64,000 nucleotides of DNA, taken from the NCBI GenBank assembly GCA_029204225.1, contig CM055102.1, positions 25,772,922 to 25,836,921 on the forward strand. Direction: 5' to 3'. Positions 1 to 64,000 of the stretch are shown in pieces. This stretch comes from Diphasiastrum complanatum. Lineage: Eukaryota > Streptophyta > Lycopodiopsida > Lycopodiales > Lycopodiaceae. The number at the start of each line of letters is the position of its first letter. Position 1 is the stretch's first letter. The notes under the pieces are model-generated. The model was given only the letters and a program-made list of their open reading frames with translations. It ran no database searches and was not told the DNA's origin. Position numbers and translations under genes: made by a program.

Positions 1-574
1 CCAAGCCTCTTATGTCATAAGGGTCATTTTACAGAGTGTCTAAACAGTCCTCCCAAGAAGAATAAAAAATAATGAATTTAAGGATCAATCTATCGTTATT
101 CAAACAAATGCTAGATGGTTAGATCTTTCATTTACTTGGTAGAATATGTTGCATAGGTGTCGTTGACAACCATGAAGATTGCAAATAAATTAAGCATCTA
201 TGATAGCCATGCATTCTTCAATAGATATTCTACATTAATCTATGGAATAAGAGCATCAGATAGAGAAGAAAACATGAGAACATTCAACTATGATAACACA
301 TACATAGATAATAGAGAATCTATAAATTGAAGTTGATGGAATACAACAATCAGATTATGAAAGTGAATCATGTGACTGATAAGGTTCACAATAGTTGTGT
401 GCTAAGCACTATGATTCTACTGTGCTTCTTCAATTGATCAAAAATATAACTAACAGATAAATTAATCTCTCTATTGTCTTAGATTGTTCTCACTCTCTCC
501 TGATAGAGACTGATTCTAATGGCTCAGATTATCTAATTAATTGATTCTGTATATGATCATAAACTGATGCATAC

Positions 575-1320
575 AAGAGATGAATTCTCCACAAAAAAAA
601 ACTTTGATCATTATTTCTCCAAGTAGGTACAACCATTTATAACTTCCAAAATGTCATTTGGCCAATTGCCCTAAATGGTAACTTCTTGGTACTTCATAAA
701 AAAACCTAGAAATTCTAGTCTAGATGCAATGTATGAAATCTAGCCAATTAAAATGGGTCCAAATCCAACCTCATCCACTTATCTACTTGCCAAAAATTGT
801 ACAAACACTATTTAGGCCTTTATTGACAATATAAATCTATCTCTAAGTTGAAATTTCATGTTGGCCTCAAAATTGCCAAAATAGATCAACTAAACTAGTT
901 AAATTTTTCACACTCCCTCTTCAACTAGTTTTAGCATAGATTTAGCCACACTACTTTGATCCATCTTAAGAATGATCTCCATCCTAAGTATAGACCTCCT
1001 TTCTATGATTTTATAATAACTGTCATAATTGATATAGAGAATAGTGTCCACATTGGATGCTTCACTATTTCTTACATCAATTTTACATGTCAAGATGTAA
1101 CTAGAACATGAAGAACCAAATAGAATGTAAATGAAATGATTCCTCCATGCTTCCAACTTTGAACTCTCTGGAAAATAACATCAAACAAACAAAAAAATGT
1201 GAGTAATCAACCAATGCTTGCATGTCTCCTCTCTTTGTCCTTTCTTGATATGTCTCCCCCATGAAAATCCATGAATGAGCCTCCATCTCCATCTTGCCAT
1301 AAGATATCATCAACCCTTGA
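575..1320 (-). mobile_element. Ty1/copia remnant (3' LTR and integrase-distal part)
   Basis: About 575-912 matches the LTR at 40208-40699, including AACTAAACTAGTTAAATTTT and an end in TTTTTCACA. It is followed on the minus-strand upstream side by a purine tract (CTCCCTCTTC on plus) serving as polypurine tract. About 913-1320 matches the minus-strand region 40700-41090 that trails the copia integrase. The rest of the element is missing here. The first 80 bases of the window read LLCHKGHFTEC on plus, the end of a copia gag zinc knuckle, but its link to this copy is unclear. Confidence 0.65.
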
Positions 1321-1636
1321 TGACTTGATCATGAATGAGTGATATAATGAGCCTCCCTTCAAAACAATGTACCTACTTTTACCATATCTTTACATTTTGC
1401 ACACATTCACTTGAAATTGCTCAAACATGAGACAGAACAAGTAAAGTAAACTTGAACAACAATTCTTTTATGCTCCCTTGACCTTACTTGACTCTTCAAT
1501 AACCCGCAAAAATAGATCCAAAGTATCTTTGCAAAGTTGGCGAAGGTGTCTTTAACAGTCTAACCCTTAAAAATAAAGGACCTTCTAGAATTTATCTTTC
1601 TTTGCATTTTTCAGAAAAATGCGAAAAAGATGAAGG

Positions 1637-2308
1637 TGTTAAAAATAGTTATATTGTTGAATTGTGAACAAGTTGACTTCTTCAAAATAGTTGAACGGAA
1701 GAAGTCGAAGGCAAGTGTCACAGTTTTCAAGAAAGTGCGAAAAATGTGAACTGTGCGACACTTAGTGTATTTCTACAGACTGCTGAAAAAGTAATATAAA
1801 TCTGCAGACTTGTTCTAAATGCAAGTTTGTGGAAGTCTTTGAAGATGGCCAAGTCTTCAATGACTTCAAGTTATTAAACTTAACATCTGAACTTGAAATT
1901 ATAATAGGATTGGTTACCCTTTGCTGGAGATCAGTCGGAAGCCCGTTTAGACGTTCTTCAAGTAATTGGATGTCTAAGTTATGATTAACCAAGGAGACAA
2001 CTGTGGGCTTAATTTTCAACAAGTATAAATAGTTGTTCATACTTCTATCAATTCAATTCATAGAATTCAAGTGTTGTAGCAGCTCTCTCAAGCTTTCAAG
2101 CTTGAACACTCTTGAGCATTCTAGTTCAGTTCTTTAGAGTTCATTTAAAGTTTTGCTATTAGCGCTTACTGCTTATCAGCGGAACATGTTTTGTTCAATA
2201 TTGATAGGCGTAGTCATGCATTAGGCAAGTAGGCTCCATTCCATTGCGCTCGATAAGTCGTTTACTACCTTCAACTTGTCGTTATTGCATTCTCACCTCT
2301 TTCCAACA
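1637..2308 (+). repeat. Ty1/copia 5' LTR
   Basis: The sequence starts TGTTAA and ends CCAACA directly before a TGGTATCAGAGC primer-binding site, so TG...CA ends hold. A TATA-like TATAAATAG lies near 2024. No matching 3' LTR was found in the window. The left end is chosen as the nearest TGTT consistent with the AACA end and is less certain than the right. Confidence 0.6.
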
Positions 2309-2320
2309 TGGTATCAGAGC
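2309..2320 (+). other. Primer-binding site (initiator Met tRNA type)
   Basis: TGGTATCAGAGC, complementary to the 3' end of plant initiator Met-tRNA, immediately follows the LTR end and precedes the gag remnant on the same strand. Confidence 0.85.
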
Positions 2321-2499
2321 ATGTTATTTAATATGCTATTGCCTTCATGACATCAGAGCGATATGTTATATCAAATCTCTAATACTTGGTATCTTTCGCG
2401 ATATCAATTCGATATCATTAGATACTTTTTGTAATATCATATTTTTCAATTTGTGGTATCAAATTTCAGTATCAGATAGTTGATTTCCAATTGTAGCAC

Positions 2500-3590
2500 A
2501 GCATGGTATCTCTCTCTTAACGTCATCGATATATCGACAGACTAAAAAGTCGGCCTTATCGCAGACAAGCTGAATGGATCCAATTACTACTTGTGAAAAT
2601 TTAAGATGAAGACCTTGCTAATTGCCAACGAGTTGTGGAATGTTGTCATAGATATCGAAGTGAAGCCTGAAGATGACACATAAGACTCAAAATAGAAGTC
2701 GAAGGATGATAAAACTTTTGCACTTATTATTCTCAATATATCAGACACTTAGATTGGCCACATATCTGAAGCTCAAACTTCGAAAGGAGTATGAGACATC
2801 CTAAGCTCACTATATGATGTGAAGGACCTAACTTCTAAGTTACATCTATGAAGAAAATTCTTCACTCTCGAGATGTCTAATGGTGATTCACTTCAAAATC
2901 ACGTTAACTAGTTTAAGAATCTCTTGCTATCGATGGCCATTGTCGGATCTCAAGATGCAATTATGACATTGCTTTCAAGCTTGTCCTCTACATATGAGAA
3001 CTAAGTGATGATCATATCGACACACTCAGGTTTAACTCTTACTAGAGTTATCACTATGTTGCTGCAGAAAGATAATTGAAGAAGTCAAGACGCTTTGTCA
3101 ACTTCATCATCTCATGCTCTATATGTCAACAAAGGCTCAAAATGACAGAAGCAGAAAAGCTCTAAGCAATCCGCATTAAATCAAAAGCTGACTCAAAGTC
3201 AAGAACAATTATCAAATCCACAACCGAAGAAGAAGATGTTTTGTAAGTATTGCAAGCGCACTAATCATGAGATCCATAATTGCAGAGTTCTCAAAGCAAA
3301 GAATGCTAGCAAGCAACCTGATCAATAGGCGAACGCAGTCACAACATCTCCCAATCTCGACGTGGACGCATTTATGGTCAAAGACCAAAAGGCACTATTG
3401 GGTAATTCTTGGTTTCTGGAATCTAGAGCTACTCAACATATGACCAGTCATCGTCAACATTTTCACTCCTATATGCCTTACAGTACAAAGAAATACGTTC
3501 ATCTTGGCGACAATAGCACTCACACTATCGAAGGTGAAGGTATTGTGAGATCTCTTCTTCCTCAAATTTCTCAGCAAAAATAGCAAAATC
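2500..3590 (+). pseudogene. Ty1/copia gag-protease remnant
   Basis: Plus-strand reading with several stops and small shifts shows a copia gag start (KLNGSNYY, FKMKTLLIANELWNVV), a zinc knuckle CKYCKRTNHEIHNC near 3240, and a protease region with WFLESRATQHMTSH and YVHLGDNSTH (3362-3583). The protease D-S/T-G triad is degraded to ESRAT. Integrase and reverse transcriptase do not follow; the element breaks near 3590. Confidence 0.75.
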
Positions 3591-3984
3591 ACCAAAAAGG
3601 GCCTCCACAATAGCCAAAGTATCATTTTTTTTAATAAATTCAAGGTAGATCCTATCTCAATCCAAAGTTCCAAGGAGATTAATAAGACAAAGGACTTTTA
3701 TCTTCAGGTCTAGCAGCAAAACAAGTAGCCCAATCACTTTCAATAGTAAAATCATGCATAGTGACAGCCTTTTTCATGCAACATATCAAGGTCAGGTGGA
3801 GAAAGGAACTCCCCATAACCTAAAGCAACGACATCCTGAAACCATCTTGAGGACTAAACAAAAAAAGACCTATGTTAGTCGATGAATCATAATAAAAGGT
3901 AAAGGTTTGATACTACCCCAACCAAAGGATAGTCAGATTTACATCCCAAGGATGTAGAGAGAGAGTTAAAGGCATACACATAGT

Positions 3985-4760
3985 TTATCTTGCTAAAGCA
4001 AACCCAAACCCTTTGAAATCTTTATTCATAAGTCAACAAGGTAAAAGATAGCTGAAAAGTAAAATATAGTACAGAAAAGCACCATAAAGCAAAACTTATT
4101 TCAAGACATCCGATTGGTACCTACCACTATCTCACAACACAAAACCGTGCTAGTTAGTATGTCAAGAAGACAGTTGTCAATGTTGAATGACACTTGTTAA
4201 TAAGCTTTGCTACTTAACAGCTTTATGAGAAATAAAAGTACATAGTCTGATCTTCCCATCCATGTGTGAGTTTAAAATAGGCCAAGTCGTCTTTTAACCC
4301 TATTAGGGCAAAAGCCATTTTGATTAGTGTTTGCGGCATTAGTCCATATCAATCAGTATTTAATTATCACAACACTTGGAAAAAAAGTTATCATACTTAC
4401 GAAATGCCTAGCAAATAGGATGAGTAGACACACGCGCACAAAGGTATTAGGGCAAATCCATGCCATTCTTTTTTTTCTCTTGTGTAACAAGTCGTAAACT
4501 AGTGCCGAGACCCCTGAGCAGATCCATGCTTTCCAGGGGTGCTCAAGCTCAAATCCTATTTTTGTTCAGAATCTTAACTTGAAGGGAAATTATGAAACTT
4601 AAGAAGTTATTTGAGTTGCAACTAAGAAATTTAGCATTGGCTAGTATAGTCCCAAAAGCGGTGTTAGGGCATATCCATGCCATACTAACCCAAGAGACTA
4701 TTAAGACTCTTGCGCAAATCCATGTATCCCAAAAGTACCGAGCCAAAAAAAAACCACAAA
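3985..4760. repeat. Unclassified dispersed repeat, copy 1
   Basis: This matches 6510-7290 in the same orientation. Shared anchors in order are CCTTT..TTATTCATAA, TAGCTGAAAAGTA, AAAGCACC.TAAAGCAAAAC, ATTTCAAGACATCC, GGTACCT.CCAC.ATC, then a diverged stretch, then four hairpins. No protein is recognised on either strand. It ends in an A-run near 4744-4753. Confidence 0.75.
4443..4735. ncRNA. Four-hairpin array, locus 1 (candidate structured RNA)
   Basis: Four hairpins lie at about 4451-4464, 4511-4539, 4663-4689 and 4707-4735. Each has a six-base loop ending ATCCA, closed by an inner stem xGCA/TGyx, then a 3-base bulge on the right, then an outer stem: CCCCTG/CAGGGG, GTTAG/CTAAC and CTCTTG/CAAAAG for hairpins 2-4. 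Hairpin 1 has lost the outer stem. Which strand is transcribed, if either, is unknown: G-T wobbles occur in both senses. Confidence 0.5.
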
Positions 4761-5601
4761 ATTGTGTATAAGATTAAGCAAATTATTGTTTAGAGTATAA
4801 ATATATGGTGTTTGAATGAGGTATTGGATAGGTTATAAGACTAAGATTGAAGAGAGAGACACAGAGAAAGCTTGCTATTATAAAGTTTCTGCTTGTTACC
4901 CATAGTAACACTACTATGTCTACCTTTTTTCCATGACGAGACTTGTTTATAACATAGATACCTGTTATAAACATACCTGAATAGAAGTGGATGTGTTTTC
5001 TTGTGAGGATGCCATAGTACTTCCACAAATATTGAGTCTTCATGCCTACCAAAAAAAAATTAACACTATTCAGTGTGGATTCATAAGAGAGAAATATCAC
5101 AAGCAGTTCCTTAAAAACTTAATGAGAAATATATACCTTTTGCAAGAAACCTTTTGTTATGAGCAAGCACAAGTACTATCTACCTCGAAATGCAATTGTT
5201 AGACAAGAATCATTTGTGTAATATATAGTTACGTATGATAGAGGTGTTGTACCTAAGACCGAAGTATGCTTGAACAGTAATTTAAGCTATATGTGGTAGA
5301 AATTCATTCCGAACGTATAGAGTGCCGGGAACATTCCATAGCAGCGAGATATTATGCTTTGTTAGTCATTTGCATTGCACAAGACATCAATAAGTATGAG
5401 AGCATTTTGTGAAAATAGAGTAACAATGTGAGAACGATTGAATCGTTGTGTCAGATGTGCCACTCATCACTGATCGATCGCTCGTCAATGTATGTGTTGA
5501 TAGTAGAAAAACGTGAGTTAAGTGGTATGCTTACACAGCGATTTCCAGCATAGATCGCTGAAAAGCGGTGAAAAGAAGTGGTGAATTTTTTTTATGTAAG
5601 C

Positions 5602-5900
5602 CATGCGGCTATCAGTAGCGATGGACTGTCCCTCATCATTGATGTATGAGAAACAACAACCAAACAAGATGTATATATTTTTTTATGATCCATGCAGTTG
5701 TCAGCAGCGATGGACTATCTCTCATGGATGTATGAGAAACAACAACCAAACAAGATGTATGTTTGTTTTTGTGTGTAATCCATGCGGCTGTCAACAACGA
5801 TGGACTGTCTCTCATAAATGTATGAGAAACGTCAACCAAACAAGATTTATATGTCTTTGTGTGAGAGTCAAGCGACTGTCAGCAGCGATGGACTGCCGCT
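5602..5900 (+). repeat. 90-bp tandem repeat, about 3.3 copies
   Basis: GCGATGGACT recurs at about 5617, 5707, 5797 and 5886, with TGTATGAGAAAC and CAACCAAACAAGAT between. The array is open on plus for 107 codons, but the frame simply follows the repeat length, so no protein is called. A nearby stretch (about 6200-6235) contains GTATAAATAGCC, which could be a TATA box of an unrecognised LTR or promoter. Confidence 0.85.
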
Positions 5901-6444
5901 GGTCATGTAGGCAAGGTGGAAGATGAAAATGACTCCTCATGCGCTAGTGTATCACAGCGTTGATCCAACGCATGTATTACCATTCAAAAAGTATGCAACT
6001 CATACTATAGTTGGCCGCAACATACTACTGATCCACAAAACCGTAAAGAACCAAGCATTTTGTGAGCTGATCATTGGTCGAATGTAATCCGTAGTGGTGT
6101 AGCTGGGCGCTGTCAAGAGGAGATGGGCACGTAGAAGAGCACGTAGAAGAGAAGTGGAAGTGAGAGTAGGAAGAAGAAGAAAGAAGAAGTGGTGATGGCT
6201 ATTAGTTTTGTTACGTATAAATAGCCGAAAGTTACCTCAAGGACTCATCGTGTGAATCTTAGTGGAAGGAACCACGAGATGGCTTGTGTTGGAAGCCAAC
6301 GTTACCATCCGTTGGATAAAAATAGGGTTCATCTTGACCATTGGAAAAGAAAACCATACGAAACTTAAACTTATTAAGAGAGACCCAATGTGTCGGAATG
6401 TGACCGATGGTGCCGAAAATACAAACATTTTATAACAAGATGGA

Positions 6445-6451
<7 letters not shown>

Positions 6452-6478
<27 letters not shown>
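6452..6478 (+). repeat. (AG)n microsatellite
   Basis: About 13 uninterrupted AG units, just left of copy 2 of the dispersed repeat. Confidence 0.95.
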
Positions 6479-6481
<3 letters not shown>

Positions 6482-6509
6482 TTAACAAAACAAAGCTCAT
6501 CTTGACAAG

Positions 6510-7290
6510 TCAAGACCAAATCTTTTAAAACCCTTTATTCATAAACCAACAAAAAAAAACATAGCTGAAAAGTATACAGTACTCATAAAGCACCGTAAAG
6601 CAAAACCTATTTCAAGACATCCACTGGTACCTGCCACCATCCCACCACACAAAACCGCACAAGTTAGCACAGTGAGGAAGACAAGTGTCAACGCTGAATG
6701 TCAGTTACTATCCATGTACAAAATAAGCTCGCCAACTTGACATCATGCAATACCAATGACATTATAAAGTCCAATCTTCCTTACTAAGTATTGTTTATAG
6801 CGATAGGCCAAACCATAACTTTATCGTATCATGGCTTCTGCCATTCTGATCAGTATATTGGTATTGGTCATTATTTTTATATTCAATCATTCATTAAGTA
6901 TGGAAATCTAGCTGTATTAAATAGATTGCAACCAGGCGTAGCTTGGACTTGTACATAAGTATTGGGGCAAATCCATGCCATACAAATACTTGCACCTGTT
7001 ATACAAAGAACAGGTAATGTACAGTTTTCGTAACTCTTGAGCATATCCATGATTTCCAAGAGCAACAAGCTATGCTCCTGTTTTATGAATCTTAAAATCT
7101 AATCGTGTCGTATTAACAAGTTAAACAATACTTGTGTGCATATACAACTACTAAAGAGTTTAATCTTAACATTTACAATAGGATTAGGGCAATTCCATGT
7201 CATTCCAATCCCTATGAATGCAATAGCTCTTGCACAAATCCATGTGCTTTTAAAAGCATTTAGGTTACCAACCCTTATTATACTAAATAT
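6510..7290. repeat. Unclassified dispersed repeat, copy 2
   Basis: Second copy of the 3985-4760 repeat, 2.5 kb away and in the same orientation, with the same left-to-right anchors and the same four-hairpin tail. An (AG)n tract (6452-6478) lies just before it. Divergence is considerable outside the anchors, so the copies are old or the family is diverse. Confidence 0.75.
6959..7257. ncRNA. Four-hairpin array, locus 2 (candidate structured RNA)
   Basis: Same architecture and spacing as locus 1. Outer stems are GTATT/AATAC (6959-6989), CTCTTG/CAAGAG (7034-7062), GGATT/AATCC (7181-7211) and GCTCTT/AAAAGC (7226-7257). Inner stems are GGCA/TGCC, AGCA/TGAT, GGCA/TGTC and GCACA/TGTGC. The loops are AATCCA, TATCCA, ATTCCA and AATCCA. 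Stems change while loop and layout stay, as expected for a conserved fold. The intervals between hairpins (72, 147, 45 bases) resemble locus 1 (about 65, 152, 44). Confidence 0.5.
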
Positions 7291-8336
7291 TAACCCAACA
7301 TATGCTGAGGTTTCAAAAGAATTAAGGCAAAAAGAGATCTTTTATGTTATGGAATTGTTTTATGAAGCATGACCAATGGTTAATGTTGCTTATACTCTAC
7401 TTCAAATGTAAGCAAGATAGGCCTAATGCCTTACTTTATAGCATTGTATCTCCTCTACTACAATACCAATTCCATCCATAGATTTTGAGACCACATTATT
7501 TTTTGCGATCATACAACCAAAGTACGTTTGAAGCACCAACCTGAATAGTTGTCATAAGGGAATCATGTGAAGAAGTCATGATTGTTCAAGGACGCCCCCT
7601 TCTTTAAACAAAAAACGGTTTTTGACAAATCTAGGTCTATATATCGAAATGAGTTACAACAAGCCCCAGAATAGTGTCACACATTACACCATAACAAAGC
7701 ATATTCCTTTGAATTCTATTTATTCTTGACTTACGATAGCTTAGAAGCATAACATTGCATATAGTTGTCCTTACCATAATCAAAGAAATGTGTGACGGAT
7801 TTTGAAATACTTTGAAAACAAATGGATTAAAGTCGAAGACTTAAGTGTTAAGAGTTAGTCACAACATAAGCTATAAAATTAGAATTATCTCACACTATAT
7901 GCAAAGTGAGAGTTGTATGCTTACATCTTGCATTTAAAATATATGATTATTTGCCTTATAATTATCTACATTACACAAGTGTTCATGTCAATATCATACT
8001 TAAGGTTAGTATTAGTAAGTGTGAAAGATATGCAATTCCAAACATAGGCCAATACATGAGGCCAATTTAAGAAGATATTCCTTGTCATATTTTGGACCTC
8101 ACATGTGTGAATACCGATTACAAAAAGGCCGAATGTTTTACAACAAGTTAGCTCTTGAAGTGCTACACGTTATCTCTTTCCATTGGTTACATCTATCAAT
8201 GCACCATCTTCACCGTTGGTGATAATCTAGCACTAGGAACAAATATTGTGTGATCTTCCATTAGACTATAAATACCCATTCATTTTATTCTCATGTGTTA
8301 GACAAGTTTTGCAATTTAACTTCTTTTGATCACATC

Positions 8337-8340
<4 letters not shown>

Positions 8341-8431
<91 letters not shown>
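8341..8431 (+). repeat. (CT)n microsatellite
   Basis: About 45 perfect CT units. A TATA-like TATAAATACC lies about 70 bp upstream at 8269, so this could be the 5' leader of an unrecognised transcript or LTR; no coding frame follows. Confidence 0.95.
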
Positions 8432-8432
<1 letters not shown>

Positions 8433-8439
8433 GGCCCTT

Positions 8440-11400
8440 TTTACACCATGTGGTGTTATCTTCTTGGACACTTTTTACTAATGTTTCTAACTTGGAGAGT
8501 TTAAGGTGGTTTGATATTCATTTAGTTTCTGCAAACACCTTGACTCTGTAATCTTTCAATCTTTTTCTAAATATCTCCTCAATAGAAGTTTTCTAAGTGC
8601 TCAAGAACATGTGCTTTCAACTTAAATTACATGATAAAGATGGGCACTTCATGGCACAACTTTATAGACTTATTTACTTAGTGCAATATCACAAAATGCA
8701 CTACCAGGCGATAGTTGACTTTATTTGATTAAATTTTACAATATTGAGGATTCAAGTCCTCATGGTTTATTACTACAAGAATGGTGTGGAGGCAATAAGA
8801 GATGTAATTGTTCATGTCAAGAATCTTTGGTTGAAAATCTCCTAGCATCCTCTCATTAATGCAGAGGTTGTCATTATTATAGAGGTATTGAATCCTTCCA
8901 CATTGGCAAAAGACGAAAGCTAAAATATCAAACATACATGCATGCATGTAAAAATTCTCATACATTCTCTATGTGTCACGAATTTTCATACCCAATTTTG
9001 GGAGCCTATGTATGGGGCTACTACTTCCAATTCTATGTACATCTCCACCACTTGATGTGTGTCAAATTGTGCCCCTAAATATAATACCACTAGAAACTAC
9101 TCTTTAGACCACAACTTGTCACCTCTTCTACTTGCACCAATGCTCCTTCAACTTGCATGCTTTCCCCCTCTCCGTGAGTAGCCCCCTCTTCCATTTTGTG
9201 TTGGCTTCTCCTTGCCACTTTCTAAAATGAGACAACCCATACACAACAAAATCTTGTCTATTCTCCTTGAGATGCCTAAGACATCTTGTATTTCTACGAC
9301 TCCCAGTAGATGTAGCAGGTCAATGTATAAGTTTAGTAGATCTATACCCTAGTTATCTGTTGGTGTTGTGCAAACAAGTGACCAAAACCTAGCTTAATAA
9401 TAATAAAAAAAACTATCAACTCGTATAGCTGACAATCATATGCTAATGCAAAGAATGGTGCTAAAAGACAAAAATAAACTTAATGCAAGCATTATACCAA
9501 GAACAAGTCTTCACTTCTTCTTTTTTTCAATAATTAACTCATTTGCACTAGCATCATCCTTGATTAGCCTGGCCAAGAAGAAGCTCAAGGCTTTAAATGT
9601 CAATGGTGAAGCATCTAGGAATCGAGCCTATGCCTTCATGAAAATAGTAACACCTCTTATCGAACTTGACCAACTATGGAGCACTCTATCTTCACAATCC
9701 TAAGCTCAATACAAAATCTCTTCTCATTTATATAAGTTGATAAATCACTTAAAAATAGATTATATGCAATCGTGAACTAAAAAAAACCTTGGTTCAAATT
9801 AGCTAAAACCAATGATGTTGTCCAAAAGATAATTATCAAGAATGATATACTCCACAATATGCATTATACAGGAAAATAGCATGGGATGGAGATTTAGCAA
9901 TTTGTTTACACCATGCAAGGGAGTGTGTGAAAGGTACGTCTTTTTGACATCTAAATTCCAAAAAAGATTTTAATACTCCCATGAACACGTGCACTCTAAC
10001 ATAATGACTACACTTTAAACTAAAAAAAATTAATCAAGGATGTGGTTTTTGATTTGAAAGCCATTATATCATTGCATTATTATACCTAAATTCCATTTAC
10101 AATTTGAGCCAAATAGTACTCTAAGGTTTCAATATTTATGAACTCCATTGAAAATTGCATGAAAGAAACAAGTGCTTGTTCAACACACATCTCTTTATCT
10201 ACAACTTTCAAAAAAAAAAAATTGTAATTGATGAGCTTGAACATAAACAAATAGCAAAAAAACCCACTAAAACTAGTAACATTCACTCCATTCAAATCAA
10301 AAAAAAAAAAAAAAAAAAGCTAGAGGCACATCATTAACATAAGCAATATTAAATTGCATAGATCCTCCTTAACCCAATCTAAATTGGCTTGAACTGTCTG
10401 AACATCATCCCCTTGCAAATTCATTGCTAGCTCTATATGATCCTTTTTCTATGACATTAATTCCAATGATCTTGCGCAAATTCTTCTCTCCAATATATAA
10501 ATCTTAATGCGCAAAGTTGTCAGTTGTCAAGCATATATAATCAAAGAACTTTGGCAAAGCCTACATTCTCCCAAATCACCATGTGTTCATTTTGTCTTCT
10601 ATCCCATTAAGACATCAAGACTTTGTTGAGTACACTAAAATCCACATTTCTACATTAAAACATTATCTTGGTCATTAGATGAGAAAAGTGTTATTGCATT
10701 CCCTAACATAAATTGTATTTGGGATAAAGAAACTAGTGTAAACACATTATGAAGCAACGCAAATTTCACATGTTTCAATATCTTTACAAAACTTTGTTCT
10801 TTTGCATTTTAGTAGATAAGTCTCCTTGACGCTAGTCTGGAGGGTCCAACTTTGGATTGAGAAGTGAAGTGAATGTCTCCCACCCTCAGACAAAGGCCGC
10901 CCTCCCTCAAAGAAAGGCCCTTGACCCTGGGCCTTAAACTTGGTAGAATTTTTATGGTTTATTTTAGAGGGCTTTTATGGTAAAATTGCCTACTTTAATC
11001 CTTGATATGAGCTTTTGCTTGTAAAGAACATTCTGCCAAAAAGGGCATAGCTTTTTAGGAAAAAGGGCTTAATGCCCATAAGGTCCATGGGCATTTTCCA
11101 ATAAACATAATGGACATGTCAATCAAAGTGAACAACAAATGCAAAAAAGTTACACCAGTCCTTTACACTCAATAAATATCTGGATTGAGGCCGTTCCAGG
11201 GCTTTGGACCTTGGCCTGCACCCAAACCTTTAATCCAAATAACCTATTTCCACACTTTTGTGCAAGTCAGTGCCAGCTGATTGCCTCAAATTTTAAGTTG
11301 TGAGTTATCCAGCTATACCAATCATGAAGTTTTGCTGATCGAATATAAAATTAGTTCCTGACCCAAGGACTCAAATCCATTTGGGTGGTGCATTGGGTAT

Positions 11401-11630
11401 GTACTTCGCTCCACAAATGAACAAGGATTCCCTATAGTTGATATAGTGTATTTCTGAAGAGGCTTAAATTCTACAAAAACCCGTCGAGTCCATAAAAAAA
11501 ACCAAGCCATGCCATAAAGATTTCAGGGTGCTTTGACTTGCATAAAAACTTCCATAAAGTTTAACCAAGGTCATTTTGGGAGAATTGCATGATGATTGAT
11601 GAAGCACTATATCTAGAAAGGACAATTTTT
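8440..11630. other. Intergenic, no recognisable gene
   Basis: AT-rich sequence with A-runs (for example 10301-10318) and short open frames only. 10860-11240 contains a moderately GC-richer patch without a recognisable product. 11322-11635 is the likely 3' UTR and downstream flank of the minus-strand ERA gene. Confidence 0.5.
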
Positions 11631-11635
11631 GCACC

Positions 11636-12820
11636 CTACCCAACACCATAGCCAAAACTGGTAAGCAGATTTCCATCCGTTCTCCAATCTTCCTCGACTC
11701 TGACCTTAATCTGCTTCACAAATATCAGTCTATCAAAAATTGAGGAAACCTTTTGCAGCTACCAGATGTCCTGAATATTATATTAAGAGAATTAATTCAA
11801 CTAGCTGGCATCCAGAATGATTCTATTTAAAAGATTAAGCTGGCATCCAGACCACTGACAAATGGTCAGAAGGCTCTCTGACAAAGCTACCATTGACTCC
11901 ATACAAATGCACCATATCCTTAGCAAAAATTTGAGTAAGACATCTACAGTCCTCACATCAACTTCTTATCATCCATAAAAAAATTTAAATGGAATACCTC
12001 AACATAGACTTCCTTCCGTAAAAACTCTTGGATACCTAGCCTTGATGCTCTTGCAAGTGCCTTGAGCATCTGCCCACCCTAGAAAATTGATCAAAGTATA
12101 TAATAAGCTTGAAAGAAAAATGTGCACTTTTTAGGAAAGTAAAAAACGATAAACTCTTCAAACAGGAGCATCACAGTCCAGAATGATGACATTCAACTCC
12201 CAAAGCCAAAAACTGGGTAACACTAATATATCTGTGTGGACTCAAATATAGCAAGTACAATCAACGCTTTTAGTTAGCAAGCTTGAAACTCACCTTCCCA
12301 ATCAGCACAGCCTTTTGCAACTCTTTCTCAACCAGAATTTCAACCTCTATAAAATCTTTCACTGATGGCGCTTTTACATGATACCTAGCAACATTAACCT
12401 GCAAATAAGAGACCAGAATATTCATCAGACTAATTGAAATTCCGATAATGTATAAACCATTAGAGCTGTATCACCTTGCAAAGCCAACATGCTAAATCTC
12501 AAAAGCTGCCATCTTCAATTTCACAGCCTGCTGTACATATGCACATACAGAATTGAAAACGACACTGTAAAGAAGATAGTTATTTCTGGAAGCAGCTTGG
12601 GCCTGCATTTCATGAAAATTCCAACAAATGTTGTATGCATCAGAATAAAACAGGTGAACTTTCAACCTGACAAGAATATGGTATCTCATGATGATACATT
12701 GAATAAATGTTCTCACGCACAAGCTCTGCCACAAAGAACTTCTCTGGATGTTCACTCAATATCCCCTGCAAACAAGAGTTCTCATGTGGCAGTTCTGCCA
12801 CAGCATGTTGACAGTTATAC

Positions 12821-12856
<36 letters not shown>

Positions 12857-15800
12857 AGAGTTACTGATGTTCATACACCATTCTTACTTGAAGATTGCTA
12901 TGTGATGCATCATTTTCTGCCTGCTATCTAAAAGCCAACATGTGATGGTCTTTCTCTAATCTGTTCATAACATCATATCTGAGCACTTTTATGGACAAGT
13001 GGGAGAGTTTTTCTCCCAACGACTAAGATCGGCTATTGATTGATCCAACTTACTCCAGCAATTATTTTGAGAATCATCCTTTGTTTTCAACTTTAACTGC
13101 AGGCATCTCCCACAAGAGCATTTGTTTGCTACCAAATATAAGCAAGTCAACAAGTTAACCAAAACCTGCTATTTACATTTTCTTACAAAACACCACAGGC
13201 CGGTGTGAGCCATTTCAATATATATAATTTACACTTTACCAGTCCAATGTGTTCACACTGAGGCAAGAATATAAGTACATGACAATGGTAGCTGAGGATA
13301 AGATACGAGTTGATTTTATTGTAGCATCCTATTCTGTTAGGTGTGAAATTGGGACTAAACAATTGCAAGGTAAGACAAAAACTAGCTCAAAAAGGCCTAC
13401 GTATGTACATGTCCTATCTAGCACAATTTTGCATTGACTTCAAAGTGATGCAACCTGAAAAACTAGGACTTGCATTCATATTCTAAAGAGCAGCTCAAGA
13501 AAACGAAATGATTTCGCAAAGAAAATCTTACCCTAGGAAAGTAACCAGGTTTGAATGGCAATTCCTTCACTAATTTTTTCTTCAAGTCTTCCACTCCGTG
13601 ACCAAATTTTGCACTTATAGTTAAAACCTCCTCAAAACCTCCATGTTGCTGGTACCACTGGTGAGTGCCAAAAAGAAGTACCAGAAATGTTCAAATCACC
13701 ATTGGGTTTCACAAGCTAGTACTATTCAGCTTGTCAAAAGAGTTGAGCAGTTATTCTGTTTTCTTTCCATCTTGAGTCATCGACGAACATATCTATGATA
13801 CATTGTAATCTAAGTAGATTGCAAGTTGAAGGAATAAAATACTGGAAAGGAAACGTTTCAACTTTCCTAAGATTCTCTCAATTGAAACCCGTTTCAATAT
13901 CAACTTTTCAAATTAACATTGTCTGGCATCTAGTGCTAATTTGCTGTAACACACATTATCTGTTTATTGGAGGCAGATCATTCACTCAGGACGTACAGTT
14001 GCAAAAATTGGCTTGACTTTGACAGTGTGTCGAATGTAATTGCAGCCTTGAAAGCTGTGTAACAAATGGAACCACAACTTGATTCAGTTGAGCACTTTTA
14101 CACTGACCTCTCTCTTTTTCGCAATCTCTCCAGGCTTAATGAGATCTTTCTTATTCAACACCAAAATTGTGGCCTTTTCTTTAATAGCCGTAGCACTAAC
14201 TTTCTCCAACAAGTCGACAACCTGGACACACAAGCATTATAACATGAAACGAGCTTCAAAGATTCAATGTGAGGGCTAGTCATGCAGGCAACTAACACAC
14301 CTCAAATCACAAAACCTCTGAATTTAGCAAGGCAATGCCAACAAGCCAAAACACCCTGAATGTATGTTCATATGAATGTGTGCTTGTGCATCATACGAGA
14401 TAAAGTCAATGGATGACAAACGAACTTGCTCTGGTGGCTTGCAGATATCTGCTACTATAAGCAGACAATCTGCATCGAGAATTGTTCTCTCGGTGCTCTG
14501 TACCATCATCTCATCCAGCTTATGCATTCTTTTAGAAATAATTCCTGGTGTGTCATACAATTTCATCTGCACAAGAAAATTATGATTCTCATCAAGGTTA
14601 AATGGTCTCAGCAATCTAATTTTCCGAAACTGTCCAATTGACAATGCCACAAACTTGTCATAACTCCATCTACTACAATGGTTTGTACTTGAACAATTTT
14701 TTATTTCTAAAATTGATCTTCTGAACAAAAATGCAGCTCTTATAACGTTACACCCATTAGCTTGTTCTTAAAGTCCAATGGAAATCAAGCTATGTGGAAA
14801 GAACTAAAGATAGATGCGCGCTCTAACTCCACATTGCACTTCAAATAATCTTGTGGCATTCATCTAGACAAGACAACCTACACAATTTTTCACATGGTCA
14901 AATCATGAAACCAATCTATCCCTAGCAATGATGCTTGTCTGCCAATTTTTGACCTCTAGCCAATTTGAAGTCTCACCAACAAGAATATGGCTCTTAAGCA
15001 ATAGTAAGATCGGCTCATCTTGCTGATTTATGTTTGACTACCTGGTAATTTTGTCCAGAACAGGTGATTGATCTGTGGTTTGCTACCTGGTAGTTCGGTC
15101 CAGAACAGATGCCGGGGATGCGATGACGTGTAGTTTGAGGCTTAGTGGTAACGATAGATAGTTTTTCTCCAAGTAGCTGATTCAGAAGCATGCTTTTTCC
15201 TACATTGGCTTTACCAATCAAGGCTACGAGGCCTACCAAAAAAAAAATAATAAAAGTCTGTCAGAATCAGAGTGATTTTCAGCACAAACTTAACTCTATA
15301 TGGACCTTTCACTACATGGTAACGAGATTCAGCATGGGCAAAGATCAAAATTATAGTGTAACGCTATGGGCATCCAAAGAAGGCCAGTTCTCCCAGACTT
15401 AAAGAATAAGTCCCACATATTTACATATGCATGTGTGTGTGCATGATTATTGATAGTTAGTATGCATGAGTACATTAAGAAATACTGATTGAAGGCAATG
15501 CCCATGAAAGCCTGAGTTCTTTCATTCAAAGTACAATGAGGAAAAATTACAGCGATCAATTTTCTAAAAACCAGAAAAAAAGCTGTCATGTGTGTTGGCT
15601 TGAACAAAGTTTATTACATAGGATAATATACCTTGATGTCCTTGAAGTTTTAGGATTTTTCATATCATGGACTTAAGGCGTTGATATCAGAAGTAAGACA
15701 AACATCAATATGGTGAAAGGATAGATCCTAACATCTCGACTCGGGCCAATTCCAAATGCAATTATAGGACGTTTCTTTGATGGAACGTAAAAAAGACCCT

Positions 15801-16495
15801 TATTTTTTTGAATTTTGTTTTCTTGCTTAGAACTTGTATGACTTGTAGGAGCAAAACAAATCTTATAGGCTAAATCCTAGTTGCACCGAAACGCGTTTTT
15901 GGGGAACATGTTTTCTGAAACCGCGTTTCTCATAAACGAGTTTCTGAAGCCAAAATGTTTTAAAAAAAAAAAATTGAAGAAACAGCTTATGGCTGATTTT
16001 TTTACGGGAACAATGGTCAAACCAGCGTTTTGCCTCCCATAAGTGCAGTAGATAGGGCACAAACAAATCTTATTTTCAATAGCTATTTGGTTGTATTAGC
16101 TCTGGTTCTCAGTAATTGTTAATGCTACAGTTTGGGCTATCAACTCTATGGATGATGATCACTTTGCAATCATTTCACTGGAGATGTGAGTGCAATGCGC
16201 ATACAGTTGGGGGCATAAATATTGGGCCCTTATCGGCAGCATTTCGACCCCCATCTTTATGTACAGGGAGGGGGGTGCAGAGGGGGCAGCGCCCCCCCTG
16301 CTACTGTCGCCGGGAGGGTCAGGGGGAGCTGGTGGGGGGATCGGGGGGCAGCGCCCCCCGAAGCAAAAAGCGAGGTACAATTGCTCTACAGCTCTCTGTC
16401 TCTGTCCCAGTGGAACCATCTATGATCGTAAGGAACAGGCTAGAGGTTAGTTTTGAATTTTTATCCTAACCCAACATGGATTAATGCACCTGAAC

Positions 16496-16553
<58 letters not shown>

Positions 16554-17765
16554 AAGAAAGAAAGTAGAGCTTTCATCTTATACCCATATTGCCCACAAAA
16601 AAATCAAAAAAAAAAAGCATGTTTATGAGCGTTTCTAGTTTCTACCAGAAACCATAAACGCGTTTCTGGACCGCGTTTCTAAACGCGTTTTGAGAATCTC
16701 AGTGCAACTATGGGCTACATCATATACCTTATAGTCCACAAAATGGCCTTACAACTTACATAATGTTCTGATTAATTTTACATCTTTGTGAACATTGGTG
16801 ATTAACATTAGCCTACAAAACTACCTTGTACTAATGTGTGTTCAAGGCACAAGCTACACAAACTCGAAAAATTTCAAAAATTTAAAAGTTTGTACTCATT
16901 TTATACATTGAACCACCAGCAAACATGTTTGCCAAACACATGCAAACGTGTCAAAAGCAACCGCGTTTGCAAGTTTGCAAATGCTTTTGTTGGTGACTAT
17001 GCTAGAAATACAGCTTGTGAGCTCCAAAAAAATTGTACGATCTCAGAGGTAATGTTCTTGAAAACCTACAAAGCCTCCAAGTCTATAAGTCACCAGCTGA
17101 CATCTCAAATTCAAATTTTCTAGCATTGGTTACGGGATTAAAACAAGATGAGTCAATGTTAGAAGGATTGATATCTCAAATTCAGATTTTCTAGCATTGG
17201 TTAAGGGATTAAACAAGATGAGTCAATGCTCTGTGTGTGTGTGTGTGTGTGCCCGCCCCTTAACCGACTTCATGAAGCTGACCTACGAAGTAAAAGTTGT
17301 TGCATAGCTCATCCAACCAAGCATAGTAAAGACGGTTCCACATTTCATGAGGTGAATAAAGGTGAAATTGTAACCGCTTCTATGATCAGGATCCACCTCC
17401 ACAATGCTGGGACGGTCCATGCTCTGCAAGCCCATGCTGTTGCCAAGTTCATGTTCCGCAACAAATTTCCTTTCTGGCTTCTTATTTAGCAATATAACTG
17501 GACCTTCTTTGACATTTTCGCCCGTGGAGCACAAATATCCAAATCTTCCAGAAGCCATTGTCAGCAGCCTCCCATCTTCCGGAAGCTCACTACAAATCTG
17601 GCCTACTTTTAAACAATTCGGGATGATGAGATGAGATGGGAAGCTCGCCAAAAGAAAGTTAAATTTAAAAGACATATTTGTTGAAGCGTTTGTTGTGAGT
17701 GCGACACCCAGAGGTTCTGTGCTGCTTAGCTTGCTGCAGTAGCATCCGTGAACGACCATTTTCAT
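11636..17765 (-). CDS. ERA: ERA-family GTPase, nine exons, probably organellar
   Basis: Era GTPases bind the 3' end of small-subunit rRNA and help ribosome assembly; plant versions act in chloroplasts or mitochondria. Exons (minus): 17375-17765, 15087-15232, 14426-14566, 14108-14221, 13532-13657, 12667-12765, 12294-12398, 11998-12078, 11636-11710 (TAG at 11636-11638). All have GT-AG borders; intron 1 is phase 1, the others phase 0; the join is open for 425 codons. Visible motifs: G1 GKANVGKS (residues about 137-144), KPQTTRHR (161-168), G3 DTPG (184-187), G4 NKKD (249-252), G5 SAK (279-281), and a KH-domain GKGG loop (373-376). About 130 residues, rich in Ser and basic residues, precede the G domain, ending in DPDHRSG, as I recall for plastid ERA. 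The ATG is preceded by an in-frame stop. Oddities: Ala where family members usually have Pro in GKPNVGKS, and a Met just after it. It looks intact. Confidence 0.92.
15042..15131 (-). promoter_or_regulatory. Duplicated 5' splice site at end of ERA exon 2
   Basis: The 3' end of exon 2 and its donor are tandemly duplicated with a 45-bp period. In gene orientation, both copies contain a segment starting TGTTCTGGAC and ending TACCAG|GTAG. The first donor leaves exon 2 ending at 15087. The second would end it at 15042 and add 15 codons with no stop and no frame change. Use of the first donor gives the family-typical junction into the MKLYDTPG exon, so it is taken as the main site; the second is a potential in-frame alternative. 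Confidence 0.7.
15876..16712 (+). mobile_element. hAT-type non-autonomous element in ERA intron 1
   Basis: The element is 837 bp. Its ends are inverted: CCTAGTTGCACC at left and GTGCAACTATG at right, each followed inward by GAAACGCG/AAACGCG-rich sequence. It is flanked by an 8-bp target duplication with one mismatch (GGCTAAAT at 15868-15875, GGCTACAT at 16713-16720). The interior has a G-run module (about 16262-16370) and an (AG)n tract (16499-16550). No transposase reading frame is present. Related units lie at 38814-39783, 53035-53190, 55006-55622 and 61199-61225. It sits antisense to the spliced gene and does not touch exons. Confidence 0.85.
17095..17226 (+). repeat. Tandem duplication in ERA intron 1
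   Basis: A segment containing TTTTCTAGCATTGGTTA and AACAAGATGAGTCAATG occurs twice in a row (about 17101-17159 and 17169-17228) with a few differences. It is a simple local duplication with no coding content. Confidence 0.8.
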
Positions 17766-18154
17766 ACCTGCTGCTATTATATCTTCCTATATGAAGAGTT
17801 TTGGGTGTGTAGACTCAACCTCTCAATGCCATAACTAGCCCATTCTTTACTACACAACATAGCTCGACGTCGGCTTACAGAGCTCCTGAGCTATTTCCAG
17901 ATTTTGCTACCAACCACATAAAATGTCAGAGCAACACAACCTCCGCCTGATTACCTCAAAGATAAGAAGTAGATGATTATGTGAATCCTGTGTGTGCAAG
18001 CTATCCCACCCCGTTCCCCATTTTGCAACCAAGGGCAAAGGAACAATAACAGCATACTCGTCATTCAGTCGATTTGATCAATCGATTTTCTCCTAAGGAT
18101 GGAAAACAACAAGGAACAGCAAAAGTACTAATCAAAGCATCACACAGCCTCCGC

Positions 18155-18235
18155 TGGGTGTGTGTGTGTGTGCGCGCGCGCGCGCGCGCCTCCGCTGGGT
18201 GTGTGTGTGTGTCTCTATCTCTCTCTCTCTGCAAC
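18155..18235 (+). repeat. Alternating GT/GC tract upstream of ERA
   Basis: Two copies of CCTCCGCTGGGTGTGTGTGT surround a run of about 18 alternating GC bases and are followed by a CT run. The block lies roughly 390-470 bp upstream of the ERA start codon, so it falls in the likely promoter or 5' leader. Alternating purine-pyrimidine DNA of this sort can adopt Z-form under supercoiling; a role in expression is only inferred. Confidence 0.75.
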
Positions 18236-18429
18236 GAACAAATGAGGAGGGATAACGAACGAGAGACGAGGATTGGCTCCAATTACGGATTGGGTTGTCG
18301 TGAATTTTGTAGTGTACATTGACATGATAAAAAGAAGTGATGTTGTGGCACACTTTGATTTGTTCGCATCCTTTATGCACTATTATAACTATGGCTTTGT
18401 TAAAAGTTACCACATACACTCCATAGATC

Positions 18430-18835
18430 TTTGGCCATTTTTTTTTTTAAAGCTTAAAATCAATATCATATATGTACAAATAAAAAAGGACGGCAACCCA
18501 AGGCCGAGTCAGCTACAAGTCCATAAGGACAGCCTATAAAGCCAAACGACGAAGACCATAGCATACCACGCAAGGCAGCGGTCCAAAACTAACTTAAGTA
18601 GTGCGAAGAAAAAAGGTAGTCAGCCGAATACAAGCTATAGCCGAGAGGGGAGGAAAGGCACCCTCAAACAATACCTATTTAAATTTTTACATAGCTATTG
18701 GGTAGCTTAATTCATTTTTGCCGTTCGTTCTACGGTACTATTTTAAATACTTTAATCTTCTTGTATGATCATGGGTTTTCCCATCATTTTTAATAAAAGC
18801 AGGGATATTATTATTATTATTATTACTCAAACACC
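18430..18835 (+). mobile_element. Possible LINE 3' end
   Basis: The stretch ends in ATGGGTTTTCCCATCATTTT, AATAAAAGCAGGGAT and then an (ATT)n tail at about 18809-18827. This resembles plant LINE 3' ends with a short tandem tail. No endonuclease or reverse transcriptase sequence precedes it, so the call is tentative. Confidence 0.3.
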
Positions 18836-19278
18836 TGCTAATTCCTTGTCGTCCAAATCTTTGGCCTTTCATAGCATATGCATAGTCACCCGTCTTAGTA
18901 AATGAATACTAAGTCAAAGAAAATGTGCAATATTAGAAAAAGTTATATTATATCATAGTTGATACTTTGTTGGTATCACCTTTGCAATACACAAGCTCGT
19001 TAATATCAATCACCAATTGTGAACATGTTTTTATTATATGTCAAAAAATTTTAAAAAGTGTAATACTTGCACCCTATTAATACCTACCAAAGATTGTACC
19101 TTTCCTCAAACTAATATATCGGCCTTGACTCACTTCGAGGTAGATTATTTTGAGGACTAATCCAACTCGTAGCCATTATTCTTAGCAAAGGTTCCTGACC
19201 AATAGGGTAGCTAACCCTCGCCTAAGTGCATCCTTCACCTAGGTACTGCATTTAATGACTTTTCTTAAAGGTTCCAAC

Positions 19279-21243
19279 CTAATTTTGGTATTCTGGCTTA
19301 CTTGTCCATGTCAATGGATCAACTTTAACTGCTCGTTCGCGATTCTCAAATGTAATTTTTTCTGTTTCCCAGTTATGAATTACTTGCACAACTCGTAACC
19401 ATGGACACCTTAATAGAATGCGATAAACTAATGGTGCTTCCGGTAAGTCCATTACTACAAAAGTAATGACAAACTGGATTCCCGCAATTTTTACTAGTAT
19501 AGCTTCCACTATGCCTTTAGGACGAACTGTAGTCTGATCAGCTAACTTGATTGCAAAATTTGCAGGTTTCATCCTTGTAAGGCCCCGGGCCCCATTTAGC
19601 ACATAGCTTTGTTGAGATTAGATTGACTCCTTAACCTCCATCTATCACGGCTGCCTCTCGACTAAATTGTTTATGTTGTAGTAGCGAGGTGATATTTCTC
19701 TGCTCACTCTCTTAGGTTGCCCCTACATTGAGTACTTTGTTTGAATCTTCAAAGCCAACATAAGATAGTGGTTCCTCCTAGACTTTTGGTTTTATCTTGG
19801 TCAATCTATTGGCTAACACTTCTTTAGCTTGAGGTTCCAACTTGAGAAATTTTCCCAATGTAATATTCATTTGGCTAGATCGAATATTCACGATCAATTC
19901 TATTTGCGACACTTCAGGTTCGGTCATCTTGAAGGGTTCTTCGCGATGATGCAACTGAGTGTTAACATTCGTTCGTTGATGCATTCTTTGCAAATGATCA
20001 TGTAAATCTGATGGCAGCACATGTGTGAATCTCTACTACAGCTCTGGAGGCTTCCAATGCCTCCTCTTCTTGTAAGTCTTTGATCCACTACCTCATGTTG
20101 TGTATTTCTTCTTCTCTTGAGATTTGGATACACCCCTGATGTGGTAGGTAGATCAGTAGCTAGAACAGATTTTGCAGGCATTGGATCAACAACAACTCCT
20201 TTCTACTTCTGAGCTCGTGTGACAACCATCACTTGTAAACTTGGTTCAATAGGTTGGACTACTGGTCTTTGCTTAATTGTAATCATATTCAAAGGAGCAG
20301 ATACTAACGGTGGTTTTGGTCTAGCTGGATAGTCCTTGTAACAATGTCCATAACCGCATTCCCGACAAAAGTGATTATTCTTTCCTCTATTCAGACATTC
20401 AACAATCCTATGATTTTTTCCACATCCAAAACATCCAAGTGGTGCTCTAATCCACTATCTAGACTATTGTTAGTGTGCAGCAACATAGATAGCGTATTGG
20501 TCTGAAGAACCAATATCCTGATTTGTATTGTAATTCCATTAGTCATTGCCAATCGAGGGTTCTGGTTCCATCATATTCGCACAATGAACATGTTGTATTG
20601 ACGGAGCTATCAAGGCTAATCGTCCGGATACCAAGGCCACGGGCCTTACCATCAAGTCCCTTCCAATTAAGATTTTCACAATATTGGAACTTAGCATCTG
20701 ATTCATCATTTGAATCTTCATCCTCTTCGTGCATTTGCATCATCCATTGCATGTTGTAATGACGTATAATCTGCTCGACGTTTGAGTTCACGTATAATCC
20801 TCTTCGGTAGACCTGCTAAGAACCACATAATCATAGCATCATTATTAATCAGTTCAGGATCACACTCTGATCTGAGATGCTTGACTCGTTCAATATAATC
20901 TCGCACCCATTCTCTCTTTCCCATTTTAATCTTACTTACAAGTAGAACTTCTTGGGTTTAAATCTCATTATTAGGACATCTTTAACCACTTTCCAATCAG
21001 ATCGTTTTGTCAAGTCTTGATTGTAAAACCAATCCGAGCTGCTCCAGTTAAGGACATAGGAAATAATGTAAGTTTATCCCCTAGATTAACTTCACCATAG
21101 ACCTCACATGATTCAGCAAAGACTTTGACAAATCTAACTAGATCGGATAACTCATTATACTTTGGCAATTCTAAACGAGGAGTTCTTCTAATAGTTGGAC
21201 ATGGTGGCAACTCTACTTCAAGTTCAGAATATGAGTTTGACAT
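19279..21243 (-). pseudogene. Ty3/gypsy gag-protease remnant
   Basis: Reading minus from 21243: a gag N-terminus (LPKYNELSDLVRFVKVFAES), a capsid segment (MGKREWVRDYIERVKHLRSE, 20718-20924), two zinc-knuckle-like motifs CFGCGKNHRIVEC and CRECGYGHC near 20345-20435, then a retropepsin tail (LADQTTVRPKGIVEAILVK through LLRCPWLRVVQVIHNW, 19279-19602). Stops and frameshifts break it. It lies left of, and antisense to, the reverse transcriptase fragment at 21436. Confidence 0.75.
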
Positions 21244-21435
21244 TCTTTCGAACTATTTTAGAACAATAATGAGATTGGATCTACATTTTTCAATTAACTC
21301 CTATCTCTTATCGGATCTGTAAAAAATTTATCACTTGACAATAATCAGATTTTGATTTTGGAAAAAAGATCTTGATCAAGCGATCGACACTTTGTTGAAA
21401 TTTATTTGGTTGACCTTGGAGTCCATAGTTTGGAA

Positions 21436-22090
21436 TAAGATCATCTGGCACACTTGGAAAAAGTGCTTGAACGTGGTCGTGAGTACCAGATTTTCTTGAA
21501 TCTAGATAAATGTCAGATTTGGATTACTCATGGGATTGTTCTTGGACATGTGATCTCAAGACATGGTATTGTTACGAAGTACCCAAAAATCAAGATTATT
21601 GTGAAATTACCTCCACCAGGAACAATTAGAGGAGTTTACATCTTTATGGGTCATGCAAACTATTATTGAAAATCTATCTTATTCTTTGTGGATCTAGCAC
21701 AACCTATATATAGATTAACTATTGTACCAATTTGGATAGGTGAGGCATTGGAAGCATTTGAAAAATTGAAAAAAGCCTTAGCTTCTACACCAATATTACG
21801 AGTTTCTAATTGGACAATCGAATTCCATGTGCATACTGATGTGTCAAAATATTCCATTGGATCTATGTTGACACAACTAGGTGAATATAAGAAGAGTTTT
21901 CGATTAGATTTGCTAGCATGCAACTTAATGATGCTAAAGTGAACTATGCTACCACCAAACGAGAAGCATTGGCTATGGTTTTTCTAGTTAAAAAGTTTCG
22001 ACATTATTTGATAGCCACACATTTTGTGTGTTATACTGATCATCATCCTTTGCTTTATTTAGTAAACAAAGCAAGCACATTACAGAGTTG
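21436..22090 (+). pseudogene. Ty3/gypsy reverse transcriptase - RNase H remnant
   Basis: 21454-21669 encodes the RT thumb region (NLDKCQIWITHGIVLGHVIS, then KLPPPGTIRGVYIFMGHANY). 21688-22090 encodes the RNase H part (TPILRVSNWTIEFHVHTDVS, then NYATTKREALAMVF and TDHHPLLYLVNKAS). A stop at 21667 and a frameshift near 21930 separate the pieces. The sequence then changes abruptly to unrelated DNA. The strand is opposite to the gag-protease and integrase pieces on either side. Confidence 0.8.
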
Positions 22091-22479
22091 TAGACAAGTA
22101 CACAATGAGATAGTTTCACCCCACTTGCCTCTGACATCTCGTCGTCAAACTCAGCTACCAACATCAGCTGCGCCAACTCTCTCTACGACTACCAGATCAA
22201 GCCTACCCATCTCCCATTCTCTGCCATAACCCTCGCCACCGATTTCTCAAATATGCCTTATGTGATAATTGGCTCCACAGTTCAAGTCACATAAGCGCAG
22301 GCCACATCCCCCCCCCAATGCTACAGCCATGTCACTAGCTACCCAAAGGTTCATGGAATTGTTCAATGATCCCAACCCCTTGGACTTGAATGAAATTTTT
22401 TTTATGCCCCAGAGTCATGATCAACTCGACCCTAGCTCCCCTAGAATGGGATTCAATCAATTCCTGAATGACTCACAAA

Positions 22480-23420
22480 GATTAAATGTCGTCACATCTA
22501 GTTTTACATACTTTGAAAATTCAATCGGCATAACTGGATCTTGACCATAAACCAATTGAAAAGGTGTCTGGTTTGTACTAACTTTATAGGCTGTTCTAAA
22601 TGCCCATAATGTTGCACGTAACTTATGTTTTCAATCAGAACGACTTGCCTCCACTGTCTTAGTCAGAATAGTGCAAAGAATTTTGTTTGAAGATTCTGCT
22701 TGTCCATTACCCCTCGGATAATACGGAGTACTAAATCGATGAATAACAAAAAAAAATTCCACTAAACACTTGATGGTTTCATAAATGGATTTTCCGGTCA
22801 CTAACAATCTCAAATGGACAGCCAAATCGAACAATAATGTTCTCATATAGAAACCTGGCAGTAGTCTTTGCATCAACAACATGAACCCATTTGGTCACAT
22901 GGTCCGTCGCTACGATAACATATCTAGCTTGAGTACCTCATGCCGCAGGATGAAGAGGACCAACATAATCAAGTCCCCATTTTTCAAATGGTACTTGTGC
23001 TAAAACTGGATGTAAAGGCTCATAATTCTGTTTCGTAGGACGACGTGCACGTTGACAAACATCACAAAATTGACTATATTTCTCAATATCTTTATGAAGC
23101 ATAGGCCACCAATAGCTTGATTGCATAAGCTTTCAAACAATGATATCAGATGAAAAGTGCCTTCCCCCCATTCCATCATGTGAAAAAATAATTAGATTGG
23201 ATACTTTGCATGGTAGAACGCATCTTCTAACTATATCATCAACTCCTCGCCTATGCAATTGACCAACAATCAATTGATAAGATTGCATCTTTAGAATCAA
23301 ACGTCGTTGTTGAACCTTAGACAAGGATTCGCTAGATTGACCCATCATTATATTCAACTATATTTGTTGCCCATTCAAGTACCGCTTCAACATAAAATAG
23401 TGCAGCATTTGGTAGTTCAT
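22480..23420 (-). pseudogene. Ty3/gypsy integrase (zinc-binding and core) remnant
   Basis: The minus strand shows a zinc-binding region (SYWWPMLHKDIEKYSQFCDV, CQRARRP), the core start (KWGLDYVGPLHP), the third catalytic-residue region (FSTPYYPRGNGQAESSNK) and ALWAFRTAYKVSTNQTPFQL near 22560. Several frameshifts. Its own C-terminal domain should lie to the left in this orientation but is not there. Confidence 0.8.
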
Positions 23421-24894
23421 CATCAACTTCAGTATTAACTGGTGTTGTTTGTATTCTCGAAACGTGATTGGTGGGAGGATTCGGCCGGTGTTAGCTCATA
23501 AATAGCTAACACACATTCAACTCAAAATCTGTGCACTTTATTTATCCAAATAATACATTGCCAATGAAGAGAGGAGAGATCCAACTACATATCTTTTCTT
23601 TGTGTTAGCTTTGATGACTCTTTTCAACTCCCCAAGGATGGTCTTATGCCAGGTCTTATGCTAGTCATAAGGCTGGACTTTTTCCTTCACAAAGTCTATA
23701 TGAGATTCGATTAACAATGGAGCATCTGTGAAACTATCCTCTCCTTCCACAAGTTTGTCACCATCATGAAGTTATTCAGAAGATGTGCGACAGCCTAGAG
23801 GACTAGATCTTTGGTGGCATCTATGAGATAACCATCATTAGTTTGGTATTGATTCATCCTAGTGTCCACAAATGGTTTAATGATCGGATTGGCCAATTTA
23901 TGCGACCGGGGGGGGGGGCTCCGTCACATGCACCTTGTGCACTACTCCTTGAAAGGTAATGTAAAACTTGGCTTTGGCCTCATCTCACATGCCAAAAGCC
24001 ATACTTATAAACTCCACATTGTTTTTACTTGAAAACGAAATGGCATGAATGCCCTCACTTTGAGTAGAGGCTCAACGAGGGTTAATCATTCAGGCACTCT
24101 GCCAGTGCTAGGCAAAGCCATGATGTCTGTTGAGGTTGGAACATCATGCAAGACAATGAATTTGGGTGAAGTAGAAGTATCTGATTCAGTCGAAGACATG
24201 GTTGCAGTAGATAAGATAAGTAGAAGTCTTAGAAGCATATCAGAAGACAGTTTAAACGTTTTACAAAAGTTTGGTCGTGGAAAAAATTTGCAAGAGTTTC
24301 GCTAGCACTAGTGAGAAATTAATTCTAAATGAGCCCTTTTATTGGAAAATTTGGAGGGTCTATTAAACAAAGTGCTAGTTTGGCTTATCAGTTCTAGACA
24401 AAAATTTGCATGTTTAGTACAATGAAAATAGCTTCCAAAATTAAGATTATTGGCCAATAGGGTAGCGGGAGAAAGGTTTTGAAGATCTGGCAAAGGTTCA
24501 ACCCTCGCCTAAATCCAATCTTCACCCAAGTACTGCATTTAATGACAATTTTTAGGGTTTCAACCTTCATCCAACCTAATTTTGATGTTTTAAATCCACC
24601 TGTCAAGTCGATGAAGGTCACTTGGCGAAGGTTCTCAAAGTCACATAGAGCTTAACTCTTGCCCAGCTAGAAATTAAGTACTTTTGGTACAAAATTTGAC
24701 TCTGATAGTGATATTTGAGTCATTTAAAAAAAAATTATAAATACTTTTTTTTATCTTTTTCTAATCTGATGACTTTTTTAACTTTTGCTCATCATTTTTT
24801 CTCTTTTCTCTTTTCCATTTTCTGTCTTTTTCCAAAAAAGCAAAAAATAGATAATAAAAAACAACAAAATTGCAAAATCAAATGAAGATCAAAA

Positions 24895-25225
24895 ATCAGA
24901 TTTGCAATTTGGCTGGAGGATCTGGCTGCCAGAACTTGCGTAATTGGTTGCCATTCACAAGGGTATCAAATCTTCATCCATCAAGGTGTTCCAAGACCAC
25001 TACTCCATAAGATAGAATCTCTTTAACTTTGTATGGTCCTTCACCTATAAATTTTAATTTCTCCTTGATCAGATTCATTTTATACATCAAGGCAAGATCT
25101 CCTTCCTTCAAATTCTTCTTATATAATCGACGATCATGCCATATTCTTTGCAACGAGCTTTCTCCGCTGCTAGTGCATGAATTGCCATTAAGAAAGATTC
25201 AATAGCAGCTCCATTAGTAATTTTT
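24895..25225 (-). pseudogene. Ty3/gypsy integrase C-terminal domain remnant
   Basis: The minus strand reads WHDRRLYKKNLKEGDLALMY, then KLKFIGEGPYKVKEILSYG and VNGNQLRKFWQP, the usual end of a gypsy integrase. A frameshift near 25145 separates it from ESFLMAIHALAAEKARCKEY. It lies on the upstream side of the core at 22480-23420, so it is either displaced or from another copy. Further down, 24400-24650 resembles the protease-distal end seen at 19190-19350. Confidence 0.7.
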
Positions 25226-25249
25226 CAAACACTAGACACCTTGCCGATC

Positions 25250-26078
25250 TAGTCAGCGGTACAATCGCCAAAAGTTTTTGAAGCTACAGTAACAGATGGA
25301 TATGAAGGTGACGATGTTTTTGAAGAAGAAGATTCGCAGGCCATTCTTCAAGCCAAATCAACGCAACCTACTACATCTTATGTGGCAACACCTACTGTAC
25401 TTGTTGTCACTCTTGATTTTGTTGACATCCTAGGAATTCACACCCACCTGGGAAACATGATCTAGGATATGATAGAGGGGAAAGCATAATTGGAGAAGTA
25501 AATCTCGGAGTTGGGATCAGAAAACACATTGATCAGCCAAAAGCTGATTCAACTCAATAGAGAGCTCTAGATTGCCAAGTAGTATGAAGCGAAGTCACCG
25601 ACAGACCTCAAGCAGCATCCCAGCAGCATGAAAATGCTCTTCTAAGTTATGTGGGCAGGTTACAGGAAGCATTGAGGACCCGCCACAACAAGACCAAGTA
25701 GATTGAGACAATTTGTTGCACACACTGATAGCAGATCGTCCAATGTCTCAAGAAGAAATAAATTACCTCTTCAAAAAAGTGGATAGATACAAATCCACTA
25801 TGTCAGGTTTCCAACAAAGGTTTGACGCATTCAAAGTGAAGGCCACAACCGAATTATCAAAGGCCAAAGAGATAATAAAGGGATATGAACAATTATTTGT
25901 CATGGTTCTTCAAACAACTCCTCAACTCTCGATACTGATCATGACAGCTTTCTCACCACCGCCGCAAGATACAGATCAAGAACAAAACGATTCAGGCATT
26001 GGACTGATGGATGTTGATCCATCTCAAGTAGCTGAGATTCAAGAAATCCCACCATCTGAAGTAGGGCCATCACGATGA
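25250..26078 (+). pseudogene. Coiled-coil gag-like ORF remnant
   Basis: The last part (25713-26078) is open for 121 codons and encodes a helical, charged segment (YLFKKVDRYKSTMSGFQQRF) followed by an acidic, Pro-rich tail. Upstream, the same strand gives related coiled-coil sequence with many stops. I do not recognise the family; context within a Ty3/gypsy cluster suggests a gag-type structural protein. Confidence 0.35.
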
Positions 26079-27451
26079 AGTGCATTGTCCAAGAAGATAT
26101 TTCAATGAGCAGTCAACATTGAGGAAGAAATTTAGAACTTCCTTCAACAACACCCTCATGAATCATCAAGAGGCGGTTGGGTCGTCAAGTTCAAAACCTC
26201 CAAAATCGAGGCATTGGGCAAGCACGTTGGAGTAAAGATTCTCTTTATATCTTTTCTCAAATTTTTCTTACACATGGACCAATCAAAACACTCAAATTTG
26301 AAATCTATGTAATGTAACTTTTTGAGTCCACATTGAAAATGGCATAACTTTTTAGTGGTGAGTGCGATTTTAGCAAAGTTTGGTGGGTTGGAAAGTGCTC
26401 GATGAGTGCTTTCCAATGATATCATAGATGACATACTTTTGAGCCACGATTAAAAAGTTATGACAAGTCAAAGGTATTAGTTGAAAATAATGTTATAATA
26501 TCTTAATAACACAAAAAAGAACTTTGCACGAATTCATATAAGGCCCTATTGGAGCTCAAAACTCCCCTAATGAGATAAGTCAAACAATGTGTGCATATAT
26601 TGACCTTGAAGCAGAGTAGGATCGACTCAACTTCATCGACGTCGACTTCACCGACTCGGCCGAAGTTTGACTTTGATTCCATCGACATCGTCTCAACGAT
26701 GAACAAGTCCACTCGATTCATTCAACACCTTCGACGATTATTGACTACCACTAGTCAAAATGGAGCTCATCATCTTCTTTGTACACCACAGATGACATCA
26801 TTTTTCACTATGCAGTAACTACATCACTTCACGACTGTTATCCGCATGGTTGTAATCTTCATGACTAATGCAGCGGATGTATATATACATATAATAAATC
26901 AGTAACGAAATAGACAATGAATGGACATTCCATATACTCAGTACATGAGTCAATAATCAGTGATCGTGAATCAGAGTTCCTCCATGAACTTCTTTGTATC
27001 AGACTATCTGATTCCATAGAGATCCTTAGAGAGAGTGAAAGTAATTCAAGAAGTAGAGATAGTATTCAATCTGTAACTAGCATAGTAAGATCACAACAGT
27101 GCTATTACTGTGAACCATTCTCGAGCACATGATCGTGATTTGATCTTTGTATTCACAAACTCATATTTTCTAATTATTTATTTATGTGTGTTTGCACTGT
27201 AGAATGATTTCTGATAATTTCTTTCTCTAGTACTGATACTTGTTCCACGACTCATTTGGATATTTGACTCAAAGGAAGCATGGCTGTCATAGACGCCTAA
27301 CTATTTCACTCCCTTCATGGTTGTCTTTGACACCTACAAAGATATTCATTTGGTCGATCTAAGCAATAGTCTGAATCAACAGATTGGTTAAGATCATGTC
27401 ATAATTTAATGTTGAGCTTTTCCCTTGACTAGATATCGTATTCAGCAAGGG

Positions 27452-27463
27452 TGGTATCAGAGC
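27452..27463 (+). other. Primer-binding-site-like sequence
   Basis: TGGTATCAGAGC again. AT-rich DNA with a TATATATACATA near 26880 lies upstream and could be a decayed LTR (about 26850-27450), but I cannot define its ends. The 123-codon plus ORF at 27613-27984 downstream matches nothing I know. Confidence 0.5.
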
Positions 27464-27612
27464 TGATAAATAACTTCTTGCCAATACAAATATTCCATTA
27501 TACAAACCCAACAAATCAACCTCCTTGGAGGAAGACAATTTTTGAGAAAACTCCAAATTTTATAAGGAGTTATGTGGCAAGTCATAGGTAGTTACATATT
27601 GATCCATATTAC

Positions 27613-27984
27613 GTGCCTATGTCACGAAGGAACAAATGGAAGGATTGCGGTGTGCCAATGAATAAAATTACCATCCATGCACCAAATTGGCCAATAATCT
27701 ACCAGATGTATAATTGGAATATTTTAGTGGACTTCCATCGAGCACTTCAAGCCTATGCCCAAGAATATCTTTTTTCACAAGATTCCACGGTTAGGCAGTT
27801 AGCAATATCTGCTAAGGATTTGGTGTTGTCAAGAAAGAGACGTGGTTTCCCACCTCTTCCTAGGTCGTGTGTAGTACGAGGAGTGGGCTGGATCCTTAGG
27901 AGCCTTGGAGATACTTATGCTAACAATATGTCCAAAAACCTATCCCTTTACTTGCATTCTTTCAAAAACATAACAAAAAAGTAG
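27613..27984 (+). CDS. Hypothetical ORF, unknown
   Basis: This is an ATG-initiated 123-codon frame, longer than most chance frames in this AT-rich DNA, with a basic middle segment (LSRKRRGFPPLPRS). It sits 150 bp after a primer-binding-site-like sequence, so it may be a retroelement fragment. No motif is recognised, and a (CT)n tract begins 26 bp after its stop. It could be a chance frame. Confidence 0.2.
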   Translation: MPMSRRNKWKDCGVPMNKITIHAPNWPIIYQMYNWNILVDFHRALQAYAQEYLFSQDSTVRQLAISAKDLVLSRKRRGFPPLPRSCVVRGVGWILRSLGDTYANNMSKNLSLYLHSFKNITKK

Positions 27985-28007
27985 CTCACTCAACAAAAAC
28001 TCAAACT

Positions 28008-28010
<3 letters not shown>

Positions 28011-28104
<94 letters not shown>
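28011..28104 (+). repeat. (CT)n microsatellite
   Basis: About 47 perfect CT units, as long as the tract at 8341. Confidence 0.95.
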
Positions 28105-28106
<2 letters not shown>

Positions 28107-28872
28107 AGCAACACTAAGTAACAAACTTAGAAGCAAACACACATGCTAAATTAGGGGCTAAGTTATATATAACTAAGAAAAAAGGCATCAAACACAAAGT
28201 TATGCTAGCCAAACACCAATAATAGAGCAAGTGTGGACCCAAAATGGTAGAACCTTGTTATCTTACATTAAGGATAGAATTACATACAATGAGCATCTTT
28301 TTATAGAGGCTTGTGGAGTTCTCTTTTAGTTCCCTTTTGGAAGCTTGACTTTGATTTTTACATTTATTAAGGCATACTATACGAACTACTTTGTGACATC
28401 TGTGTGGGGGGCAACCATTATGACCAAATGGGACCGTTATGACCCTAGGCAATCTCAAAGCGAATCAGTAGGTACTAATTCGAGAAAAATAGACAAGTTA
28501 GGGCAAAGATACTGGCTCGCAAAGTTGGGTCAGAAAACTGCAATAGAAAAACCGTAACGAACAATTGTTATGACCAAATGACATTGAATTTTTGAGTCGT
28601 CCATTTTGGCCACTGTAGACCTCAAAATGGAATTTCAAAAACAATCTAGTCAATGTGGCAAGAATTTCTAGAATCCAATGGAGATTTCCAAGATGCCAAA
28701 TCTCATAATGATTTATGAGAATCTTAGTTTAAGATGATAGATTTTTCCTAGGTGATGAGATCCAACAACATGAATAAATCGATATACAACTAGAGGTAGG
28801 TGCTAGAGATACTCTCTTCGAACATGAAAAAGCTCACCAAAAATGATTTTCCCATGAAAACATGACTACTGG

Positions 28873-29200
28873 TGTTCTGTACCATAACAGTACGACGACC
28901 TCGCAAGGGGTAGGATGTTATTGACATGTTTTAGTGCCACATGTCACCATTCTAGGTGGTCACGTGTCATAGGCGGGATCTTGCTTGATGGGTCCCACTA
29001 TGCTATGCCTATACAGTGGTGGGGCTTCTCTTTTTGCCATTCACTCAGTTGCTAGGTGGTATGGGACGCTAGCTAGCATCAGAGGCTTAACTAGGCATGA
29101 GGATGTTGATAACTCCAGTGCACGGGGGTGGGTTGGTAGTGACCCTATGGATGGGTGGATACGCTGCGTCGTCACTGGTTTGGGGTGTATGTCAACCTCC
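28873..29200 (+). repeat. Chromovirus solo LTR or LTR fragment
   Basis: It is related along its length to the LTR at 33370. Shared pieces include GTACCATAA, TTTTAGTGCCACATGTCA, CACTATGCTATGCCTA versus GACTATGCTTATGG, and GTGCACGGGGGTG versus GTGCATGGGGGTG. No internal coding region of the element flanks it. The right end is approximate. Confidence 0.6.
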
Positions 29201-29239
29201 AACGCAATCGAAGATCCATGGAATTGTAACAATTGGTCC

Positions 29240-31240
29240 ATTCAAAAAGTCATATTAGAAGATACAACTCCACTAGTCATCAAGGACTGAATTATTATCA
29301 ATTCAACTATTCTCAATTTTATGTCTACCTTGAACTCCCATATTTTGATACTTGTTTCATTTTTTTTCACACAATATTGAAGATATTCATTTTGTTTCAT
29401 ACTTTTGATAACTTATAGTCGATTTCTTTTGTTGAAATGACGTCATTTTATAGAAATAACAATATGCTTAACCGTCATTCATATTAAATAAATTATGGGA
29501 GAGTTGAGAAATTACCCATTGAATATATGCATATGAATTTTAGTCTTTATGAATTGAATTTCACATAAAATTTTAGATCCATGTTTTGAACTATAATATC
29601 ATGTTGACATCATAGTTCATTAAAAATTAAAAAAGACAAAAAAATAAACGTAACATGGGGCTTGAGAGCCGCTTTCATGGCTCCCAGGAAGCCGACACAC
29701 CCTGGCTTGCTATTATGTTCAGACCCAAAGACCAATTACTCGAGAAACTTCTTTTGAGTTATCCTAAAAAAAACCCGCATGTTTTAAACCCTCTCAATTT
29801 ATAAAAGACCATATTACTCATAAAAGGGTCTACATGCCTCTATAGAAAATCATCAAAGGAGAAATAATGTTGGTTCCATTCCTATACTTTATTGATTTTT
29901 TAGAGCACTGCCAGAGACTGAGGGAAACAAGGTATGAGAGACTGAGGGAAACAAGGTATGTAGGCCGTGCTCATAGCGCCTGTGCGCATTTTAGCTTGAT
30001 TGAAATTGAAACTGGAGTTTTTGATTTTGAGGTATGACTGAATGCCAAGAGATGGTACTAGGTAGAGAGATGTGGTGCGGTGTTGGTGGGCGGGTATTAA
30101 TATTTTTAATACCAGTCAAGTCTTGGTATTACACTTTTTAAATTTTTTTGATATCAGTCGGATATAAATATAACCATGTTTACAAATCGGTGGCTGGTAT
30201 CAACTAGCCTGGGTAAGGCCAGCCGAGTATGAACCCGGGTATAAGTAATTTTTTTTTTTAAATTAAACTTTTCAAGGGATATATGCATTTGATAAAAAGC
30301 ATGACCTTTTTAAATGTAATATGCATATGATTTAAAAGACAAATACTTTGTTGGTGCCCACCAATATCTTTAAGGCACCATGAATAATATTTATCACATA
30401 TGTGAATTTTATCAATTAAAAATGGATACTATATTAATATCATGTTAAAATCTAATTATTTCTCCCTTAATCCAAGTATCTCTATGTGCATTGATTGGCT
30501 AAAACCATAATCCAAGTATCTCTATGTGCATTGATTGGCTAAAACCAACCCGAGTCATGTAATAGTGGGTAGTGTATATGGGCCCCATATGTTCTATGCC
30601 CCCATATGTTATATGATACCATTGTTAATACCACTCACAGGCCCAACAATGGTATGGTCCCACTTTCATTTGAATTTTGGAGACGCATTCAGGAAGTGAA
30701 TAATTTTCAAGTGGCAACTCAAGATACACAGGCGGAGGAGGAGGAGGAGAGCATTGCAGCAGCTGTGAATGCTAAAAGCTGTCTGTAATCAAATATAAGG
30801 ATGATGATGGCGAAAGCAGGCTTTCATATTAATCAGAGGTCTTTTGAACCTCTGCACATTGTGACGGGCCGGCAGATTCAAGGTAAAAAACGTTTTCTTC
30901 AGACGAGGAAGCTTTAAATTTGCTTCAGATTGTATGAAACAATGTCCCACTCTAAAACAGAAAACTTGAAAGCAATAGGCTACGTATGCATTTTCAAATT
31001 TCAAGCAACTCTCTCAAATTTCCAACCGATAGTTTGTAGTGAATGTTCAAGCCATTGTCTCGCGTCAAGGCTACAATTTTCAGCCCTACCCTTTTGTTTT
31101 TTTTCTACTCAATTGACTCTCTTCTTATATCGATGATCGTTGCTTTTATGCTTTAGCAGTCAGTATTGTTGTTGCATTTCCTAAGCTGGTTTCAGCAACA
31201 AAGGTACAATAATATTTTGTTTCTGGTTCTGCCGTGTTGA
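29240..31240. other. Intergenic DNA upstream of DDAH
   Basis: AT-rich. Contains a short tandem repeat of GAGACTGAGGGAAACAAGGT (about 29916-29958) and a perfect 40-bp tandem duplication (about 30467-30547). The unrecognised first exon and promoter of DDAH may lie here; candidates near 30900-31200 could not be joined in frame with a start codon. Confidence 0.5.
30467..30547 (+). repeat. Perfect 40-bp tandem duplication
   Basis: CCAAGTATCTCTATGTGCAT followed by TGATTGGCTAAAACCA occurs twice in direct succession without a mismatch, so the duplication is recent. Confidence 0.9.
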
Positions 31241-31259
31241 ATCGATCATTCAAAAGCAG

Positions 31260-52522
<21,263 letters not shown>

Positions 52523-53034
52523 GTAAAATTTTCACAAATTCTACTTAGAAAACAAAAGTTGGAGCATGCAAAGTCACAAAATTCCACCTGAACAAAACAA
52601 TTCGATTATGCTTTTCAATTGAGCATGATCTCAAACCATCACACAGATTTTGTGAAAAGTCTTTGAATAGCGTTCAACTATCATATTGCTGGTTTTGGAA
52701 CACTTAAAACACTTTTGAAATCAACGTTGAATGAAGGGTTCTCTGAAGCTGTGGGAGTCAAGTAGCTTCTGCTTAAGTTTTCACAGCACGAGCCCACATT
52801 GTGTGCATACACACACATACACCCACATGCTCTTACACGGTTACATGCATATACCTAGGTCTATGCTGATTGTTTGGAGCTCTCTTGTATCTCATGTGAA
52901 AGGATATCAAAAAAGCAATTGTTATGCAGATCTGTTGCTTGGTTTCAGATGGCTGCGGGCTACATTGAGTAGAAATCTGGACATTAGTAGATGGTTAAAG
53001 AAAATTGGCTGCATTTTCATATGGTTTCAGAAAT

Positions 53035-53190
53035 TTGGACTGTGTAGTCTGCCGACTGTTTCGGGTGCGAAACACCAAAAAGTGTGTTTTCACTCAGGGA
53101 GTTGGAAGGCCAAATCATGAAGAGGCCTTACCGTCGGGGCCGTTGGGGGGCATTGCCCCCCAAACCCCCCACCAGGGGGAACTCAGAGTC
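53035..53190 (-). mobile_element. Fragment of the CATAGTTGCAC element family
   Basis: Matches the interior of the unit at 55006-55622 in reverse: GTAG.CTGCCGACTGTTTCGGG, GTTGGAAGGCCAAATCATGA, GGCCTTACCGTCGGGGCCG and the G/C-run module. Neither terminus is present. A (CA)n tract at 53543-53567 and a poly-C/T run at 53632-53658 lie beyond it. Confidence 0.75.
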
Positions 53191-53917
53191 GGCCTAGCCT
53201 ACAACCGCCTGTGATGCTTTGCTCCTCTGTACAAATAGTGAACCCAACCCAAATGAACTACGTACACTATGAACTTGCCCCAAATGGCATCAGCTTGCGT
53301 AAGCCTAAATTTAAAACTCATGACCCAATTGACATCAAAACCTAATGTGTATCGAATCATATGCATTGAACCTTGGTAAACAATAGTAGCAAACCCTACT
53401 AAATCATAGCAAATGCTTGCTTTGGAGTGACAGAGATGGCTGTATAACTCCGATTTATTCTATATAGAAGCAAAAGAATTCAAGTAGAAAATAAAAACAA
53501 TTTTTTCTTTTGCGATTCGCTGCTGGTTGCAATTGTGACATACACACACACACACACACACACACACCATAGATGCATTAGAAATTCCAAAATCGCGATT
53601 TGCGATTCACTGGGAGGTCACAGGTCGCAATTCCCCCCCCCCCCTTTTTTTTTTTTTGCATATACATGCAATATGGGTATCACTGAAAACAACAAAAATA
53701 AATAATTAAGATCCAATGGGTTTCTAGTAGTTTTAAATCCAATTTCGAGCAGTTGGGTAAGATCTTGTTTATATGAAATGAACTATTTACGCGGTAAGCT
53801 TGACCCAATTGGCATCAAATTAAATAAGTTTCCAGTAGTTTCAATGCATAACTTTAATTTAATTTATACATAAGCAAAAAAATTAAATAAAAAATGGCGG
53901 TATATATATATATATAT

Positions 53918-54166
53918 CATAGATCCAGCGGCATCGGGATCCACGGATCTCGGTACTGCGGATCCACTGTGGTACTGCAAATCCATACTGATCCGCGGTA
54001 CCCAAAAAAAAAAAAATTTAATTTTTTTGGCGAAAATAACACAGGATTTTTTTTTATTATTGTTATGGTGCCGCCCTGGTACTGCGGATTTTTGGGCGGC
54101 ACCATAACCGCGGTACCACCATTATGGTACCGTGGTACCATAATGGCGGTACCACGTGCCACTATG
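53918..54166 (+). mobile_element. GGTACC-rich foldback element (unit 1 of (TA)n chain)
   Basis: 249 bp, starting CATAGATCC.GCGG and ending GTGCCACTATG, with repeated GGTACC/GCGGATCC/GGCGGTACC words that can fold back. (TA)n on both sides. No coding capacity. Confidence 0.7.
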
Positions 54167-54168
54167 AT

Positions 54169-54218
<50 letters not shown>
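54167..54218 (+). repeat. (TA)n tract between units 1 and 2
   Basis: About 24 TA units, bounded by CTATGATTGATA on the left and TATATCATAGG on the right. A shorter tract (53900-53917) precedes unit 1. Confidence 0.95.
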
Positions 54219-54220
<2 letters not shown>

Positions 54221-55622
54221 TAGGTCCCGCGGTACTGGGTACCGCGGATCTCGGTACCGCGGTACCATGGTACCTCAATATAATAATATTTTTATTATTT
54301 AATATTTTTAAATTTTTTTTTTGACCTAAACCTACCCGCCCCCCTCGCATTTCCTCTGAAATTTTTTTGCGCCCTCCTCCGCCCTGCCATCGCTGTTGTT
54401 TTTGCCTACCTGCCTTCTGATTCCTTGCGTCGCCCTTCGCCCACGCAACGCCTTGCCTTGCATCTGACTTGCTTCGCCCTGCCTTCGCCCATTTTCAGCG
54501 TCTCTCCAACAGTGAACCCTGCTGTTTTTTTTCCAGCAATCCATCCCTCATTTCATCTGCAATGGTGCAATCCGACCTTTCCGGTCTATGGGACGAGGTA
54601 GACATTGTCAGGTGGGTTGCCGACAAGGCCAACAAGACCGGTCAGAAGATCGTGCGCTGCCGATACTGTCTCGTCGAGTTTGCTGCATCCCTCACTCGCC
54701 TTAAAGGCTATCTGCTCGATGCACGCGCCAAAATGGTGCCACCTTGAATGCTGCCCCTTGTGGCAGCATAACCGTCCCCGACAGGCAGCGACTACTTGAC
54801 ACCTACGGGCCGCGGCTCGTGGCAGGGGAGAACACCATTTCGGAGGGCATTCTCTGATTTTGCACCGCTCCTTATGTGACTGACCCAGAGTTGCTGCCTG
54901 CTTGGCTGGCACGCACGAGGAGAGGGAGTGCATCCTCCTCCAGTCCCTTTGCCCCTCATCCCCCTCAGACAGTTCCGCCTCATGCACCCCCATCTGCTCA
55001 GATTCCATGGCTGAAATTTTTTTTTAGGGGATCAATGGTCAAACGAGCGTTTTGCCTCTCAGAAGTGCAGTAGATGGGGCACAAACATATCTTATTTTCA
55101 ATAGTTATTTGGTTGTTATTTGCTCTGGTTTTCAATAAATGCTCAGGGGTACCGCCCCCGGAGAAACGGGGGGTTCGGGGGGCAGTAGCCCCGTGAGAAA
55201 CAGGGGGTCCGGGGAGCGGTAGCCCCCCGGTGGGGGGTTTGGGGGGCAACGCCCCACAACGGCAGGTTTCAGGGGCTGCCGGTAGACCCCGGCCCCGACG
55301 GTAAGGCCTCTTCATGACTTGGCCTTCCACTCCCTGAGCGAAAACACACTTATTGGGACCATCTGTGATCGTAACAGACATGCTAGAGGTTAGTTTCGAA
55401 TTTTTATCCTTCACAGAACCCAACATGGATTAATGCACCTGAACTGGACCATCCTGCACCCGAAACAGTAGGCAAATTACATAGTAATTATACTCTTAAT
55501 TAGAGCTTTCATCTGATACCCATATTGCCCCAAAAAAAAAATCCAATTTTAAAAAAAAAAAATGTTTCTGGAATTTTTTCAAAAATTTCCGAAACGCGTT
55601 TCAGAAACCCAGTGCAACTATG
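54219..55622 (+). mobile_element. Composite hAT unit with BED-finger exon (unit 2)
   Basis: The left end CATAGGTCCCGCGGTACTGG belongs to the GGTACC family. The right end CCAGTGCAACTATG belongs to the CATAGTTGCAC family, whose interior occupies about 55006-55622. So it is a fusion of two elements. (TA)n abuts both ends. 55140-55310 is a G/C-run module. Confidence 0.65.
54562..55005 (+). pseudogene. hAT transposase N-terminus (BED zinc finger)
   Basis: ATG at 54562: LSGLWDEVDIVRWVADKANK, then RCRYCLVEFAASLTRLKGYL. This is the BED-finger pattern (C-x2-C, then TRLK), but the expected His after Gly is Tyr, and the frame ends at 54747. After a shift, DRQRLLDTYGPRLVAGENTI and a Ser/Pro-rich linker (PHPPQTVPPHAPPSAQIP) follow until the junction at 55005. 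This is the DNA-binding end of an hAT transposase with the rest missing; similar C-terminal parts lie on minus in unit 3. Confidence 0.65.

Positions 55623-55677
<55 letters not shown>
55623..55677 (+). repeat. (TA)n tract between units 2 and 3
   Basis: About 26 TA units between CTATG (end of unit 2) and CATAG (start of unit 3). Confidence 0.95.
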
Positions 55678-55679
<2 letters not shown>

Positions 55680-55924
55680 TAGTACCCCGTGGTACCGCTG
55701 GTATGGTACCACCGGTACCATATCAGTGGTACCGCCGGTACGGTACCGCCCTCAAACCCGCGGTACCAGGGCGGTACCATTTTTAATAGTTTTTTTTAAA
55801 AATATTTTTAATAATTTTTTTTTGTATATTAACTACCAAAAAAGGACAAAAAAAAGTAAAAAAAAGGGGTTCTGGGTGTAAAAAAAGAGGGTACAATACA
55901 TGATGCAGGGGACTGGTGCAGTGG

Positions 55925-56140
55925 CACATGGGCACTGCGGGTGAGCAGACCGAGGGGCCAATGGGAGACCAACACAGGGGGGTAGCATCACATGGGGGCA
56001 AGTACAGAGGCACATGGGCACTGTGGGTGAGCAGACCATGGGGCCGATGGTAGACCAACAAGGGGGGGATCATCACATGGGGGCAGGTATAGAGGCACAT
56101 GGGACAAATCCGGACAGGTACACCGTCACATGGGCACTGT
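55925..56140 (+). repeat. About 86-bp minisatellite
   Basis: CACATGGGCACT.GGG...GAGCAGACC recurs at about 55925, 56011 and, partly, 56096/56128, with ATGG.AGACCAACA and CATCACATGGGGGCA in between. It lies in the subterminal region of unit 3 left of the charged ORF. Confidence 0.8.
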
Positions 56141-56401
56141 GGGGGAGCAGACCACGGACCCAATCGGAGTGCAGCATGTGGTACAGGTACATGGAGCAGG
56201 TACAGTAGCACATCACAATTAATGGGGACAGGTACAAGGGCACATGGAGGGATCATCAACAACTGCACATGGGGGAACAGGCTGTGGGGTTAAATAGGCA
56301 CTCACGAGGCTGTGAGAGCCAGTGAGAGGCTGTGAGAGAGAGGCTGTGAGAGGCATTGTGAGAGCCAGTGAGAGCCAGTTCGAGAAACAGGGTGTCGTGA
56401 G

Positions 56402-56767
56402 ATGGCAGAGCGCATACCACCAAGGCCTGAGGGCGAAGCCAGGAGAAAGCTCAAGGAAGATGTCCGAAGGCACAACGAAAGGCATCGGAAGCAAGAGGCA
56501 GACATTGCAGAGATGCTGCGACAAACTCGGGAGAGACACCCAGAACTGTAGATCCCCGCCCCCGCTGTGGCCCCTGCTCCCGCTGTCGAGCTGGATTTGA
56601 ATGAGCAGATCGGAATGAACTTCACACGACGGCAGCTCATCATGGTCAGGGAAAGGGCTGCCCGCCGTCGGGCTGACCAGGAGGCAGCTCGAGCTAACCG
56701 GGAGGCAGAGCGAGAACGACATAACAATGCTCCTGACGAGGGCGAGGAGTCAGTGGAGGATCCATAG
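56402..56767 (+). pseudogene. Small charged coiled-coil ORF inside hAT unit
   Basis: 121 residues from ATG 56402 to TAG 56765-56767, interrupted by one TAG at 56549-56551 (residue 50). N-terminal part MAERIPPRPEGEARRKLKED then VRRHNERHRKQEADIAEML; C-terminal part LDLNEQIGMNFTRRQLIMV and AARRRADQEAARANREAER, ending in an acidic tail. Arg/Glu-rich heptad-like sequence suggests a coiled coil. Not recognised. Its GC content and the open frame on both sides of the one stop suggest it was a real gene of the element, transcribed toward the transposase's 3' end. Function unknown. Confidence 0.45.
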
Positions 56768-57266
56768 GAATGTTTAGCATAGATAGGGTCTAGCCGTATG
56801 TGGCTGACTGTTGTTATGTAATGTTCATCAGTAGTTGAGGCAACATTTAGTGTCTAGCATAGTGTAAAGAACAGCCCCAGCCGTATGTGGCGGGAATACG
56901 TATTGTTATTTTGATACATCTGATGAATTAATGTACGGTGTGTTTTTTGTGCAATGCGTGCCTTGTGTATTGCAATCTGATGTATGTGTTTATGAAATGC
57001 TATCAGGGGGTTTGTATTTCTGTGTTCTGCATATGCTCTCAATCTCTGTAGTGAAAACTAATTGAAAACACGCACACACCATTTGAAGTAAAACTGCAAG
57101 TAGAACATCACAATTACAAATTGACAAATACACATTGTGCAGTGAATAGAATACGTCCAACAATGAATATAATATGGAAAATGGTCTGAATACAGTGTTC
57201 GACCATCCGGTCGCCAAACATGGAACATGATATGAAACTGCTAAAAATAAAACAACAGAGCCACAA

Positions 57267-58781
57267 TCAATGCTCTGGCTCTGACTCAGACGAATGCTCT
57301 GGAGACAACTCAGGGCCTCGAGCTGACTCTCGCAGCCGATATCTGTGCCTGTCTAGAGCTGGCATGGGCTGTGTATCAGAAGAGGACTCGTCACTAGCAT
57401 CATCCCAATCTGCCTCCGCATCAGCCCCCAAGCAAGCCAAACCAACAATACCTGCTCGCTGTAATGCTGCACCTCTAGCTGTACCTAGAGCCCTGCGTGG
57501 TTGTCCTCTCCTTCCTGGCAGTTCTTATGCCTTGCCTTTCTTGTTCGATGCACCCTTGGGCCTTCCTGGTCTCTTGCGGACAAGAGGAGCTGTCAATGCC
57601 TCGTCACCCCCATGCAAATCACCTTGCTGGCTAGGCTGGGCCCAAGCTGAGGCCGGCTGGGATAGGGAAGCAAAAGAGGGAACTCCATGTGCAGCTGAGC
57701 GAGGATGATGAGCTCCTGGAGTGTGTGCCTGTGGGGGTGTTGCTGGTGGAGGGACTGGCTGTGAAGGAGTCAAGTACGACGACCATATGTACTGAAAGGG
57801 GCGTTGCGGTGGCCGGTACTGGTACATCTTGGGTGCTGCCAAAGGGGGAGCCAGTGGAGTGGGTGCTGCCAAAGGAGGAGGACGTGGAGTGGGTGCTGCC
57901 ACTGGAGGAGCAGCTGGAGGAGCCACTGTGGATGTGGGCGTTGCGAGAGAAAACCTGGGCACAGATGGTGGCCTGCCATGGAGACCTGGTGCTGCAGAAG
58001 TGGACGGCGATGGAGGGGCTGCAGGCCTGAATGGCATCGGTGGCACTGGAGGAGCTGTGCGGCGCACATATACCCTCTGAGGAGCTGGAGGAACTGTGGG
58101 CACCTCGTGCGGCTGCTCTGGCTGGGACTCTGTGTATGGCATGCAAGAGATGAAGGGGCTGCCCTGACACTCGGCATCTGCTGGGCCTCTGAATCAAATG
58201 TGGCAATCAGGTCATCCAGCTGGGCATCTGAATACAAATGCTCTGGGCTCTGGGCCTCATCCTGTGCACCATCCACTGAATCATCCTGTGCACCAACCTC
58301 TGAATCATCCCGTGCCTCATCATGTGCACCCTGTAGACCCTGCATGGCCTCCCAATCTGTGCAATCAAAGTCATCTGGTGCCTCCTCTGGTGTGCTGTCG
58401 CAGTAACGGCCATGACTCTGTGCTGCACGCATCCAAACATCTGCGGGACCGGCATCTAAACCACTCTGCCCTCTATCAAGAGCCTCCTCCATCATGTCGA
58501 CATAGGTAGGTATGCCACTGGCCCCCCCCTGTGTGCCCTGCCTGTCTGCCGGTATAACCTGTGCCATGTGTCCCACCTCTGCCACGTGATGCACCTGTGA
58601 CCCCTGCCCGTGGCGTGTGCCCTGCACCTGTATAATCTGCCTCATCCCTCTCTGGTCTGGCAAACACAACCCGAATGGGCTCATCTTCGTCATGCTCATC
58701 CTCTGACACTGGCTCATCTGCCTCATACAATGGAGGCTCTCTATGCTCAAGCCCAAGCTCTCTCTCTCTCATCTCGGCAAG

Positions 58782-58818
<37 letters not shown>

Positions 58819-61140
58819 ATCAACTGTGTGCCCAGGTCATCTACATGCATGGGATGGGTGCTGTCCGTAGGCAAGTCGACCTGGCGCTCCAAATCTGATA
58901 TCTTCGTCTGCAAGACCAAAATTGAGCGTGTCAGGAAAACAACTTGATCAAAAATTGAAACCTACATTTTAGTGAGACGTCAACCAACATGCAATGGGAG
59001 AATAGCTTTTCACCTGCAATGCGCTCGTAATGGTCGGCAGTCTCCTGGCGAGATGTGCGTTGGTGCTACAGAACACCAACCGCTCCAACTGACTCATTGA
59101 CAGCCTGTTTCTTCTCCTCGTGTGAATGAGTGCCCATGTGCTCCAATTACGCTCACACACGGAGGTAGCGCAGTCCTGTGGTACGTGCAATGAAATGGTT
59201 CAGCACACGTGCACGGGTGGAACGTCAACGAAACACAGCAAGGGAGGATGAGATGAGATGCATACTTGTGAAAGGACCCGCAGTGCAAGACGCTGTATGG
59301 ATGGATAGGTGCTGCCGAACATGGTCCACCAGGTAATGGGGAGTTGCCTCCTCTCTGGATCCTGAGCAGCCGGGTGACCGAACTTGCCCATGCCGAAACG
59401 AAATGCAGCCTCCATGAGCCTGATAGGATCCAAACCTATGTGTGGACCCACCCTGTGAATGTACTGAAGCCAATCGGCCTCGAGTTCCCTGTCTGCGATC
59501 TGTGTCGGAGAGAGGAAGAGGGGATGCAGCATGTGTGCAACGCTGTGGATACTCCTGTGGAAGTAGTTCCACCGCGTCTCCCATATGAACTTTAGCTCTG
59601 TCATCCTGCAGTTGAGAGGCATGTGGTTTAGGGCATTACGAAAAACCGTAACATTCACAAAAAAACAAACTAGCAACCGTTGAAAAGATAAAGAACAATT
59701 ACAACACTGTACCGCTTACCTCTCTGGCTGCAAGATGGGCAGCTGCAGGAACTGTCCAATCTGGTCCATGAGCTCATACACCAGTCCCAAGTGTTGACCC
59801 CTCGCTGTCAGCCATGCGGAGCACACTGTAGAGTGGTCGAAGCAGTCCTGACATGTCTGTGCATCTCTCCAGAACTGGTCTCCCCTCACCGTGGAAGAGA
59901 AGTGCTCCCCATCCTCAGTGTGCTGAAACGTATTGGAATGCCAAAGATCACTGGCAACTATCTGTAGAAGCTCCGCCCTACACCTGATAAGACGGTCGAT
60001 GACCTCCAAGTCAAATGCAAAGCGTGTGGGGGCTGGCTTACGGAGGTCCAGATGGCTGAATACCCGAAACATGGCAAGAACACGCCTCTTTTTGGTGACA
60101 AAAGTCACCAGGAAGAGGGCCTCCCGGACGATGGCTCTAACCCAGGGAAGTGCTCCTATGTCCCCCATCAGAAGGTCTATGTCGTGCACTGCACAGGGGG
60201 TATGAACAATATGAGGGAACTCGGCCTCTAGCAGTACACCCATCTGAATGCAATTCGTGGCATTGTCCGTCACCACCGTGACGACATGCTGTGGGCCTAT
60301 GGCTAGGATGGAAGACCTGATGACATCAAACATGAACTCTGCAGATATCACTCTCCCCCCCTGCTGCAATCCACTGCCCTCAAAAACTGTGTGCCCATGC
60401 AGCTGGAGACCAGTATGTTGAGGATCGGCCTCCTCCTGACATCAGTCCAGCCATCGGACATGATGCTGCAACCGTAAGTGGCCCAGTGCCGACGCAGAGG
60501 CTCCATCTCTCTAGACAAGGACTCAACCCTATCCCTCAGCATGTGTGTGCGGACAACCTCTGAACTAGGGACTCTCCAGCTAGGGCTGACAGACTGTGCA
60601 AGGCGGAAGGCCCTTCTGAAGGGCTCAGAGTCGGTGATGGCAAAGGGTAGCTTCAGCTCGTAAATCAGACTGGCCACGGCCTGTGTGGCCTCTCTGTCCA
60701 TGTGCGGCTGATGCGCGCCGCGAATGGTCTGCTGCACAAGGGCTCTCCCTGGTGGGCGACGGGTGGTGGACCTCTAGCACGGTGCACCAACCGTGACGGG
60801 AATGGACGATGACGCGACAGGCTGGGCACTGGTGGATGCATCGGCTGTAGACGTGGAATGGGGAGAGTGGGATGCACTGGCAGGGATGGGTGCAGCAGCA
60901 TAGGTGGGGTGCACTGGTGGAGGGGCAACATCTGGCATGGGGTACGAAAACTGCTGGCTGAGGAGGTCATCCGAATGGGAAGGGAAGGAAGAAGGGATTT
61001 CTTCCACATCCTCGAAGGCCCCAGCAGTAGCATCCTGGGCTTGCTCGGGTGGCGGAGAATCCATGAGAAAGTCGTAGACTGGGGGAGTGCGAGCAACAGT
61101 GGGTGGTGGTGGAACCGCAGTGGCAACTGGCGGACGCGAT
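57267..61140 (-). pseudogene. hAT transposase with Pro-rich tail and AT-hook
   Basis: Cut-and-paste transposase of the BED/DUF659/hAT-C type. From 61140 on minus: Ser/Pro-rich linker; DUF659 (LKLPFAITDSEPFRRAF, CSIMSDGWTDVRRRPIL, 60373-60737); catalytic region (VVTVVTDNATNCIQMGVLLE, PHIVHTPCAVHDIDLL, 59719-60369); IWETRWNYFHRSIHS (59266-59607); dimerisation exon CERNWSTWALIHTRRRNRLS (59014-59175); then an unusually long tail from 58907 with an Arg-Glu repeat, acidic and Pro-rich parts, and AT-hook RKRPGRPKG near 57550. Defects: stop near 60777, shifts near 60370, 58525 and 58150, TAA at 57525; the tail then reads on to TGA at 57267. No BED finger on this strand. Confidence 0.82.
58786..58816 (+). 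repeat. (CT)n tract inside the transposase coding region
   Basis: On the minus coding strand the tract is (GA)n and encodes alternating Glu-Arg in the transposase tail. The frame stays open through it. Confidence 0.85.
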
Positions 61141-61223
61141 GGGACGGCTAAATTTTTTGTTTTTGTTTTTTTTTTTGTTTTTTTGCGATTCTGGGAGGAG
61201 AAACGCGTTTCTCTGTGCAACTA

Positions 61224-61225
<2 letters not shown>

Positions 61226-61312
<87 letters not shown>
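61226..61312 (+). repeat. (TA)n tract between units 3 and 4
   Basis: About 42 TA units between CTATG (end of unit 3) and CAGGGATG (start of unit 4). Another tract at 61530-61580 follows unit 4. Confidence 0.95.
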
Positions 61313-61523
61313 CAGGGATGAGAGTCCGGGCCAGATTGCCTGCGTCCGCATCCGGCGTCCGGACCCGGACAAGGGGTCGGACGCGTCCAAAAAAAAATTT
61401 TGAAAAAAAAAAAAAACAGATGCGTCCGGGGGTCCGGACGCCATTTTTCTTTTTAATATTTAAAAAAAAAATTTAAAATTCCGCGTCCGGACGCGCGTCC
61501 TCGTCCACCATCCGCTTCCTTAG

Positions 61524-61526
<3 letters not shown>
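61313..61526 (+). mobile_element. CGTCCGGAC-rich foldback element (unit 4)
   Basis: Begins CAGGGATGAGAGTCC, a CAGGG-type hAT end, and is packed with CGTCCGGAC/GTCCGGAC palindromes on both sides of A/T runs. It lies between (TA)n tracts. The right end (CATCCGCTTCCTTAG) is only loosely inverted to the left, so the exact border is approximate. No coding frame. Confidence 0.55.
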
Positions 61527-61583
<57 letters not shown>

Positions 61584-62049
61584 GTTGCCTTAGAAAAGTC
61601 CTGGTCTAAAATAAGCATCTTATTCATCTTCCATTTGTTGTAAAAAGTCACACTATCATTAGCATGAACACCACCACCAACATAATGAAGAAGAGAAAAG
61701 CACACAACATTGTATTACGTGATTGACAGGTACAAGTCAATAAGAGAGAGACTTTAAGGTTTTAGGTGTTTACCTACAGTCTAGATGACAACTAATAAGC
61801 CTATGAAAAGAGTGGAGAGTATGAAGTTTAGCATTGAAGTTCTAGAACTTTTTCTCAATGATAAAGTTGCACTCTTGTATACTTGATTGAGTGCAAATTT
61901 TAAAATTTTAGTCCATATAGACACGTAGTAAATATATCAGCCACTTGATCTTCTAATCTACAAAATGCTAAATCAACTTTGGTCATGTATAACCCCTATG
62001 ATTTTAACTATTATGGTTAGTATTTTAACTTGAAGTTGATTTTGGGCAG

Positions 62050-62664
62050 CATTGTACTTTGCGGGCAACACAAGCCAACCAATGATACACATGAGAGCTA
62101 CCCTAACAATATATACATACATAAATAAATAAATAAATAAATAAATATATAGAACGTCCCCCAAGACCTCCAATCAGGATTGAGCACCAAGAACACAATA
62201 AGGGAGTGCAGTGGACAAAACCGTCCCAATCAAACCTAGATCATCCGATCTAGCCCCCGAGCACTAGGGAGTATGACAAATCACAATGATAGTAAGCGCT
62301 TACCAATCCGACAATATAACGGCCACAGACTCTCAATGATCCCCATGGACACGAGTGAGGGTATATATAGAGAGTAGCACCCACCCTATCTGCCCATGCA
62401 TCGAGTCCACATGTAAGCGTGCTATCAACCCTTACCGAACTCCCATGCATGTCCACTACCTGTAGGTACCCCTAACCTATAATAGTAAAGACCCATGCAT
62501 AGGCACAGTGCATGTACATCCTATCTCATTCTAGGATGCAACACACATGCCTATACCGCATGCAGGCATAGCCCATGGTCCTACTCAACTATTAACCGGA
62601 TTAGGCCTGGCTCCTACGTCTAAGATAGCCCCTAATGATACAAACCCCCATTAGGGCCGTAACA
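62050..62664 (-). repeat. Chromovirus 3' LTR
   Basis: Starts TGTTACGGCCC at 62664 (minus) next to a purine-rich tract (AAGGGTGGAAA). A TATA box (TATATATA near 62362-62369) lies inside. A (TAAA)n run at 62122-62145 is near the far end, which I cannot fix precisely. Confidence 0.65.
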
Positions 62665-62692
62665 TATTTCCACCCTTATTTTAGTTCTGTCC

Positions 62693-63989
62693 TCAAAACT
62701 CAAAGTCCGGGAAACTCTTCCTTAGATTGCCTTCTAGTTCCCATGAATCCTCATCATCAAGATATCCTTTCCAACGAACCAGATGCTCAATAACATCCCA
62801 ATTTCGCAATCGCTTGGATCTTGTATCAAGAATCTTTTTAGGTTCTAAAGGAATCCTCTCAGATAAGTCCTCAAATGAATCTGGATTAGTACCAGAACCA
62901 ACATGATCTCCCTCATGTAAACTTCTTCAGACGACTTACATGAAACATAGGATGAGCCTTGGTTCCCTCTGGTAACTCTAATCGGTAAACTAAAGATTCA
63001 ATCTTTTTCAAGATTTTATATGGTCCACTGTACCTAGCAGACAATTTGTAATGCTTGCCAGTGTGCATTACCTTAGAATCCTTCGGAATTCTAAGATACA
63101 CCCAATCCTCAACTTGAAACTCCTGAGGCGATCTTTTCAGATTAGCAGAAATCTGCTACTTTCTGAACTTTAATCGACTCAGTTTCAACCGTTATCAGAG
63201 ATTTAGGCTGAAATCCATACATAAGCATAAACGGACTATATTCAGTAGCCGAATGCTTACTACTGTTATAAGCAAACTCAATCAATGGAAGATACCTTTC
63301 CCACTGAGATTGCCTAAGTGAAACATATGCACGAAGCATTTGTTCCATCGTCTGATTAGTCCTCTCCGTCTGACCATCGGATTCCGGATGATCAGTCGAG
63401 CCCATGCTCAGGGACGTCTCAAGCTTTTCAAACACTGTTGTCCAAAATCGACTTGTAAACTTAGGATCCCGGTCACTAACAATGTTAGATGGCAACCCAT
63501 ATAATCTGAGCAAACGTTCAACAAAAACTTGAGCTAATTCAGACACTTTGACTGTGTCTTTACCAAAAAAAACGTAGCCTATTTTGTTAATCGATCAACT
63601 ATGACCCAAATTGCATCATTTTGTTTATTCGTCCTCGGTAAACCAACTACAAAATCCATTGAAATACTATCCCACCGTTTAGAAGGAATATCCAATGGAT
63701 GCAACAATCCACCAGCCTTTAAGGGCTTAGCTTTATTCCATTGGCATTGATCACAATTCAACACATAGGATTCTACGAAAGGTTTCAACTTTGGCCAAAA
63801 AAGGTCCCTTCGTACCAAATCTAGTGTACGATGTATACCTGGATGCCCAGCACAAGGTGTGTCATGACATTCTTTTAAAATTTTCTTTTTTAATGCATAT
63901 ATTCCTGGTACACACACTTTTTCCTTTTGGAACAAAATCCCATTCCGAATGGAAAAATCATCCACTACCTTCTTATCTTTCACAACCAA
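62693..63989 (-). pseudogene. Chromovirus integrase with chromodomain
   Basis: Minus, running off the window: zinc-binding domain (ECHDTPCAGHPGIHRTLDLV, CDQCQWNKA), core (WDSISMDFVVGLPRTNKQND, RLYGLPSNIVSDRDPKFTSR, HPESDGQTERTNQTMEQML), C-terminal domain (KLSARYSGPYKILKKIES, HPMFHVSRLKKF) and a chromodomain (EHLVRWKGYLDDEDSWELEG) ending at TGA 62693-62695. Frameshifts near 63570 and 63130 break it. Such chromodomains guide insertion to particular chromatin. The best-preserved retroelement protein in the window. Confidence 0.88.
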
Positions 63990-64000
63990 CTGATCACCTT

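Follow-up and report, generated by a model that had tools for sequence, protein, structure and literature searches.

In the genome of Diphasiastrum complanatum we identified two tandem, diverged units that each carry four hairpins with a common loop. The conserved structure of these hairpins is well supported. We see about an even chance that the units are non-coding RNA genes, polyadenylated and read from the minus strand, in which the hairpins serve as repeated, putative protein-docking sites.

The stretch of DNA that was analysed, referred to here as the window, comprises 64,000 nt (assembly GCA_029204225.1, contig CM055102.1, positions 25,772,922 to 25,836,921). It includes retroelement, hAT-like, and GTPase pieces, and the retroelement and hAT pieces are plant-like. 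The two hairpin arrays, at positions 4444-4736 and 6959-7257, form the 5' parts (on the minus strand) of two paralogous units of ~0.75-0.8 kb each, which have the same orientation and lie ~2.5 kb apart. On the minus strand the hairpins of each unit are ordered B, A, B, A (H1-H4), and downstream of H4 both units have a weakly conserved stretch followed by a conserved block that ends in AATAAA. The preliminary description of this DNA had placed the arrays in a dispersed repeat of about 780 bp. Within the 64-kb window this repeat is a same-orientation tandem pair, and blastn found no third copy of the unit. Unit conservation drops upstream of the first hairpin and past the AATAAA, a pattern that looks closer to a duplicated RNA gene than to a mobile element. 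Alignment of the units revealed no conserved promoter between copies 1 and 2.

Read on the minus strand, each element consists of a 7-base arm, a 3-base bulge, a 4-base arm, the loop UGGAWN, a 4-base arm, and a 7-base arm. The loop follows UGGAWN in 8/8 elements. All eight hairpins of the preliminary description, with the stem letters quoted there, are present in the two arrays. The one-sided bulge described there lies on the right when read on the plus strand and on the 5' side when read on the minus strand. In the register used, its size is 3 nt in every element except H1 of copy 2, where it is 4 nt. The outer stems have 6-7 of 7 pairs in 7/8 elements. The remaining element, H4 of copy 1, has only 3/7; its 5' arm is an A-run with an 8-nt alignment gap relative to copy 2, and the outer stem is lost. 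The inner stems are paired at 29/32 positions, with one mismatch each in H1 of copy 1 and in H2 and H3 of copy 2. A covariance model (CM) of the eight elements scored them at 33.8-43.5 bits, a match that arises by construction. By eye and from the alignment, each unit has a possible degenerate fifth element (4306-4318 and 6831-6844), which the model of the eight missed in both cases. The elements are listed below.

4706..4736, minus strand: copy 1 H1, type B; outer stem 7/7, inner stem 3/4; CM 38.0 bits
4661..4691, minus strand: copy 1 H2, type A; outer stem 6/7, inner stem 4/4; CM 40.5 bits
4510..4540, minus strand: copy 1 H3, type B; outer stem 7/7, inner stem 4/4; CM 40.4 bits
4444..4474, minus strand: copy 1 H4, type A, outer stem lost; outer stem 3/7, inner stem 4/4; CM 36.7 bits
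4306..4318, minus strand: copy 1 possible degenerate fifth element, GGC UUUU GCC; by eye and alignment
7226..7257, minus strand: copy 2 H1, type B; outer stem 6/7, inner stem 4/4, 4-nt bulge; CM 33.8 bits
7181..7211, minus strand: copy 2 H2, type A; outer stem 7/7, inner stem 3/4; CM 38.7 bits
7033..7063, minus strand: copy 2 H3, type B; outer stem 7/7, inner stem 3/4; CM 39.3 bits
6959..6989, minus strand: copy 2 H4, type A; outer stem 6/7, inner stem 4/4; CM 43.5 bits
6831..6844, minus strand: copy 2 possible degenerate fifth element, AUGGC AGAA GCCAU; by eye and alignment

The arms of these elements pair beyond chance. The outer arms are paired at 49/56 positions, as compared with a mean of 28.1 (sd 3.1) and a best value of 40 in 20,000 draws from a random-arm null, in which the 5' arm was drawn from within the two units and the choice of bulge was kept equal. 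When the arms were re-paired among the eight elements, 4 of the 40,320 arrangements, the own one included, reached the own pairing. The mean of these re-pairings was as high as 35.4 because the type B arms are alike and could also pair between hairpins. In the alignment of the eight elements 87.5% of the 88 cells are paired, compared with 28-48% when the arms were slid by 1-3 columns. Two-sided change occurs in 8/11 pairs and in 20 cells, versus 7.1 cells in shuffles and 3-7 when slid. Out of 500 shuffles, which ignore the relatedness of the eight rows, none came up to the alignment in paired cells, in changed cells, or in covariation score, whereas two did so in how many pairs show two-sided change and three in the number of further pair types. 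Since the elements are of two types (A and B) that alternate in two paralogous units, they represent fewer independent events than eight.

Searching the window with a descriptor that included the loop TGGANN gave nine matches on the minus strand, seven of them to these elements and the others at 621 and 761, and three matches on the plus strand; eight Markov sequences of the minus strand gave 0-4. A descriptor without the loop matched 722 times on the minus and 604 times on the plus strand (479-548 in Markov sequences). Hence, the elements owe their rarity to the loop, while the loop-free descriptor occurs often in the window. Run against the window up to E = 5, the covariance model matched its eight source elements and nothing else.

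The two paralogs share conserved islands, and the linkers between these have drifted apart. Identity amounts to 96/131 positions in the hairpins, 142/178 in the 3' block, and 209/386 in the linkers (54% as aligned). The loops differ at 3/24 positions, the inner arms at 1/16 (3' arm) and 3/16 (5' arm), and the outer arms at 6/28 (3' arm) and 12/28 (5' arm). These counts suggest that the loop and inner stem are held by their sequence and the outer stem by its pairing. Among the 21 outer-stem columns of H1-H3, 13 are unchanged, four have changed on both sides with the pair kept, three have changed only on the 5' side, and one only on the 3' side (Fisher p 0.025). Two of the four one-sided changes stay paired via G-U, and the other two leave one copy without the pair. 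H4 was excluded from this test of coupled change because copy 1 has lost the 5' arm. Across all four hairpins with their inner stems (44 columns), 27 columns are the same, three show a one-sided and four a two-sided change with the pair kept, and 10 lack the pair in one copy; six of these 10 fall in H4 of copy 1, which is broken, or in the corresponding partner column. The co-varying stems around a fixed loop that the preliminary description had proposed are thus borne out by the arm null, the covariation in the alignment, and the comparison of the paralogs.

Single-sequence folding energies provide weak evidence for the hairpins; the strong evidence is the joint pairing of the arms. Single pieces of 35-36 nt had z values of -0.91 to -2.24 on the minus strand and +0.52 to -3.39 on the plus strand, with means for the single hairpins of -1.50 and -1.44, respectively, and the whole units had z values of -1.69 and -0.58 on the minus strand and -1.28 and -2.24 on the plus strand. 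The energies of the single pieces sum to -74.3 on the minus and -62.4 on the plus strand. Folding energy was dropped as an indicator of the strand, as shuffles showed that base composition accounts for the larger energies on the minus strand. The inner stem of H3 in copy 2 was opened in the predicted fold. A free fold of the two-unit alignment recovered H2 and H3 by their outer stems and H4 by its inner stem, but paired H1 with distant parts. Two-sided change is present in 22/145 pairs of this free fold, which we did not count as evidence because the folding program favours such pairs.

The stems by themselves do not decide the strand; there are five G-U pairs on the minus strand versus four places that would be G-U on the plus strand. 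What favours the minus strand is that, in each of the two units, AATAAA closes the best conserved block and similarity declines beyond it; from this sequence pattern we infer that the units are probably transcribed from the minus strand and polyadenylated. The AATAAA of the two paralogs counts as one witness, not two. The 3' parts of the units contain the following features.

4020..4200, minus strand: copy 1 conserved 3' block; 142/178 aligned bases identical to copy 2
4021..4026, minus strand: copy 1 AATAAA; aligned with the AATAAA of copy 2
4065..4086, minus strand: copy 1 3'-block hairpin; MFE fold
6534..6715, minus strand: copy 2 conserved 3' block; from the alignment with copy 1
6534..6539, minus strand: copy 2 AATAAA; aligned with the AATAAA of copy 1
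6575..6597, minus strand: copy 2 3'-block hairpin; MFE fold, also called as a terminator-like stem

The 3'-block hairpin appears in the single folds of both copies, while the alignment fold pairs that stretch differently and contains two-sided change in 2/46 pairs. On the plus strand the units contain one AATAAA, in copy 1 only (at 4231, before the hairpins), and neither unit has an AATAAA on this strand at the place that matches the minus signals. AATAAA is not enriched in the window, with 87 occurrences versus 89.9 expected by chance.

According to our preferred reading, the locus would contain a tandem pair of paralogous genes whose product is a polyadenylated non-coding RNA of ~0.7-0.8 kb, with minus-strand transcripts that would run from ~4740 to ~4000 and from ~7260 to ~6515. 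The 5' half of such an RNA would present two B-A pairs of bulged UGGAWN hairpins with poorly conserved linkers between them, and its 3' part would consist of the conserved block and then the poly(A) signal. The least certain step is the role of the hairpin array, which we infer may act as a multivalent platform where one RNA-binding protein docks. A bulged hairpin that occurs four times with an invariant UGGA in the loop, and whose outer stem is free to vary in its letters, fits the expectation for a binding site that is repeated for avidity, which points to protein docking. We conjecture that the partner protein would read the loop together with the 5' bulge in their stem context, and that the RNA would gather or titrate several copies of this protein. 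The nucleotides indicated as read by the partner are the loop, the inner CA/UG, and the 5' bulge, whereas the outer arms would only need to pair.

Other readings account for part of these observations. The preliminary description had named a coding frame with a synonymous substitution pattern as one explanation that would speak against RNA structure, and our check of the frames lends the coding explanation no support. One frame reads TGG-ATN-TGC (W-I-C, with N being T, A, or C) in 7/8 elements and TGG-AAT-TGC (W-N-C) in the remaining one; in a protein-coding repeat this frame would be under selection. The W-I-C frame is also open across H1-H2 in both copies, without indels, and one shared open frame covers three of the four B-A pairs. 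However, most of the codon changes in the ungapped H1-H2 stretch are non-synonymous (11, versus two synonymous and nine identical codons in the open frame; the other two frames have stops), and the frames of H3 and H4 in copy 2 differ. The longest ATG frames have 44 and 55 aa, and the four hairpin-bearing frames contain no Pfam domain up to E = 1. Coding would also leave the coupled changes of the arms unexplained, and we consider it extremely improbable. The hairpins could instead belong to the 5' leader of a spliced mRNA and hold an AUG at the stem-loop junction, for translational control or as part of upstream reading frames. All eight loops follow the pattern CAUGGA, and in 3/4 type-A elements the AUG is followed by three codons and UAA, but the short frames are not kept: that stop is absent from the fourth type-A copy, and the type-B frames run on. 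As the units moreover end in AATAAA without a recognisable coding sequence, a leader appears very improbable. Less probable again are palindromic sites that act at the level of DNA, as binding sites or cruciforms, and not as RNA. The stems fit both strands symmetrically, as such sites would, yet the register used retains five G-U pairs, including two whose position is shared by both H1 copies, and the conservation of arm sequence expected of such sites contrasts with the 12/28 differences between the outer 5' arms of the paralogs.

A module of a mobile element, in which a plus-strand element RNA would carry the hairpins at its 3' end for a reverse transcriptase to read, would agree with stems that fit the plus strand about equally and with the retroelement pieces in the window. 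We regard it as distinctly unlikely, given that only two copies, arranged in tandem, occur in the window and that AATAAA and the best conserved block are at the opposite end. No flanking duplications were noticed in passing. The RNA genes might also belong to a described plant lncRNA family whose structure is not in Rfam, for example GUT15/CR20. A passage of a review describes CR20 and GUT15 as an lncRNA family that is conserved across angiosperms and for which functional data are limited (PMC10226578). The members are plant mRNA-like non-coding RNAs. The age of the paralogs, as judged from linkers that are 54% identical as aligned, suggests a family of some standing, but we rate this assignment as unlikely. 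Naming the units in this way would not contradict the docking reading.

Searches for relatives agree with the preliminary description, which knew of no plant RNA family with this layout, as Rfam gave no matches at gathering thresholds in the 64 kb. Up to E = 10, the only Rfam match within positions 3900-7500 was snosnR61, which is sub-threshold and located on the plus strand at 4175-4253, away from the hairpins. ENOD40, a plant RNA whose hairpins are conserved and whose frames are very short, has models in Rfam and differs from the units in this respect, as no Rfam family reached threshold in the window. The iron-responsive element has the hexaloop CAGUGN and a one-sided 5' bulge. The elements resemble it as hexaloop hairpins with a one-sided 5' bulge, but their loop is UGGAWN in all eight cases, not CAGUGN, and they have no Rfam match. 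The lncRNAs IPS1, At4, Mt4, and TPSI1 are short, polyadenylated, non-coding plant RNAs. They differ from the units in their miR399-pairing motif, which had no occurrence in the window with up to three mismatches.

Exact hairpin patterns were absent from the viral contigs searched. The core pattern occurred in prokaryote genomes as 29 single stretches, which is about the number expected by chance for 257 billion bases, and no hairpin arrays were seen among these 29 loci. With an E-value limit of 1, the covariance model matched 23 of the 29 loci, once per locus, and the best of these matches scored 24.1 bits, against 33.8-43.5 for the eight elements; such weak matches are expected because the loci had been selected by the core pattern.

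A closer resemblance in design is offered by the A-repeat of mammalian Xist, in which repeated hairpin-forming cores are combined with variable linkers into a proposed protein-binding multimerisation platform (PMC5742192). As in the units, short conserved hairpin cores are repeated with variable linkers between them. The A-repeat is given there as 7.5-8.5 units, each ~26 nt long with an AUCG loop and joined by U-rich linkers (PMC5742192), whereas each unit here contains four hairpins that measure 31-32 nt, have a UGGAWN hexaloop, and are bulged on one side only. The likeness would be one of design, not of descent, and no relation in sequence is expected. We think it possible, at somewhat less than an even chance, that the locus represents an undescribed RNA family, namely a duplicated plant non-coding RNA gene with four bulged UGGAWN hairpins that form a multivalent protein-docking platform similar in design to the Xist A-repeat. 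For few plant lncRNAs does the evidence of structure come from co-variation and not from a single fold. Two diverged paralogs with four repeats each provide internal replication, with evidence from one locus. The six spellings of the hairpin core had no match in the literature text searched. Of six further sequence fragments, one occurs in a mouse study.

On the minus strand, the 5' side of H1 of copy 2, the first bulged hairpin in the second of the two paralogous RNA units, was seen by eye to be also a perfect 12-nt palindrome, GCTTTTAAAAGC (window 7246-7257), which possibly provides a fold competing with the H1 hairpin itself. A tandem repeat with a 90-bp unit in about 3.6 copies (window 5587-5906) lies between both RNA units.

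The window also contains the following features:

911-1180 (-), 3329-3580 (+) and 40717-42032 (-): Copia-type pieces with the domains Pol_BBD, SH3_retrovirus and gag_pre-integrs
14327-15260 (-): exon-like GTPase frames with MMR_HSR1 matches
59716-60737 (-): hAT-like DUF659 domain, divided between two frames
63579-63989 (-): Integrase_H2C2 (integrase zinc-binding domain) of a retroelement

Within the GTPase frames, MMR_HSR1 was matched at 15018-15260 (-) with an E-value of 8.4e-12, and a second match at 14327-14767 (-) was under the cut-off. Inspection by eye also revealed that part of the Copia-type frame at 40717 (-) recurs in the frame at 911-1180 (-).
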